From contig NZ_CP145809.1 of assembly GCF_038049925.1 (NCBI RefSeq), positions 2,328,599 through 2,392,598 of the forward strand: a DNA stretch of 64,000 bases, in the 5' to 3' direction. Each line of letters begins with the position of its first letter. The first letter of the stretch is position 1. Below the pieces are notes generated by a model. It did no database searches, was not told the DNA's origin, and was given only the letters and a program-made list of their open reading frames with translations. Shown piece after piece: positions 1-64,000 of this stretch. The DNA comes from Georgenia sp. M64 (GTDB lineage Bacteria > Actinomycetota > Actinomycetes > Actinomycetales > Actinomycetaceae). Position numbers and translations under genes: made by a program.

Positions 1-570
1 GACCCACAGCGACGTGCCGTCCCCCGGGACGACGACCTCGGCGCCGCGCCGCATGCGCTCGACCGTCGTCCAGCCGCCGGGCAGCGGCACCATCGTCGCG
101 TCGTAGGTGTGCGAGGGGCGCACGATCGTCGCCGGGAAGCCGTTCTCCCGGTACTCGCCGACGAGCACGTCCTCCGCGGCGATCTTGTTCCGGGAGTAGC
201 CCCAGAAGGGGTTGCGCAGCGGGGTCGACTCGGTGATCGGCAGCCGGGCCGGCGGGGTCTGGTAGGCCGAGGCCGAGCTGATGAAGACATACTGCCCGGT
301 CCGTCCGGCGAAGGTCTCCACGGCCGCGCGCACGTGGGCCGGGGTGAAGGCGAGGAAGTCGGCGACGACGTCGAAGGTCTCCTCCGCCAGGGCCTCGCGC
401 ACGGCGGCGAGGTCGCGCACGTCGGCCCGCAGCTCGCGCACCCCCGCGGGAAGGGGCCGGGTCGTGGACCGGCCGCGGTTGAGCACGGTGACGTCGAACC
501 CGTCGTCAGCCGCCCGGCGCACGCACGCCGAGCTGATGACTCCGGACCCGCCGATGAACAGGGCCTTCAT
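1..570 (-). CDS. NAD-dependent epimerase/dehydratase, 3' end cut by the window
   Basis: This is an extended short-chain dehydrogenase of the nucleotide-sugar epimerase type. The visible 190 residues begin MKALFIGGSGVIS, a Rossmann motif in which the usual GxxGxxG is altered to GGSGVIS. Further on are VLNRGRS, the strand end FISSASAYQT (catalytic Ser region) and a YSRNK motif that supplies the catalytic Tyr and Lys. The ATG at 570 has a good GAGGAGGAA ribosome site. The C-terminal substrate domain lies outside the window, so the substrate is unknown. The sequence resembles the branch related to plant chloroplast RNA-binding epimerase-like proteins, but that is only an impression. Confidence 0.88.
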   Translation of the reverse strand, partial: MKALFIGGSGVISSACVRRAADDGFDVTVLNRGRSTTRPLPAGVRELRADVRDLAAVREALAEETFDVVADFLAFTPAHVRAAVETFAGRTGQYVFISSASAYQTPPARLPITESTPLRNPFWGYSRNKIAAEDVLVGEYRENGFPATIVRPSHTYDATMVPLPGGWTTVERMRRGAEVVVPGDGTSLWV

Positions 571-735
571 GTTTCCTCCTCGTCGCGGTCGGCGGGTGGG
601 GCCGGCCGGTCTCCCATGCTGCCAGCAACGCCGGCCGGGCGACGACCGCTGCCGGCCCCCGCCGGCCGCTGCCGACGGGCAGGCGACGACACGCGCTGCC
701 GGCTGACGTCAGCGCGCCCACCTTGCCGGCAGACG

Positions 736-1677
736 TCAGCGCGCGCCCACCGACGACAGGGCCTCGACGACGCGGGTCATCGGCGAGCCGAGGTTCCACC
801 GCTCCGCCAGCGCCAGGACCGCCTCGGGGTCGGCGGGGGTGGCGGGCAGGGCGTCGTCGACCTCCGCGGCCGGGGCGTCGCGCGCCACCCGGACCACGAG
901 GGGGGCGACGTCGAGGTAGTCCCGAGCCCCGCGGAGCCGAGTGCGCTGGGTGGCCGAGACCGCCCCGCCCTCGGCGTCGACGGCGGCGCGGAGGCCCGCG
1001 AGACTGCCGTGCCGCGCGAGGAGCCCGGCCGCCGTCTTCTCCCCCACGCCGGCGACCCCGGGCAGCCCGTCGCTGGGGTCGCCACGCAGGATCGCCATGT
1101 CGGCGTAGGCCTCACCCGTGGCGACGCCGTAGCGCTCGCGCAGCCGCGCCTGGTCGACGTGCTCGAGGTTGCGCAGCCCGCGGGCGGTGTACAGCACCAC
1201 CACCCCGGCGTCGTCGTCGACGAGCTGGAAGAGGTCGCGGTCGCCGGTGACGATCTCCACGCCGCCGGGCGCCCGGGACGTGACCGCCCGGTCGGTGAGC
1301 GTCCCGATGACGTCGTCCGCCTCGTAGCCGGGGGCACCCACCCGCGCGATCCCCAGGGCCGCGAGGGCCTCGACGATGACGGGCACCTGCGCGGTCAGGG
1401 CCGGCGGCACCTCCTCGCCGCCGTCGGCTGCGAGCCGGTGCTCCTTGTAGGACGGGATCGCCGCCACGCGGAAGGCGGGGCGCCAGTCGTCGTCCCAGCA
1501 GGCGACGAGTCGGGACGGCCGACGGTCGGTCACCAGGCGCGCGATGGTGTCGAGGAACCCGCGGACCGCGTTGACAGGGGTGCCGTCCGGGGCGGTGACG
1601 GAGTCCGGGACCCCGTAGAACGCCCGGAAGTACAGCGAGGCACTGTCGAGGAGCAGCAGCGGGCCGGTCGAGGTCAT
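736..1677 (-). CDS. 5'-3' exonuclease (PolA N-domain/FEN family)
   Basis: This is a stand-alone 313-residue flap endonuclease/5'-3' exonuclease like the N-terminal domain of DNA polymerase I, expected to act on 5' flaps in repair or primer removal. Acidic metal-binding motifs appear in order: LLLLDSASLYFRAFYG at the N terminus, ACWDDDWRPAFR, SYKEHR, GYEADDVIGTL, VTGDRDLFQLV, and the helix-hairpin-helix segment GLPGVAGVGEKTAAGLL. The ATG at 1677 is preferred because a CATGCT hexamer lies 7 bases upstream with no Shine-Dalgarno, which suggests a leaderless mRNA. An in-frame ATG at 1689 is the alternative. Confidence 0.9.
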   Translation of the reverse strand: MTSTGPLLLLDSASLYFRAFYGVPDSVTAPDGTPVNAVRGFLDTIARLVTDRRPSRLVACWDDDWRPAFRVAAIPSYKEHRLAADGGEEVPPALTAQVPVIVEALAALGIARVGAPGYEADDVIGTLTDRAVTSRAPGGVEIVTGDRDLFQLVDDDAGVVVLYTARGLRNLEHVDQARLRERYGVATGEAYADMAILRGDPSDGLPGVAGVGEKTAAGLLARHGSLAGLRAAVDAEGGAVSATQRTRLRGARDYLDVAPLVVRVARDAPAAEVDDALPATPADPEAVLALAERWNLGSPMTRVVEALSSVGAR

Positions 1678-1746
1678 GGGGTCCAGCATGCCCTGCGGGC
1701 GCCGACCGCGGGCGGGCGGGCGTCCGACCAAGGGCGCGCCCGGTCC

Positions 1747-1965
1747 TCAGGCGCCGGCCGCGGCCGCCGTCGGGGCGGCGGTCGACACCGCCGAGCCTCG
1801 CCGGCGCCGCGAACGACCCGGGACCAGCGGCGACCACCACGGGCCGCGCGCCTCGCGCGCCACCCGGCGGGCCTCCTCGAGTCGCCAGGAGCCCTCGTCG
1901 TAGCTCCACTGGTTCCACAGGCGCTCCTGCATGAGCACCATCTCCACGATCTGTCCGCTCTCCAC
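1747..1965 (-). CDS. small W-rich hypothetical protein
   Basis: This is a 72-residue protein of unknown function. I chose the GTG at 1965 because GAGGAGGAGAAC, a near-perfect ribosome site, directly precedes it; the longer open frame upstream has no such support. The first 45 residues are protein-like, with an amphipathic part ending in LWNQWSYDEGSW followed by a basic helix (RLEEARRVAREAR). The tail is RRRR then Ala/Thr-rich. It is divergent from the OsmC-like gene across the GATGGGC half-site cluster, so the two may share control. No family recognised. Confidence 0.55.
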   Translation of the reverse strand: MESGQIVEMVLMQERLWNQWSYDEGSWRLEEARRVAREARGPWWSPLVPGRSRRRRGSAVSTAAPTAAAAGA

Positions 1966-2070
1966 GTTCTCCTCCTCGTCGGGGTCCCGCCGGTCCGGTC
2001 GGCCGGCGTGGCGTTCTGCGCCGGACACGACGATCCCCGCCGGCGCCCGGCCCGCGCATCGGTGGTGCAT

Positions 2071-2149
2071 GCCCATCTACCGGGGACCGGGTGCCTACGG
2101 CAGCGCCGCCCATCCGAGATGGGCAACCCGGTCCGGCGAGATGGGCAAC
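2071..2149. promoter_or_regulatory. operator-like cluster of GATGGGC half-sites
   Basis: Between the divergent small gene and the OsmC-like gene lie four copies of one heptamer. GCCCATC is at 2071-2077 and 2108-2114; GATGGGC is at 2118-2124 and 2140-2146. The middle pair forms a perfect 7-bp palindrome with a 3-base spacer (2108-2124). CGAGATGGGCAAC is repeated exactly at 2115-2127 and 2137-2149, a 22-bp period of about two helical turns. This looks like a multi-site operator for a dimeric regulator; the regulator is not known. Confidence 0.55.
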
Positions 2150-2226
2150 GCCTACCGATGTGCCGCCCGCCGCCCGGCGGGGACCGTGGTCATGCCAGGT
2201 TCCCAACCGACCACAGGAGGACTTCC

Positions 2227-2799
2227 ATGAACCAGGTCACCACCGAGGCCACGACCCGCAACGGGGTCGACACCGCGACCCTCTTCGCCACGCTCGACGC
2301 GGTCAGCGCCGATCCCTCGATCGCCGACTTCCGGTTCCGTGCGCACAACCGCTGGGTCAGCGGCACGCACAGCCAGGGACGGATCAGCGGGTTCTACGGC
2401 GCCGGCCAGGAGATGAGCCACCTGCGCGAGACCGTCCTCGACGCCGACCACCCCCAGGTGCTCGTCGGCAGGGACACCGGGCCCACGCCGGTGGAGTACG
2501 TGCTGCACGGCCTGGCCGCCTGCCTCACCGCAGGGCTGGTGAACATCGCCGCCGTCCGCGGGATCACCCTGACCTCCGTGGAGTCGACCGTCGAGGGTGA
2601 CATCGACCTCATGGGGATCCTGGGGCTCTCGGAGAGCACCCGCAACGGCTTCTCGCAGGTGAGGGTGCACTTCACCATCAGCGGCGACGCACCGGAGGAG
2701 GTCCTGCGGAACCTGCTCGAGCGGTCCGCGGGCCGCTCCGCCGTCCTCGACGTCGTCACCAACGGCGTCCCGGTGACGATCGACGCCACCGTCCGCTGA
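2227..2799 (+). CDS. OsmC-like protein lacking the second active-site cysteine
   Basis: This 190-residue protein has the OsmC/Ohr fold signature: a central helix reading VEYVLHGLAACLTAG and a C-terminal strand-helix region. Classical OsmC/Ohr peroxidases use two cysteines. Here Cys99 is the only cysteine in the whole protein, and the helix that normally carries the second (a CPV-type motif) reads LLERSAGRSAVLD. A thiol-peroxidase role is therefore doubtful. The ATG at 2227 follows ACAGGAGGACTTCC. It lies downstream of the GATGGGC operator-like cluster and 58 bases before the flavin monooxygenase, probably in one transcript. Confidence 0.87.
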   Translation: MNQVTTEATTRNGVDTATLFATLDAVSADPSIADFRFRAHNRWVSGTHSQGRISGFYGAGQEMSHLRETVLDADHPQVLVGRDTGPTPVEYVLHGLAACLTAGLVNIAAVRGITLTSVESTVEGDIDLMGILGLSESTRNGFSQVRVHFTISGDAPEEVLRNLLERSAGRSAVLDVVTNGVPVTIDATVR

Positions 2800-2857
2800 G
2801 CGGCTCCGCCTCGCCGGGGACCGGTCGGTTCCCGGCGTGGCCGAACAGGAGAGGGAC

Positions 2858-4102
2858 ATGACCACGCACGTCCGCACGATCATCATCGGTGCCGGCCAGG
2901 CAGGTCTCGCGCTGAGCCGCGAGCTGACCGAGGCCGGGCAGGACCACGTCGTCCTCGAACGCGGCCGGCCCGCGGAACGCTGGCGCAGCGAGCGCTGGGA
3001 CTCCTTCCGGCTCCTCAGCCCCAGCTGGCTCACGCGCCTGCCGCACTACCGGTACACCGGCCCGGACCCCGACGGGTTCATGACCGGCGCCGAGGTCGTC
3101 GACTTCTTCGACGGGTACGTGCGGTCCTTCGACCCGCCGCTGCTCACCGGTGTGGAGGTCACCGCGGTCGAGCCGTCCACGCGGGGCTGGGAGGTGCGCA
3201 CCGCCGCCGGCGCTCGCTGGTCGGCCGAGAACGTCGTGGTCGCCACCGGCCACTACGACGCGCCCTCGGTGCCCGCGACGGCACGAGCGCTCCCGAGGGA
3301 CGTCCACCAGCTGCACACCTCCGGGTACCGCAACCCCCGCTCCCTGCCCGAGGGTGCCGTCCTCGTCGTCGGGGCCGGGCCGTCCGGGCAGCAGATCGCG
3401 GACGAGCTGGCGCTGTGCGGCCGCGAGGTCTACCTGGCGGTCGGGCACCACCGTCCCCTCCCCCGCCGCTACCGCGGCCAGGACGTCTTCTGGTGGATGG
3501 ACCGCCTCGGCCTGCTCACCCGGACGATCGACACCCTGCCCGACCCGACCGTGACCCGGAACGCGCCGAGCGTCGTCCTCTCGGGCGGGACCCACGACCT
3601 CGACCTGCGCCGGCTCGTCGCCGACGGGGTCGTGCCGGCCGGCCGGCTCGTGGCCGCCGAGCAGGGGTGGGTGACGTTCGCCGACGACCTGCCGGACCGG
3701 CTCGCCGAGGCTGACCACAACGTCCGCCGTCTGCGGGCGGCGGTGGACGACCACGTCGGCCGGACCGGGACCGTGGCCCCACCCCCGGAGGACGGCGAGC
3801 CGGCCCCGGCACCCTGGGCCGGGGCGGCACCGCGCCGGCTGCACCTCGGCCGGGCCGGTGTGCGGACCGTGGTGTGGGCGACCGGGCACCGCCGCGACCT
3901 CTCCTGGTTGCGCGCCCCGGTCCTCGACGGCGACGGCGAGCCCGTCCACCGCCGCGGCGTCACCCCCGCGCCGGGGCTCTACCTCCTCGGGCTGCGTTGG
4001 ATGTACCGGCGCAACTCGAGCTTCATCGACGGGGTGGGCGCCGACGCCCGCTTCCTCGCCGAACGGCTCGTCCCGGCCCGGAGCGCGGTGCCGGTCGGCT
4101 GA
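2858..4102 (+). CDS. flavin-containing monooxygenase (CzcO/FMO-like)
   Basis: This is a 414-residue FAD- and NAD(P)H-dependent oxidoreductase of the flavin monooxygenase superfamily. The FAD-binding Rossmann motif IIIGAGQAGLALS is at residues 8-20 and a second dinucleotide motif VLVVGAGPSGQQIADEL is near residue 167, followed by HHRPLPRRYRG. A late GVRTVVWATGHRRDLSW is the conserved ATG-type motif near the C terminus. The ATG at 2858 has an AGGAGAGG site. The substrate cannot be read from sequence. Pairing with the OsmC-like gene suggests an oxidative or detoxification role (inference). The 107 bases after it carry an imperfect repeat (GCTCAGCCGGTGGG at 4163 and 4208). Confidence 0.87.
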   Translation: MTTHVRTIIIGAGQAGLALSRELTEAGQDHVVLERGRPAERWRSERWDSFRLLSPSWLTRLPHYRYTGPDPDGFMTGAEVVDFFDGYVRSFDPPLLTGVEVTAVEPSTRGWEVRTAAGARWSAENVVVATGHYDAPSVPATARALPRDVHQLHTSGYRNPRSLPEGAVLVVGAGPSGQQIADELALCGREVYLAVGHHRPLPRRYRGQDVFWWMDRLGLLTRTIDTLPDPTVTRNAPSVVLSGGTHDLDLRRLVADGVVPAGRLVAAEQGWVTFADDLPDRLAEADHNVRRLRAAVDDHVGRTGTVAPPPEDGEPAPAPWAGAAPRRLHLGRAGVRTVVWATGHRRDLSWLRAPVLDGDGEPVHRRGVTPAPGLYLLGLRWMYRRNSSFIDGVGADARFLAERLVPARSAVPVG

Positions 4103-4209
4103 CCGGTCCCCCGGCCGCGCCCGCCCGGTGGGCAGCCGCACTCAGCCGACAGACCGGGCCGTGCTCAGCCGGTGGGTGACCGTGCACAGCGGGCAGACCG
4201 CGGCCGCGC

Positions 4210-6789
4210 TCAGCCGGTGGGCGCGGCCGTCCCGGCGAGACCCAGCTCGTGCGCGAGACCCGCGGCCTGCCGGCGGCTCGGCACGTCGAGCTTGGCGAGG
4301 ATCGCCGCGACGTGCTGGTCCACGGTCCGCACCGACACGACCAGCTGCTCGGCGATCTCGGCGTTGGTCATGCCCTGGGCGAGCAGGACGAGGACGTCGA
4401 CCTGCCGCTCGGTCAGGCCCGCCGGGTTCGTCCGGGTGCCCCGGCGGGGCCCACGGGGGATCTGCCGCACCCCCTGCTCGCGCAGGAGCTCGCGCACGCG
4501 GCGGGCCGCGGCCTCGGCACCCAGGTCGTCGAAGGTACGAAGCGCCTCCACGAGGCCGGTGCCGTCCGCGCCGTGGGCGAGGGCGTCGGCGGCGTCGTAG
4601 GCGCACCCGAGCCCGGCCCACGCGCGGGCGGCCGCGGGAGCGTCGCCGCCGAGCTCCAGGCGGATCGGCAGCGCCACGCCCTCGGGCACCGTCACGGGCA
4701 CCCCGGCGCGGGCGAGCCACAGCGCGACGTCACCGATCGCCCAGGGCAGCCCGCAGCGCACGACACGGTCGTACAGGTCCGCGAGCGCGCCCCGCTGGGC
4801 GGGCAGCCGCCCGGCGAGGTCGGCGCGCTCGGCCCGGGCCACCGTGAGCAGCACCTCGCGCTGCAGCTCGCCGCTGCGCTCGACGGCCGCCGCGAGGCGC
4901 CGGAGCGTCTCGGCGTCGGGACCGCCCCGCCGGCTGTGCAGCCGGACGAGGGTGTACAGGGCGTTGAGGTCGTTCAGGGGCGTCGAGGCCGGCCCTTCCA
5001 CCACCGACGTGGCCAGCGCCTCCGCGACGTCCCACCGCCCCCGGTCCATCTCCAGGCGCGCCCGGAGGCCGTCGAGGTAGCCGAGGACCGAGAGCACCTC
5101 GCGCTCCTCGGCGAGCGCGCTGCCGCGGTCGAGGCTGTCACGGGCGAGGTCGTGGTGACGGTGCTCGATCGCCGTCTCGGCGAGGTTGGCGTACCCCACG
5201 CAGGCCAGGTGTTCGTGGCCGCTCGCGCGAGCGATCGCGATGCCGCGTCCCACCGTCGCCACACCGTCCTCGTGCCCGCAGCCGTACCGCGCCGCGCCGA
5301 CGGCGACGAGGGCCTGCGCGAGGACGTCGTCCTCGCCCAGTGACTGCGCCATCTCCGCGGCCTCGGTGCCCAGCCGGACCGCCTCCTCGCTGTCCCAGAG
5401 GACCATGGCGTGGATCGCCCGGGTGGCCAGGGTCTGCGCCAGGTCCCGTCCGCGGGGGAACCCTGCGGCGACGGCGACCGCGTCCTCGAGGTAGCGGTCG
5501 CCGGACCGCGGGTCGCCGAGGGAGTAGTGGATGCCCGACAGGAACCGGCTCACGCGGGCGACACCGATCCGGTCGCCGAGCTCGCGCAGGACCGTCAGGG
5601 CCGCGCGGGCGGCCTCGGCCGCCTCGGCCATGGCAGCGGTGTCCAGGCACGTCACCGACCACTCCTCGAGCACCGCGGCCCGCACGTCCGCCGGCAGGCG
5701 GTCGGCGAGCGGCGACACCCGGCGGTAGTGGGCCAGCGCCTCGGTGTTCGCGCCGTACCGGACCGCCTGCCGGGCCGCGAGAAGCCCGTGACGCACGATC
5801 GCGTCCGGGTCGGCGAGCGCGACGGCGTGGTGGACGAGCCGGGCGGGGTCGGCCTCCTGCGCCTCCAGCTCGTCGAGCAGGAGCCGGTGGAGGGTGGCCC
5901 GGTGGCCGGCCGGCACCTCGGCCGCGACCGCCTGACGGGCGATCTCGTGCCGGAAGCACACCCACACCGGCCCGACCTCGAGGATGCCCCGCCGCTCCGG
6001 GACGACGGCGGCGTCCGCCCACCCGGGCACGCACGCGTCCAGGACCCGGCGCTCGAGCCGGCCCGGGCTCATGGCCACGAGCTCGACGAGCTCGCGGGCC
6101 GGACCCGGCAGGCGCGCGACGCGGGCCATCACCGCGTCCGCGACCGACGGGGGCACGTCGCCGGGGTTGGCCAGGACCTCGGAGACGTAGAAGGGGTTGC
6201 CGCCGGTGAGCCGGTGCAGCTCCACCGCCGACGCCTCGGCGAGGTGGGCGACGGCGGTCACCGAGAGCGGCTCGACGGCGACCCGCACCGCCGCCGCGGG
6301 CGGCACCTGACCGAGCACCCGGCGCAGGGGCCGGCCTGGGTCCGCCTCGTCGGAGCGGTAGGTGAGGATCATGAGGGCCGGGACGTCGTGGATCCTGCGC
6401 ACGAGGTAGGTGATGAGGTCCAGGCTGGCCGCGTCCGCCCAGTGCAGGTCCTCGACGACCATGACGGTGGGCGCGGGCGGGCGGGCCATCTCCGCCAGCA
6501 GGAGGACGTAGAGCCGGTCGGCCCCGTCGCCGCGCCCGAGGGCCGCGGCGAGGTCGGCCCCCGCCTGCCCCGCCATGTCCACGAAGGGTCCGAGCGGGCG
6601 TGGCGTCGACAGGTCGTCGCAGATGCCCGACAGCACGCGCAGGTCCCGGCCGTGCCGGGCGAGGAACGCCCGCACGAGGGAGGTCTTGCCGACACCGGCC
6701 TCGCCGGAGACGAGCGCGACCCGGCCCAGGCCGGTCGCGGCGGCACGCAGGGCGTCGTCCAGCGCGGCCAGGTGGTGGTCTCGCTCCAT
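4210..6789 (-). CDS. LuxR-family transcriptional regulator with AAA ATPase domain (LAL type)
   Basis: This is an 859-residue large ATP-binding LuxR regulator. The N-terminal ATPase has Walker A GEAGVGKT at residues 29-36 and Walker B VMVVEDLHWAD near 105. The middle is a long Ala/Leu/Glu-rich helical repeat region, probably TPR-like. The C terminus is a clear LuxR helix-turn-helix (GLTERQVDVLVLLAQGMTN through IAEQLVVSVRTVDQHV). ATG 6789 is preferred over the upstream GTG 6798 because GGGGAGG sits 8 bases before it. These proteins sense an inducer through the helical region and activate nearby genes; the ligand is unknown. It is divergent from the baeRF-type gene. Confidence 0.93.
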   Translation of the reverse strand: MERDHHLAALDDALRAAATGLGRVALVSGEAGVGKTSLVRAFLARHGRDLRVLSGICDDLSTPRPLGPFVDMAGQAGADLAAALGRGDGADRLYVLLLAEMARPPAPTVMVVEDLHWADAASLDLITYLVRRIHDVPALMILTYRSDEADPGRPLRRVLGQVPPAAAVRVAVEPLSVTAVAHLAEASAVELHRLTGGNPFYVSEVLANPGDVPPSVADAVMARVARLPGPARELVELVAMSPGRLERRVLDACVPGWADAAVVPERRGILEVGPVWVCFRHEIARQAVAAEVPAGHRATLHRLLLDELEAQEADPARLVHHAVALADPDAIVRHGLLAARQAVRYGANTEALAHYRRVSPLADRLPADVRAAVLEEWSVTCLDTAAMAEAAEAARAALTVLRELGDRIGVARVSRFLSGIHYSLGDPRSGDRYLEDAVAVAAGFPRGRDLAQTLATRAIHAMVLWDSEEAVRLGTEAAEMAQSLGEDDVLAQALVAVGAARYGCGHEDGVATVGRGIAIARASGHEHLACVGYANLAETAIEHRHHDLARDSLDRGSALAEEREVLSVLGYLDGLRARLEMDRGRWDVAEALATSVVEGPASTPLNDLNALYTLVRLHSRRGGPDAETLRRLAAAVERSGELQREVLLTVARAERADLAGRLPAQRGALADLYDRVVRCGLPWAIGDVALWLARAGVPVTVPEGVALPIRLELGGDAPAAARAWAGLGCAYDAADALAHGADGTGLVEALRTFDDLGAEAAARRVRELLREQGVRQIPRGPRRGTRTNPAGLTERQVDVLVLLAQGMTNAEIAEQLVVSVRTVDQHVAAILAKLDVPSRRQAAGLAHELGLAGTAAPTG

Positions 6790-6959
6790 GAGAGCCACCT
6801 CCCCAGGCTAGGGCGCGGGGCCGGTGGCCGGAAGGGTCGCCGCACGTTCACACCGCACGTCGGCCCGTTGGTCCCGCGCGCCGGACGGTGCCGGCGGCCT
6901 AGCGTGGCGGGAGGGGAGCGCCCGGCGGCGAGTCCGGGCGCGGGACGAGGAGCTCCGAC

Positions 6960-8056
6960 ATGGACCTGCTGACCCGGACCGACATCGACACCCTCACCGT
7001 GCGGGAGCCGGGCGAGCACGTGTCCGTCTTCCTCCCGACCCGGCGCGACGCCGGGGACCGGCTGCGCCTGCGCAACCTGCTGGACGAGGTCCACGCCGTG
7101 CTCGTGGGGCACGGCACCCGCCGACCCGACGTCGACGCCTTCCTCGAGCCGGCGCGCCGGGACGACGCGTGGGCGTGGGAGCGGATGAGCGACGGGCTGG
7201 CGGTGTACCTCCGTCCGGGGCGGATGCACGCGTACCGGGTGCCGCTGCCGCTGCCCGAGGTGGCGGTGGTGGGCGACCGGTTCGTCGTCGGCCCGATCCT
7301 GCCGCTGGTCACCGAGGAGGAGCACTTCGTGCTCGTCGCGCTCGACCGCCACGACGTCCGCCTGCTGGAGGGCACCCGTGACCGCCTCGAGGAGGTGGAC
7401 CTCGCCGAGGTCCCGACGAGCCTGCTGACCTCCAGGACGAGGCACGGGGTCGCGCCGCACCCCTCGCCCGCCCGCTCGGTCGCGGCGCCGCGGTCTTCTA
7501 CGGTCACGGCGGCGGGGACGGCAGCGACCGCAAGGCGGAGGCCCGTGCGTTCTTCCGCACGGTGGCCGGCGGGATCGCGGAGGTGCTCGGCGACCGCCGG
7601 ACACCCATGGTGCTGGCGGGTCTGCCCGAGGCCGTCGCGATGTACCGCGACGTCAACCCCTACGTCCCCGTCCTCGACGCGGCCGTGGCGGGCGGCCCGC
7701 GCACGGCGGAGGAGCTGCACGCCGCCGCGTGGCCGCTCGTCGCCGACCATGCCGCCCGGGCCGGCCGGGCGGCGCTGGACCGGCTCGCGGAGCTCCTGGG
7801 CACGGGCCGCGCGACCACCGATCCCGAGGAGGCGGCCGTCGCCGCGCAGGAGGGCCGGGTCGAGACGCTCCTGCTGCCCTCACGGGAGACCTGCTGGGCC
7901 TCGGTACCGCACGTCGTCGAGCTCGGTGACGGCAGCGTCGCCGACTGCGAGCGGGTCGACGACGCGGCGGTGGCCACGCTGCGCGCGGGTGGCCGCGTCG
8001 TCCTCGTGCCGGCCGGCGACCTCCCGGGCACCGTCGGCGCGCTGCTCCGCTACTGA
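6960..8056 (+). pseudogene. baeRF (bacterial eRF1-like) family protein, frameshifted
   Basis: Two frames together encode one protein of about 365 residues. The ATG at 6960 frame gives MDLLTRTDIDTL through EVPTSL (residue 155). From about 7422 the homologous sequence continues in the next frame as ADLQDEARG, then GRGAAVFYGHG (near 7480) and AFFRTVAGG, ending GALLRY at 8056. Losing one G in CTGCTGACC (expected CTGGCTGAC) would explain the switch. Staying in the first frame gives a nonsense Arg/Ser-rich tail to 8093. The family is related to archaeal/eukaryotic release factor 1 domains and is of unknown function in bacteria. TAGCGT at 6900-6905 is a plausible -10. Confidence 0.78.
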
Positions 8057-8090
8057 GCGGTCGGTGACTCCCGGCTGGTACGACCCCGCC

Positions 8091-8096
8091 TAGAGT
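8091..8096 (+). promoter_or_regulatory. -10 hexamer TAGAGT for a leaderless start
   Basis: TAGAGT fits the actinobacterial TANNNT -10 and ends 7 bases before ATG 8104. No ribosome site lies between them. Confidence 0.5.
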
Positions 8097-8103
8097 GGCG
8101 CCC

Positions 8104-8574
8104 ATGAGCCACCCCACCGCGCTGCACGAGCAGATCCTCGCCGAGGAGTCCGAGCTCCGCTTCGCCACCTTCACCCGCCACCACGCGTGGGAGCTGGGCT
8201 GCCTGCTGCGCGAGGCGGCCCTCACCCGGTCGTTGCCGATCGCGATCGGCATCGTGCTGGGCGAGCAGCGCGTGTTCCACACCGCGCTCGACGGCTCGAG
8301 CGCGGACAACGACGAGTGGCTCGCCCGCAAGATGGCGGTCGTGCGCCGCTACGGCCGCAGCTCGCTCGGGGTCGGCGAGCAGTTCCGGGTCGGCGGGAAG
8401 GACTTCGACGCCGACAGCCGCCTCGACACGGCCCGGTTCGCCGCGCACGGCGGGGCGTTCCCGCTGACGCTGACGGGCGGGGAGCTCGTGGGGGTCGTCG
8501 GCGTCTCCGGGCTCCCGCAGCGGGAGGACCACGCCCTCGTCGTCGAGCAGCTCCGGATCTACCTCGGGCGGTAG
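8104..8574 (+). CDS. UPF0303 / GlcG-HbpS-like heme-degrading domain protein
   Basis: This 156-residue protein matches the UPF0303 (YBR137W/GlcG-like) family: FATFTRHHAWELGCLLR near the N terminus, then SLPIAIGIVLGEQRVFHTAL, DNDEWLARKMAVVRRYGRSS, and a final GVVGVSGLPQREDHALVVEQL. Relatives bind heme or small ligands; the exact role is unknown. ATG 8104 is chosen because a TAGAGT -10 lies 7 bases upstream, which suggests a leaderless message; the GTG at 8095 overlaps that hexamer. It is 47 bases after the frameshifted gene but probably has its own promoter. Confidence 0.83.
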   Translation: MSHPTALHEQILAEESELRFATFTRHHAWELGCLLREAALTRSLPIAIGIVLGEQRVFHTALDGSSADNDEWLARKMAVVRRYGRSSLGVGEQFRVGGKDFDADSRLDTARFAAHGGAFPLTLTGGELVGVVGVSGLPQREDHALVVEQLRIYLGR

Positions 8575-8645
8575 CCGCGCAGGCGGCCCTCACCCGAGCC
8601 GCGGGTCCGTCACGGTACCGGGCACGCAGCAGCGGGGCAGGGGGT

Positions 8646-8705
8646 CGGTCAGGGCGTCGCGCCCCGCCGCACACGACCAACCAGGACGGTCAGGGCGTCG
8701 CGCCC
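8646..8705. repeat. direct repeat duplicating the asparaginase 3' end
   Basis: CGGTCAGGGCGTCGCGCCC occurs exactly at 8646-8664 and 8687-8705. The second copy contains the asparaginase stop codon (TGA at 8690-8692 on the minus strand), so the last codons and stop are duplicated 41 bp downstream. Each copy contains GGGCG-TCG-CGCCC, a short hairpin, so the pair could act as a weak double terminator. Confidence 0.5.
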
Positions 8706-9670
8706 GCCGCTCCCAGCCACGCTCGCACGCGCGTGGCCCAGCCCTCGCGCCCCCGGGCGAGCACCGCGGCGAGGAGCAGCCGGGCCTGCCAGTGGGAGAG
8801 GTCGCCCGCCATGACCGCACCCGCCGCGGCGAGGTCGGCTCCCCCGCCGGCGTAGAGGCCCGCGACGGCGCCGGACCCCGTCCGTGACGTGACGACGACG
8901 GGCAGTCCCGCGCCGAGGAGCTCCACGAGCGCGGCCGTCACCGGCGGGGTGGTGTTCCCCGCGCCGAACCCCGCCACGACCAGCCCCTCGGCCCCGTCCC
9001 GCACCGCCGCCTCGACGGCCGCGGCGTCGGCGCCGAGGTACTGGGGCACGACCGTGACCCGCGGCAGGTCGACGGCGTCCGGGGGCAGGATCGGGGCGGG
9101 CAGCTCGGGCCGGGCGTGGCGGCGCACCCCCGTCTCGTCGACGTGCCCGATGGGGCCGCGGGTGGGTGCGGCGAACGCCTCGAGGCCCAGCGACTTGGCC
9201 TTGTGGGTCCCGATGGCCGGCAGCACCGCGTCGGCGAAGGCGATGGTCACCCCCGTGCCCCGGCTCGTCGGCGACGCGGCCCAGGCCAGGGCGGCGGCGA
9301 GGTTGCGGGGACCGTCGGGGGCGGCGTCGTCGAACGGGCGCTGCGACCCGGTGAGGGTGACCGGCCGCTCGGTGTCGTGGCCGAGGGCAAGGAGGAACGC
9401 GGTCTCCTCCATGGTGTCGGTGCCGTGGGTGACGACGACGCCGTCGGAGCTCGCCAGGGCCTCCCGGACGCTCCGGGCGAGGCTGAGCACGCGCGGCACG
9501 GTCAGCGCCGAGGAGTCGACCCCCTCGACGTCGCGGACGACGACGTCGACCTCCAGCGGCCAGACGGTCCGGGCCCGCTCGAGGAGCTCGGCCCCGGCGG
9601 CCCCGACGGTGAGCCCACGCGCACCCCTGCGGGCCGCGATGGTCCCGCCGGTGGCGAGCAGCGTGATCAT
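8690..9670 (-). CDS. ansA: L-asparaginase
   Basis: This 326-residue enzyme hydrolyses asparagine to aspartate and ammonia. Both threonine motifs of the asparaginase/glutaminase family are present: LLATGGTIA at residues 4-12 and GVVVTHGTDTMEETAFL near residue 77. PVTLTGSQRP and DGPRNLAAAL follow, and a C-terminal domain has GFGAGNTTPPV and SRTGSGAV. No signal peptide is visible, so it is probably cytoplasmic. The ATG has an AGGAGGCACC site. Confidence 0.93.
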   Translation of the reverse strand: MITLLATGGTIAARRGARGLTVGAAGAELLERARTVWPLEVDVVVRDVEGVDSSALTVPRVLSLARSVREALASSDGVVVTHGTDTMEETAFLLALGHDTERPVTLTGSQRPFDDAAPDGPRNLAAALAWAASPTSRGTGVTIAFADAVLPAIGTHKAKSLGLEAFAAPTRGPIGHVDETGVRRHARPELPAPILPPDAVDLPRVTVVPQYLGADAAAVEAAVRDGAEGLVVAGFGAGNTTPPVTAALVELLGAGLPVVVTSRTGSGAVAGLYAGGGADLAAAGAVMAGDLSHWQARLLLAAVLARGREGWATRVRAWLGAAGATP

Positions 9671-9841
9671 GGTGCCTCCTGGCGACGAGATGCCCGGGTC
9701 AGGCTACCGACCGCCGTCGCCCCGTGCGGCACCGGGCGAACTGGCAGGTCCGCCCCAGCGTCCTCCCAGGTCGCGGAGGCAACGTGGTGCTCGCGGGATT
9801 CGACGACCGGGCCCCCGCACCCGGAGAGACGGATGGAAGAC

Positions 9842-10507
9842 ATGAAGCGCACACTCTCCGCCCTGGCGGCCGCCGGGGCCCTGGGCATCGCCGGCGTCGC
9901 CGGTGTCGCCCTGCTGCCGGCGGGCGCCGCGACGACCACCGGGACGACCACCGAGGAGGAGTCCGCCTCCTTCCTCGCCGACCGCGTCCAGCGCGTCCGC
10001 GACGCGCTCGCCGGCCTCGTCGAGGACGGCACCATCACCGAGGACCAGGCCGACGACGTCGCCGAGACGCTCGGTTCCGCCCTCGGACGCGGCGGCCACG
10101 GCCTGCGCATGCTCGCGCTCGACAGCGCCGCGGAGGCGCTGGGGCTCGACCAGGAGGTGCTGCGCGAGCAGCTGGCCGACGGCGCGACGCTCGCCGAGGT
10201 GGCCGAGGCGCAGGGGGTCTCGACCACCGAGCTCGTCGACGCCCTCGTCGCCGCCGCCGGTGAGCGGATCGACCAGGCGGTGGCCGACGGCGACCTCGAC
10301 GAGGCGCGTGCGGCCGAGCTGCGGGCGGGCCTTGAGGAGCGCATCACCGCGGCGGTCGAGGAGGGGCTGCCGATGGGTGGGCCCGGCCACGGCCCCGGCG
10401 GGCACCGCGGGATGCCGGGCCTGAACGGCACCTCGGACGACGGCGCCACGACCGACGGCGCCACGACGGGCGACGCCACCGCGCAGACCTCGGCCTGGCG
10501 GGCCTGA
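9842..10507 (+). CDS. secreted hypothetical protein
   Basis: This is a 221-residue protein with a typical signal peptide (MKRTLSALAAAGALGIAG, then VALLPAGAAT as the likely cleavage region). The mature part has acidic helical modules: VEDGTITEDQADDVAETLG, LGLDQEVLREQLADGATLAE and AVADGDLDEARAAELRAGL. Each has the segment-of-short-helices look common in actinobacterial exported proteins of unknown role. The tail is Gly/His-rich then a TTDGATT repeat. ATG 9833, nine bases upstream, is an alternative start. Confidence 0.75.
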   Translation: MKRTLSALAAAGALGIAGVAGVALLPAGAATTTGTTTEEESASFLADRVQRVRDALAGLVEDGTITEDQADDVAETLGSALGRGGHGLRMLALDSAAEALGLDQEVLREQLADGATLAEVAEAQGVSTTELVDALVAAAGERIDQAVADGDLDEARAAELRAGLEERITAAVEEGLPMGGPGHGPGGHRGMPGLNGTSDDGATTDGATTGDATAQTSAWRA

Positions 10508-10509
10508 CC

Positions 10510-10549
10510 GGCGAGCCGCGCCCGACCGGCGGGCCCGACCCGGCTCGCC
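10510..10549. terminator. inverted repeat between convergent genes
   Basis: GGCGAGCCG at 10510-10518 pairs perfectly with CGGCTCGCC at 10541-10549. The 22-base loop is itself G/C-rich and contains smaller pairings. It lies between the secreted protein and the permease, which end at 10507 and 10580, so it probably terminates both. Confidence 0.5.
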
Positions 10550-10579
10550 CGGGCGGGCCCGACCGGGCGCCCCGACGAC

Positions 10580-11976
<1,397 letters not shown>

Positions 11977-11980
<4 letters not shown>

Positions 11981-13311
11981 GCTGCCTCCAGGGGAAGGGA
12001 CGGGGGCACGGGCTGGGGCGCGGAGCTGACCGCCCGGCCGGCTACCCAGACGACTGCGACGTCGCCGGGTGTGCCCAGGGTGAAGATCTTGGCAAGGGCG
12101 TCGGTCGGGTCCGCCGCGTGGCGGAGCACGACCTCGAGGGTGCTGCCCGGCTGGGGTCGGACCCAGACGGCGTCGAACTGCTTGCCGACCGAGAGGTCGC
12201 CGACGTCGTCGCCGAGCCCCAGCGCCAGGGCGCCGGACCTCGTCGCGAGATGGAGGAGCGCGGCGGGGCCGAGGGCCACGCCGCGCGGGCCGAGGAGGCG
12301 CTGGACGAAGTACGCCTGCAGGCCCTCCTTGAGCAGGGAGAAACCGGTGCCGGCCCCGACGTCGGAGCCGAGCGCCACCCGCACGCCGGCCGTGAGGTGC
12401 TCGGCGAAGGGGAACAGCCCGCTGCCGAGGGCGCAGTTGGAGGTGGGGCAGTGGGCGACGGCGGCGCCCGCGCGGGCGAGCACCTCGAGCTCGTGACCGG
12501 TGGGGTGGACGTTGTGGGCCAGGACCGAGCGCGGGGTGACCAGGCCGTGCCGGTCGTAGGAGTCGAGGTAGTGCCCGGCGCCGGGGAAGAGCCGGGCGAC
12601 CTCCTCGATCTCGGCGGTGTTCTCGTTGAGGTGGGAGGTGAACCAGACGTCGTCGCGGGCGCCGAGGAGCTCGGCGCACGCGTCGAGCATCGGCTCGGAG
12701 CTGGAGAGGGAGAACCGCGGCGTGACGGCGTAGCGCAGGCGTCCGCGGCCGTGCCACCTCTCCAGCAGGGCCCGGCCGTGCGCGAGGGCTGCCTCGGGGG
12801 TGGTGAGCAGGGGCTCGGGGAGGACCCGGTCGCTGACGACCAGGCCGCTGGTGATCCGCAGCCCGACCCGCTCGGCCTCGCCGAACAGGGCGTCGACGGC
12901 CTCCGGGAAGTGCGAGCCGAAGACCAGCGCGGTGGTGGTGCCGGCGCGGACGAGGCCGTCGACGAACTCGCCGGCGACCTCCTCGGCGTAGGCCCGGTCC
13001 ACCAGGCGCATCTCCTCGGGCAGCGCGCACCGGTCGAGCCAGTCCAGCAGGGGCATGCCCAGGCCGCCGATGGCCCGCACCTGCGGGAAGTGCACGTGGG
13101 TGTCGACCATCCCCGGCAGCAGGATCCCGCCCCGCAGGTCGACGACCTCCTCGCCGGGGTGGGCGGCGGCGACGTCCGCGAAGCGGCCGCGGGCGGCGAT
13201 CACGCCGTCGCGGACGAGGAGCCCGCCGTCGCTCTCGGCGCGCAGGGCCTCGGGGCCGTCCTCGAGCGGGTCGCCGGGGGTGTCGAGGACGGTGGCGCGG
13301 TAGAGGGTCAT
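11977..13311 (-). CDS. guaD: guanine deaminase
   Basis: This 444-residue amidohydrolase converts guanine to xanthine. Zinc-site motifs are DTHVHFP (His72, His74), FTSHLNENTAEIEEVA, LAHNVHPTG and ALGSDVGAGTGFSLL, the last carrying the metal-binding Asp; PTSNCALGSGLF is typical of guanine deaminases. ATG 13311 overlaps the xdhC stop (ATGA) and its own stop overlaps the permease start, so translation is coupled on both sides. The product xanthine is the substrate of the upstream dehydrogenase. Confidence 0.94.
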
Positions 13312-14180
13312 GCGCGGCGGCCCTCGGCCGGCGCGGCGGCCGTCGCACGGTCCGGCCGCGCGAGGCCGTGGGAGGGCCCCGCAGGTCCGGTGGCCTCGAT
13401 GGTCTGCAGCAGGTCGGCCGCGACGGAGACGGCGATGACGGCCGGGGCCTTGCCCGTGATGGTCGGCAGCCCGATGGGGCAGGTGATGGTGGAGATGACG
13501 GCGTCGTCGTGGCCCTCGCCGCGCAGCCGGACCCGGAACCGTGACCACTTCGCGCGGGAGCCGATGAGGCCCACGTCCAGGTCACCGCGGCGCAGGGCCG
13601 CGTCGCACAGGAGGAGGTCCTCGGCGTGGTCGTGCGTCATGACGAGCACGTGCGAGCCCGCCGGGAGGGCGCGCAGCACGGTCTCCGGGGCGACGGCGTG
13701 GTGGACGGTGACGCTCGCGTGCCCGCCGGTGACCTCGGCCAGGCGCAGCGGGTCGAGCTGCTCGGGCCGGCTGTCGACGAGGTGGAGGTCCAGGCGCAGC
13801 CGGGACAGGATGCGGGCGAGCTCGAGGCCGACGTGCCCGACACCGAACACGGCGACGGTCGGGGCCGTGCGCAGCGGCTCGAGGAGGACGCTGACCTCTC
13901 CCCCGCAGCACTGACGCCCGTGCCGGTTCTCGGTGTGGTCGTTGAGCGCGAACGTCACGGTCTCGGGCACGGTGACGCCCTCGTCGATCATCGCCCGCGC
14001 CCGGTCCACGACCGTGGCCTCGAGGTTGCCCCCGCCGACGCTGTCCCACGTGGCGTCCTTCGCCACGACCATCTTCGCGCCCGCCTCACGCGGGGCGTGG
14101 CCGCGGACCGCCGTCACGGTGACGAGGACGCCCGGGCGAGCGTCCGCGCGCAGGCTCTGGACCGCCTCCAGCCAGTCCAC
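13308..14180 (-). CDS. xdhC: xanthine dehydrogenase accessory protein XdhC
   Basis: This 290-residue protein matches the XdhC/CoxF family that inserts sulfurated molybdenum cofactor into xanthine dehydrogenase. The N-terminal part has VTAVRGHAPREAGAKM and GGGNLEATVVDRAR, and a cysteine pair appears in GRQCCGGEVSVLLEPL. The C-terminal NAD-binding-like fold has VAVFGVGHVGLELARIL and VLVMTHDHAEDL, then GLIGSRAKWSRF. GTG 14180 is two bases after the xdhB stop and has GGAGCTGACC. It lies within the xdh operon. Confidence 0.93.
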   Translation of the reverse strand: MDWLEAVQSLRADARPGVLVTVTAVRGHAPREAGAKMVVAKDATWDSVGGGNLEATVVDRARAMIDEGVTVPETVTFALNDHTENRHGRQCCGGEVSVLLEPLRTAPTVAVFGVGHVGLELARILSRLRLDLHLVDSRPEQLDPLRLAEVTGGHASVTVHHAVAPETVLRALPAGSHVLVMTHDHAEDLLLCDAALRRGDLDVGLIGSRAKWSRFRVRLRGEGHDDAVISTITCPIGLPTITGKAPAVIAVSVAADLLQTIEATGPAGPSHGLARPDRATAAAPAEGRRA

Positions 14181-14182
14181 GG

Positions 14183-16755
<2,573 letters not shown>

Positions 16756-16759
<4 letters not shown>

Positions 16760-18249
16760 CGGGCCACCTCCAGGGCGGTCTGGGCGAAGAATCGCAGGAG
16801 GGACTGCTCGAGCATGGCCGAGCGGTACCGCGAGCTGGCGCGGTGGTCGTCCATGGGGGTGCCCTCGCCGGCCATGACCGCAGCGGCCGACCGGGCCGTC
16901 TCCTCGGTCCACCGGCGTCCCACGAGGGCGTCCTCGGTCGCCCGTGCGCGGACCGGCGTCGCGGCGACGCCGCCGAGCCCGATCCGGACCGCGCTCACCT
17001 CGCCGTCGCCACCGGTGGTCAGGGCGAACGCGACGGCGACCGAGGAGATGTCGTCGAAGCGCCGCTTGGCGATCTTGTAGAACGCGGTGGCGGGCGCGAG
17101 CGGGAGCGGGAGACGCACCGCCCGGATGATCTCCCCGGGCCGGCGCACGGTCGTGCGGTACCCGGTGAAGTACTCGGCCAGGGGGACCTCCCGCTCGCCG
17201 TCCGCGCCGGTGAGGACGAGGGAGGCGTCCAGGGCGAGGAGCGCGGGCGCGGAGTCGCCGATGGGCGAGCCGGTGCCGAGGTTGCCGCCGAGGGTCGCGG
17301 TGTTGCGGATGAGGCGCGAGGCGAACTGCGGGAAGAGCTGGGCCAGCAGCGGGACCCGCCCGTCGAGGGCCCGCTCGACCTCCGACAGGGTCAGGGCCGC
17401 GCCGATCTCGATGCGCTCGTCGGTGACCTCGAGGCCGCGCAGCTCGGGGAGACGGTCCACCGCCAGGACGAGCGGGGGCCGGGCGTGACGGATGTTGCGC
17501 TCGACGCCGGTGTCCGTGGCGCCGGCGACGACGAGGGCGTCGGGGTCGGCGGCGAGCCGCTCGAGGAGCTCGGCGAGGTCGGCGGGCCGCACGAACCGCC
17601 CGGTGGCGTCGGACCGGTCGGTGCTCCGGACCGCGGGCGCGGGGCGTCCCTGGCGCTCGGCGAGGGGGTCACCGGCCTCGGGGCCGTCGAGGGCGAACGC
17701 CGCGTCGCGGATGGGCCGGTACCCGGTGCAACGGCACAGGTTCCCGCTCAGGGCGTGCAGGTCGAACCCGTTGGGACCGGTCTCGTCGTCGGCGGCGTGG
17801 TCCTCCCCGACGGCGGACGTCCCGGTCGCCCCGGCCGCCACCCCGGCTCGGCGGTCCGGCCGGTAGTACTCCGCGGCCATCGAGCAGACGAACCCCGGCG
17901 TGCAGTAGCCGCACTGCGACCCGCCCCGCTCGGCCATCTCGCGCTGGACCGGGTGGAGGTGCTCCGACCGGCAGGCGCCGGGCGCCGTGCCCAGGCCCTC
18001 GGCGGTGACGATCTCCTGCCCGTCCAGCGCGGCGGCCGGCGGCAGGCAGGCGTTGATCGCCGTCCAGCGCGTGCGGCCCTCACCGTCGGGGCGGGCGACG
18101 AGGACGGCGCACGCACCGCACTCACCCTCCGCGCAGCCCTCCTTGGCGGCGGTCAGGCCCTGCGCGCGCAGCCAGTCCAGCAGCGACGTGTGCGGCCCGG
18201 CCGGGACGTCGGCCCTGACCTCGCCGTTGACGGTGACCTCTAGGTCCAT
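16756..18249 (-). CDS. xdhA: xanthine dehydrogenase small subunit (2Fe-2S and FAD)
   Basis: This 497-residue subunit carries both [2Fe-2S] clusters and FAD. The ferredoxin-like cluster uses Cys39, Cys44, Cys47 and Cys68; the second uses Cys113, Cys116 (QCGYCTPGF), Cys172 and Cys174 (LCRCTGYRPI). An extra stretch of about 30 residues (131-160) precedes the last pair. The FAD domain shows VVAGATDTGVERN and TLGGNLGTGSPIGD. ATG 18249 is supported by GGAGCACGAGGC. It is the first gene of xdhA-xdhB-xdhC-guaD-permease. Confidence 0.94.
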
Positions 18250-18426
18250 GCCTCGTGCTCCTGCTTCGAACTGCCCGTGGGTCCGCCGGTACCGGTGGTC
18301 CGCGAGGGGCATGGTTCGGTGCTTGAGCTGCCGGGCCGCAGGTTATCCATGCCGAACAACGGCGCCGGTGTGCGCAGGACGTTAGTCCCTCGCCCGCGGT
18401 GCCCACAAGCATTTCGGAAGGCGAGT

Positions 18427-18444
18427 TCCAGATCGATATCTGGA
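18427..18444. promoter_or_regulatory. palindrome upstream of the xdh operon
   Basis: TCCAGATCGATATCTGGA has 7-bp perfect arms around CGAT and lies 178 bp upstream of xdhA, in the 386-bp divergent gap 18250-18635. It is A/T-richer than its surroundings. It could bind a purine-responsive repressor or serve the SRPBCC gene; no regulator gene is adjacent. I see no small gene or RNA in the rest of this gap. Confidence 0.4.
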
Positions 18445-18635
18445 CGGCACCGGGGCGAAACGTGGCGCGGCAGGGACGGAAGGTTGGCGCTGTCGGGGCG
18501 GGAGGTGGTGGGGCCCGCCGGAGTCACGCCACCCGTCCGAGGCCGGCGCCCCCGTGATGCGGGACGGCGCCGGGGGTCCCATGCTGGGCGAAAGACGCGG
18601 GCGTCAGCGCCTCGTCCCGAGCAGGAGGAGATGTC

Positions 18636-19535
18636 ATGACCACGAAGGTCCACAAGTCGATCATGGTCGACGTCCCGGTCGCCACGGCCTACAACCAGTG
18701 GACGCAGTTCGAGGACTTCCCCCACTTCATGGGTGGCGTCACGTCCGTCACCCAGCTCTCCGACGACCGTCTGCAGTGGGTCGCCGAGATCGCGGGGGTC
18801 AAGCGCGAGTGGGAGGCCCGGATCCTCGAGCAGGTCCCCGACCGCAAGATCGCCTGGGCGGCCACGGAGGGCGCCACCAACGCCGGCGCGGTGACGTTCG
18901 AGGACGTCGGCGGCGGCCAGACCCAGATCCACCTCGAGCTGGAGTACGAGCCCGAGGGTCTGGTCGAGACGGCCGGCGACAAGCTCGGCCTCGTCGAGCG
19001 GCAGGCGGTGGCCGACCTCGAGCGCTTCAAGGAGATCATCGAGTCCGAGGGGTACGCGAGCGGCGCCTGGCGCGGCACCGTCAACCCCGGCGCGACGGTC
19101 GGCGCCCCCGGTGTCGGCGCAGCAGCGCCCTCCGAGGGCGACTCGGGCAAGGCGGGGGTCTCCGGCAAAGCCGCCGCGGCCGCCGTCGGCGTGGCCGCCG
19201 CGGGAGCGGCCGCGGTCGCAGCCGCCAAGGGCGGTGACGACAGCCCCACCCGCACCGCCCCGTCCGCACCGGCGGAGGGCTTCGACCCCGGGGCCCCTCC
19301 CGGGACCCCGCCGGCCTACCCGCCCACGGTGGCCGACGACGAGTCGATCCCGCCCGCCGTGCGGGCACAGGCCAACGTCGACCCCGAGACCGGGCTCGCC
19401 CCCGGCGAGGCCGACCGGACGGACGTGGACGCGTCGGGCACCGGGCTCACCGAGGGCGAGCCTCGGCACCGTGACGACGACGCCCCGTACCGGGACGACG
19501 ACGCCCGTCGCCGCGACGACGACCCCCTCCGCTGA
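18636..19535 (+). CDS. SRPBCC family (cyclase/dehydrase) protein with long disordered tail
   Basis: Residues 1-150 form a START-like SRPBCC domain: VHKSIMVDVPVATAYNQWTQ, FEDFPHFMGGVTSV, KREWEARILEQVPDRKIAW and VERQAVADLERFKEIIE. The last 150 residues are low complexity: an Ala-rich stretch (AAAAAVGVAAAGAAAVAAA) that could be one membrane-spanning helix, then Pro/Ala-rich and a tail of RDDDA-type repeats. ATG 18636 has GGAGGAG. Relatives are often stress-associated, but the ligand is unknown. Confidence 0.85.
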   Translation: MTTKVHKSIMVDVPVATAYNQWTQFEDFPHFMGGVTSVTQLSDDRLQWVAEIAGVKREWEARILEQVPDRKIAWAATEGATNAGAVTFEDVGGGQTQIHLELEYEPEGLVETAGDKLGLVERQAVADLERFKEIIESEGYASGAWRGTVNPGATVGAPGVGAAAPSEGDSGKAGVSGKAAAAAVGVAAAGAAAVAAAKGGDDSPTRTAPSAPAEGFDPGAPPGTPPAYPPTVADDESIPPAVRAQANVDPETGLAPGEADRTDVDASGTGLTEGEPRHRDDDAPYRDDDARRRDDDPLR

Positions 19536-19595
19536 GCAGCGGGCACCAGGACACCCCGGTGCGCGCCGAACCCGGCGCAAACCTGAGCTGATCCT

Positions 19596-19630
19596 CCCGA
19601 CGGCCCCGGCCCCGCGCCGGGGCCGTCGGG
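19596..19630. terminator. strong bidirectional terminator hairpin
   Basis: A perfect 15-bp stem (19596-19610 with 19616-19630, CCCGACGGCCCCGGC and its complement) closes a 5-base loop. It lies between the convergent SRPBCC and coiled-coil genes. No T-run follows, as is usual at high GC. Confidence 0.82.
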
Positions 19631-19640
19631 CGTCACGGGG

Positions 19641-20555
19641 TCAGCGGCCCTGCTCCAGGCGCAGGGCCGCCAGTGCGGCGCGCGCGGCCGCGACGTCGGC
19701 GCGAGCGCCCGCGTCGTCGGCGACGGCCACCTCCCGGTCGTCCTCGGCGTCGGCGAGCTCGTCCTCCACACGCTCCAGGGTGACCTCGGCCGCCTCGAGG
19801 CGCCGCCGCAGGTCCTCGGTCTCGGCCCGGGCCTGCAGGACGCCCGCCTGCAACGACCGCACGTGCTCCTCGGCCTTGCGCCGCCGCCGGTCGGCGGTCG
19901 CGGCCTCCGCCTCGGCGGAGGCGAGGTGCTCCTGCGCCTCGGCGAGCCGACGGGCGGCCGTCTCCCTCGCGCGCGCCCGCTCGGCGTCGCGTGCGGCCCG
20001 CTTGCGCGCCAGGGGCGCCACCCCCTCGGGGGCCCGCTCCCCCGCCGCCCCGGGAACGGCCAGCACCCCGTCGAGGTCCACCCCGCCGAGCCCGGAGGAC
20101 TCCATCGGCGCGACGAGGAGCCCGGTGCGCAGGGCCTCGGCGGCGTCCTTGTCCGTCATGGCCGCGTTGAGGGTCGCCGCGAGCTGCTCCACGACGCCCG
20201 GGCCCACCTTGTGCCCGAGCTCGCCCGCGAGGTCCCGGCCACGGCGGGCGAGGGCCGAGACGAGACGACGGCGCTGCGCGGTGAGCTCGCGGAGCTGGGC
20301 GGCGTCGAGGTCGGCCTGGGCGCGTCGCAGCTCCTCACCGAGCTCGAGCAGGCCGGTGACCTCCTCGCCGAGGTGGCGCACCATCTGGTTGGCCAGCCAC
20401 GCGGCGGCCGACGGCCTCGGCATCGCCCGGACGGCGTCCGCGAGCCCCTTCTCACCGGCGGCCCGCAGCTCCTTCGCCCGCGCGTTGCGCGCCGGCGTGA
20501 ACTCGGCGGGGGTCAGCCCGTAGAGCTCCTGCGCCACGGCGCTGAGGTCGGTCAC
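19641..20555 (-). CDS. coiled-coil hypothetical protein
   Basis: This is a 304-residue protein. Residues 1-110 include LYGLTPAEFTPARNARAKEL and MPRPSAAAWLANQM, and residues 180-304 form a long Ala/Arg/Glu-rich coiled coil. No enzymatic motif is visible. GTG 20555 is preferred because TTGACT lies 6 bases upstream with no Shine-Dalgarno, which suggests a leaderless start; the open frame continues further upstream through the 19-bp repeats and is not protein-like there. Confidence 0.72.
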   Translation of the reverse strand: MTDLSAVAQELYGLTPAEFTPARNARAKELRAAGEKGLADAVRAMPRPSAAAWLANQMVRHLGEEVTGLLELGEELRRAQADLDAAQLRELTAQRRRLVSALARRGRDLAGELGHKVGPGVVEQLAATLNAAMTDKDAAEALRTGLLVAPMESSGLGGVDLDGVLAVPGAAGERAPEGVAPLARKRAARDAERARARETAARRLAEAQEHLASAEAEAATADRRRRKAEEHVRSLQAGVLQARAETEDLRRRLEAAEVTLERVEDELADAEDDREVAVADDAGARADVAAARAALAALRLEQGR

Positions 20556-20662
20556 GGCGCCAGTCAACCCGACGAGGGCCCTCCCGCTCCAACCCGCCCC
20601 TCCCGCGCACCTACCACCCCGGTACCGGCCCGCCCCCGGCACCGGCTCGCCCCGGTGTGCTG

Positions 20663-20782
20663 ACCGGCCCCGGCTCACCGCGCGATCCGGCCGCCTCCCC
20701 ACGCGGACCGGCCCCGTCTCACCGCACCGGCCCCGTCTCACCGCACCGGCCCCGCCTCACCGCACCGGCCCCGCCTCACCGC
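20663..20782. repeat. 19-bp tandem repeats in a divergent promoter region
   Basis: The unit ACCGGCCCCGYCTCACCGC occurs four times head to tail at 20707-20725, 20726-20744, 20745-20763 and 20764-20782. Copies 1-2 have T and copies 3-4 have C at the variable position. A fifth degenerate copy (GGCTC instead of GYCTC) is at 20663-20681. They lie between the divergent coiled-coil and DUF2254 genes, ending 20 bp before the likely -10 of the latter. Confidence 0.8.
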
Positions 20783-20813
20783 GCGGACCGGCGCGTCCTG
20801 GCAGGGTGAGGCC

Positions 20814-22142
20814 GTGAACATCCTCCAGCGCCTGCGCGAACGTTTCTGGTTCGTGCCGGCCGTCATGGTCGTTGTGGCGGTCCTGCTCGCCGAGGCCCTC
20901 ATCGCCGTCGACGAGCTGGCGACCCTGCCCACGCTGCCCGGCTGGCTCGACTCGATCATCTACCGCGTGGGCGAGAGCGGCAGCCGCGACATCCTCGGTG
21001 CGATCGCCGGGTCGTCCCTCGCCGTCGCCGGCACGACCTTCTCCATCACGATGGCGGTCCTCGCGCTGACGTCCTCCAGCTACGGCCCGCGCCTGGTACG
21101 CAACTTCATGGCCGACCGCGGGAACCAGGCCGTCCTGGGCGTGTTCGTCGCGACCTTCCTCTACAGCCTGCTGGTGCTGCGCTCGATCCGGGCGCTCGGC
21201 GACCCCGGCGACCCCGAGGCGGAGGTGTTCATCCCCCACCTGGCGGTCAACGGCGCCGTCGTCCTGGCCGTGCTGAACATCGCCGTGCTCATCTACTTCA
21301 TCCACCACATCTCCGACTCGATCCAGGTCTCGACCATCGCCCGCCGGGTCCGGCAGGACCTGCACGCGACCGTCGACCGGCTCTACCCCGAGCAGATCGG
21401 CCGTGACCTCGACGTCGACGCCCGTCTGCCCGACCGGCTCGAGGAGGAGGCCGCGCCCGTGCGCGGCGGACGGACCGGCTACGTCACCTACGTCGACGAG
21501 GCGGCGCTGCTCGACGCCGCCCGCTCGGGAGACGCGCTCCTCGCCCTGCGGGTCATGCCCGGTCGCTACGTCCTGGAGGACACCGTGCTCTGCCTCGTCC
21601 ACCCGCGGGACCGACGGGACGACGAGCTCGTGAAGAAGGTGCGGGACGCCGTCGTCGTCTCCGACGCCCGCACGCCTTACCAGGACGTCGACTTCGCGGT
21701 GCAGCAGCTCACCGAGCTCGCGGTGCGGGCCCTCTCCCCCGGCACGAACGACCCGTACACGGCCGTCAACGCCCTGGACGACCTGTCCTCGGGCCTTGCC
21801 CTCCTCGCCGCCCGCGAGCTGCCCTCCCCGTGGCGGGCGGACGACGACGGCGTCCCGCGCGTCCACGCCCCGCGGCCCGACGCCGTCTCCCTCACCTCCG
21901 ACGTCCTGGACCACGTGCGCTGGTACGCCGGGACCGCGCCGTCGGTCATGCACGCCGGCCTGACCCTGGTGCGGCGGGTCGGCCGGCACGCCCAGGACCA
22001 GGCCCTGCGCGCGCGGCTGCTCACCCAGGTCCGGTTGCTCACCGAGGCGTTCGAGGGTGCGGGGCACCAGGAGCACGACGTCGAGGTGTTCCGCGAGCGG
22101 GCCGACGAGGTCACCCGGGGACTCGCCCGCACGGGTGCCTGA
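20814..22142 (+). CDS. DUF2254 membrane protein
   Basis: This is a 442-residue predicted membrane protein. It begins RLRERFWFVPAVMVVVAVLL, and the DUF2254 signature follows: SLAVAGTTFSITMAVLAL, SSYGPRLVRNFMADRGNQ, VLGVFVATFLYSLLVLRSI and later DVDFAVQQLTELAVRALSPG with NDPYTAVNALDDL. About four membrane segments precede a soluble C-terminal half. Function is unknown. GTG 20814 has CAGGGT 6 bases upstream, consistent with a leaderless start. Confidence 0.9.
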   Translation: MNILQRLRERFWFVPAVMVVVAVLLAEALIAVDELATLPTLPGWLDSIIYRVGESGSRDILGAIAGSSLAVAGTTFSITMAVLALTSSSYGPRLVRNFMADRGNQAVLGVFVATFLYSLLVLRSIRALGDPGDPEAEVFIPHLAVNGAVVLAVLNIAVLIYFIHHISDSIQVSTIARRVRQDLHATVDRLYPEQIGRDLDVDARLPDRLEEEAAPVRGGRTGYVTYVDEAALLDAARSGDALLALRVMPGRYVLEDTVLCLVHPRDRRDDELVKKVRDAVVVSDARTPYQDVDFAVQQLTELAVRALSPGTNDPYTAVNALDDLSSGLALLAARELPSPWRADDDGVPRVHAPRPDAVSLTSDVLDHVRWYAGTAPSVMHAGLTLVRRVGRHAQDQALRARLLTQVRLLTEAFEGAGHQEHDVEVFRERADEVTRGLARTGA

Positions 22143-22352
22143 GAGCCGCCGGGGCCCCTGACACCCGGCACGGTCACACGCGCGCCCGGCGGCCCGCCAC
22201 GCGCCACCGGCAGGCTGGGGCGCGCAGGCTGGGAGACCCCGCAGTGCGGGTGCCTGCCTGCCGACGCCCGACCCGGAGGCTGCGCCGCGGGTCGACAGAC
22301 CCGCCCCCGGCGGGGCTAGCGTGGACGCCCGACGCCGACCCGAGGAACCGCC

Positions 22353-24200
22353 GTGACCCCTGCACCGCACCTGCTCGACCAGCCCCACCACGACGGCTCC
22401 GAGGTGTACGTCCCGCCCGGGACGCCGCGCCTGGGTGACGTCGTCCCCGTGCGCCTGCGGGTCCCGGGAGCCCGGCGCGAGGTGTGGGTGCGCACCGTGC
22501 GCGACGGCGAGCCGATGATCGCCCCGGCGCGGCCGGACCGGTCGGTCGGCGAGGAGCACTGGTACGTCGCCGAGGTGGACGTGCACAACCCGGTGACGGG
22601 CTACCGCTTCCTCGTCGCCGAGCCGGGTGGCTACCGCTGGCTCAACGGGCGCGGCGCCCACGCCCGGGACGTCCCCGACGCCGCCGACTTCCGGCTCAGC
22701 GTCCACGAGCCCGCACCGGCGTGGACGGCGTCGTCGGTGGTCTACCAGGTCTTCCCCGACCGCTTCGCCCGCTCCTGCGGCCACGACGGCCCGCCGCCCG
22801 GCCCGCTGCCCGAGTGGGCGCTGCCCACGGCGTGGGACGAGGTCCCCGGCGCCCGCGGCCGCGGCGTCGGCAGCCAGCTCTACGGCGGGGACCTGCCCGG
22901 GGTCGAGTCCCGCCTGGACCACCTCGAGCGCCTCGGCGTCGACACCCTCTACCTCACCCCGTTCTTCCCCGGCCGGTCCAACCACCGCTACGACGCTCGC
23001 ACGTTCGACCACGTCGATCCCCTGCTCGGCGGTGACGAGGCGCTCGCCTCGCTGCGCGCCGCGCTGCGCTCGCGCCGCATGCGGCTCGTCGGAGACCTCA
23101 CGACCAACCACACCGGCGTGGCCCACGAGTGGTTCGACCGGGCGCGCACCGACGTCGGGACCGCCGAGTCGTCCTTCTACCACTGGGACGACGGCGAGCC
23201 GGGGTACGTGGGGTGGCTCGGCCACGCCTCGCTGCCCAAGCTCGACCACCGGTCCCCCGAGCTCGCACGGCGCCTGGTCGAGGGGCCGGGGTCCGTCGTC
23301 GCCCGCTGGCTCGCCGAGCCCTACGCGCTGGACGGGTGGCGGATCGACGTGGCCAACATGACCGGCCGGTACGGCGCGGTGGACCTCACCCACGCCGTCG
23401 CCCGGACCATCAGGGAGACGATGCGCGCGGTGAACCCCGAGGCCGTGCTGGTCTCGGAGCACTTCCACGACGCCGGCGCCGACCTCGTCGCGGGCGGCTG
23501 GCACGCGAACATGAACTACTCCGGGTTCACCCGGCCGGTGTGGACCTGGCTCGTCGAGCCGGGCTCCACGCTGCCGTTCCTGGGGATGCCCGTGCCGGTG
23601 CCGCGCCGCGGTGCCGGCGCGGCGGTGGCCACGATGCGCGAGTTCGACTCGGCGGTGCCGTGGTCGGTGACGGCACGGCAGTGGAACATGCTCGGCTCGC
23701 ACGACACCGCACGGATCCGCAGCGTCCTGGGCAGCCGCGAGCGGGCGGAGGTGGCGGCGGCGCTGCTGCTGACCTACCCCGGGACGCCGGTGATCTTCGC
23801 CGGCGACGAGGGCGGGATGACCGGCGTCAACGGTGAGCACGCCCGGCGGACCATGCCCTGGGCGCAGGTCGACGCCGGCGGCGGGCCGGACTGGGACGCG
23901 GCCACGTTCGAGATCTACCGGTCGCTCCTCGCCGTGCGGCGGTCCTCGCGGGCACTGCGCGAGGGCGGCCTGCGGTGGGCCGTGGTCGACGACGACGCCG
24001 TCGCGTACCTGCGCGAGACGAGCGACGAGCGGGTGCTGGTCCTCCTCGCCCGGGCGCCGTGGTCGGGCGCGCGGCTGCCCGCCTCGCTCGCCGCGGACGG
24101 CGCCGAGAACCTCTACGGCGGGGCGCCGCTGCTCGTCGGACCGGGCGGGGTCGAGCTGCCGGGCGACGGCCCCGGCGCGCAGGTCTGGCGCCTCGGCTGA
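22353..24200 (+). CDS. GH13 alpha-glucosidase / maltodextrin glucosidase-like
   Basis: This is a 615-residue family 13 glycoside hydrolase acting on alpha-glucans. An N-terminal beta domain resembles neopullulanase/MalZ (YRFLVAEPGGYRWLNGRG). The TIM barrel has YQVFPDRFA, GVDTLYLTPFF, DLTTNHTG, the nucleophile segment LDGWRIDVANM (Asp near 331), the acid/base VSEHF (Glu near 368) and MLGSHDTARI (third Asp near 449). No signal peptide is seen. GTG 22353 is the only good start; TAGCGT at 22317-22322 is a plausible -10. The 210 bases before it hold only a short GCAGGCTGGG repeat. Confidence 0.92.
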   Translation: MTPAPHLLDQPHHDGSEVYVPPGTPRLGDVVPVRLRVPGARREVWVRTVRDGEPMIAPARPDRSVGEEHWYVAEVDVHNPVTGYRFLVAEPGGYRWLNGRGAHARDVPDAADFRLSVHEPAPAWTASSVVYQVFPDRFARSCGHDGPPPGPLPEWALPTAWDEVPGARGRGVGSQLYGGDLPGVESRLDHLERLGVDTLYLTPFFPGRSNHRYDARTFDHVDPLLGGDEALASLRAALRSRRMRLVGDLTTNHTGVAHEWFDRARTDVGTAESSFYHWDDGEPGYVGWLGHASLPKLDHRSPELARRLVEGPGSVVARWLAEPYALDGWRIDVANMTGRYGAVDLTHAVARTIRETMRAVNPEAVLVSEHFHDAGADLVAGGWHANMNYSGFTRPVWTWLVEPGSTLPFLGMPVPVPRRGAGAAVATMREFDSAVPWSVTARQWNMLGSHDTARIRSVLGSRERAEVAAALLLTYPGTPVIFAGDEGGMTGVNGEHARRTMPWAQVDAGGGPDWDAATFEIYRSLLAVRRSSRALREGGLRWAVVDDDAVAYLRETSDERVLVLLARAPWSGARLPASLAADGAENLYGGAPLLVGPGGVELPGDGPGAQVWRLG

Positions 24201-24248
24201 GCCACCGCGCCGGCGGCCGCGACGCCGGCCCACTCCGGGCGGCGGCGG

Positions 24249-24614
24249 TCAGCGGGTCGTGTCGACGACGCAGAACCGGTTGCCCTCGGGGTCGGCGAGG
24301 ATGACGTAGTCGGCGTCGGCGGGCTGCTTGTCCCAGTGCACGCGGGTCGCGCCGAGCCCCACGAGCCGCTCGACCTCGCCGCGCTGGTCCTCGGTGTACA
24401 GGTCCAGGTGGATCCTCGGCGGGACCTGGACCGGCGCGGGGACCCTGTCGAGGGAGATGTGGGGGCCGGACCGGCCGGCGCGCGGGCGCAGCAGGACGAA
24501 GTCGTCCTCCTCGCCGCTGCCGTCGCGGGGCATGTAGTCCAGCGCGGCCGACCAGAACGCGACCTGCCGGGGCAGGTCGTCGACCCGGATGACGATCGAA
24601 CCGACGGTGAGCAC
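24249..24614 (-). CDS. VOC family (glyoxalase-like) protein
   Basis: This is a 121-residue vicinal-oxygen-chelate protein with two beta-alpha-beta-beta-beta modules: VGSIVIRVDDLPRQVAFWSAA, PRIHLDLYTEDQRGEV and DPEGNRFCVVD at the end. Such proteins include metal enzymes and antibiotic-binding proteins; the substrate is unknown. GTG 24614 has GGGAGGGCGGC. It starts 10 bases after the AlkA stop, so it is likely cotranscribed. Confidence 0.85.
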   Translation of the reverse strand: MLTVGSIVIRVDDLPRQVAFWSAALDYMPRDGSGEEDDFVLLRPRAGRSGPHISLDRVPAPVQVPPRIHLDLYTEDQRGEVERLVGLGATRVHWDKQPADADYVILADPEGNRFCVVDTTR

Positions 24615-24624
24615 GCCGCCCTCC

Positions 24625-25545
24625 CTACACCGGTAGGTGGGCCCGCAGCGGCATGCGCGGGCCGAAGCGCTGGTGACGGATGCCGCTCAGCTCGACGAGG
24701 CGCTGCACCCGGTAGCGGTGGCCGCGGAACGGCTCGAGGAGCTCGGCCATGCCGGCGTCGTCGGTCCGCCGTCCGGTGAGGGCGTAGCCGACGTCCTTGG
24801 CCACGTTGTAGTCGCCGAAGCTCACGGCGTCGGGGTCGCCGTGCGCGCGGACGCGGACCTCCGCGCTCGTCCACACCCCGATGCCGGGGATGGAGCGCAG
24901 CCCGCGGTCGGCACCGGCGTGGTCGCGCTGGAGGGTCCGCTCGAGCGCGTCCGCCCGCCCGGCCGCGGCCACGATCGTCGAGGACCGGGAGTGGTCGATG
25001 CCCAGCCGCAGCCACTCCCACGACGGGATCGCCACCAGGGCCGACGGGGCGGGCTGGACCCGCAGGCCCAGCCCCGCCCCGGGCCCCGGGGCGGGCTCAC
25101 CGAAGCGGCCCACGAGGCGCCGGTAGCCGGCGAACGCCTCCGACCCGGTGACCTTCTGCTCGATGACGGCCGGCACGAGCGACTCCATGACCAGCCCGGT
25201 CCGCGGCACCCGCCAGTGCGGGTGGGCGCGCCGCAGCCGGTCCACGACCGGGTGTCGCTCGGCCCGGAACCCCGACGGGTCGTCGCCGGCACCGAGCATG
25301 GCGGGGACGGCGTCGAGCACCCAGTCCGCGCCGTCGCCCCAGGCGGTGGCGAGCACCTCGCCGTCCGCGGGACGCACGCTCAGGCGCAGGGTCGCCGTGC
25401 CGGTAGGGGTGCGCACGCCGCGCCAGGCCGCACCGTCGGCGGCGGCGAGGAAGGTCGGGTCCCCGGGACCGTGACGCAGGACGGCGAGCTGCTGCGCCAC
25501 CCGGCAGGGCCAGGTGGGGCGCCAGGTGCGCTCCGCCGTCGTCAC
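24625..25545 (-). CDS. DNA-3-methyladenine glycosylase (AlkA-like)
   Basis: This 306-residue base-excision glycosylase belongs to the HhH-GPD superfamily. TGLVMESLVPAVIEQKVTG and FAGYRRLVGRFG precede the helix-hairpin-helix GLRSIPGIGVWTSAEVRVRA and the segment DAVSFGDYNVAKDVGY, which holds the catalytic Asp. No C-terminal Fe-S cysteines are present, as in AlkA. GTG 25545 is chosen because TACGCT lies 6 bases upstream (leaderless). Confidence 0.88.
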   Translation of the reverse strand: MTTAERTWRPTWPCRVAQQLAVLRHGPGDPTFLAAADGAAWRGVRTPTGTATLRLSVRPADGEVLATAWGDGADWVLDAVPAMLGAGDDPSGFRAERHPVVDRLRRAHPHWRVPRTGLVMESLVPAVIEQKVTGSEAFAGYRRLVGRFGEPAPGPGAGLGLRVQPAPSALVAIPSWEWLRLGIDHSRSSTIVAAAGRADALERTLQRDHAGADRGLRSIPGIGVWTSAEVRVRAHGDPDAVSFGDYNVAKDVGYALTGRRTDDAGMAELLEPFRGHRYRVQRLVELSGIRHQRFGPRMPLRAHLPV

Positions 25546-25551
25546 GTGACC

Positions 25552-25557
25552 AGCGTA
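25552..25557 (-). promoter_or_regulatory. -10 hexamer TACGCT for a leaderless start
   Basis: On the minus strand TACGCT, then 6 bases, then GTG 25545, with no ribosome site between. Confidence 0.5.
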
Positions 25558-25604
25558 GGCGCGCGGGGAACCCGCGGAGCGGCTGCGCCGCCGGGCCGCC
25601 GGGC

Positions 25605-26804
25605 CTACTTCCCCGGGCCCTTGCCGCCACCCTTGCCCTTGCTGCCGCTGACGACCGGCTCGGCGGCGGCGGGTGTCGGGGCGAGCTCGGCGACCGTGAG
25701 GTCCGAGCGCAGGACGGTGCTCGTGGTCGTGCCGAGGTAGATGTGGCCGTCCGCGACGGCGATCGAGCGCGCGTCCTCCGGGACGGAGGTGGTCACCTGC
25801 TGCCAGGTGACGCCGTCGGCCGACCGGGCGATCCCGCCGCCGCCGAGGACCCACACGTGCTGGTCGTCGCTGAAGACGTCGATCGCCCCGATGCTCCCGC
25901 CCGTGATGGTCTGCCGTGTGGGAGCGGGCGACTGGTGCAGCGTCCGGCCGTCGAAGGTGGTCACGACCGTCCCGCGGCCGCAGACGAGGGTGTCGGCGAA
26001 GACCTCGATGTCGGAGGCGTCCGAGGGGAGGCAGACGTTGCCGAGCCGCGTGCTCCCGGTGGTCCAGCGGCGGCCGTCGAAGATCCGCACCGGACCGGAG
26101 GAGCTGGTGGTGCCGTAGTGGCGCGCCTGGACGTAGATCTTCCCGCCGAGCTCGGCCACCCAGTAGTAGCGCTCGTAGCCGCTGGCGGTCGCGGGCAGGT
26201 CGGTGACCGCCTGCTCCCACGTGGTTCCGCCGTCGACGGACCGGTACGCGACGGCGCCGACCCGGTCGGTGCCGTCGAGGTAGGCGGAGCCGGCGACCCA
26301 GAGGTCGCTGCCGTCCATGGTGGCGACGTCGTAGGCGTGGACGACCGGCACCGCGGCGGCGTTCTCCCACCTCCCGGAGGCGTCCGTGGCGAAGCCCGAG
26401 GGTGTGCGCCACCCGGCCCTGGGGTCGGCCATCGGGGCGAAGCGGGTCCCTCCGACGTCGCGGACCACCTGGATCTCCTCGGTGGGGACGCCGGCGAGGG
26501 CGACGGCGACCTCGCCCGTCGCGGGGTCGAGCGTGACGAGGTCGATTGGTCCGGTGTTGTCCCCGTAGTCGCCGTAGCCGAGGTGGATGAGACCGTCGTG
26601 GACGGACAGGTCGTCGATGATCCGGCCCTGGGCGGAACGCTGCGCCGCGACCGGGGCGACGGTGGCGACGGTGCTGTACCCCGGCTCGCCGGCCGGGGCC
26701 TCGACGGCGGCGCCGGCGGGAACGGCCACGGCAGCCGCGGCGACGAGCGCGGCGGCGAGGGCGGGTGCTTGGGCGGCTGCGCGGCGCGCGCGGGATCGCG
26801 ACAT
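25605..26804 (-). CDS. secreted beta-propeller-like protein
   Basis: This is a 399-residue exported protein. The signal peptide is MSRSRARRAAAQAPALAAAL with VPAGAAVEA around cleavage. The mature part contains repeated strands with sialidase/YVTN-like spacing: GLIHLGYGDYGDN, VAYRSVDGGTTWEQ (an Asp-box-like SxDGGxTW), GKIYVQARHYG, ARSADGVTWQQV and GHIYLGTTTS. The tail GSKGKGGGKGPGK is basic and flexible. The role is unknown; it may bind a surface polymer. ATG 26804 has GGAGATCCCC. Confidence 0.78.
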   Translation of the reverse strand: MSRSRARRAAAQAPALAAALVAAAAVAVPAGAAVEAPAGEPGYSTVATVAPVAAQRSAQGRIIDDLSVHDGLIHLGYGDYGDNTGPIDLVTLDPATGEVAVALAGVPTEEIQVVRDVGGTRFAPMADPRAGWRTPSGFATDASGRWENAAAVPVVHAYDVATMDGSDLWVAGSAYLDGTDRVGAVAYRSVDGGTTWEQAVTDLPATASGYERYYWVAELGGKIYVQARHYGTTSSSGPVRIFDGRRWTTGSTRLGNVCLPSDASDIEVFADTLVCGRGTVVTTFDGRTLHQSPAPTRQTITGGSIGAIDVFSDDQHVWVLGGGGIARSADGVTWQQVTTSVPEDARSIAVADGHIYLGTTTSTVLRSDLTVAELAPTPAAAEPVVSGSKGKGGGKGPGK

Positions 26805-26942
26805 GGGGATCTCCGGGGTGGGGCGGCTGGTCGGCGACGAGGTCGGACGACGGATGTCGCGCACACCATCCCGGCCGTCGCGCACGCCGCGCGGACGCCA
26901 CGCACCGCCCCGCAAAAGTGTGTCGCAGATCACTGCGACCCT

Positions 26943-26978
26943 GGGACCTGTGACGCCTGTTCGGGGGACTTAGGTCCC
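26943..26978 (+). promoter_or_regulatory. DosR/DevR-box-like palindrome upstream of thioredoxin
   Basis: GGGACTTAGGTCCC at 26965-26978 matches the core GGGACTWWAGTCCC of the mycobacterial DosR box at 13 of 14 positions. A second half-site GGGACC begins at 26943, 22 bp upstream. The box lies 72 bp before the thioredoxin ATG. DosR-type control by hypoxia or redox stress is an inference. Confidence 0.4.
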
Positions 26979-27050
26979 GGGATCAGGGCCGCCGCGGGTC
27001 ACCGGGCGGGCCCCACGGCAGGGCCGGTCCGGCGGGGGAAGAATGGGGGC

Positions 27051-27482
27051 ATGGCCTCCCCCGTCGTGTCGTGTCCCGCCTGCGGGACGAGGAACCGTGT
27101 GCCGGTGACCACCGGCGGGCGGCCGCGGTGCGCCGCCTGCCACGCCGACCTGCCCTGGGTGGTGGACGTCTCCGGTGCCGAGTTCGCGGACGCCGTCGAG
27201 GGCAGCGCCGTCCCGGTGCTGGTGGACCTGTGGGCACCCTGGTGCGGCCCCTGCCGCCAGGTCTCCCCCGTCGTCGAGCAGCTGGGGCGCGAGAACGCGG
27301 GTCGGCTCAAGGTCGCCAAGGTCAACTCCGACCTCGCACCGGAGGTGGCCGTCCGCCACAGGATCAGCGGGATCCCGACGCTGCTCCTCTACTCCGGGGG
27401 CCGGGAGGTCACCCGCGTCGTCGGTGCGCAGCCGGCCGGACAGCTGCGGCGTTGGCTCACCGAGGCCCTCGCGAGCACCTGA
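27051..27482 (+). CDS. zinc-ribbon thioredoxin (thioredoxin 2 type)
   Basis: This 143-residue thioredoxin has an N-terminal zinc ribbon (Cys8, Cys11, Cys27, Cys30) as in TrxC. The thioredoxin fold has VLVDLWAPWCGPCRQ with active-site Cys65 and Cys68, and the cis-Pro loop SGIPTLLLYSGG. It reduces cytoplasmic disulfides and should be recharged by thioredoxin reductase. ATG 27051 is preceded by AAGAAT and 6 bases, a leaderless-like start. Confidence 0.93.
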   Translation: MASPVVSCPACGTRNRVPVTTGGRPRCAACHADLPWVVDVSGAEFADAVEGSAVPVLVDLWAPWCGPCRQVSPVVEQLGRENAGRLKVAKVNSDLAPEVAVRHRISGIPTLLLYSGGREVTRVVGAQPAGQLRRWLTEALAST

Positions 27483-27547
27483 CCGGAGGACGGCGGGCTC
27501 ACCTCACGGAAGAGCAGGCCCGTGGTCGTCACCAACGGTGGTCACGC

Positions 27548-28288
27548 TCACGAGCGCACGTGCCGGTCGGCGAGGTCGTCGAAGACCTCCCGGTTCAGCC
27601 GCAGGGCGTACCGCGCCTCCGCGACGACGGCGGCGCGCTCGGTCGCATCGAACGGCAGGGCGTCCAGGCGTTCGCGGTAGGCGTCCTTGTAGGGCTTGAC
27701 CTTCTCGATGCCGTCGAACCGGTAGAACCGAAGCCCCTCCTCGGCGACGCCGTAGTGCCGGCGCAGCATCGCGGCGACCACCTGCCCGCCCGAGAGGTCG
27801 CCGAGGTAGCGCACGTAGGCGTGGGCCGCGTACCCGACGTCGGTCGCGGCGACGGCGTCGAGCCTGCTCACGTAGCGGCCCACGGCGGGTACGGGCTCGA
27901 CCCGGCCTTGCCAGTCCGGTCCCCACAGGTGCGCCAGGTCCGCCTCCAGCGCCGCGGTCCGGGCGAGCTCGGGCGCGACGAGCGCGGCTGCGGCGCCGGT
28001 GAGCCGGCCGCCACCGGCCTCCAGAGCGCGGTACACCCCGAGCTGCTGCGCGGCGAGGTCGGCGTACGCGTCCGGTCCGAGCCGGCCGTCGAGCAGCGCG
28101 GTCACGAAACCGGCCGACTCCGCCGCGCGGTGCTCCGCGCGGGTGCCCTCGCGCAGCTCGGTCGCGAGCCCGGCCGAGGCCCCGGCGGGGGCTCCGGTGG
28201 AGCGCCCGGCCGACTCCTCGGTCGAGGCTGCCGTCGAGGTTCCGGTCGGTCGCCCGGCCGAGAGCTCCGCCGTCAACTGGTGCTTCAC
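27548..28288 (-). CDS. heme oxygenase (biliverdin-producing)
   Basis: This 246-residue heme oxygenase opens heme to biliverdin, CO and iron. The proximal helix ELREGTRAEHRAAES carries the heme-ligating His53, the distal helix has the flexible glycine motif YVRYLGDLSGGQ (about 161-171), and FYRFDGIEKVKPYKDAYRERL is the conserved C-terminal part. The first 40 residues are Ser/Thr/Ala-rich and not part of the usual fold. GTG 28288 has AGGAGA. It is divergent, by 213 bp, from the bacteriophytochrome, so its product is most simply that photoreceptor's chromophore. Iron acquisition is the alternative role. Confidence 0.94.
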   Translation of the reverse strand: MKHQLTAELSAGRPTGTSTAASTEESAGRSTGAPAGASAGLATELREGTRAEHRAAESAGFVTALLDGRLGPDAYADLAAQQLGVYRALEAGGGRLTGAAAALVAPELARTAALEADLAHLWGPDWQGRVEPVPAVGRYVSRLDAVAATDVGYAAHAYVRYLGDLSGGQVVAAMLRRHYGVAEEGLRFYRFDGIEKVKPYKDAYRERLDALPFDATERAAVVAEARYALRLNREVFDDLADRHVRS

Positions 28289-28501
28289 GCCGTCTCCTGT
28301 TCGTCCGTCCGGGTGCCGCAGCAGGAGTCGTCATTCGATCACGTCCGGTGGCCCGCACGCGCGCCACGGCGTGCCGCATCCTGGGCCCGGGAGGACAGGA
28401 CCGCCTCCGATGCTGCACCCTTGGACCTGGCGCCGAGCACACGGCGCACCGGATCGCTGCGCTGGGAGACCCGCGCGATCCGCACCGGGGACGGAGACTG
28501 C

Positions 28502-30952
28502 GTGGACGACTCGCTGCTGGCGCCGCAGGTGCCCGTCGACCTGGACAACTGCGCCCGCGAGCCGATCCACATCCCCGGGTCGATCCAGCCGCGCGGCCTC
28601 CTGCTGGCCCTCGCGGCGGACGACCTCACGGTCCTCCACGCCTCCGACAACACCGAGGGCCTCCTCGGGATCCCCGCCCGTGAGCTCCTCGGCGGCCCGC
28701 TCGCCGGCGCCGTGGGCACGGAGGCGGCTGCCGTCCTCGCGGCCCGGTTCGCCGAGCCCGGTGAGGTCCGTGACCGCAACCCGCTCACGCTCACGGTGCG
28801 CGGCGCGAGCGTGGACGCGATCCTCCACCGCCCGCCGCGCGCGGACGGCGCGCGGGAGCGACCGGACACGGCCTCGCCGGTCACGGGTACCCGGACCGTC
28901 GCCGGCACCGGCACCGGCGCGCAGGGCGCCGGTGGTACGGCTGCCGGGGTCGTCGTCGTCGAGCTCGAGGCGGTCTCGGGCGACCGCCCGCTGACCTACA
29001 CCGGCACGTACCAGGCCGTGCGCGGCGCGGTCGAGTCGCTCAACCGCGCCCACAGCCTCACCGCCCTGTACGACACCACGGCCCGCGAGGTGCGAGAGCT
29101 CACCGGGTTCGACCGGGTGATGGTCTACCGGTTCGACGAGGAGTACAACGGGGAGGTCGTCGCCGAGGCGCGTCGCGGCGACCTCAACCCCTTCGTCGGC
29201 CTGCACTACCCGGCGACCGACATCCCCAGCCAGGCCCGTGCCCTGTACGAGCGGAGCTGGATCCGCCTCATCTCCGACGTCGGGTACACGCCCGCGCCGA
29301 TCGTGCCCACGCTCGACCCGCGCACCGGCGCACCGCTGGACCTGACGTTCGCGACCCTGCGCAGCGTCTCCCCGATCCACCTCGAGTACCTGCAGAACAT
29401 GGGCGTCACGGCGTCGATGTCCATCTCCCTCCTCAAGGACGGGAGCCTGTGGGGCCTCATCGCCTGCCACCACTACTCCGGCCCGTTCGCCCCGCCCTAC
29501 GGCGTGCGCGCGGCGGCCGAGTTCCTCGGCTCGGCCCTCTCGCTGCGCCTGGTCGCCCAGGTGGAGGACGAGCGCATCGCCGCGGCCCGCCGGGTGGCGC
29601 GCGACCTGGCCGGCCTGGTCGCGGCCTCGCGCGACGAGGCGGTGCCGCTGGCCGAGGCTCTCACCGCCGACGACGCGATCCTCGAGCTGCTCGGCGCCGA
29701 CGGCGTCGTCGTGCGCGCCCAGGGCGACACCCGCACGCTGGGCCACGCCCCCGGCCCCGCCGGACGCGACGCCCTCCTCGCGTGGGCGGGCACGACCACC
29801 GGCGACTACGCCTGCACCACCTCGCTCGTGCGTGACGTCCCCGAGGTCGCCGCCCTGGTGCCCGACGTCGCCGGTGTCCTGGCGATCACGATGTCCGGTG
29901 GGGACGCCGTGGCTTGGCTGCGCCGCGAGGTCGTCCACTCGGTCGACTGGGGCGGGGACCCGCACAACAAGGCCCTCGCCCGCCTGGAGGGCGACACGGT
30001 GCGGCTGAGCCCGCGCAGGTCCTTCGACCGGTGGCGCGAGACCGTCCGCGGGTCCTCCCTCCCCTGGACCGACGACCAGGCCGACACCGCGAGGCTGCTG
30101 CGCCGCCACGTCGTGGAGGCGATGTACACCCGCACCCAGCGCGACGCCCGCGCCGCCGAGACCCTCCAGTCCTCCGCACTGCCGGCGCACCTCCCGCAGG
30201 TGCCGGGCTGGGCGCTCGACGCGCGCTACGCCCCCGCCGACGGCGGTCGGGTCGGCGGGGACTGGTACGACGCCCTCACCCTGCCCGACGGCCGGCTCGC
30301 CGTCGTCGTCGGCGACGTCGCCGGCCACGGTCTGCACGCCGCCTCGACGATGGGTCAGCTCCGCAACGGCCTGCGCGCCCTCCTCGTGCGCGACCCGGAC
30401 CCCGCCGCGGCGGTCACCGCGCTCGACGAGCTCGTCCGCGCCACCATGCCCGGCGAGATGGCCACGCTGCTGGTCGCCGTCGTCGACCCCGGCACGGGTG
30501 CGGTCGACTACGTCCGCGCCGGCCACCTGCCGCCCGTGCTGCTCGACGCCGACGGCGACGCGGTCCTGACCGACGACGTGCACACCACCCCGGTCGGCTT
30601 CGTCACCGGGCACGTCACGCCGGGCCGCCTCACCGTCGCTCCCGGCGGCTCACTGATCCTCTTCACCGACGGGCTCGTCGAGCGACGCGGGACCTCGCTG
30701 CGCTCGGCGCTGGAGTCGCTGCGAGAGGCGTTCGGGCAGGCGCACGCGGCGGCCGCGGGCCGCGCCGGCGACGGCAGCTGGGGCGGCGACCCGGACGGAG
30801 GGGACGGCCCGGACGAGGGTGCCGGCCCGGCCGGCGGCGTCGACCTCGACGCCGTCGTCGCCCGGGTGCGTGACCCACGTTCGGACGACGACGCCACCGT
30901 GGTGGTGGTGCGCCGGGTTAGGCTCGAGGCGATGACGGACGTGACCTCATGA
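28502..30952 (+). CDS. bacteriophytochrome with PP2C/SpoIIE phosphatase output
   Basis: This is an 816-residue red/far-red photoreceptor fused to a serine phosphatase. PAS (about 10-160): the biliverdin-binding Cys17 in DNCAREPIHIPGSIQPRG, plus a 45-residue Gly/Thr-rich insert near 115-155. GAF (about 165-340): MVYRFDEEYNGEVVAE, HYPATDIPSQAR near 240, LWGLIACHH. PHY (about 345-520): the tongue motif LSPRRSFDRW near 503. PP2C (about 545-816): GGDWYDAL, VGDVAGHGLHAA, VRAGHLPPVLL, ILFTDGLVERRG and a final DDDATVVVV, so the metal ligands look intact. No histidine kinase module is present. GTG 28502 is set by GGAG 5 bases upstream. The stop overlaps the STAS gene. Confidence 0.95.
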   Translation: MDDSLLAPQVPVDLDNCAREPIHIPGSIQPRGLLLALAADDLTVLHASDNTEGLLGIPARELLGGPLAGAVGTEAAAVLAARFAEPGEVRDRNPLTLTVRGASVDAILHRPPRADGARERPDTASPVTGTRTVAGTGTGAQGAGGTAAGVVVVELEAVSGDRPLTYTGTYQAVRGAVESLNRAHSLTALYDTTAREVRELTGFDRVMVYRFDEEYNGEVVAEARRGDLNPFVGLHYPATDIPSQARALYERSWIRLISDVGYTPAPIVPTLDPRTGAPLDLTFATLRSVSPIHLEYLQNMGVTASMSISLLKDGSLWGLIACHHYSGPFAPPYGVRAAAEFLGSALSLRLVAQVEDERIAAARRVARDLAGLVAASRDEAVPLAEALTADDAILELLGADGVVVRAQGDTRTLGHAPGPAGRDALLAWAGTTTGDYACTTSLVRDVPEVAALVPDVAGVLAITMSGGDAVAWLRREVVHSVDWGGDPHNKALARLEGDTVRLSPRRSFDRWRETVRGSSLPWTDDQADTARLLRRHVVEAMYTRTQRDARAAETLQSSALPAHLPQVPGWALDARYAPADGGRVGGDWYDALTLPDGRLAVVVGDVAGHGLHAASTMGQLRNGLRALLVRDPDPAAAVTALDELVRATMPGEMATLLVAVVDPGTGAVDYVRAGHLPPVLLDADGDAVLTDDVHTTPVGFVTGHVTPGRLTVAPGGSLILFTDGLVERRGTSLRSALESLREAFGQAHAAAAGRAGDGSWGGDPDGGDGPDEGAGPAGGVDLDAVVARVRDPRSDDDATVVVVRRVRLEAMTDVTS

Positions 30953-31242
30953 TCGGGACCCCTGGCGACATCGCGCTGCGCGCGCACGAGGGCGAGGTGC
31001 ACGCGGTCCTCGTCGGGGAGGTCGACCTCGACGCCGTGAGCCGCCTCAAGGACGAGCGCGACCACGTCGGGGTCGTCCACGCCGTCGACTCCTCGGAGCT
31101 GACGTTCCTCGACTCCTCCGGCCTGCGCTTCCTGCTCGGCCTCACCGCGCTCAACCCCGGGATCCGGCTCGTCAACCCCTCCCCGGTGCTCCTCGAGCTG
31201 CTGGAGATCACCGGCACCGCCGGCATGTTCCGCATCGCCTGA
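30949..31242 (+). CDS. STAS-domain anti-sigma factor antagonist (RsbV/SpoIIAA-like)
   Basis: This 97-residue single STAS domain includes VHAVLVGEVDLDAVSRL and the phosphorylation motif LTFLDSSGLRFLL, where Ser56 of DSSG is the expected phosphosite. In partner switching, the dephosphorylated antagonist binds the anti-sigma kinase and frees the sigma factor. ATG 30949 overlaps the phytochrome-phosphatase stop as ATGA. That makes this protein the obvious substrate of the upstream phosphatase (inference). No kinase or sigma gene is nearby. Confidence 0.9.
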   Translation: MIGTPGDIALRAHEGEVHAVLVGEVDLDAVSRLKDERDHVGVVHAVDSSELTFLDSSGLRFLLGLTALNPGIRLVNPSPVLLELLEITGTAGMFRIA

Positions 31243-31287
31243 GCGCCGCGGCCACTCGCCGGGGTCGGCGCCGCGCCCGGCGCTCAG
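31239..31287. terminator. inverted repeat spanning two convergent stop codons
   Basis: CTGAGCGCCG at 31239-31248 pairs with CGGCGCTCAG at 31278-31287. The TGA within each arm is the stop codon of the STAS gene (plus) and of the next membrane protein (minus). The 29-base loop is itself G/C-rich. Confidence 0.6.
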
Positions 31288-31808
31288 TCGGTCAGCAGGT
31301 CCTCCACGCCCGCGACCACCTCGACGTCGACGCCGGGCCGGGCACCGTCACGCACGTCCCGGTCACCCAGCGCCTCGCCCAGGCGGACGGTCTGGAGCAT
31401 CGGCACGCCGACGTCGGGGCACGAGAACCCCTCACGGGTGGCGCGGCGGGCGACCGTGAACGCCGAGACGACCACCTCGTCCGCGTCCTCGGCGACCTCG
31501 ACCCGGTGCGGGTCCCCGCACCCCGGCACACCCCCCAGGTAGCGCACGAGAAGCTCACGCTCACCCACGACCGCCACGGCCTCGACAGGCGCGGGGCGAA
31601 CCCGGTCGAAGCCGACGACGAGGGCGTACCCGCCCACCGCGGTGAGAGCCAGCACGATCGTGCCGACGAGGTACAGGCTCAGCGCCCGCACCCGCGTCCG
31701 CCCCTCGGCCGACAGGTCACCCACCCGTGCATCGTCGCCTGCCGGGACCACCGAACGCCAGAGATCCACCCGGGGAGACGCTGGTCCCTCGGAAATCACC
31801 GTCACCAC
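31284..31808 (-). CDS. hypothetical single-pass membrane protein
   Basis: This is a predicted 174-residue protein with one transmembrane segment (LYLVGTIVLALTAVGGYALVVG, split by the file limit as LYLVGTIVLALTAVGG then YALVVG) near residues 45-66. An extracytoplasmic part with two cysteines (GVPGCGD and FSCPDVG) could form a disulfide. No family recognised. The start is uncertain: GTG 31808 is the longest choice, but several in-frame GTGs downstream would keep the membrane segment. It is convergent with the STAS gene. Confidence 0.65.
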   Translation of the reverse strand: MVTVISEGPASPRVDLWRSVVPAGDDARVGDLSAEGRTRVRALSLYLVGTIVLALTAVGGYALVVGFDRVRPAPVEAVAVVGERELLVRYLGGVPGCGDPHRVEVAEDADEVVVSAFTVARRATREGFSCPDVGVPMLQTVRLGEALGDRDVRDGARPGVDVEVVAGVEDLLTD

Positions 31809-31840
31809 CTGGGACGATGGAGGTGTCAGGCCCAGGGACC
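31744..31840. promoter_or_regulatory. clustered GGGACY half-sites upstream of the aldolase gene
   Basis: GGGACC at 31744, GGTCCC at 31783, GGGACG at 31811 and GGGACC at 31835 fall within 97 bp before the aldolase. They match the half-site of the box upstream of the thioredoxin gene. Spacing is irregular and the motif is not rare at this GC, so this is weak evidence. Confidence 0.25.
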
Positions 31841-31903
31841 CGCGGCCGGTCCGGCCGCGCGACGCGACGGCGCCCGCCGCCGCGGCCGACGAGGAGGTTG
31901 GCG

Positions 31904-32788
31904 ATGAACGAGCAGCAGTTCGAGAAGATGCGCAGCGGCGCGGGCTTCGTGGCCGCCCTCGACCAGAGCGGCGGCAGCACGCCCAAGGCGCTGCGCCTGT
32001 ACGGCGTCGAGGACGACGCCTACGCCTCCGAGGAGGAGATGTTCGACCTCGTCCACCGGATGCGAGCCCGCATCATGACCAGCCCCGCCTTCACCGGCGA
32101 GCACATCCTCGGCACGATCCTCTTCGAGAACACCATGGACCGCGATGTCGAGGGCCGCCCGACCGCCGAGTACCTGTGGGACGTCAAGACGATCGTCCCG
32201 ATCCTCAAGGTCGACAAGGGGCTCGACGCCGAGACCGACGGCGCTCGCATGATGAAGCCGATGCCGGGGCTGGACGACCTCCTGGCCCGGGCCGCGGAGA
32301 AGGGCATCTTCGCCACGAAGATGCGCTCCGTCGTCTGCGGCCCCGGGGCCGGGCTCGACGCGGTCGTCGACCAGCAGCTCCAGGTGGCGCACCGCATCAT
32401 CAAGGCCGGGCTCGTGCCGATCATCGAGCCCGAGGTCGAGATCCGCTGCCCCGAGAAGGAGGCCGCCGAGGACCAGCTCCACGCCGGCCTGCTCGCCCAC
32501 GCGGAGCGGCTCGGGCCGGACGAGTTCATCATGCTCAAGCTCACCCCGCCCGAGCGGGACGACCTCTACGCCGACCTCGTCGCGCACCCGCAGGTGCTCC
32601 GCGTGCTGTTCCTCTCCGGCGGGTACTCCCGCGACGAGGCCTGCGAGCGCCTGGGCCGCAACCACGGCTGCGTCGCGAGCTTCTCCCGCGCCCTCACCGA
32701 GGGGCTGCGCGCCGAGATGAGCCCGGAGGAGTTCGACGCCGCGCTCGGCGCGTCCATCGCGCAGATCGCGGCCGCGTCAGCGACCTGA
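31904..32788 (+). CDS. class I fructose-bisphosphate aldolase
   Basis: This 294-residue Schiff-base aldolase cleaves fructose 1,6-bisphosphate in glycolysis. FVAALDQSGGSTPKALRLYG near the N terminus, WDVKTIVPILKVDKGL, and DEFIMLKLTPPERDDLY are characteristic of the staphylococcal-type class I enzyme; Lys212 in the last motif is the expected Schiff-base residue. LFLSGGYSRDEAC is the phosphate-binding loop. ATG 31904 has GAGGAGGTTGGCG. Confidence 0.94.
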   Translation: MNEQQFEKMRSGAGFVAALDQSGGSTPKALRLYGVEDDAYASEEEMFDLVHRMRARIMTSPAFTGEHILGTILFENTMDRDVEGRPTAEYLWDVKTIVPILKVDKGLDAETDGARMMKPMPGLDDLLARAAEKGIFATKMRSVVCGPGAGLDAVVDQQLQVAHRIIKAGLVPIIEPEVEIRCPEKEAAEDQLHAGLLAHAERLGPDEFIMLKLTPPERDDLYADLVAHPQVLRVLFLSGGYSRDEACERLGRNHGCVASFSRALTEGLRAEMSPEEFDAALGASIAQIAAASAT

Positions 32789-32903
32789 GCCCAGCGGCCA
32801 CCGGCGTGCGCGAGCGCCCCGGCGCGCACGAGCGCCGTGGGCGTGCCTAGCATCGGGGCGACGGGTGAGCGCGTACCCGCCGCCCCGACCCCCAGGAGCC
32901 CGC

Positions 32904-33731
32904 ATGATCCCCGTCGGTGTCACCGCCATCCCCACGCAGGGCGCCGAGCTCGCCGCGCGGGTCGCGGCCTCGCTGCGCGAGGCGCTCGACCTGCGCGAGG
33001 AGCACGTCCGCGTCGAGGCCGGCATCTCCGCCCCGGAGCAGGTGGACCACCTCCGCATCGACCTCACGCACGCCGTCGTCGACCGCCACCACCTCACGGT
33101 GCGACCCTGGCGACCCCCGGCCCCCCGCGGCGGTGTCGCGGCCACGGTGACGTCCCTCGCCGTGACCGGCGCGCCGCTCGTGCTGTTCGGTGCGTCGGTC
33201 GCCGTCGACCTCGAGGCCGGGAACGTGCCCGCGCGCTGGGTCCACGACGAGCAGTCCCGCCTGTGGCTGGTCTTCACCGAGGAGATCTCGCCCGTCGGTC
33301 CCGCCCGCGGCCGTCTCGCCATCACCGGGGACGTCGCCGCGCTGACGGCCGCGGTCGAGCAGGTCGCCGGGGAGCTCGCCCGCAGCAAGGGCCTGACCCT
33401 GCGGGAGCTGAGCGTGGTGCCGCGGACCGTGGGGCCGGACCGCTGGCAGGTCGAGGTCCGCGCGACCGTCACCAAGGGCTTCGTCTCGAGCCGGGTCAGC
33501 GCCGATGCGCAGGTGCACCTCGACCCGGCCCTCGTCCTGCACGTCGAGCAGGTCGACGTCCGCGCGGGCGGGATGCTCGGGAAGATCGCCGAGGGACTCG
33601 CCGAGGGCTACCTGCGCCGCGTGCGGGGCCGGCGGATCCCGCTGGGCGCACGGCCCGTGGCCGGAGCCCGGCTGACCTCCCTCGACGTCGACCTCGACGG
33701 CCGCTTCCACCTCGCCGCGACGCTCGGCTGA
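32904..33731 (+). CDS. hypothetical protein
   Basis: This 275-residue cytoplasmic-looking protein has no family I recognise. It is predicted to be alpha/beta, with LREEHVRVEAGISAPEQVDH, a central LWLVFTEEISPVGPARGRLA and a C-terminal half rich in strands (WQVEVRATVTKGFVSSRVSA). No signal peptide or membrane segment is seen. ATG 32904 has CCAGGAGCC, and TAGCAT at 32848-32853 is a plausible -10. The FkbM gene follows within 5 bases of its stop, so they probably form an operon. Confidence 0.7.
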   Translation: MIPVGVTAIPTQGAELAARVAASLREALDLREEHVRVEAGISAPEQVDHLRIDLTHAVVDRHHLTVRPWRPPAPRGGVAATVTSLAVTGAPLVLFGASVAVDLEAGNVPARWVHDEQSRLWLVFTEEISPVGPARGRLAITGDVAALTAAVEQVAGELARSKGLTLRELSVVPRTVGPDRWQVEVRATVTKGFVSSRVSADAQVHLDPALVLHVEQVDVRAGGMLGKIAEGLAEGYLRRVRGRRIPLGARPVAGARLTSLDVDLDGRFHLAATLG

Positions 33732-33736
33732 CGGCG

Positions 33737-34504
33737 GTGCCCCGGACCGCCCCCCTCGCGCGGGCTCGTGGGCTGGCCCGCTCGCTCCTCTGGTCGTACG
33801 GGACCGTGTGGCGCCGACGACGGATGGTGGCCTTCTACGCGGGCTTCCTCGCGCCGGGCGACCTCGCCTTCGACGTCGGCTCCCACGCCGGGAACCGGGT
33901 GCGGGCCTTCCGACGTGCCGGGGCCCGGGTGGTCGCCGTCGAGCCGCAGCCCGACCTGCTCGCGGTCCTGCGCACGCTCTACGGGCGCGACCGGGGGGTG
34001 CGGATCGAGCCGTGCGCACTCGCCGCCGAGCCGGGCGAGGGGGTCCTGCACCTTGCCACGCGGGCGCCGACCGTGTCCACCCTCGCGCCGGCCTGGATCC
34101 GCGACGTGCGCGCCGACCCGCGCTTCGCGGGCCTGCGGTGGGACCGCGAGGTGGTCGTTCCCCTGCGCACCCTCGACGAGCTCATCGCCCGCCACGGGGA
34201 GCCCCAGTTCTGCAAGATCGACGTCGAGGGCCACGAGCTGGAGGTCCTGCGCGGGCTGACGCGGGCCCTGCCGGCGCTGTCGTTCGAGTACATCCCGGTG
34301 GTGGCCGACCGGGCGGTGGCCTGCGTGGAGCGGCTGGCCCAGCTCGGGGAGTACCGGTTCGCGTCCTCCCCGGTGGAGACGTGGCGGTGGGCGACGCCGT
34401 GGCTGACGCCCGAGGACATGGTGCTCCGCCTTCGCGCCCTCTCCCCCGACGCCCGGCCCGGCGACGTCTACGCGGTGCGGTCGGACGTGACCCTGCACGG
34501 CTGA
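33737..34504 (+). CDS. FkbM family methyltransferase
   Basis: This is a 255-residue S-adenosylmethionine methyltransferase. The AdoMet-binding motif is DLAFDVGSHAGNRVRAFRRA with VVAVEPQPDLL as motif II, and the FkbM signature FCKIDVEGHELEVLRGL comes later. Family members methylate sugar or polyketide hydroxyls, often on glycans; the acceptor is unknown. GTG 33737 lies just after the preceding stop without a clear ribosome site, which suggests coupling. Its 3' end overlaps the convergent phosphatidyltransferase gene by 37 bp. Confidence 0.86.
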   Translation: MPRTAPLARARGLARSLLWSYGTVWRRRRMVAFYAGFLAPGDLAFDVGSHAGNRVRAFRRAGARVVAVEPQPDLLAVLRTLYGRDRGVRIEPCALAAEPGEGVLHLATRAPTVSTLAPAWIRDVRADPRFAGLRWDREVVVPLRTLDELIARHGEPQFCKIDVEGHELEVLRGLTRALPALSFEYIPVVADRAVACVERLAQLGEYRFASSPVETWRWATPWLTPEDMVLRLRALSPDARPGDVYAVRSDVTLHG

Positions 34505-35361
34505 GCGGCGAGCGCCCCGGCGGTCGGTGCGAGCCGGCGCTCCCACTGTCGGCGGGCGTCCCGGCCGAAGGACCAGCTCAGCGCCACGAGCGCCACCACC
34601 GGTGCCGCCGTCGTCACCGCGGCCGGGACGAGGGGCGGCGCCCCGAGGACGACCAGGAGCACGACCACCTGCGCGACGCCGACGACCTTTCGGGCGAGCG
34701 AGGGCGGGACCGGCGCCCGGAGCCAGGGGGCCACCGCGGCCGCGGCGAGCTGGCCGTAGCGCATGAGTCCGATCGCCAGGACCCACCACCCGGCCGCACC
34801 GGTCACCACCACGGCGACGGCGAGCACGAGCACGAGCGCGGCGTCGGTCTCGGAGTCGAACCGCGCACCGAACGCGCTCGCCTCGCCCCGTCGCCGGGCG
34901 ACCCGGCCGTCGACGCCGTCGAGCAGGAGCGCACCCGTGCCCGTGAGGAGCACGGCGAGGGAGAGGACGGCCGACGTGGCCGCCGCCTCCGCGGTCGACG
35001 GCCGCACCGACGCGGCCGCGGCCAGGGCGGGCAGCAGGGAGGCTATCCAGGTGACGAGCACCAGACGCACGAGGGTGACGACGTTCGCGGTGCCCAGCCC
35101 GGTGCACGGCACGGCCCGGTCGGTACCCACGGGGTCCGCGCCGACCGGGCCGGGTCCGCGCACGGCTTGGACGAGGACGGCGGCACCGACGAGGTACGCA
35201 CCGGGCCCGACGAGTGCGCCCGGTCCGCCCGTGCCGGTCGCGAGCAGGACCAGCGGGACGGCCAGGCTCGCGAGCAGGCCCAGCGGCACGGCCACCGGTG
35301 TCCGCACGAGGTGCCGCGCGGCCGGGTGCCCGGTGCCGGCGGCCCCGCCGTTGGTCGTCAT
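34468..35361 (-). CDS. CDP-alcohol phosphatidyltransferase family protein
   Basis: This 297-residue integral membrane enzyme transfers a phosphatidyl group from a CDP-alcohol. The family motif D-G-x2-A-R-x8-G-x3-D-x3-D is seen in LLLDGVDGRVARRRGEASAF followed by GARFDSETDA. About six hydrophobic segments are present, with an N-terminal TM region before the motif. Substrate (inositol, glycerol, or other) is not predictable. It overlaps the FkbM gene 3' end on the other strand. Confidence 0.88.
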   Translation of the reverse strand: MTTNGGAAGTGHPAARHLVRTPVAVPLGLLASLAVPLVLLATGTGGPGALVGPGAYLVGAAVLVQAVRGPGPVGADPVGTDRAVPCTGLGTANVVTLVRLVLVTWIASLLPALAAAASVRPSTAEAAATSAVLSLAVLLTGTGALLLDGVDGRVARRRGEASAFGARFDSETDAALVLVLAVAVVVTGAAGWWVLAIGLMRYGQLAAAAVAPWLRAPVPPSLARKVVGVAQVVVLLVVLGAPPLVPAAVTTAAPVVALVALSWSFGRDARRQWERRLAPTAGALAAQPCRVTSDRTA

Positions 35362-35459
35362 CCGGGGCCTCCTCGGCGAGTCGGACCGGCACGTCCCGGT
35401 GGGCCGAAACTAGACCACGCCGGGCCTCCGGGCCAGACCAGGACGCCGCGGGACGGCGG

Positions 35460-36107
35460 CTAACCCTCGAGCAGGCCGAGGTCCAGCGCGCGCAGCACGG
35501 CCCGGGTGCGGTCGCGCACCCCGAGCTTGACGAACACCGCGGACAGGTGGTTCTTCACGGTCCCGGCGGCGAGGTGGAGCGCCCCGGCGATCTCGGCGTT
35601 GGAGTAGCCCGCCGCGGCCAGGCGCAGCACGTCGAGCTCGCGCGGGGTGAGCGGCTCCGGACGCTCGAAGCCCTCGACCGCCCCGGGCCGGGCGGAGACC
35701 GCGCGGAAGAGGCGGTCGGTCAGCCCCGGCTGGAGGAGCGTCCCGCCGCCGGCGAGCACGCCGATGGCACCGACGAGCTGGTCGAGCGTGACGTCCTTGA
35801 GCAGGTAGCCGCGCGCGCCGGCGCGCAGGGCCCGCAGGACGAGCTCGTCGTCGTCGAAGGTCGTCAGCACGAGCACCGGGACCTCGGACCCGCGTGCGGC
35901 CAGCTCCTCGAGCGTCGAGATGCCGTCGCGGCGTGGCATACGCAGGTCCAGCAGGAGCACCTCGACGTCGACGCGCCCGACGAGCGCGAGCGCGTCATCG
36001 CCGTCCCGGCCCTCTCCGACGACCTCCACCTCGTCGCTCAATGCGAGGAGGCTGAGGATCCCCTGCCGGACGAGGGTCTGGTCGTCGACGACGGCGACCC
36101 GGGTCAC
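35460..36107 (-). CDS. NarL/LuxR-type response regulator
   Basis: This is a 215-residue two-component regulator. The receiver has VAVVDDQ at the N terminus, phospho-acceptor Asp54 in VLLLDLRMPRRDG, VLTTFDDDE and YLLKD. The LuxR helix-turn-helix is at about 150-210 (LTPRELDVLRLAAAGYSNAE, then GTVKNHLSAVFVKLGV). GTG 36107 overlaps the kinase stop (GTGA). It probably controls the divergent ABC exporter. Confidence 0.94.
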   Translation of the reverse strand: MTRVAVVDDQTLVRQGILSLLALSDEVEVVGEGRDGDDALALVGRVDVEVLLLDLRMPRRDGISTLEELAARGSEVPVLVLTTFDDDELVLRALRAGARGYLLKDVTLDQLVGAIGVLAGGGTLLQPGLTDRLFRAVSARPGAVEGFERPEPLTPRELDVLRLAAAGYSNAEIAGALHLAAGTVKNHLSAVFVKLGVRDRTRAVLRALDLGLLEG

Positions 36108-37357
36108 GGTGGGGGCTCGGCTCGGGAGCCCGGCCGCCCTGCGGCGGCAGCACCTGACGCGGCCCCACCTGCGAGTCCTGACGTCGCGACACCACCCGCG
36201 GCGTGGTCCCCTGCCGCCGGCAGCCGGATCATCACTGTGAAGCCCTCGCCCGGCGCCGACGCGAACGACACCTCCCCGCCGAGCTCCTCCACCCGCTCAC
36301 GCATCCCGGTCAGCCCGTTGCCGGGCACGATCCGGCGCGCCCCGGCGCCGTCGTCGTGCGCCCGGACCACGAGGCCGTCGACGTCGGAGACGACCGAGAT
36401 CTCCAGCCGGCTCGCCGCCGCGTGACGCACCGTGTTCGTGAGGACCTCCTGCACCGCGCGGACGACGGCGATGGTCCGCTCCTCGTCGAGCGGCGACCGG
36501 TCGTCGTCGAGGGGCGCCCGGACGTCGTCGACGTCCAGCGCGACCGTCAGGCCCGGCAGCCGGCCGACGACGGCGCGCAGGGTGGGCACGAGCCCGGCCG
36601 GGACGTCGCGCAGCTCGCCGACCGTGGCGCGCACGTCGGTGAGCAGGCCCTTGGCGATGTCCCTGGCGCGCGAGACGTGGGTCAGGGCCTCACCGCTCGC
36701 CTGGTGGCCGGCCACCTCCAGCTCGAGGGCGAGCGCGGTGAGCTGGTGGCCGAGGACGTCGTGGAGGTCGCGGGCGATGCGCAGCCGCTCGTCGTTGCGG
36801 CTGGACGTGGCCAGCAACGCGGTCGCGGCACGCAGGTCGGCGTGGGTGGCGGCGAGCTCGGCCCGCGCGGCCGCCTCGCGGCGGGTGCCGACGACCACGA
36901 GCGCGGTGAACACCTGGAACGCGAGGTAGGCGGTGGTGCTCAGCAGCATCGTCGTCGTGTCCCACCCGGTGAGCGCCCCGCCCACGGCCACCGCGACCGT
37001 CTGGACCACCACGACCGCGGCGAGCACGCCCACCGGCAGCGCGAAGGCGATCGTCGCCGTCGTGACGACGAACAGCAGGGACGTGAAGCCCAGGTCCGGG
37101 GCGAGGAGCCACACCGCCATCCCGGCGACGACGAGGGTCCCCATGCTCACCCGCGGGTCCCACCCGCGCGCGGCCCGCACGTCGAGGCTCTCGACGGCGA
37201 AGACGGCGAGGTAGACCAGGTAGGCCGCCCACCACAGCGCGGCGACCGTGCCGTCGTCGCCGAGGGGGACGCCCGAGACGAGCACCGCGACCCCGACGAC
37301 GGCGGTGGCGGCCAGGCCGGCCCCGGCGCTGAGCAGCTCGTCCGCGCGGAAGGTCAT
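36104..37357 (-). CDS. sensor histidine kinase (HisKA_3, DesK-like)
   Basis: This 417-residue sensor has five or six N-terminal transmembrane segments (residues 10-155), then a HisKA_3 dimerisation helix RIARDLHDVLGHQLTALA with phospho-His199. The ATPase domain has VQEVLTNTVRHAA (N box) and DDGAGARRIVPGNGLTGMRE (G boxes). The membrane-embedded sensor without a large external loop resembles kinases that detect membrane stress. ATG 37357 is 7 bases after TAGCAT with no Shine-Dalgarno, a leaderless pattern. The pair is divergent from the ABC genes. Confidence 0.93.
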   Translation of the reverse strand: MTFRADELLSAGAGLAATAVVGVAVLVSGVPLGDDGTVAALWWAAYLVYLAVFAVESLDVRAARGWDPRVSMGTLVVAGMAVWLLAPDLGFTSLLFVVTTATIAFALPVGVLAAVVVVQTVAVAVGGALTGWDTTTMLLSTTAYLAFQVFTALVVVGTRREAAARAELAATHADLRAATALLATSSRNDERLRIARDLHDVLGHQLTALALELEVAGHQASGEALTHVSRARDIAKGLLTDVRATVGELRDVPAGLVPTLRAVVGRLPGLTVALDVDDVRAPLDDDRSPLDEERTIAVVRAVQEVLTNTVRHAAASRLEISVVSDVDGLVVRAHDDGAGARRIVPGNGLTGMRERVEELGGEVSFASAPGEGFTVMIRLPAAGDHAAGGVATSGLAGGAASGAAAAGRPGSRAEPPP

Positions 37358-37364
37358 GACGCCG

Positions 37365-37370
37365 ATGCTA
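37365..37370 (-). promoter_or_regulatory. -10 hexamer TAGCAT for a leaderless start
   Basis: TAGCAT on the minus strand, 7 bases before ATG 37357 of the sensor kinase; no ribosome site intervenes. Confidence 0.5.
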
Positions 37371-37487
37371 CGAGGCGGAGCCCCGGCGGCGGACCTGCCG
37401 ATGGTCATGGGTCGAACCGGTGCCGACAGGCACATCCGGTGGTGCCGCGCCGCTTCCTAGCGTTGCGGCGACGGAAGGAGAACCACC

Positions 37488-38216
37488 ATGACCGTTCTCG
37501 AGATGCACGACGTGCACAAGCACTACCGCGGCGCGATCGCCCTGGACGGGCTGGACCTGGCGGTCGAGCGGGGCGAGATCGTGGCCGTCCTCGGCCCCAA
37601 CGGCGCGGGCAAGACGACAGCGTTCGAGCTGTTCCTCGGGCTGGTCCGGCCGACGTCGGGCTCGGTGTCGGTGCTCGGCCGGGCGCCGGGCGGGCCGGTG
37701 CGCGGGCGCGTCGGGGCGATGCTGCAGTCGGCCGGGCTGCCCGAGCAGGTGACCGTGCGCGAGCTCGTCCGCCTCGTCGGGCGCAGCTACCCGCGCGCCC
37801 TTGCCACCGACGACGTGCTCGCCCGCACGGCCCTGACCAGGCGGGCGGACCGGACCGTGACGACGCTGTCCGGTGGGGAGCGCCAACGGCTCCTGCTCGC
37901 GCTCGCCCTGGTCGGGGCCCCGGAGGTCCTGCTCCTGGACGAGCCCACCGCCGCGATGGACGTCGCCTCGCGCCGCACGTTCTGGGACCAGGCCCGCGCG
38001 AGCGTGGCCGACGGCGCCACGATCCTGTTCGCCACCCACGACCTCACCGAGGCGGCGACGGTCGCCGACCGGGTGCTCGTCGTCAGCGCCGGGCGGCTCG
38101 TCGCCGACACGACGGCGGACGAGCTCACCCGCCACGGCAGCGAGGACCTCGAGGAGGTCTTCCTCACCCTCACCGCGGAGCGATCCTCCGCCGCCGACGA
38201 AGGAGACGACCGATGA
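37488..38216 (+). CDS. ABC transporter ATP-binding protein
   Basis: This 242-residue ATPase of the export (daunorubicin/bacteriocin-like) class has Walker A LGPNGAGKTT near 34-43, a Q-loop in MLQSAGLPE, signature LSGGERQRL, Walker B VLLLDEPTAAMD and switch His in ATHD. ATG 37488 follows GAAGGAGAACCACC, with a TAGCGT -10 candidate at 37458-37463. It is coupled to the permease (ATGA). Confidence 0.95.
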   Translation: MTVLEMHDVHKHYRGAIALDGLDLAVERGEIVAVLGPNGAGKTTAFELFLGLVRPTSGSVSVLGRAPGGPVRGRVGAMLQSAGLPEQVTVRELVRLVGRSYPRALATDDVLARTALTRRADRTVTTLSGGERQRLLLALALVGAPEVLLLDEPTAAMDVASRRTFWDQARASVADGATILFATHDLTEAATVADRVLVVSAGRLVADTTADELTRHGSEDLEEVFLTLTAERSSAADEGDDR

Positions 38217-39100
38217 CCACCGCCCCCCGCCCCGTCCACAACCCGACGTCGCGCGCCCCGCGCACCGGCGACGCCCGAACCACCGCACAGGCGGGCCGAC
38301 GGCCCAACGGCGGACCTGTCGGCCTCGTGGCGCTCGCCGCCCTCACCCAGCTGCACGCCAGCCTCCGCACGCCCGAGTTCGCCGTCGGCGCGGTCGGTGT
38401 GCCTCTCCTGCTCTACGCGATGTTCGGGCTGACCAACGCCTCGGCCGTCCTGCCCGGCGGGACGTCGGTCGGGCTGGCGATGCTCGTCTCGATGAGCGCG
38501 TACGGCGTGGTGTCGCTGGCGATCTTCACCTTCGGCGAGGACGTCGCGAAGGAGCGCGGCCGCGGCTGGACGCGCACCCTGCGCGCGACGCCGCTGCCGA
38601 CGAGCGTCCACCTCGCGGCGAAGATCGCCGACGCGCTCGTGCTCGCCGTCGTCGTCGTCGCCGCGATGAGCGTCCTCGCCGCCACCGCGGCCGGGGTCTC
38701 CATGCCGGCGACGACGTGGCTGGCGCTCGGCGCGACGATGGTCTCCGGGGTGCTGCTCTTCTCCACCCTGGGCTTCGCCATCGCGTTCGTCGCCCGGCCG
38801 CGGGCGGCGGCCGTCATCGCGAACCTCGTGTTCCTGCCGCTGTCGTTCGCCTCGGGCTTCTTCGCCCCGCTGAGCGACCTCCCCGAGGTGCTGCGCGACG
38901 TCGCCGCGTTCCTGCCGACGTTCCACTTCGGACAGCTCGCCTACGGCGTGGCCATGCCGGCAGCCGACGTCGAGGCCTGGACCGCGGCGGCCGGCCGGCC
39001 GGTGTGGGTGCACCTCGCCTGGGTGCTCGGATCGGCGATCGCACTCGGGGCGCTCGCTCTGTGGGCGGCGCGCCGGGAGAGCGTCACTCGCCGCGGTTGA
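38213..39100 (+). CDS. ABC-2 type transporter permease
   Basis: This is a 295-residue permease with six predicted membrane segments after a polar N-terminal tail of about 40 residues. FASGFFAPLSDLPEVLRDVAAF with LPTFHFGQLAYG is the conserved ABC-2 C-terminal motif. ATG 38213 overlaps the ATPase stop. The divergent two-component system suggests an inducible exporter of a drug, lipid or peptide. Confidence 0.93.
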   Translation: MTTAPRPVHNPTSRAPRTGDARTTAQAGRRPNGGPVGLVALAALTQLHASLRTPEFAVGAVGVPLLLYAMFGLTNASAVLPGGTSVGLAMLVSMSAYGVVSLAIFTFGEDVAKERGRGWTRTLRATPLPTSVHLAAKIADALVLAVVVVAAMSVLAATAAGVSMPATTWLALGATMVSGVLLFSTLGFAIAFVARPRAAAVIANLVFLPLSFASGFFAPLSDLPEVLRDVAAFLPTFHFGQLAYGVAMPAADVEAWTAAAGRPVWVHLAWVLGSAIALGALALWAARRESVTRRG

Positions 39101-39113
39101 GCGCGGACAGCCG

Positions 39114-39542
39114 TCACCCTCCCGGCGCGCCGGACGGTGCCCTCCCCGGCCCGTCCCGCCCGCGGGGCAGATGGCTCCGGACCAGCTCGGCGCCGGCGTC
39201 CGTCGCGACGGCGAACCACTGCGTCCGCTCGTCCGCCCCGTGGCTCGTGGCCCAGGCGGTGAACGCCGGTCCGGTCGGGTCATAGTTCCGGGTGCTGCGG
39301 ATGGCGAACCACTCCTTCACCCGCGAGTCGCCGATCTGCTCGACGAGACCAGCCTGCGTCAGCACCCGGACCGTGGGACGTCGCAGGGGCGCCTTCTTCC
39401 CACGGACGGGGACCGGACCGCCGCCGAGCTCGAGGACGAGGCGGGCGAGGCCGTACGCCTGCTCGAAGGTGAGGTCGCGGCGCGCGCCGCGGATCCCGTG
39501 CGCGGCGACGAACGCCGGTGATCCACCGACCTGGCCGGTCAT
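39114..39542 (-). CDS. hypothetical protein, winged-helix-like
   Basis: This 142-residue soluble protein has LTFEQAYGLARLVLELGGG, then PTVRVLTQAGLVEQIGDSRVKEWFAI, which could form a small helix-turn-helix with wing, and WATSHGADERTQWFAVATDA. I do not recognise a family. ATG 39542 has GGAGGCTGCC. It is convergent with the ABC permease, 13 bp away. Confidence 0.68.
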   Translation of the reverse strand: MTGQVGGSPAFVAAHGIRGARRDLTFEQAYGLARLVLELGGGPVPVRGKKAPLRRPTVRVLTQAGLVEQIGDSRVKEWFAIRSTRNYDPTGPAFTAWATSHGADERTQWFAVATDAGAELVRSHLPRGRDGPGRAPSGAPGG

Positions 39543-39728
39543 GGCAGCCTCCTCCGACGCCCGCGCGGGAGGCGGCGCCGTGGGGCGACCGTAGTGGCAG
39601 CCCCCGACGTCGAGACCGGCAGGGCCTTGTCCGGTCTTTCGACCCGCGCCGCTGTAGCGCGTTCTAGGGACAACATCCGCCCGTGCGGAGTAGCGTCCCG
39701 ACCGGGGGCAGCGCGGAAGGGCGTGGCC

Positions 39729-41615
39729 ATGGGCGTTCGCAGCACCACTGTCGGGCGGATCGTCGGCTCCGCCGTGCTCGCCGCGGCGCTCGTCGCGTCG
39801 TGCGGGCAGGGCACGGCCGGACCGACCGAGCCCACCCCCTCACCGTCGGCCACCGGTCCGGCGTCGCTCACGTGCCCACCGCCGGACGCCACGCTCCCCG
39901 CGAGTGCCACGCGGCTCTGGGACGCCGCCCTCACCCTCGCGGACGCCGACCGTACGGACGAGGCCGTCGAGGTCGCCGTCGAGGCCCTCGCAGCCAGCGG
40001 CGGTCGTCTGCCCGCGGAAAGGTGCGAGGACGCCGCTGCGCTCCTCGATCCGGAGCCGAAAGCTGAGAAGTGGTGGGACACCGCCCGCACCGTGACCGAG
40101 GACTGGCTCAAGATCTGGTGGGCCTGGGCTGCCGTCATCGCCGCCGTCGTCCTCGCAGGCTTCGCAGCGATTGTCCGCCTGCCGTCGTGGCGTCGTCGTC
40201 GCAGGTGGCCGGCTCTGCGGATCGGGAGCCTCGACGTCGACACGGCCGCCACCGGGGAGGATCTCGGCGACCGGCTCGCGAGCACGATCCGCTCGCACCT
40301 CGCCGGTGCGGACAAGCCGAACCGACTCCCCTCCCTCCGGCTCGCCGAGCCCACCGACGCCGAGATCGAACGCCTCCCCATGGACCCGGTGCCCGAGCAG
40401 GTGAGCTGGCTGGTGAGCGCGGCGCGCTGGCTGCGCGGGCGCAACACCCTGCACATGCACGTGCTCCTGGGTGAGCCCGACCAGCGCACCCGCACGATCA
40501 GCTGCACCGTCCGGCTCGACGAGCCCAGCGGCAGACCGGTTCGTCGTCGGGGCGGCGTCGTACCCGACGGCGTCCGCGAGGACCTCATCGAGATCCCCTA
40601 CGCCGGGTCCGAGCCGACCACCGACGACTACGCGTCGCTCGCGGGCTTCGCCGCCGTCTGGCTGGCCACGGAGGTCGCCGACATCAGAGGCACCCGTGGA
40701 CCGTTCGCCGACCGGACCGGCACGTGGTTCTGGAACGCCCATCGGCACTTCCTCCTCGGCATCCGGGCGACCAGGCACGAGGACGTCGGTCACGCCCGGT
40801 TCCAGTACCTCCGGGCGCTGGAGGCCCACCGCAAGGCCGCCGACCACGACGACGGCGTCCCCGGCCGGTTCTTCGAGGCCGAGCTGAACGCCGCCGTCGT
40901 GCTGGGTATCGCGAAGAACCACGCGCTGTGGCCGACCGGGGTCCGCGAGCTCGAGGCACTCGCCGGGTCGTTGGCGAGCGAGCGCGCCCAGCTGTCGGGG
41001 TCCGCGGACGACCACCTGAGGACCCGCCTCGACGGGCTCCGGCTCCGGGCCGAGCTCAACCTCGTCATCCTGCGGCTCAACATCCTCACGCGGAGGTGGC
41101 TCGTCGGCGGCGAGGGCCGTGACGACGCTGCGGTCCGCGACCTCGAGCAGTCGCTGGCGACGCTTCGCGCCACCGCCGAGCAGAGCCGGGCGGAGGACCA
41201 CCTGCGGCGTCGCGTCACCCTCTACGCGAGGGCTCTCGAGCTCGGGATCGCCGAGGTCGCGAGCGGGTGGGACCGCACCCGCGGGTGCGGCTCGGACGCC
41301 GGCCTCACGCGCGCCACCGCCGACCTCCTCGACCGGCTCGACGAGCTGCCGACGATGATGCGACCGCACGTCGTCTACAGCCTCGCCTGCGTGTGGGCAC
41401 GGCGGTACGCCCGCAGGGGCCTGAGCGGCGCCCGACGCGCGGCAGCACGGGACCGGGCTGTCGAGCTGCTGGGTCAGGCGGTGACCGCCAACCCGGACCT
41501 GCGGAGGTGGGCGCCGGAGGAGCCCGCCTTCTTCCGGCTGACCGGCCACGAGCCCTTCCAGAAGGTGATCGCCAAGCCGGAGGAGAAGCAGGCCGAGGCC
41601 GCGGAGCCCGCCTGA
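39729..41615 (+). CDS. large lipoprotein-like membrane protein of unknown function
   Basis: This is a 628-residue protein. The N terminus looks like a lipoprotein signal (VGSAVLAAALVASC, lipobox L-V-A-S-C), followed by a Pro/Thr-rich linker, a small extracellular region with three more cysteines and one strong transmembrane helix (WWAWAAVIAAVVLAGFAAIV, about 136-155). The remaining 470 residues should be cytoplasmic and are rich in helical pairs resembling TPR (HARFQYLRALEAHRKAA, LRLRAELNLVILRLNILTRR). No family recognised. ATG 39729 has GGAAGG; TAGCGT at 39691-39696 is a plausible -10. Confidence 0.78.
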   Translation: MGVRSTTVGRIVGSAVLAAALVASCGQGTAGPTEPTPSPSATGPASLTCPPPDATLPASATRLWDAALTLADADRTDEAVEVAVEALAASGGRLPAERCEDAAALLDPEPKAEKWWDTARTVTEDWLKIWWAWAAVIAAVVLAGFAAIVRLPSWRRRRRWPALRIGSLDVDTAATGEDLGDRLASTIRSHLAGADKPNRLPSLRLAEPTDAEIERLPMDPVPEQVSWLVSAARWLRGRNTLHMHVLLGEPDQRTRTISCTVRLDEPSGRPVRRRGGVVPDGVREDLIEIPYAGSEPTTDDYASLAGFAAVWLATEVADIRGTRGPFADRTGTWFWNAHRHFLLGIRATRHEDVGHARFQYLRALEAHRKAADHDDGVPGRFFEAELNAAVVLGIAKNHALWPTGVRELEALAGSLASERAQLSGSADDHLRTRLDGLRLRAELNLVILRLNILTRRWLVGGEGRDDAAVRDLEQSLATLRATAEQSRAEDHLRRRVTLYARALELGIAEVASGWDRTRGCGSDAGLTRATADLLDRLDELPTMMRPHVVYSLACVWARRYARRGLSGARRAAARDRAVELLGQAVTANPDLRRWAPEEPAFFRLTGHEPFQKVIAKPEEKQAEAAEPA

Positions 41616-41774
41616 CTTTCGGACGCTCGACCCGGTCCACCACCACCTGACCACCATGAGATTCAGGACCCTCTGCTCTGTTCCCGCCGCCGGGCTCGGC
41701 GTACCGTCGGTGACGTTCCACGGCGGCTCCCGGCCGCGGGTCCGGGCCGACGTCGCACGGCCGAGGAGGACGGG

Positions 41775-43031
41775 ATGAACGGGACGGCTCGAGCGGCGGC
41801 CCTGGTGGCTGCCGCCACGATGGCGCTGGCAGCGGCGCTCCCGGCGGTGGCGAGCGGAGCACCCGCCGGGAGGGAAGAGGCGGCGGCTGCACCGACCGGC
41901 TCGTCGTTAGCGGCGGCCGCACCGACGATCGAGAACTTCCGGTACTACGAGGCAACGGTCAACGTCAGCGAGTCCGCCGAGGGCTGGCGCGGTGCCGTGA
42001 GCGTCCGCAGCGTCATCGGCGGCGAGGAGTCCGTGTTCGTCTTCCTCAGCCGGGACGGCGAGCCGGTCACCTGCGCGGACGAGACCGCGGATCTCGTCAC
42101 GTACACGCTGTTCTCGGCGGACGACGCGACGGAGCCGGGACCGATCACCCTCGACATCGACCGCCGGCTCCGCACGGCGCACGCCGATGCCGTCGTCGAT
42201 CTGACCCTCGTCGAGAGTCCCGGGTGCGGCGGGGAGGACCTCGTCACCGAGCTCCCCGCCCAACACATCACGCTCGACGTCACCGGAACCACCGAACGCC
42301 TCCGGACGAGCATCTCGGGCACGACCTCCTCGGCCGGGGACATGGACCGACTCCGGGACTACGACCTCGCCCGCGACGGGACCGGCACCGTGGCGATCGA
42401 CGGGCTCCTCGCCCCGGTGAGCAGCGACCAGTCGTTCCTCACCTACTCGGCGGAGCACTTCTTCCGGCACGGGGACTTCCCCGGGATTGTCGACAACGCC
42501 GCACCGGACGGCGGTCTGGGCGCGTTCGCGGCAACCTCCCGCAGCTACGACCCGCCCGACGGGCTCGGCCTGCTCTTCGAGGACGCCTTCGTCGGCGCGA
42601 CCGTGGGCCCCAGCCCCGACAGGGAGATGAGGCTGGCCGCCTCCGCCGTCCAGGTTCGTGCCGTCATCTGCGAGAGCGGCGCACTCGGCTTCGTCTCGCG
42701 CGACCTTCGCGGCTCGGCGACGACGGACGTCGCCATCGACCCCAGATTGACCTCTGCCACTGCCGCGGCGACGCTGACGATGGAGGTTCTGGTCCTCGAC
42801 GACTGCACGGGTGGGTCCGCGGTCGAGACGGTCGAGCTCCCGGTGGCGATCGACCTCACCGCGTCCGGGCCCGCGGTCCGGTTCAGGGGCTCCTTCGCCC
42901 AGGTCACCCCTGGCTCGGGCGTCGAACGGACTCAGGGCTGGTTCGTCACGCGGGACGCCGCCGGGACGCTCGTCCTCGGTGACCTCACCGGTCCGGCCGA
43001 CCTGGCCTACATCTCCCGCGCGAGCCGCTGA
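41775..43031 (+). CDS. secreted protein with an internal duplication
   Basis: This is a 418-residue exported protein with a signal peptide (VAAATMALAAALPAVASGAP). The mature part contains two homologous repeats at about 97-224 and 296-418. Each has a V-x-C pair, an AT-rich strand, IDxRL (DIDRRLRT and AIDPRLTS), a second cysteine in SPGCGG or DDCTGG, ELPxxxxxLDVTG-like, and a final TGTVAIDGLLAP-like or AGTLVLGDLTGP-like strand. Each repeat has two conserved cysteines, which fits an Ig-like disulfide domain. Function unknown. ATG 41775 has GAGGAGGACGGG. Confidence 0.8.
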   Translation: MNGTARAAALVAAATMALAAALPAVASGAPAGREEAAAAPTGSSLAAAAPTIENFRYYEATVNVSESAEGWRGAVSVRSVIGGEESVFVFLSRDGEPVTCADETADLVTYTLFSADDATEPGPITLDIDRRLRTAHADAVVDLTLVESPGCGGEDLVTELPAQHITLDVTGTTERLRTSISGTTSSAGDMDRLRDYDLARDGTGTVAIDGLLAPVSSDQSFLTYSAEHFFRHGDFPGIVDNAAPDGGLGAFAATSRSYDPPDGLGLLFEDAFVGATVGPSPDREMRLAASAVQVRAVICESGALGFVSRDLRGSATTDVAIDPRLTSATAAATLTMEVLVLDDCTGGSAVETVELPVAIDLTASGPAVRFRGSFAQVTPGSGVERTQGWFVTRDAAGTLVLGDLTGPADLAYISRASR

Positions 43032-43032
43032 C

Positions 43033-43048
43033 GGCGGGCGCGCCCGCC
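43033..43048. terminator. perfect palindrome between convergent genes
   Basis: GGCGGGCGCGCCCGCC is a 16-bp perfect palindrome just after the secreted-protein stop (43031) and before the GPP34 stop (43067). With no loop it is a weaker terminator candidate than a stem-loop. Confidence 0.4.
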
Positions 43049-43066
43049 CCCGCCGGGCACGTCCGG

Positions 43067-43723
43067 CTACTGGGTGGCGACGACGGTCGTGGCGGCGATC
43101 GCGTCGTCGAGCGCCTTCCGCACCGCCGTGGCGGCGAAGCCGCCGTCCTCGGCGACCGCCCGCGCCCGGCGGCGCAGCTCGCGCCTGCTCACGTCGCTGC
43201 CCGGTAGGACGGTGGGCACCTGGCCCACGGCGTCGAGGAGCGCGATGAGGGTCAGCTCGTACGGAGTGGGGGCACGGCCCACGACGAGCACGTCGCTGAG
43301 GCCCTTTCGCACGCCGTCCTCGTGGGTGGAGTCGACCGCCGGCCACGCGGTCCTCGGGAAGACGCCGAGCACCCTGTCCACCTCGAGCCGGAGGATCCCT
43401 CGTGCGGCGAGGCGCTCGAGGACCCGCTGGTGCAGGCCCTTGCCGATGCCGTCGAGGGCGTTCTTCGGCTTCTCGGGCTTGCGGCCGGCGAGGCGCTGGA
43501 GCGTGGCGTCGAGGAGGTCGTCCCCGGTGGGCGAGGCGTCGGCGACGACGAGCCGGCCGGGGCGCTGCTCCTCGTCCCGGTCCGTCACCCGGAGCCTGCC
43601 GAGCGCGGTCAGCTCGTGGACGACGGCGCCCGCGAGCACGAGGTCCCGGCGGAGCTGGTCGACCAGCGGCTTCCCGGTCTTGTCGTCGGTGAGCAGGAGC
43701 ACCAGATCCTCAGCCAGCAGCAC
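43067..43723 (-). CDS. GPP34 family phosphoprotein (bacterial GOLPH3-like)
   Basis: This 218-residue protein belongs to the GPP34 family, whose eukaryotic member GOLPH3 binds phosphatidylinositol-4-phosphate. The family opening MLLAEDLVLLLTDDKTGKPL is clear, followed by LAGAVVHELTALGRLRV, GLHQRVLERLAARGILR and PTPYELTLIALLDAVG. Its bacterial role is unknown. GTG 43723 is preferred: TAGGGT lies 6 bases upstream (leaderless). Confidence 0.92.
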   Translation of the reverse strand: MLLAEDLVLLLTDDKTGKPLVDQLRRDLVLAGAVVHELTALGRLRVTDRDEEQRPGRLVVADASPTGDDLLDATLQRLAGRKPEKPKNALDGIGKGLHQRVLERLAARGILRLEVDRVLGVFPRTAWPAVDSTHEDGVRKGLSDVLVVGRAPTPYELTLIALLDAVGQVPTVLPGSDVSRRELRRRARAVAEDGGFAATAVRKALDDAIAATTVVATQ

Positions 43724-43729
43724 CGTGCC

Positions 43730-43735
43730 ACCCTA
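43730..43735 (-). promoter_or_regulatory. -10 hexamer TAGGGT for a leaderless start
   Basis: Minus strand TAGGGT, 6 bases, then GTG 43723 of the GPP34 gene. Confidence 0.5.
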
Positions 43736-43805
43736 TCGATGCGGTCGGGCCGGTGTGCCGCCCTGCTCGGTCGGGTGCGTCTCGAACCGCGTCCGGCCGC
43801 CGGGG

Positions 43806-44720
43806 TCAGCGCCCCAGCCGGCCGATGCTCACCTCGCTCATGAGCGCGGGGCGGTAGCCCTCGAGGTAGCCGTCGACCGTCGGGTGGAGGTTGTTCGGGT
43901 CGGTGGGGTTCTGCAGGTCGAGAGCGATCCACGGGTCGGCCGAACCGAGACCGTGGCCGGCGAAGCGGTCGGTGACGTCGACGAAGGTCGCTCCCTGGGA
44001 CTCCACCGCCGCCTTGAGCGCGGCGTTGAGCGCATCGGTGAGCGCGTTGATCTCCACGGCGCGCTCCGCCGTCATGAGGACGACGCCGTTCGGCAGCGTC
44101 AGGCCGGTCGGCTCGACGAGGTGGGGGTAGCCGAGGACGACGATCGTGCCGTCCGTCGCGGCGTCGACCGTCGCGATCGTCTGACCCGCGGAGGCCGCCG
44201 CCCCGGCGATGCGCATCGGTGCAGTGCCCACCAGCACGTCGCACGCTACCTCGGCGAGATCCGCGAACGCGGAGCACTGGACGAGCGTCTCCACCCAGGC
44301 CACGTCGTTCCCGCCCAGGGTGAGGCTGACGAGCTCGGCCTCCGTGAGCCCTGCCTGGACGGCCGGCACGGACTGCACGATCGTGCGGATGTCCGCCGTC
44401 GTCGCTCCCCCGCAGGCCGCGTCGGCCACCAGGGTGACGCGCGGATGGCCGTCGAGCGCGCTGACGTGGTCGGGTCCCGCGCCCTGGAAGCAGGGAAGGG
44501 AGACACCGGGAGCGACGGTCTGCAGCGACGTCAAAGCGACTCCCCCGGTGCCGAACGCCGCCGAGTACGAGTCGCCGAGGTTGACGTGGTCCACCTGCGG
44601 GGGTCCCGCCGGCTCCAACGGCTTCGCGGCGGTGGCCGAGGCACCCGCGAGGGCCAGCCCGACGGCGGCCGATCCGGCCGCGAGGAGCGAGACTGCACGG
44701 CGGAGGAACGTTCTGGGCAT
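43806..44720 (-). CDS. secreted SGNH/GDSL hydrolase
   Basis: This 304-residue exported esterase/lipase has a Sec signal peptide (LLAAGSAAVGLALAGASATA). The SGNH catalytic blocks are present: VNLGDSYSAAFG with nucleophile Ser51, a block II/III segment SLTLGGNDVAWVE, and NNLHPTVDGY near residue 282 with the catalytic His. Cysteines in SLPCFQG, DAACGG, VQCSAF and VACDV could make disulfides. The substrate (lipid, peptidoglycan or polysaccharide ester) is not predictable. ATG 44720 has GGAAGGCACGCC. Confidence 0.9.
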   Translation of the reverse strand: MPRTFLRRAVSLLAAGSAAVGLALAGASATAAKPLEPAGPPQVDHVNLGDSYSAAFGTGGVALTSLQTVAPGVSLPCFQGAGPDHVSALDGHPRVTLVADAACGGATTADIRTIVQSVPAVQAGLTEAELVSLTLGGNDVAWVETLVQCSAFADLAEVACDVLVGTAPMRIAGAAASAGQTIATVDAATDGTIVVLGYPHLVEPTGLTLPNGVVLMTAERAVEINALTDALNAALKAAVESQGATFVDVTDRFAGHGLGSADPWIALDLQNPTDPNNLHPTVDGYLEGYRPALMSEVSIGRLGR

Positions 44721-44857
44721 GGCGTGCCTTCCGGTTCGAGGCGGAACCACCCGGGGTGGCGTCCCTGCCGGTCGGGCCGGTGCGAGCACCCGCTGGGGTC
44801 AACCTATGGCCTACGGACCGCGGTGAACAGGCCTGAGCTGGGACCGTCCGGCCGCCC

Positions 44858-46303
44858 CTACGGCAGCACGAGCCGCAGTGCCGCCCCGAGCGTGCGGTGC
44901 CGGAAGGTGAAGCCGGACGCCTCGAGCCGGTCGCTGGACACCCGCTGGCTCGCGTACGCCAGCTCCTGCGCCCCCTCGGTGCCCACCACGAGCCGGGGCC
45001 CGAACGACGGCACGGGCACCAACGCGGGCCGGTGCAGCACCTTCCCGAGGGTGCGCGCGTACTCCGCGCCCTGCACCGGCTCCGGCCCGACGGCGTTGAG
45101 CGGCCCGGCGAGGTCGTCGGTGAGCACCGCGTGCGCGTACACCGACACGACGTCGTCGGCCGAGATCCAGCTCTGCCACTGCTCCCGGTCGAGCGGGCCA
45201 CCGAGGCCGACGGCGAACAGCGGGAGCAGCCGCGACAACGACCCCTCCGCCGGGCTCTGCACCAGTCCGGTGCGCACGTTGACCACGCGGACGCCGGCCT
45301 TCTCCGCCGGTTCGGTGGCGGCCTCCCACTCCCGGCACACCAGCGCGAGGAACCCCGATCCCGACGGCGACTCCTCCGTCAGGGGCGCGTCGTCGCCGTC
45401 GCCGTGCGGGTCGGTCCCGTAGTACCCGATGCCCGACGCGCAGACGAACGCCCGTCGCCGGCCGTCCCCGGCGAGGTCCGCGAGCGCCCGCGCGATGAGC
45501 AGCGTGCCCTCGGCGCGGCTCGTGAGGATCTCGTCCTTGGCGGCCGCGGTGAACCGTCCGCCGATGCTGCGACCGGCGAGGTTGACGACCGCGTCCACGT
45601 CCCGCAGGGCCTCGGGGTCGAGCCGGCCCGCGGCCGGGTCCCAGCTGATCTCGTCGGACGTCTCGGCGGGCCGGCGCACGAGGCGGAGCACCCGGTGCCC
45701 ACCGCCGGAGAGCAGCGCGCACAGCTGGGTGCCGATGAGCCCCGACGCGCCGGCGACGGCGATCGTGCGGGACCCGGCGTCGGCGTGGGCGGCGTGGAAG
45801 GCCAGGTCGTCACGCAGCTGGACGGCCCGGTACTCCAGCACCCGCCGCAGCGTGGGCACGAGCGTCCCCGCGACGAGGTCGCTCTCCCGCGGTGCGACGA
45901 CGTCGACGCTCTCGTGCAGCACCGTCCCCCCGCCGGACTCGACGAAGCGGTGCTCGTGGACGATCCGGCCGAACGGACCGGTCGTCGTCACGCGGAAACC
46001 CCGCGGGGGGTCGTAGGAGTCGTGGCGGCCGGTGGACTCGAGCTGCCCCCGGCGCAGCCACCCGGGCAGGGCAGACGGCAACGGCAGGGCCGTGGCCAGG
46101 GCGCCCAGTCCGGTCCCCAGCACACCGGGCGCGCCGACCGCGAGGCGGGCCTCGGAGCCGTCACGCAGACCCTCGTCGGGCTCGGAGAGCACGGACCCGG
46201 CGAAGGGCGGCGTCAGCCGGACGAGCGCACCGGGCCGCTCGAACCAGGCGAAGACCCGCTCACGCGGGTAGGGCAACGCGGTGCTGTGCTCGATGTGGGC
46301 CAC
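44858..46303 (-). CDS. TIGR01777 epimerase with N-terminal SRPBCC domain
   Basis: This is a 481-residue fusion. Residues 1-155 are a SRPBCC ligand-binding domain (VFAWFERPGALVRLTPPFAG, GFRVTTTGPFGRIVHEHRF). Residues 165-481 are an atypical SDR epimerase of the SDR39U1/TIGR01777 type with AVAGASGLIGTQLCALLSGG, VDAVVNLAGRSIGGRFT, CASGIGYYG, and the DUF1731-like end VSSDRLEASGFTFRHRTL. The reaction is unknown; relatives have been linked to cell division inhibition in name only. GTG 46303 is preceded by CACGAT and 6 bases (leaderless). Confidence 0.9.
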   Translation of the reverse strand: MAHIEHSTALPYPRERVFAWFERPGALVRLTPPFAGSVLSEPDEGLRDGSEARLAVGAPGVLGTGLGALATALPLPSALPGWLRRGQLESTGRHDSYDPPRGFRVTTTGPFGRIVHEHRFVESGGGTVLHESVDVVAPRESDLVAGTLVPTLRRVLEYRAVQLRDDLAFHAAHADAGSRTIAVAGASGLIGTQLCALLSGGGHRVLRLVRRPAETSDEISWDPAAGRLDPEALRDVDAVVNLAGRSIGGRFTAAAKDEILTSRAEGTLLIARALADLAGDGRRRAFVCASGIGYYGTDPHGDGDDAPLTEESPSGSGFLALVCREWEAATEPAEKAGVRVVNVRTGLVQSPAEGSLSRLLPLFAVGLGGPLDREQWQSWISADDVVSVYAHAVLTDDLAGPLNAVGPEPVQGAEYARTLGKVLHRPALVPVPSFGPRLVVGTEGAQELAYASQRVSSDRLEASGFTFRHRTLGAALRLVLP

Positions 46304-46422
46304 GTCGCCATCGTGACACGCGCACCCGTCCAGGGCCCGTCCGGCTGCTGCCGCACAGCCCGAACGCTGCTGCAGCCTCGGCTCGGCCTCGGCACGCGCG
46401 ACGTCCTCGGCCTCGCCGCCTC

Positions 46423-46809
46423 CTACTTCTTCGGCACCTCCGGATTCCTCGGTGCCTTCGGTGCCTTCGGTGCCTTCGGTGCCTTCGGTGCCTTCGGTGG
46501 CAAGGTGGCCACGTACTCCGCCGCCTGAGCGACCAGGTCGCGGGCGTCGGCGTCGTCGGGGACCGTGACGTACCCGCCCATCGGCCGCTCCTCGGGGCCG
46601 AACCCGCGAGCGCCCCTCTCGCGCAGCGCCGTCAGGTCCGCCTCCGGCAACTTCACGCCGACGTCGGAGCCGAAGAGACCGGCGAACATGTGCCCGCCGA
46701 GGAACGCCCCGAGATTGCCGAACATGGGCCGGACCTCCACGCGGGGGTCGTCGGGCACCAGGTCGCGGAATCGCGCCTTGTCCTCCTCGGTCGGCCTGGG
46801 CATCTGCAC
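46423..46809 (-). CDS. TfoX/Sxy N-terminal domain protein
   Basis: This 128-residue protein has the TfoX N-terminal domain: VRPMFGNLGAFLGGHMFAGL, DVGVKLPEADLTAL and ERPMGGYVTVPDDA. It lacks the TfoX C-terminal domain. The family is named for competence regulation, but single-domain actinobacterial members have no known role. The tail is PPKAPKAPKAPKAPKAPRNP, from a 9-bp DNA repeat. GTG 46809 is chosen over ATG 46803 because GGAGG is 5 bases from the GTG. Confidence 0.88.
   Translation of the reverse strand: MQMPRPTEEDKARFRDLVPDDPRVEVRPMFGNLGAFLGGHMFAGLFGSDVGVKLPEADLTALRERGARGFGPEERPMGGYVTVPDDADARDLVAQAAEYVATLPPKAPKAPKAPKAPKAPRNPEVPKK
46451..46495. repeat. five 9-bp tandem repeats within the tfoX-like gene
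   Basis: GGTGCCTTC repeats five times exactly at 46451-46495. On the minus strand it encodes a run of Lys-Ala-Pro at the C terminus of the TfoX-like protein. In-frame copy changes would alter tail length without disrupting the domain. Confidence 0.9.
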
Positions 46810-46902
46810 GGTGTCCTCCTCGGGTGGGACCTGGGCCCATCATCACCGATGGAGAGCCCCGGCGGACAGGGTGCCGCGCGGTCGCGGGCCGTCGACGGCG
46901 CC

Positions 46903-48036
46903 TCAGCGCCACCGCAACCGCGCCCGCACGACGGCGGCGCCCAGGACCGTCATCACCGCGGCCGCACCCACGAGGTAGCCCGTCATGGCCCCGGCGCCGA
47001 GGGCCGCGGACGCGGCTGCCGTCCCCGCCGCGCTGCCCACGAACAGGGCGGTGGCGAACAGGCTCACCATGGTCGCCCGGGCCCTCGGGAGCGTCTCCGT
47101 CACCCAGTTCTGCAGGGTCGAGTGGAAGAAGGCCCAGCCGCCGGCGAGCAGGACGGCAGCCACGAGGACGCCGATCCCGGACCGGTCGAGCGCGAGCACG
47201 AGCGACGACGCCACGGTCATCACCGCACCGGCCGCCATGAGGCGTGCGGGACCGACCCGGGCGCTCATCCCCTTCACCACCCGGGCGAGGACGACCACGC
47301 CCACCCCGTAGCCGGCGACGACGACGCCGGAGAGCGTCACGGACATCCCCTGCACCTGCAGCAGGGCCGGCAGGAGCGGCAGGACGCCGAGCATGAGCGC
47401 GCCCTCGACGAACGCGACGGCGAGGAGGGCGCGGGCACGGCCGTCCCGGGCGACGGCCCCGAAGGCCGTCCGGTCGGTCCCGCCCGCCACACCCGCCGGC
47501 TCCGGCATCGTCCGGGTCCACCACACGACCACCAGGGCGAGGACTCCGGGCAGCGCCAGCGCCGCCCGCCACCCGAGCGCGTCGCCGAGGACCGCGGCCA
47601 CCACCGCCGCGAGAGCCGTGCCGAGCGCCATCGCGCGCATGACGTCGGTGAGCAGGCCGTGCCGGCGCGCGGCGTCGACGGCGTCCCCGAGGTAGACCAG
47701 CGCGCCGGGGACCACCGCGGCCAGGGCGGCCCCGGTCAGGCCCCGCAGGAGGACGAGGAGGGCGAAGGACGGCACGAGGAACGACGCGGTGGCGAGCACC
47801 CCGGCGATCGCCAGGGCGAGACGAACGGTCGGGACCCGGCCGAACCGGTCCGAGACCACCCCCCACCCCACCTGCATGACGCCGTACCCCACGAAGTACG
47901 CCGTCGCGGCGCCCGCCGCCACCTCGACGGAGACGCCGAGGTCGGCGGCGACGAGCGGGAGGACCGGGGCGATGAGCATCCGGTCGAAGGAGCTGAGGAA
48001 GGTGACGGCCTGGAGCTGCCGGATGGTCCTGCGCAC
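46903..48036 (-). CDS. MFS transporter
   Basis: This 377-residue major facilitator has twelve hydrophobic segments in a compact form. The motif between TM2 and TM3 is GWGVVSDRFGRVPTVRLAL, the family A motif. It begins LQAVTFLSSFDRMLIAPVLP. The substrate is unknown; drug efflux is the usual default. GTG 48036 has GGAGGGGCGGGGCC. The liv operon lies upstream on the same strand, but the terminator at 48059-48096 separates them. Confidence 0.9.
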   Translation of the reverse strand: MRRTIRQLQAVTFLSSFDRMLIAPVLPLVAADLGVSVEVAAGAATAYFVGYGVMQVGWGVVSDRFGRVPTVRLALAIAGVLATASFLVPSFALLVLLRGLTGAALAAVVPGALVYLGDAVDAARRHGLLTDVMRAMALGTALAAVVAAVLGDALGWRAALALPGVLALVVVWWTRTMPEPAGVAGGTDRTAFGAVARDGRARALLAVAFVEGALMLGVLPLLPALLQVQGMSVTLSGVVVAGYGVGVVVLARVVKGMSARVGPARLMAAGAVMTVASSLVLALDRSGIGVLVAAVLLAGGWAFFHSTLQNWVTETLPRARATMVSLFATALFVGSAAGTAAASAALGAGAMTGYLVGAAAVMTVLGAAVVRARLRWR

Positions 48037-48058
48037 GGCCCCGCCCCTCCCGCTCTCG

Positions 48059-48096
48059 CGCCCCGGACCGGCGCGCGGCGGCGCCGGTCCGGGGCG
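48059..48096 (-). terminator. strong terminator of the liv operon
   Basis: A perfect 16-bp stem (48059-48074 with 48081-48096) with a 6-base GCGGCG loop lies 4 bases beyond the livF stop at 48101 on the minus strand. Its position should stop liv transcripts before the MFS gene, although 20 bp separate it from the GTG of that gene. Confidence 0.82.
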
Positions 48097-48100
48097 GGTC

Positions 48101-48835
48101 TCACGCGGCGGGCCGGCCGCCGAGGTAGAGGTCGCTCAGCTTGGGATCGGCCAGCAGCTCGCGGGCGGGCCCGGTCGCGAAGACGGTGCCGAGGTCGAGG
48201 ACGCAGCCGATGTCGGCCATCTCGAGCGCGCGTCGGGCGTTCTGCTCGACGAGCAGCACGGCGACGCCCGCGTCGCGCATGCGGGCGACCTGCTCGAACA
48301 CCGTCGTCGTCCGCTTGGGGTCCAGGCCCATCGAGGGCTCGTCGAGGAGGACGACGTCGGGGCTGACCATGAGCGCCCGGGCGAACTCCACCTGCTTCTG
48401 CTGACCGCCGGAGAGCAGCCCCGCGGCGGCGCCCCACCGCTCGGCCACGACCGGGAAGACCTCCTTGACGAAGGCGGCCCGCTCGGACAGCGCCGCCCGG
48501 TCGGCGGAGGTGTAGCCGCCGAGCATGACGTTCTCCTCCACCGTCATCTCGGGGAAGACGCTGTGCCCCTGCAGGACGTGCGACAGCCCGGCGCGCAGGA
48601 GGGTCTGCGGCCCGGAGCCGGTCATGTCCTTGCCGTTGAGGACGACGGACCCGGCCCGGGGCTTGAGCAGCCCGCTGGCGACCTTGAGCACGGTGGACTT
48701 GCCGGCGCCGTTGGGACCGACGAGGCACACGACCGTGCCGCGCGGCACCTCGACCGACAGCCCGCGCAGCACGAGGGCGGCCTTGCCGTACCCGGCCTCG
48801 ATCCCCTTGAGCTCGAGGACGACGTCAGACGCCAA
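48101..48835 (-). CDS. livF: branched-chain amino acid ABC transporter ATPase LivF
   Basis: This 244-residue ATPase has Walker A LVGPNGAGKST, signature LLSGGQQKQVEFARAL, Walker B VVLLDEPSMGLDP and LLVEQNA, the LivF-type switch region. The start is TTG 48835: GGAGG is 6 bases upstream and the TTG overlaps the livG end by 11 bp, whereas no ATG or GTG fits. It is the last gene of livKHMGF. Confidence 0.94.
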   Translation of the reverse strand: MASDVVLELKGIEAGYGKAALVLRGLSVEVPRGTVVCLVGPNGAGKSTVLKVASGLLKPRAGSVVLNGKDMTGSGPQTLLRAGLSHVLQGHSVFPEMTVEENVMLGGYTSADRAALSERAAFVKEVFPVVAERWGAAAGLLSGGQQKQVEFARALMVSPDVVLLDEPSMGLDPKRTTTVFEQVARMRDAGVAVLLVEQNARRALEMADIGCVLDLGTVFATGPARELLADPKLSDLYLGGRPAA

Positions 48836-49589
48836 GGTAGGCCTCCAGCACTCGCGGGTCGGACTGGATGATGTCCGGCGTCCCGGTGGCGATCGGCGCG
48901 CCACGGTCGAAGACGACGATGTGGTCGCACAGCTTCATGATGAGCTCCATGTTGTGCTCGACGATGAGGAAGGTGGTGCCCTCCGCGTTGAGCTCGCGGA
49001 TGAGGACGGCGATCCGCTCGATGAGCGAGGGGTTCACCCCGCCGGCGGGCTCGTCGAGCATGACGAACGGCGGGTCCGACATGAGGGTCGAGCCCAGCTC
49101 GAGGAGCTTCTGCTGGCCGTAGGAGAGGTCGCGTGCCTCCGCCGTCTCGAGGTGGTCGATGCCCACCCGGGCCAGCATCCGCCGCGCCCGCTCGACCGTC
49201 TCCGGCGAGTGGCTCCCGCCGAGGTAGTCCGCGAGCGAGTGCGGCTGGACGGCGACGAGCATGTTCTCCAGCACGGTCATCCGTGGGAAGGTCCGGCACA
49301 GCTGGAAGCTCCGCCCGAGCCCGGCCCGGGCGATCTTGTGCGGCGCCCAGCGGGTGATCTCCTTGTCGTGGAGGTAGACCTTGCCCGAGTCGGGCTTGAT
49401 CATCCCGGTCACGCAGTTGAAGAAGGTCGTCTTGCCCGAGCCGTTGGGCCCGATGAGCCCGTTGATCTTCCCGTCGAGGAAGGTCACCGAGGCGTCGCTG
49501 ACGGCGTGGACGCCGCCGAAGGACTTCGTCAGCCGCTCGGTGCGCAGGATGGTCGTGCCGACGGCGGAGCCGGCCGGTGCGGGGGTCAT
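48825..49589 (-). CDS. livG: branched-chain amino acid ABC transporter ATPase LivG
   Basis: This 254-residue ATPase has Walker A LIGPNGSGKTTFFN, the LivG-type GLGRSFQLCRTFPRMTV, signature LSYGQQKLLELGS, Walker B VMLDEPAGGVNP and IVEHNM. ATG 49589 overlaps the livM stop (ATGA). It works with LivF at the membrane complex LivHM. Confidence 0.95.
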   Translation of the reverse strand: MTPAPAGSAVGTTILRTERLTKSFGGVHAVSDASVTFLDGKINGLIGPNGSGKTTFFNCVTGMIKPDSGKVYLHDKEITRWAPHKIARAGLGRSFQLCRTFPRMTVLENMLVAVQPHSLADYLGGSHSPETVERARRMLARVGIDHLETAEARDLSYGQQKLLELGSTLMSDPPFVMLDEPAGGVNPSLIERIAVLIRELNAEGTTFLIVEHNMELIMKLCDHIVVFDRGAPIATGTPDIIQSDPRVLEAYLGV

Positions 49590-50821
49590 CGGGTGCGCTC
49601 CTGCTCGTCCGTGGGGTCAGCCGGGGCCGCGCGCCTGCCGGTCGGCTCGCCCGTCGAGGTGGCCGTGGGGTCGGCGGTGGAGGGGACCGGGGCCCGGCCG
49701 GTCGCCGTCGCCGTCTGCTCGGCCCGCAGCTGCTCGGCGGAGAGCTCGCGGATCGAGGTGGCCTGGGGCCGGAACCGCCCGACGAGCTGCTGGGCGCCGG
49801 TGAGGACGCCGTCGGGCAGGAACAGCACGACGATCGCCAGCAGCAGGCCCGTGGCGACGAGGTGGAACTGGGTCTGGCCGTAGTTGAGGACGAAGTACTC
49901 CAGCGCGACGCCGATGACGACGGCGCCGAGCAGCGGCCCGAAGAGGTACCGGGTGCCACCGAGGAGCGCCATGAGCACGATCTGCGCGGAGAGGACGACG
50001 TCGAACTGGAAGATCGGGTCGAGGTCGCCGAACCACAGCCCGTACAGCCCGCCCGCCAGCGCCACGACGAGCGCCGAGAGGGTGAACGCGACGAGCTTGA
50101 GGGTCGCGGTGGGGATGCCGAGCGACTCGGCCTTGTCCTCGTCCTCGCGCACGGCCTTGAGACCGGCGCCGAAGCGCGAGTGGTTGACCAGCGCCCACAG
50201 CACGAGGGCCAGGACGAGCAGGCCGAGGAAGATGAAGTAGAACGCCCGGTGGTGCTCGGGGCGCAGCAGGTCGGGGAACGGCCGCGGCACCACCAGGCCG
50301 TTGGAGCCGCCGGTCACCGTGTGCCAGCTCTGGAAGACGAGCTGGAGCACCAGGACGAGCGCGATCGTCACGATGACGAACGAGGCGCCTCGCACCCGCA
50401 GCGCGGCGAAGCCCACCGGGACGGCGATGACGAGGGTCCCGAGCGCCGCGACCACCAGGGCGACGAAGCTGGGCATCCCGACGTTGATGACGAGCAGCGC
50501 CGTGCCGTAGGCACCCAGCCCGAAGAACGCCGTGTGGCCGAGCGAGATGTACCCGGTGAACCCGCCCATGAGGTTCCAGCCGGTGGCGAAGACGGCGTAG
50601 TTGAGCACGATGACGCCGGCGCTGAGCATGTAGGGGTTCGGCGCGAGGAACGGCCACAGGGCCAGCACGGCACCGACGACGGCGATGACGAGCAGGTCGC
50701 GGCGGCGGTCGCGGCCGGCCCGTCCGGTGCGCCCACCACGTCCGGCGAGGCCGGCGAGGCCGCGCCCGTGCCCCTCGCGGTCGCCCGTGCGGGCGGCGCG
50801 GCGGTCAGAAACGCTGAGCAA
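49586..50821 (-). CDS. livM: branched-chain amino acid ABC transporter permease LivM
   Basis: This is a 411-residue permease with about nine hydrophobic segments. GYISLGHTAFFGLGAYG is the conserved LivM motif, and VNHSRFGAGLKAVREDEDKA is the EAA-like cytoplasmic loop that contacts the ATPase. The N-terminal 40 residues are Arg/Gly-rich and cytoplasmic, and the last 65 are low complexity. The start is TTG 50821, with GGAGG 5 bases upstream, overlapping livH by 17 bp. Confidence 0.93.
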   Translation of the reverse strand: MLSVSDRRAARTGDREGHGRGLAGLAGRGGRTGRAGRDRRRDLLVIAVVGAVLALWPFLAPNPYMLSAGVIVLNYAVFATGWNLMGGFTGYISLGHTAFFGLGAYGTALLVINVGMPSFVALVVAALGTLVIAVPVGFAALRVRGASFVIVTIALVLVLQLVFQSWHTVTGGSNGLVVPRPFPDLLRPEHHRAFYFIFLGLLVLALVLWALVNHSRFGAGLKAVREDEDKAESLGIPTATLKLVAFTLSALVVALAGGLYGLWFGDLDPIFQFDVVLSAQIVLMALLGGTRYLFGPLLGAVVIGVALEYFVLNYGQTQFHLVATGLLLAIVVLFLPDGVLTGAQQLVGRFRPQATSIRELSAEQLRAEQTATATGRAPVPSTADPTATSTGEPTGRRAAPADPTDEQERTR

Positions 50822-51692
50822 GACGGCCTCCGAAGAACCCCTGCGGCCGCACCATGAGCGTGGCGAACAGGGCGAGGTAGAAGATGGTCTGCGCCCACGT
50901 GGGGCCCAGGGGCAGCTCGAGCATCACGCGCAGCACGCCGAGCAGGAGCGCGGCGATCGCGGCGCCGGGGATCGAGCCGAGCCCGCCGACGACGATGATC
51001 GCCATGAGCGGGCCGATCCAGTGCCAGTGCAGCGAGGGGTAGATCGTCGCCTGGAGGGACAGCGCGGCGCCGCCGACGGCGGCCGTGGCCAGGCCGAGAC
51101 CGAAGCCGAAGCCGGCGGTCCGGTTGGTGTCGATGCCCACGAGCTGCGCGGCCTGCGGGTGCTGGATGGTCGCGCGCAGCGCCCGGCCGAAGCGGGTGTA
51201 CTTGAGCACCGCGAACAGCGCGAGGAGGCTCACCCCCGCCAGCGCGAACGAGATCACCTGCACCACGGGGATGCGGGCGGTGAGCAGCTCGATGCTCGAG
51301 GCGCCGTAGGGCAGGTTGATCCGGCGCTGGGTGCCGGAGAAGACCATGCCGAGCAGGCCCTCGACGATGAGCGCGATGGCGAAGGTGAGGAGCACCGACA
51401 TCATCGTCATCGTCGCCGGCCGCAGCCGGGACAGCAGGAAGCGCTGCATGAGGTAGCCGATGGCGAAGAACGCCGGCACGGTGGCCAGCAGCGAGAGCAT
51501 CGGGTCCAGCCCGGTGGCGGTGGAGAACCGCCACGCGATGTAGGCCGAGAGGATGATGAACGCCGAGTGCGCGAGCATCACCACCCGCATGATCCCGAAG
51601 TACAGGGTCAGACCCGCTGCCAGGAGGGCGTAGAGCCCTCCCAGCAGCAGGCCCAGGATCAGGCTCTGGAAGAGGAGAGTGCCTGAGACCAC
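50805..51692 (-). CDS. livH: branched-chain amino acid ABC transporter permease LivH
   Basis: This 295-residue permease has about eight membrane segments. LYALLAAGLTLYFGIMRVVM with LAHSAFIILSAY is the LivH opening, and TRFGRALRATIQHPQAAQLV is the EAA loop. GTG 51692 is 4 bases after the livK stop, with GGTGAGC before it. Confidence 0.94.
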   Translation of the reverse strand: MVSGTLLFQSLILGLLLGGLYALLAAGLTLYFGIMRVVMLAHSAFIILSAYIAWRFSTATGLDPMLSLLATVPAFFAIGYLMQRFLLSRLRPATMTMMSVLLTFAIALIVEGLLGMVFSGTQRRINLPYGASSIELLTARIPVVQVISFALAGVSLLALFAVLKYTRFGRALRATIQHPQAAQLVGIDTNRTAGFGFGLGLATAAVGGAALSLQATIYPSLHWHWIGPLMAIIVVGGLGSIPGAAIAALLLGVLRVMLELPLGPTWAQTIFYLALFATLMVRPQGFFGGRLAQRF

Positions 51693-51696
51693 CGGC

Positions 51697-52935
51697 TCAC
51701 CACTCCGGCTTCGGGTAGATCAGCTCGGCCTCGGCGACGTCCTCGGGCAGGACGATGGCGATCTCGCCGTCGACGTACTGCTGGATGAGGTGCGCGCCGT
51801 TGGGGCGGCCGGCCTCGTCCCAGCCGAGCGTGCCGACGACGGTGTCCACCTCGTTCTCGTGGAGCCAGTCGATGAGCTGCTGCTGGCAGTCGCCCTGCTC
51901 GGCGCACCCGACGGCCTCGACGGCGGCGGCGACGACCTGGCCGGCGGTGTAGGCGTTCGCCTCGTCCTCGCCGGGCTCGGCGCCGTGGAGCTCCTCGTTC
52001 GCCGCGACGAACTCCTCGTTGGAGGGGTAGGTGGCCTCGACGGTGTAGCCGGTGGGCGAGAGGATGCCGTCCACCGCACCACCGATCGCCTCGACGAACT
52101 CGGGGTTGGTCGGCGCGGTGGAGAAGGCCGCCATGCGCGGCTGGTAGTCGAGCTGCTGCAGCGCCAGGATCATGTTGACCGCGTCCTGGTACTGGGTCCC
52201 GCCGACGACGATGTCGGGGTCCGCGTCCGCGATCTGCGCGGCGACCGCGCTCATGTCGGTCGCGTTCGGCGGGTAGACCTCGTCGACGACGATCTCGACG
52301 CCGAGCTCGGCGAGCCCGTCACGCAGGCCGTAGGCGGTGCCCTGCGCGAACGGGTCGTCCATGGCCGCGACGGCCGCGGTCTGCGGGCGCTCGTCCTCGG
52401 GCATGGCCTCGATGTGGTCGAGGAGGTAGTTGTAGTGGTCCGGGGCGATGGCCGGGGCCGCGTAGAAGATGTTCTCGAAGCCGTTCTCGAAGACCTCGGC
52501 GGCGGCCGCCGCGGGCTCGACGAAGAGCATCCCGTACTCGTCGGCGACGCGGGACGCGGGCACCACGAGCCGGGTGGAGAACGGGCCCATGACCAGGTCG
52601 ACCTCGTCCTGGGCGATGAGCGACTCGTAGTCGGCCACGACACGCGCGGCGTCGGAGGCGTCGTCGAGGATCTTCAGCTCGACCTGGCGGCCGAGCAGCC
52701 CGCCGCCGTCGTTGATGACCTTGGCCCAGGTCTCGTACCCGCGCTGGACGCCCTTGCCCGGCTCGGCGAAGTCACCGGTCAGCGGCAGCGAGATGCCGAT
52801 GACGATGGGGTCGTCCCCACCCTCGGCGCCGCCGGTGGCGTCATCGGTCCCGCCGCCGGTGTCCCCGCCGCACGAGGCGAGCAGCAGGGCGCCGGCGGTC
52901 GCGGCGGTGATGGCGGTCAACTTCCTTGTCGACAT
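51697..52935 (-). CDS. livK: ABC transporter substrate-binding lipoprotein LivK-like
   Basis: This is a 412-residue periplasmic-binding-type lipoprotein. The lipobox is LLASC (Cys22). The fold-I amino-acid receptor signature IVIGISLPLTGDFAEPGKGV and GYETWAKVINDGGGLLGRQV starts the mature part. LDDASDAARVVADYESLIAQ and the later DPDIVVGGTQYQDAV are typical. The ligand may be a branched-chain amino acid, but short amides and other compounds use related receptors. ATG 52935 has GAGGAGACACC. It is the first gene of livKHMGF. Confidence 0.93.
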   Translation of the reverse strand: MSTRKLTAITAATAGALLLASCGGDTGGGTDDATGGAEGGDDPIVIGISLPLTGDFAEPGKGVQRGYETWAKVINDGGGLLGRQVELKILDDASDAARVVADYESLIAQDEVDLVMGPFSTRLVVPASRVADEYGMLFVEPAAAAAEVFENGFENIFYAAPAIAPDHYNYLLDHIEAMPEDERPQTAAVAAMDDPFAQGTAYGLRDGLAELGVEIVVDEVYPPNATDMSAVAAQIADADPDIVVGGTQYQDAVNMILALQQLDYQPRMAAFSTAPTNPEFVEAIGGAVDGILSPTGYTVEATYPSNEEFVAANEELHGAEPGEDEANAYTAGQVVAAAVEAVGCAEQGDCQQQLIDWLHENEVDTVVGTLGWDEAGRPNGAHLIQQYVDGEIAIVLPEDVAEAELIYPKPEW

Positions 52936-53064
52936 GGTGTCTCCTCATCAAGACGACGGCGCCGTCTCGGTGGAGCGGGTGACGAGGCTCGCGCACGGTG
53001 AGACGGGTCCGCCGTGCAGGTCACGGCCCACCGCGATGTGACGGTGTGGTGGTTCCCCACGGCG

Positions 53065-53157
53065 GCGGAGCAGCAACGACGACACATCGCGGGCGGCGGA
53101 ACAGCAACGAGGTCGCATCCCGGGTCGCGGAGCAGCAACGACGACACATCGCGGGCG
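53065..53157. repeat. triple 31-bp tandem repeat upstream of the liv operon
   Basis: Three contiguous 31-bp units lie at 53065-53095, 53096-53126 and 53127-53157. Units 1 and 3 are identical (the identity continues to 53099 and 53161); the middle unit differs at several positions. All start GCGGARCAGCAACGA. The array lies in the 399-bp gap between livK and the next gene, which holds no ORF I can support. It may be a regulator-binding array for livK (130-220 bp upstream of its ATG). Confidence 0.8.
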
Positions 53158-53282
53158 GCGGCCACGAGGGACGTGCGCCGCGCCCCCGGCACCTGGGGCG
53201 TGGCTCACGTCACAATTCGGCAACATCGACGTCCGGGCGGGCCGGGGGGTTTGTGCGGTTCGACGTCCTGTGTACTGTGCGT

Positions 53283-53297
53283 GGAAAGCGCTTGCTG
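53283..53297. promoter_or_regulatory. LacI/CcpA-type operator half-match
   Basis: TGGAAAGCGCTTGCTG contains the core AAGCGCTT of LacI-family operators (consensus TGGAAAGCGCTTTCCA); only the right arm departs. It lies about 350 bp upstream of livK. A chance match is possible. Confidence 0.25.
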
Positions 53298-53334
53298 AGG
53301 TGGTCGTCCTGATGAGGTGGACCCGGTGAGCCCC

Positions 53335-54900
53335 TCAGGCCGGCCGGCTCCTCGGCACCGGCCGCGACCGCGCCGCGAGGACCTGCGCCACCACGGCCAG
53401 GACGCCCTGGGCCACGAAGAGACCGGGCGTGACGCTCCCACCGACCACGGCCACGAGCAGCGGCAACGTCCCCAGGGCGACGACGTCGGGCCCCACGAGG
53501 AAGGCTGCGCCGAGCCCCGGTGGGACCACGCCGAACGGGGTGTGCACGAGCGGGCCGGAGAAGTCCGGCAGCGGCCGGTACGCCGCCCGCACCGCCGCCG
53601 CTGACCACACCGGCGCCGCCAGCACCACGAGCCAGCCCGCGTCGGCGTGAGCCGCCGCGAGCAGCGCGTGCACGACCGCGGACCACACGACGAGGACGAC
53701 CGTGGGCACCACGAGGCGCAGGCGGCGGACCGTTCGCTGGCCCAGCGGCAGGAGCGTGTCCAGGGCAGGAGCCGCGCTCGCCTCGCGAGCGCCGTCCGTG
53801 ACCGCGAGGCCCGCGGCGTACCCGCCGACGACGAGCAGGGCGAGGGTGAGGACGGGCACGTCCGGACCGAGGGCCAGGGCGGGCAGGCTCCCGGCGACGA
53901 CGAGCTGGACCAGGCGCCGGGGCCGGCGCAGGAGGAGCATCGCGTCGGAGGTCACGAGGGCTGCGTGCGGGGCCCACCGCCGCGGGACCCGCGCCACGGG
54001 TCGCAGCCGGGCCGAGCGGCGGGCCGCCGGCTCGGTCGCCGCGGCGAGCGCCCGTCCCAGCCCGCGGGTGTCGAGTGACAGCACCGAGCCCAGGGCCTCC
54101 GCCGAGCTCGCGCCACGCTCTCGCACGACGGACCCGCTCACCCGTCCCAGCCGCAGGTCGAGCGCGACGGCGAGCGTCGTGGCGAGGACCACGGTGGCTG
54201 CCGCGGCGGCGCCCAGGACGACGGCGGCGGGCGGGTGCGTGACGCCGGCCGGCCAGCCCCACCACAGCCCGGCGAGACCGGCGAGGGGTACGGCCGCCAG
54301 TGCCGTGTCCGCCGCGCGCCGGGTCCGGCCGTGCACGCCGGCCGAGACCTGCGTCAGTCCCACCGCGAGGACCAGCGCCGCGGCGCCCGCTCCCCCGGTG
54401 ACGGCGGCCCCGGCGAGTGTGGCTACGCCGGGTGACGGCACCAGCACGAGCGCCCCGAGGGCGGCGACCACCGCCCCGGGCAGGGCCGCGACGACGGGCC
54501 ACCGCAGAGCGGCGGGACGCAGCAGGCCGCGCCGGTCCACCGGCAACGGCAGCCACCACGTCGCCTCGTGGCCCGGCAGCGAGATCGGTCCGAGCCGTGC
54601 CGCGAGACCGACGAGCGCGGCCGCCCCTGCGGCGAGGACGAGCACGGCCAGCCACCGCGCGGCGGCCACCGAGGCGTCGTCGAGGAGGCTTCCGCCCAGG
54701 TCGCGGCCCAGCCGGGCCGCGAGCGCGAACGCCATGGCGGTGTACAGGACGACGATGAAGCCGCCGAGGTAGACGTCGTAGAGGAGGTCGCCGAGCCCGC
54801 TCTCGGCGCGCTCGAGGCTGCGGCGGCGGGACCACCGGCGCACCGCCCGGCCTGTCGGGGGCGCCGGTCGTACGCCGAGCGCCTCGCTGCCGTCTCTCAC
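53335..54900 (-). CDS. multi-pass membrane protein, partner of an ABC ATPase
   Basis: This 521-residue protein has about 12 hydrophobic segments, a charged N terminus and a central cytoplasmic loop (RERGASSAEALGSVLSLDTRG). It resembles actinobacterial DUF6297-type proteins, though I cannot verify this. GTG 54900 overlaps the ATPase stop (GTGA), so the pair should form one export system. No function is known for the substrate side. Confidence 0.78.
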   Translation of the reverse strand: MRDGSEALGVRPAPPTGRAVRRWSRRRSLERAESGLGDLLYDVYLGGFIVVLYTAMAFALAARLGRDLGGSLLDDASVAAARWLAVLVLAAGAAALVGLAARLGPISLPGHEATWWLPLPVDRRGLLRPAALRWPVVAALPGAVVAALGALVLVPSPGVATLAGAAVTGGAGAAALVLAVGLTQVSAGVHGRTRRAADTALAAVPLAGLAGLWWGWPAGVTHPPAAVVLGAAAAATVVLATTLAVALDLRLGRVSGSVVRERGASSAEALGSVLSLDTRGLGRALAAATEPAARRSARLRPVARVPRRWAPHAALVTSDAMLLLRRPRRLVQLVVAGSLPALALGPDVPVLTLALLVVGGYAAGLAVTDGAREASAAPALDTLLPLGQRTVRRLRLVVPTVVLVVWSAVVHALLAAAHADAGWLVVLAAPVWSAAAVRAAYRPLPDFSGPLVHTPFGVVPPGLGAAFLVGPDVVALGTLPLLVAVVGGSVTPGLFVAQGVLAVVAQVLAARSRPVPRSRPA

Positions 54901-55580
54901 AGCGCGGCGATGGCGGCCGCGCCCTCGGCGGCCGTGAGCAGCCGCGCACGCTCCTCCCCCAGGACGAGGACGGCGGTCGCTGCGCCGACGACGACGGCGG
55001 GGTCGTGGGTGGCGAGAAGGACCGCTCCCCCGGCCTCGCGCTCCTCGACGAGCCGCTCGACCAACCGGTCCCGCATCCCGGCGTCGAGGCGCTGCTCGGG
55101 CTCGTCGAGCACGAGAAGCGAGCGGGGCCGTGCGAGCGCCGCGGCCAGGAGGAGGCGGCGGCGCTGCCCGGAGGACAGCGCCGCGGGCAGGGCGTCGGCC
55201 CGTGCGGTGAGGCCGAGCTCTTCCACCAGGCCCTCGACGACGTCGGCGGCGTCGGGCACGCCGTGTCCGAGGCAGGTCAGGAGGAGATGCTCGCGCGCCG
55301 TCAGCGCAGGGAAGAAGACCTCGTCACCGAGGCACTGCGCGACCGCGGCCCGCTGGGCGCCGGACCGCTCGTCCACCGGTGCCCCCAGGATGCGCACTCC
55401 GCCGCGGATCGGCTCGAGCGACCCGACGACCGTCCGCAGCAGGGTCGACTTGCCGGTCCCGTTCGCGCCGACGACGGCGAGAACCTCGCCGGCACCGACG
55501 CGAAGGTCCACCGGCGGGCAGACCGGCATGGTGAACCCGACCACCAGCCGCGACGCCTCGACGACGGGAGAATCGGACAC
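54897..55580 (-). CDS. ABC transporter ATP-binding protein
   Basis: This 227-residue ATPase has Walker A VVGANGTGKST, signature LSSGQRRRLLLAAA, Walker B LLVLDEPEQRLD and switch ATHD. GTG 55580 has TAGCAT and 6 bases upstream (leaderless). It is translationally coupled to the membrane protein. It is smaller and more divergent than the exporter ATPase at 37.5 kb. Confidence 0.93.
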   Translation of the reverse strand: MSDSPVVEASRLVVGFTMPVCPPVDLRVGAGEVLAVVGANGTGKSTLLRTVVGSLEPIRGGVRILGAPVDERSGAQRAAVAQCLGDEVFFPALTAREHLLLTCLGHGVPDAADVVEGLVEELGLTARADALPAALSSGQRRRLLLAAALARPRSLLVLDEPEQRLDAGMRDRLVERLVEEREAGGAVLLATHDPAVVVGAATAVLVLGEERARLLTAAEGAAAIAAL

Positions 55581-55586
55581 TCCCCG

Positions 55587-55592
55587 ATGCTA
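55587..55592 (-). promoter_or_regulatory. -10 hexamer TAGCAT for a leaderless start
   Basis: Minus strand TAGCAT, 6 bases, then GTG 55580 of the ABC ATPase. Confidence 0.5.
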
Positions 55593-55655
55593 CCGAGGTC
55601 CGTGCCGACCAGCTCTCGCCCGCGCCGAGCCCCCCACCTCGCCGCCCCTGTCGCC

Positions 55656-56819
55656 TCACCGCTGCCGACGCGCCGGTCGGTCGCGGCGATCCGGCGCCGC
55701 GACGCGGTGCAGCGGCAGGCGGAGCTCGGCGACGCAGCCCGGCCCGTCGTTGCGGATGGCGGCCGAGCCACCGTGTGCCTCGGCGACCCCACGGACGATC
55801 GCCAGGCCCAGGCCTGCTCCACCGCCCTCTGCCGGACCGCGCGAGCCCGTGGCGCGCCAGCCGGCCTCGAACAGGTGCGGGAGCTGGTCGGCGGGGATGC
55901 CGCCGCACTCGTCCGCCACGCGCACGGTCGCCGTGCCGTCGACGCCGGGCGCACCGTCGTCGCCGGGCGCACCGTCGTCGTCGGGCGCACCGTCGTCGCC
56001 AGCACCTGCCCATCCCCTGCCGTCGCGGTCTGCCCGGCCGTCGTCGTCTCCGTCGACGAGGACGTCCACCGTGACCGTGCCGCCCGCGGGGGTGTGGCGG
56101 ACGGCGTTCGCCAGGAGGTTGGCCACCGCCCGGCTCACCTCGCGGGCGTCCATGGGCACGGCGGCGGACGACCGCGCCCGTCCGACGACCCGCACGCCGG
56201 CGCGCTCGACCACGGGGACGGCCTGGGCGACGGCGTCGGAGACGACGTCGGCCAGCGGCACCCACTCGGTGCGCAGCACGCGCCCGGACTGCAGCCGCGA
56301 GAGGGTGAGCAGGTCGTCCACCATGTCGCTGACCCGCAGCACCTCGGCACGCAGCCGCACGAGGTACGCGGCCGGGTCCTCGGCCACGCCGTCCTGCAGC
56401 GCCTCGGTCATCGCGCGCATGCCGGCGAGCGGGGTACGCAGGTCGTGCGACATCCGGGCGACGAGGTCGCGCCGCCCCTCCTCGAGCCGGCGGTCGCGCT
56501 CACGTGCCGCCTCGGCGTCGGCGTTCGCCCGGGTGAGGAGGTGCAGCCGGCGGGCGAGGACGAGACCGGTGAGCACGGCGACGGGCAGCGCCGCGGAGAT
56601 CACCAGGAGGATCGTCCGGGAGTCCTCGGGACCGAGGAGCATGGCGCGAGCGCTGGCGTACACGCCCGCGGCCAGCGACAGCACGACGACGAGCGGGGCT
56701 GCCACCGCCGCACCGACGACGGATCGCCGGGCCACGCCCAGGACGACGGCCGCGCCGGCGGCCCCGACCGCCGCGGCGACGAGCGCGGCCAGGCCCGCGG
56801 CCGAGAGCTGGCCGCCCAT
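55656..56819 (-). CDS. sensor histidine kinase (HisKA/HATPase) with an acidic insert
   Basis: This 387-residue kinase has three or four N-terminal membrane helices (about 8-90), dimerisation motif [18 protein letters not shown] with His125, and ATPase blocks [17 protein letters not shown] (N box), [17 protein letters not shown] and [17 protein letters not shown] stretch of about 40 Asp/Gly-rich residues (257-295) is inserted between the N and G1 boxes, encoded in part by 18-bp repeats. ATG 56819 overlaps the regulator stop (TGATG). Confidence 0.92.
55944..55997. repeat. three 18-bp tandem repeats inside the kinase gene
   Basis: GCCGGGCGCACCGTCGTC occurs at 55944-55961 and 55962-55979, and with one change (GTC for GCC) at 55980-55997. 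In the coding strand it gives [11 protein letters not shown]-type repeats in the HATPase insert. Copy number could vary by slippage without a frameshift. Confidence 0.85.
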
Positions 56820-57571
56820 CACGCGCTCGCGTCCGCGGGAGCCGGTTCGGGGTCCCAGCGGTACCCGACCCCGAAGACGGTCACCAGCCGGCCCGGCCGC
56901 GCGGGGTCGTCCTCCACCTTCTCCCGCAGCCGGCGCACGTGGACGGTCACCGTCGAGCGGTCGCCGTACTCCCAGCGCCAGACCTCGGCCATGAGCTCGT
57001 CCCTTCCGACCGCCCGGCCGGGGTGGCGCAGGAACCACTCGAGGAGGTCGAACTCTCGCGCGGTGAGGACGAGCTCGCGCCCGGCCAGCTCGGCCCGGTG
57101 GGCCGCCCGGTCGAGCACGAGGTCGCCGTCGACGAGACGTCCGGCTGCGTCGAACCGCCCGCCGGCCCCGAGAGCCGGGCCCGGCCTCTCGGCGGCGGCG
57201 GGCGCGGTGGCGCGCCGGAGGAGCGACTGCACCCGGAGCACCAGCTCGCGGGGGCTGAACGGCTTGGTGACGTAGTCGTCCGCGCCGACCTCGAGGCCGA
57301 GGATCCGGTCCTCCTCCTCCTCGCGGGCGGTGAGCATGACCACGGGCAGGTCGGCGCGCACCCGGCGCAGACGCCGGCACACCTCGAGACCGTCGATGCC
57401 GGGGAGCATGAGGTCGAGAATCGCCACGTCGGGCGGTCGAACCGTGGCGATCTCCACCGCGGTCAGGCCGTCCGCCGCCCGCTCGACCTCGAGACCGGCG
57501 CGGACGAGGTACGCCCCGACGACCTCGGCGACGGTGGCGTCGTCGTCGACCACGAGTATCAGTGGCACCAC
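56819..57571 (-). CDS. OmpR/PhoB-type response regulator
   Basis: This 250-residue regulator has receiver motifs LILVVDDD, phospho-acceptor Asp53 in [12 protein letters not shown], and [10 protein letters not shown] with the conserved Lys. The winged-helix effector shows [20 protein letters not shown] and [16 protein letters not shown] 40-residue linker separates them. Two consecutive GTGs (57571, 57568) start it; the second lies 6 bases after TAGCAT, the leaderless distance. It is divergent from the secreted protein at 57730. Confidence 0.94.
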
Positions 57572-57574
57572 CCC

Positions 57575-57580
57575 ATGCTA
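57575..57580 (-). promoter_or_regulatory. -10 hexamer TAGCAT for a leaderless start
   Basis: Minus strand TAGCAT with 6 bases to GTG 57568 (3 bases to GTG 57571). Confidence 0.5.
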
Positions 57581-57729
57581 GGTGCCCGGCGCCTGCCGCC
57601 CCGGGGCGCGCGCGGTGCGTCACCACCTCGTAAGAACCGGGTAAGGCCGGCGTCATGGAGTCCGTCGGCAGCCCGTCCTTCACTGGTGACAGGCCGGCCG
57701 CCACGGCCGGCGACCAAGGAGGAGAAACC

Positions 57730-58182
57730 ATGTCGAACCACATCCGCACCGCCGCCGGCGTCGCCGTCGTCGCGCTCGGGTCGCTGGGCCTCGCGTCGTC
57801 CGCCCAGGCTGGGGTGAGCGGCCCCGCCTTCTACGTCGACCACGAGCTCTACCGCACCGTGGCCACGCCCACCGAGCTCTCCGGCACGGGGGCGCCGGAG
57901 CACTCGTGGGACACCATCTACAGCTTCGGCGACGCCCAGCGCAGCGTCGCCACGGCGGCCCCGGGCGACCGCGACTACAACGGCGGACGATGGCAGGTAC
58001 ACGACGTCCGGTTCCCGAACGGGTACGAGGCCGCGCTCACCTCAGGTGACCTCGACGACGACGGCGTGCTGGACGCCACCGACGAGGTCCTGGCCGCGCT
58101 CACCGCCGGCGACGCCGTCGACCACGGCGTCGTGAAGTACTTCGTCTGCACCGTGAACAAGGTGCCCGCGAGCCAGCTCTGA
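57730..58182 (+). CDS. secreted hypothetical protein
   Basis: This 150-residue exported protein has a signal peptide ([20 protein letters not shown]). The mature part includes a dockerin/EF-hand-like segment [20 protein letters not shown], possibly calcium-binding, and one cysteine (FVCTVN). No family recognised. ATG 57730 has AAGGAGGAGAAACC. It is divergent from the response regulator, so may be in its regulon (inference). Confidence 0.72.
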
Positions 58183-58210
58183 GCCCCGTCCGCGTGAGCA
58201 CCCCTGCCGA

Positions 58211-58253
58211 CCGAGGCGTCGGCCGACCCCTCAGGCCGGCCGACGGCCTCGGC
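58211..58253. terminator. imperfect terminator hairpin
   Basis: CCGAGGCGTCGGCCG at 58211-58225 can pair with CGGCCGACGGCCTCGG at 58238-58253 with one bulge. It lies between the convergent secreted-protein and PfpI-like genes. Confidence 0.6.
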
Positions 58254-58266
58254 CCGCGTCGTGCGC

Positions 58267-58815
58267 TCAGGCGGTCTGGCCCTCGTGCTCGCCCTCGGCG
58301 AGCTCCTCGACCAGCTTGTCGTTGAACGCGGGCAGGTCCTTCGGCGTCCGGCTGCTCACCAGACCGGCGTCGACGACGACCTCCTCGTCCACCCAGGTCG
58401 CGCCCGCGTTGCGCAGGTCCGTCCTGAGGCTCGGGTAGGAGGTGACCGTACGGCCGTTGAGGACGTCCGCGTCGGCCATGATCCAGCCGCCGTGGCAGAT
58501 GACGCCCACCGGCTTGTGCTGCTCGAAGAACGCCCGGACCAGGGCTACGGCGTCGGTGTCCATGCGGAGCTTGTCGCCGTTGGCGACGCCACCGGGCAGA
58601 ACGAGACCGTCGAAGTCGTCGGCTCTCGCGCTGCCGACGGCGAGGTCGACGCTCGCCTCGTGGCCCGTCTTGCCGGTGATCGTGCCGGACTCCGGCGAGA
58701 CGAGCACCGCCTCGGCGCCGGCGGAGGTCACGGCCTCCCAGGGCGAGGTCAGCTCCGAGTCCTCGAAGCCGTTGGTCAGCAGGAACGCGACGCGCTTGCC
58801 GGACAGCTCAGCCAT
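58267..58815 (-). CDS. type 1 glutamine amidotransferase-like / PfpI-DJ-1 family
   Basis: This 182-residue DJ-1/PfpI protein has the nucleophile elbow GVICHGGWIMADA with Cys107 next to His108, and Glu18 in TNGFEDSEL at the usual conserved acidic position. SLRTDLRNAGATWVDEEVVV is typical of the YhbO/PfpI branch, associated with deglycation and stress. ATG 58815 has AAGGAG. Confidence 0.92.
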   Translation of the reverse strand: MAELSGKRVAFLLTNGFEDSELTSPWEAVTSAGAEAVLVSPESGTITGKTGHEASVDLAVGSARADDFDGLVLPGGVANGDKLRMDTDAVALVRAFFEQHKPVGVICHGGWIMADADVLNGRTVTSYPSLRTDLRNAGATWVDEEVVVDAGLVSSRTPKDLPAFNDKLVEELAEGEHEGQTA

Positions 58816-58965
58816 GCTCTTCTCCTTCTCTCGTGCGGTACGCCTCGACGTTACGAGCCGCGCCGCGACCTCGCCCGTCGAGGCGCACCTCGCGGCGCCC
58901 GACCGCGGCGACGGCGCGCTCCACAACCCGGCCTCCGCGGGGTGGCGGCGCGCGAGAATGGTCCG

Positions 58966-59373
58966 ATGCCGAAGCCTGCCGACGACGCCCGCTGTCCGTG
59001 CCTGTCCGGCCTGGTCTACGCGGACTGCTGCGGGCCGCTCCACGCCGGGATCGCTTCCGGCGGTCCGTACGCGCCGACCGCGGAGGCGCTCATGCGCTCG
59101 CGGTACAGCGCGTTCGCCGTCGGCGACGCCTCCTACCTGCTCGCGACGTGGCACCGCTCGACCCGTCCGGGCCACCTCGAGCTGGACGACGACGTGGAGT
59201 GGCGCCGCCTCGACGTCGTGCTGACGTCGGCGGGCGGCCCGTTCGACGACGGAGGCGTCGTGGAGTTCGTCGCTCACCACCGCGGCGCGGACGGGCGCGG
59301 CCGGCTGCACGAGGTGAGCCGGTTCGTCCGCGAGGGCGGACGCTGGTTCTACGTCGACGGCGCGCGCCGCTGA
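58966..59373 (+). CDS. YchJ family (UPF0225, SEC-C) protein
   Basis: This 135-residue protein has the YchJ architecture: an N-terminal SEC-C zinc motif CPCLSGLVYADCCGPLH (Cys10, Cys12, Cys21, Cys22) and the central block ALMRSRYSAFAVGDASYLL. Function is unknown. ATG 58966 has GAGAAT 6 bases upstream, consistent with a leaderless start. Confidence 0.92.
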   Translation: MPKPADDARCPCLSGLVYADCCGPLHAGIASGGPYAPTAEALMRSRYSAFAVGDASYLLATWHRSTRPGHLELDDDVEWRRLDVVLTSAGGPFDDGGVVEFVAHHRGADGRGRLHEVSRFVREGGRWFYVDGARR

Positions 59374-59513
59374 GCTGACCCGCGCGGCCGACGGCGACCG
59401 CCTCGCCGACAGCGACAGCCTCGCGACTGCGACCGCTCCAGCGACGGTAACCGCCCCCGCGACGGCAACCGCCCCCGACGCGAGCGCGCGCCTCCCGGCC
59501 CGGGTCAGCTCAG
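59370..59513. repeat. 13-bp inverted repeat enclosing two stop codons and a degenerate repeat
   Basis: CTGAGCTGACCCG at 59370-59382 and its exact complement CGGGTCAGCTCAG at 59501-59513 flank 118 bp. Each arm includes a stop codon: YchJ (TGA 59371-59373) and CueP (59510-59512, minus). Between them is an 18-bp tandem repeat GCGACGGYAACCGCCCCC (59441-59458, 59459-59476) in a GCGAC-rich tract. It might terminate both genes or be a small relic element. Confidence 0.6.
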
Positions 59514-60121
59514 GCGAGCTGCACCGTGGTCAGGCAGGTCGGGTCCTCCTCGCCGGTGCCGATGGCGGTCTCGGCGGTCTTTCCGTCGTAGGAGACGGTG
59601 AGGGTCGCCTCGATGTCCCGCGGCAGCCAGAAGCCGGTGAACCCGTTGTCGAAGGTGGTCACCGTCTCGTCCACGAGGACGTCGCCGGTGGCGTCGTCCA
59701 CGATGCTCACCTGCACCTCCTTGCCGCCGAGCTCGCCCTTGCAGGTGGTGAGCGAGTGGTAGAAGCACTCGTGCGTCTGGTCCACGTACGGGGCGACGGA
59801 GAGGTAGAACCGGTCGTCGGGAAGGTCGACGGCGACCTCCTGGTCGGCGTCGGACAGCACCAGCTGGTCCACGCGCACCGACGCCATGAGGTCGGTCGAG
59901 CGCTCGGTCAGCGCCACCCGGTCGAGCTCGTCGACGATCGCCGCCGTGTCGAGGTCCGCCAGGCCGTGCTCGGTCAGCAGTGCCTCGACGTCGGACTCCG
60001 TCGCCCCGGCGGTGGTGGGTGCAGCGCCGGTCGCGGCAGGGCCGGGCTCCTCGGCGGCGCCGGCGCAGCCGGCGAGCAGCACGAGCACACCCGCGGTGGC
60101 GGCAACGAGTCGTCGTCCCAT
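59510..60121 (-). CDS. CueP-like copper-binding lipoprotein
   Basis: This 203-residue predicted lipoprotein (lipobox LLAGC, Cys19) has the CueP signature HECFYHSLTTCKGELGG with Cys119 and Cys127, and a late Cys196 in DPTCLTT; three such cysteines are the copper-site residues in the Salmonella protein. CueP carries copper in the cell envelope of enterobacteria. Here no copper ATPase or oxidase is adjacent. ATG 60121 is after GGAGAGAGACC. Confidence 0.87.
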   Translation of the reverse strand: MGRRLVAATAGVLVLLAGCAGAAEEPGPAATGAAPTTAGATESDVEALLTEHGLADLDTAAIVDELDRVALTERSTDLMASVRVDQLVLSDADQEVAVDLPDDRFYLSVAPYVDQTHECFYHSLTTCKGELGGKEVQVSIVDDATGDVLVDETVTTFDNGFTGFWLPRDIEATLTVSYDGKTAETAIGTGEEDPTCLTTVQLA

Positions 60122-60289
60122 GGTCTCTCTCCGATCCGCCCGAAGGGCGCAAATGCTGAACTTTCCGGCAAGCCTGCCATCACGCCAGCCACACCACCTG
60201 GGTCCAAGGACTCATCCGCGGCCCCGTGCATCCACAGGCTCCACGGCAGGGCTCCCGGTCTCCGCCCATGCTCGGCGATGATGGCGTCC

Positions 60290-60946
60290 ATGAGCGAATT
60301 CGCCGGGTTCACCCCGTGGGGGCCGGAGTTCTACGCCGAGCTCGAGCTGCACAACTCGCGCGAGTTCTGGGCCGAGCACAAGGCGCGCTGGGAGCGGGAG
60401 GTCCGCGATCCCATGCGGGCACTGATGGCCGCGCTGGAGCCGGAGTTCGGCCCCGCTGTGGTGTTTCGCCCGCACCGGGACGTGCGGTTCAGCGCCGACA
60501 AGTCGCCGTACAAGACCCACCAGGGCGCGATCGCCGGGCCTGCCCGCGGGCTGGGGTACTACGTCCAGCTCGATGCCGACGGTCTCAGCGTCGGCGGCGG
60601 GTTCCGCTCCCACTCCGCCACCCAGACGGACCGGTACCGTCGCGCGGTCGATGCCGACGACGGCGGCGAGCTGCCGGCGATCGTCGCCACCCTCGAGGGC
60701 CAGGGGTACGAGGTGATCGGCGCGACCCTCAAGACCCGGCCACGCGGCTACCCGGCGGATCACCCGCGGCTCGAGCTGCTGCGGCGCAAGGAGCTCATGG
60801 CGATCCGGAACGTGGGGGTGCCGACCTGGCTGGCCACGACCGAGGCACTCGATCGTGTCCGCGCGATGTGGACGGAGGTGCGCCCGCTCGCACGGTGGGC
60901 GACCGAGCACGTCGGACCGGCCGAGGACGTGACCGCCCGCCCGTAG
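60290..60946 (+). CDS. DUF2461 domain-containing protein
   Basis: This 218-residue protein begins FAGFTPWGPEFYAELELHN, then SREFWAEHKARWEREV, PHRDVRFSADKSPYKTHQG and GLGYYVQLDADGLSVGGGF, matching the DUF2461 family (TIGR02453 type). Function is unknown. ATG 60290 lies 7 bases after GATGAT, like other leaderless starts here; ATG 60281 and 60278 are possible. It is divergent from the CueP gene. Confidence 0.88.
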   Translation: MSEFAGFTPWGPEFYAELELHNSREFWAEHKARWEREVRDPMRALMAALEPEFGPAVVFRPHRDVRFSADKSPYKTHQGAIAGPARGLGYYVQLDADGLSVGGGFRSHSATQTDRYRRAVDADDGGELPAIVATLEGQGYEVIGATLKTRPRGYPADHPRLELLRRKELMAIRNVGVPTWLATTEALDRVRAMWTEVRPLARWATEHVGPAEDVTARP

Positions 60947-60963
60947 CGCCGGGGATGTGCGAG

Positions 60964-61019
60964 CCGGCCGGTGGCGCCGAGAACGTGCCTACCGGCCGGC
61001 AGCGCCGAGAACCTGCCCG
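60964..61019. repeat. imperfect 28-bp tandem repeat before the radical SAM gene end
   Basis: Two 28-bp units (60964-60991, 60992-61019) share CCGGCCGG-x2-GCGCCGAGAAC-x-TGCC with about five differences. They lie between the convergent DUF2461 and radical SAM genes and may help termination. Confidence 0.55.
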
Positions 61020-61021
61020 CC

Positions 61022-62044
61022 TCAGAACAGCGCCGGCTGGGCCGGCTCGACGGCGGGTGGCGGCGCCGCCTCCTGGCCGGTGCGGGTCCAGCGCCGTTGC
61101 GGCCGCCTGTCGAACCCGTGCTTCCGGCGCGCCCGACCTGCCCGTTCACCGAGCCATGTGCGGTGCTCCGTCGAGGCGTAGGAGCCGGAGCCGTAGAGGC
61201 GCCGGTAGCCGGGGACCAGCTCGGGGTACTCACGGCCGAGCCAGGCGAGGAACCACTCACGCGCACCGGGCCGCAGGTGCAGGGCACCGGTGGTGACGTC
61301 GGCGGCCCCGGCCTCGGCCAGCGCGGCGAACAGCGCGTCGAGGTGGTCGTCGGAGTCGGTGAGCCACGGCAGGATCGGCATCGCGAGGACGGTGCACTCG
61401 AGCCCGGCGTCGGTCACCGCACGGATGAGGTCCAGCCGCGCCTTCGGGGTGGGTGTGCCCGGCTCGACGCGCTGCTGGAGATCGGGGTCGATCAGGGCCA
61501 GTGAGACCGCCACCGACACCGGCACCGTCCGCGCTGCCTCGACCAGCAGCGGCAGGTCCCGCTTGAGCAGCGGACCCTTGGTGAGGATGGAGAACGGCGT
61601 CCCGGACTCCGCGAGCGCCGTGATGATCCCCGGCATGAGCCGGTAGCGGCCCTCAGCCCGCATGTACGGGTCGGAGTTCGTACCGAGGGCGACGTGCTCG
61701 CGCTGCCACGACGGTCGGGCGAGCTCCTTGCGGAGCACGTCGGCGACGTTCGTCTTCACGACGATCTGGGTGTCGAAGTCCTTGCCGGCGTCGAGGTCGA
61801 GGTACTCGTGGGTGCGCCGCGCGAAGCAGTACGTGCACCGGTGCAGGCAGCCCCGGGTGGGGTTGATGGTCCACGAGAACGGCACCTGCGACGCGGCGGG
61901 CACCCGGTTGAGTGCGCTCTTGCACAGCACCTCGTGGAACGTCACGCCGTCGAAGTCCGGCGTGCGGACGCTGCGGACCAGACCGGCGAGCGGCACGAGC
62001 GCCGTCTCGTCCGCGACCTTCAGCTGGCGCGACTCCCATCTCAT
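61022..62044 (-). CDS. radical SAM protein of the Rv2578c family
   Basis: This 340-residue protein has the SPL/Rv2578c-type cluster motif GCLHRCTYCFARRTHEYLD (Cys66, Cys70, Cys73), which binds a [4Fe-4S] cluster with S-adenosylmethionine. ALGTNSDPYMRAEGRYRL, FSILTKGPLLKRDLPLL and VSVSLALIDPDLQQRVEPG follow. It resembles spore photoproduct lyase relatives; the substrate is unknown. ATG 62044 (MRWES) gives the family-like N terminus; ATG 62053 is possible. Confidence 0.9.
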   Translation of the reverse strand: MRWESRQLKVADETALVPLAGLVRSVRTPDFDGVTFHEVLCKSALNRVPAASQVPFSWTINPTRGCLHRCTYCFARRTHEYLDLDAGKDFDTQIVVKTNVADVLRKELARPSWQREHVALGTNSDPYMRAEGRYRLMPGIITALAESGTPFSILTKGPLLKRDLPLLVEAARTVPVSVAVSLALIDPDLQQRVEPGTPTPKARLDLIRAVTDAGLECTVLAMPILPWLTDSDDHLDALFAALAEAGAADVTTGALHLRPGAREWFLAWLGREYPELVPGYRRLYGSGSYASTEHRTWLGERAGRARRKHGFDRRPQRRWTRTGQEAAPPPAVEPAQPALF

Positions 62045-62215
62045 GACATCCATTCGAACACACTTACGACACCACGTCGAGCACCGGGCAGGGAGGTGTC
62101 GCGTCCGGGCCCTGCGGGTGCGTTACCCACGCAGGCGCGTGGCTCTCTGGGTATCGCTCTCATCGCGTGGCTCTCCGGCGCCTGGCCCTCCGGAGGAATG
62201 CGCAGCCCGCTGGGG

Positions 62216-63859
62216 TCAGTCCGACAGGTCCAGGAGGTACCGGTGCACCACCCCCACCGCGACCGACCCCTCGCCCACCGCCCCGGCGACGCGCTTGACC
62301 GACCCGCGCCGGAGGTCCCCCGCGGCGAAGACGCCGGACATGCTCGTCTCGAAGTCGCCCCGGCCGAGGTCGCGACCGGTGAGCACGTAGCCCTGCTCGT
62401 CCAGCTCGACCGTGCCCGCGAGCCAGTCCGTGTGCGGCGCCGCACCGATGAGCACGAAGAGCGCCGCGGTCGGCACCGCCTGCCGGTCGCCGTCGGGTCC
62501 CGCCAGGACGACGCTCTCGAGGCGCTCCGCTCCCCCGCCCCCGACCACCCTCGTCCCGGCCCGCACCGTGATGTTCGCGGTCGCCTCGATCTGCCGGACG
62601 AGGTAGTCCGACATGCTCGCCGCCAGGGACTCCCCCCGCACGAGCATCGTCACGTGCCGGGCGAACCTCGCCAGGTGCAGGGCGGCCTGGCCGGCGGAGT
62701 TCGCGCCTCCGACGACGTGGACGTCCTCCCCGGCGATCGCCGGGGCCTCGACGCCGGCCGCGCCGTAGTACACCCCGGCCCCGACGAGACGCTCGAGATC
62801 GGTGCCGCCCAGGCGCCGGTAGGTCACCCCGGAGGCGAGGATGACGGCGCGCGCCCGGACCTGGCCGCCGCCGTCGAGGGTGAGGACCCGCTCGTCCCCG
62901 TCGGCCGCGAGCCCGACGGCCCGGCGGGTGAAGACGAACTGTGCCCCGAACAGCAGGGCCTGCTCCCACGCCCGGTGCGCGAGCGGTCCGCCGCCGATGC
63001 CACGCGGGAACCCGAGGTAGTTGCGGATGAGCGAGCTCGTCCCGGCCTGGCCGCCGATCGCCTCGGGCTCGATCACGACCGTCCGCAGCCCCTCGGAGGC
63101 CCCGTACACCGCGGCGGCGAGCCCGGCCGGGCCGGCGCCGACGACGGCGAGGTCGTGCACCGCACCGCCGGCCTCGGTGGTGATCCCGTGGGAGGCGGCG
63201 ACGTCGGCGAAGGTCGGGTCGCGCAGCACGGTGCCGTTGACGTGGACGGCGGCGGGGAGGTCGCCCTCGCCGAGGCCGTGCTCGGCCATGAGCCGAAGAC
63301 CCTCGGGCGAGTCGGCCGGGTGGAAGTCGAACGGGACGCCGTTGCGGGTCAGCAGGTCGAGGAGCTGGTGGGTGCGGCGGGTCCACTGCTCCCCGACGAG
63401 GCGGTAGATGACGAAGTGAGGGCGGTGGGCCTTGGTCCAGGCGCTCAGCCACTCCTGCACCTGGGGGTAGAACCACTCCTCCGGGTCCACCCACCCCTTG
63501 GCGAGCTGGAAGTCGATCTGCCCGAGCGCCACCGCCCGCTGCAGCGTCTCCAGCTCGCCGAACGGGATGTGGGTGTGGTGGCGGTCCATCGCGAACAGCA
63601 GGACCCGGCCCGCCCCGGGATGCAGGGCGTGCGCCGCCTCGAGGAGCGTCACGCCGCCGAGGTGGAGGTCCGCGAGGACCATCGCCACCTCGGCGCCGTC
63701 GCGCGCGAGGGACCGCAGGGTGTCGAGCCCCGCCTCGGCCGACGCGGCGGGGAGCACCGTGTAGTCGGGGCCGAACCGGCGGTTCAGCGCCGCGCAGGTG
63801 CGCCCGCGGTCGTCGTCGTTCGCGTCGACGACGACGATCACGGGCGCGACGGACGTCAT
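62216..63859 (-). CDS. receiver domain fused to a thioredoxin-reductase-like flavoprotein
   Basis: This is a 547-residue fusion. Residues 1-130 are a receiver (VIVVVDANDDDRGRT; predicted phospho-Asp64 in VLADLHLGG). Residues about 130-225 link with an alpha/beta region (PHFVIYRLVGEQWTRRTHQL), a possible thioredoxin-like unit. The rest is an FAD/NADPH oxidoreductase: VVGAGPAGLAAAVYG near 240, GGQAGTSSLIRNYLGFP, VHVVGGANSAGQAALHLA and a final GVFAAGDLR. Where thioredoxin reductase has CATC the sequence reads YYGAAGVEA (near 363), so disulfide reduction by that route is lost. ATG 63859 overlaps a short upstream ORF. Confidence 0.9.
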   Translation of the reverse strand: MTSVAPVIVVVDANDDDRGRTCAALNRRFGPDYTVLPAASAEAGLDTLRSLARDGAEVAMVLADLHLGGVTLLEAAHALHPGAGRVLLFAMDRHHTHIPFGELETLQRAVALGQIDFQLAKGWVDPEEWFYPQVQEWLSAWTKAHRPHFVIYRLVGEQWTRRTHQLLDLLTRNGVPFDFHPADSPEGLRLMAEHGLGEGDLPAAVHVNGTVLRDPTFADVAASHGITTEAGGAVHDLAVVGAGPAGLAAAVYGASEGLRTVVIEPEAIGGQAGTSSLIRNYLGFPRGIGGGPLAHRAWEQALLFGAQFVFTRRAVGLAADGDERVLTLDGGGQVRARAVILASGVTYRRLGGTDLERLVGAGVYYGAAGVEAPAIAGEDVHVVGGANSAGQAALHLARFARHVTMLVRGESLAASMSDYLVRQIEATANITVRAGTRVVGGGGAERLESVVLAGPDGDRQAVPTAALFVLIGAAPHTDWLAGTVELDEQGYVLTGRDLGRGDFETSMSGVFAAGDLRRGSVKRVAGAVGEGSVAVGVVHRYLLDLSD

Positions 63860-63900
63860 CGCGGGGCTCCCGCCTGAAGCACGGTCACGAGGCCGAGCAT
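63856..63900 (-). CDS. 14-codon leader peptide coupled to the flavoprotein gene
   Basis: From ATG 63900 the frame gives MLGLVTVLQAGAPR and a TGA that overlaps the flavoprotein ATG (ATGA at 63859-63856). A TAGCGT -10 sits exactly 6 bases before the ATG, the leaderless distance used by other genes here. The peptide may only load ribosomes onto the coupled downstream start, or act in attenuation. No regulatory codon run is visible. Confidence 0.45.
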   Translation of the reverse strand: MLGLVTVLQAGAPR

Positions 63901-63906
63901 CTGTCC

Positions 63907-63912
63907 ACGCTA
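63907..63912 (-). promoter_or_regulatory. -10 hexamer TAGCGT for the leader ORF
   Basis: Minus strand TAGCGT, 6 bases, then ATG 63900. The remaining bases to 64000 show no gene I can support. Confidence 0.5.
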
Positions 63913-64000
63913 GCGGTCCGGGCCGCCCCCGCGGCAGCCCGCGTGCCGCCGCGGCGCGCGGGCGCGCCGGGATCCGCGGTGCTCGGTCAGGCCCGGAACT

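Follow-up and report, generated by a model that had tools for sequence, protein, structure and literature searches.

The studied locus belongs to Georgenia sp. M64 (assembly GCF_038049925.1; 4.18 Mb, one contig) and is contained in a 64,000-nt stretch of contig NZ_CP145809.1 (positions 2,328,599 to 2,392,598, forward strand), hereafter the window. An earlier note had placed here adjacent genes for a heme oxygenase, a phytochrome-phosphatase and a STAS protein, and all three are found at the positions it gave, with Pfam matches far beyond chance. The features of the locus, in window coordinates, are as follows.

27548–28288, minus strand: heme oxygenase, 246 aa, predicted biliverdin source (PF01126, 4e-55)
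28289–28501, unstranded: divergent intergenic region, 213 bp, likely holding the promoters of both directions; it can be aligned with 228 bp in G102, the nearest relative
28502–30952, plus strand: bacteriophytochrome PAS-GAF-PHY fused to a SpoIIE/PPM phosphatase, 816 aa, GTG start (Pfam, conserved residues, AlphaFold2 model)
30065–30169, plus strand: signalling helix between PHY and PPM, Trp522–Gln556 (orthologue spacing, AlphaFold2 model)
30185–30919, plus strand: SpoIIE/PPM phosphatase domain, about residues 562–806 (the PF07228 match itself at 30284–30736, 1.6e-36)
30949–31242, plus strand: STAS protein of 97 aa, probably the substrate of the phosphatase, with acceptor site LTFLDSSGLRFLL (STAS_2, 7e-9; aligned acceptor serine)

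Gene Organization and Conservation

Among solved structures, the heme oxygenase is closest to a bacterial enzyme of the same type (1iw0, 5.6e-44). As its gene is divergent, on the minus strand, a single three-gene operon is ruled out and a shared transcript is possible only for the phosphatase and STAS genes. The phytochrome most likely starts from the GTG at 28502, with GGAG just before it. The ATG of the STAS gene (30949) lies within the phosphatase stop, forming ATGA with a 4-bp overlap; this junction, already described in the earlier note, is identical in the nearest relative, which retains the heme oxygenase, fusion and STAS genes, each 96% identical to that of the window. Between these two genomes dN/dS is 0.17–0.37 across the three genes (0.17 for heme oxygenase), the STAS value resting on eight differences and having low power. 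No sigma-70 consensus promoter was found in the divergent region 28289–28501, and promoter and terminator scans of the locus gave no matches. A thioredoxin-like gene (window 27099–27482) converges on the heme oxygenase gene, occupies the same position in the nearest relative, and by eye shows a CGPC motif and an upstream Cys-rich stretch.

Phytochrome-Phosphatase Fusion

One protein combines PAS_2 (5e-19), GAF (1e-15), PHY (2e-41) and SpoIIE (2e-36) matches. Position labels were taken from what we take to be the DrBphP sequence, used for labels only. The PAS-GAF-PHY part is complete, matches solved bacteriophytochromes and keeps the chromophore-related residues Cys17, Asp240 of the DIP motif, His293, Tyr296, His324, the WGG motif and the PRxSF tongue; pocket residues are nearly invariant in 59 orthologues. 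The N-terminal Cys, DIP motif and PRxSF tongue on a PAS-GAF-PHY core are features listed for bacteriophytochromes (PMC9587094). A histidine-kinase phytochrome is ruled out, as the protein has no HisKA or HATPase domain; the earlier reading of an intact photosensory core with a SpoIIE/PPM output and no histidine kinase is borne out by both Pfam and the AlphaFold2 model.

The output domain is of the SpoIIE/RsbU type, combining the PF07228 match with the metal-binding aspartates of PPM phosphatases: Asp587, 605, 723, 796 and 797 are kept, and Asp587, 605, 723 and 796 are present in 59/59 orthologues. Its strands are modeled at residues 570–805, and the nearest solved PPM structure is that of Rv1364c (3ke6, 5.7e-28).

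The linker from Trp522 (PHY end) to Gln556 (PPM start) has exactly 34 residues in all 59 orthologues, and residues 524–559 form one continuous helix in the AlphaFold2 model (pLDDT 80, pTM 0.61). In RsbU, activation of the phosphatase by a coiled-coil linker has been demonstrated experimentally (PMC12143880), and by inference the fixed spacing would fit a similar mechanism here. PadC proteins, the phytochrome-activated diguanylate cyclases, have the same photosensory core and likewise connect it to an effector through a helical linker, but their effector is different, and their linkers are of several lengths (PMC9587094), whereas phytochrome-SpoIIE orthologues have a single one. The predicted light-to-phosphatase half of the system, in which a phytochrome of the biliverdin type would control a PPM phosphatase, is well supported.

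STAS Protein

The 97-aa protein is a single STAS domain (STAS_2 above the cut-off). Its FLDSSG aligns with the serine motif F-[MLI]-D-S-[SG]-G, and thus the STAS acceptor site is present; position labels come from what is presumably the SpoIIAA sequence and serve as labels only. Despite a superfamily match (2e-6), the protein scores below the cut-off of the NCBI anti-sigma factor antagonist model TIGR00377 (27.6 vs. 53.45 bits), and hence the gene is filed only as a STAS protein, not as RsbV/SpoIIAA.

Among 213 genomes of the family, strong orthologues of this protein are found solely beside the same phytochrome clade, in G102 and G110. Given the conserved residues, the fixed linker and the repeated linkage with STAS or with STAS plus kinase, the adjacent STAS protein is likely the dedicated substrate of the phosphatase. 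Still, family searches of the genome yield five SpoIIE genes (four besides the fusion) and eight STAS_2 genes (seven besides the adjacent one), so that pairing by adjacency is no proof. A second partner-switch cluster is located at G000:C1:488282–491574 (L094, L105, L100), comprising a SpoIIE-HATPase_c_2 fusion with a STAS gene on each side, on the opposite strand.

Distribution and Gene Neighborhoods

The fusion is widespread in actinobacteria, being present in Georgenia, Cellulosimicrobium, Isoptericola, Cellulomonas, Mycobacterium, Geodermatophilaceae, Frankia, Kineococcus and Nocardioides, and in 49 of 396 genomes sampled from the order. Its neighborhoods show three recurrent arrangements. 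In the window, G102 and G110, a STAS gene follows the fusion directly on the same strand, as does a more distant STAS in G307; in G110, which belongs to another genus, the STAS protein is 53% identical to that of the window and its gene follows the fusion after a 9-bp gap, and the fusions of these first three genomes form a clade with support 98/96. In Cellulosimicrobium, Isoptericola, Cellulomonas PhB143 and others, a convergent pair of STAS and HATPase_c_2 (RsbW-like) genes lies downstream of the fusion. Finally, Geodermatophilaceae, Kineococcus and the same-genus genomes G104, G106 and G108 have a heme oxygenase gene immediately upstream of the fusion and in the same orientation. Among the examined loci, heme oxygenase, fusion and STAS occur together only in the window and G102; many of these loci have none of the partners, and in most relatives the fusion is present without a same-strand linked STAS.

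Phytochrome-SpoIIE/PPM proteins are a listed class of phytochrome effectors with the same PAS-GAF-PHY-PPM domain order, the listing covering the effector only, without analysis of STAS, kinase, linker or target (PMC9587094). Hence the fusion itself is already known, while the recurrence of STAS linkage is new. The earlier note, which held that such fusions exist as annotations with no worked-out pathway, was nearly right: they form a recognized effector class, and our literature search, with subscription journals and preprints outside its scope, found no experimental study or worked-out pathway for a phytochrome-SpoIIE protein.

The fusions of G104, G106 and G108 (L138, L139, L140) are about 46% identical to window 28502–30952 and occupy separate tree branches; two phytochrome-SpoIIE types in one genus suggest replacement or horizontal transfer. 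The record L018 bears the name Sphaerisporangium cinnabarinum ATCC 31213 but falls with Cellulosimicrobium in the two trees, and the label looks wrong. Moreover, several Cellulomonas-like genomes have a crcB gene pair adjoining the phytochrome-SpoIIE gene (L020:3–853, L217, L220, L221; Pfam match checked in L020 only).

Candidate Kinase and Sigma Factors

The STAS gene has no linked HATPase anti-sigma kinase in the 64-kb window. A new candidate for the missing component is encoded elsewhere in the genome: a stand-alone RsbW-like HATPase of 144 aa (C1:263580–264011, minus strand), unlinked to the module, which shares about 45% identity with the kinase of Cellulosimicrobium. In the family, this kinase accompanies the fusion in 10 of 13 carriers and occurs in one of 200 other genomes (10 with both, 3 with the phytochrome only, 1 with the kinase only, 199 with neither), and in the order the respective counts are 24, 25, 9 and 338; neither set of counts is phylogenetically independent, and the genus-level Fisher test yields p = 6e-4. 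The kinase is absent at E ≤ 1e-10 from G110, which carries the linked STAS. In the kinase tree the candidate falls, with weak support, among mostly orphan kinases; as linked and orphan kinases are mixed there, strict orthology with the phytochrome-linked kinases is rejected. Its G1 box is degenerate rather than canonical (position labels according to what we take to be the SpoIIAB sequence, used for labels only), and searching solved structures by sequence yielded no informative match. This HATPase is likely the opposing kinase and binding partner of STAS.

The genome has twelve Sigma70_r2 matches: RpoD, nine proteins over the ECF superfamily cut-off, L115, which stays below that cut-off and has matches to ECF-type models only, and L116, in which region 2 is the sole match. 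Nothing in the genome exceeds the cut-off of the SigB/F/G model, RpoD scoring 131 vs. 234 bits. In the sample of the order, families f1 and f8 include 26 fusion carriers, none with a SigB/F-type factor (E ≤ 1e-50), although in f8 a divergent one with a score above that of RpoD but below the threshold could have escaped detection; 22 of these carriers have the kinase (E ≤ 1e-20). On the contrary, fusion carriers from families f7, f14, f15 and f18 have SigB/F in 23/23 cases and the kinase, at the same threshold, in 0/23. This split follows family lines and thus represents few independent events.

Discussion

With moderate confidence, we consider the locus to be a light-input partner switch whose final target, as the genome has no SigB/F-type factor, is probably not a sigma factor of that type. 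Biliverdin produced by the heme oxygenase would be bound at Cys17 of the phytochrome, and red/far-red photoconversion would be transmitted through the fixed-length helix to the PPM domain and alter the activity of this domain toward the phosphorylated serine of the STAS protein, which would be made from the same transcript. The RsbW-like HATPase at C1:263580–264011 would serve as the opposing kinase and STAS-binding partner, and the final target may be an ECF or primary sigma factor, or a non-sigma protein. Gene content, intact residues, the fixed linker, repeated linkage, co-occurrence and SigB/F absence are read directly from the genomes; from there we infer the photochemistry, substrate, kinase identity, direction of light control and target, with all steps downstream of the PPM domain drawing on linkage, co-occurrence and knowledge of the family.

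The earlier note treated the three genes as one pathway, leading through red/far-red control of an anti-sigma factor to a sigma factor. Its light-to-STAS half is upheld by the residues, the linker and the linkage, while the sigma-factor end is not: the window has no anti-sigma kinase, the best candidate is unlinked, the genome lacks SigB/F/G, and SigB/F is uniformly missing where a phytochrome carrier has a kinase of this family. A classical chain, from the phosphatase via STAS and an anti-sigma kinase to an alternative sigma factor, SigB/F-like or other, would agree with the fact that Rv1364c, the closest PPM protein with a structure, joins its phosphatase to anti-sigma and antagonist domains (PMC12143880), and may operate in f7, f14, f15 and f18 given their SigB/F factors. 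However, with only RpoD and ECF-type factors in the window genome and SigB/F found in no f1 or f8 carrier, it would here require an ECF factor or RpoD as the target of a HATPase anti-sigma protein, and we regard it as quite improbable. Tentatively, two wirings may coexist, SigB/F-containing lineages feeding that factor and the others using their own STAS and RsbW-like kinase to reach a non-SigB/F target; we see this as a possibility somewhat short of an even chance.

It is also conceivable, if rather unlikely, that the phosphatase acts on another STAS protein or on a shared STAS/kinase network, with the adjacent protein being one of several substrates. The multiplicity of STAS_2 and SpoIIE genes in the genome and the fusions without linked STAS in Georgenia and in most Cellulomonas-like loci are in line with this, but the confinement of strong orthologues of the adjacent STAS to this phytochrome clade argues against it. 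Loss of antagonist function by STAS, or decay of the module into a light sensor without output, might be read from the shortness of the protein, its low scores with anti-anti-sigma models and the lack of a linked kinase in the window; yet the acceptor site is kept, and the ATGA junction and all three genes are conserved in G102 with dN/dS below 0.4 (of low power for STAS), making such loss or decay very improbable.

The preferred reading, a light-input switch with a target other than SigB/F, has in common with the Bacillus RsbU/RsbP-RsbV-RsbW-SigB system a PPM phosphatase, a STAS antagonist and probably a HATPase kinase. In Bacillus, red light works via an RsbP-dependent pathway (PMC12627116), whereas here the sensor is a phytochrome with its own heme oxygenase, the kinase is unlinked and a SigB-type sigma factor is absent. 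Mycobacterium Rv1364c resembles the fusion in its PPM domain (3ke6), but has a PAS sensor and all parts in one chain, compared to the separate genes and phytochrome observed here.

If correct, this scheme would mean that a phytochrome signals by removing the phosphate from a serine of a STAS protein, for which a candidate kinase can be named, in hosts without the expected sigma factor, and the output of such actinobacterial partner switches would become testable. Moreover, its single fixed linker would make the fusion attractive as a part for red-light control of phosphatase activity.
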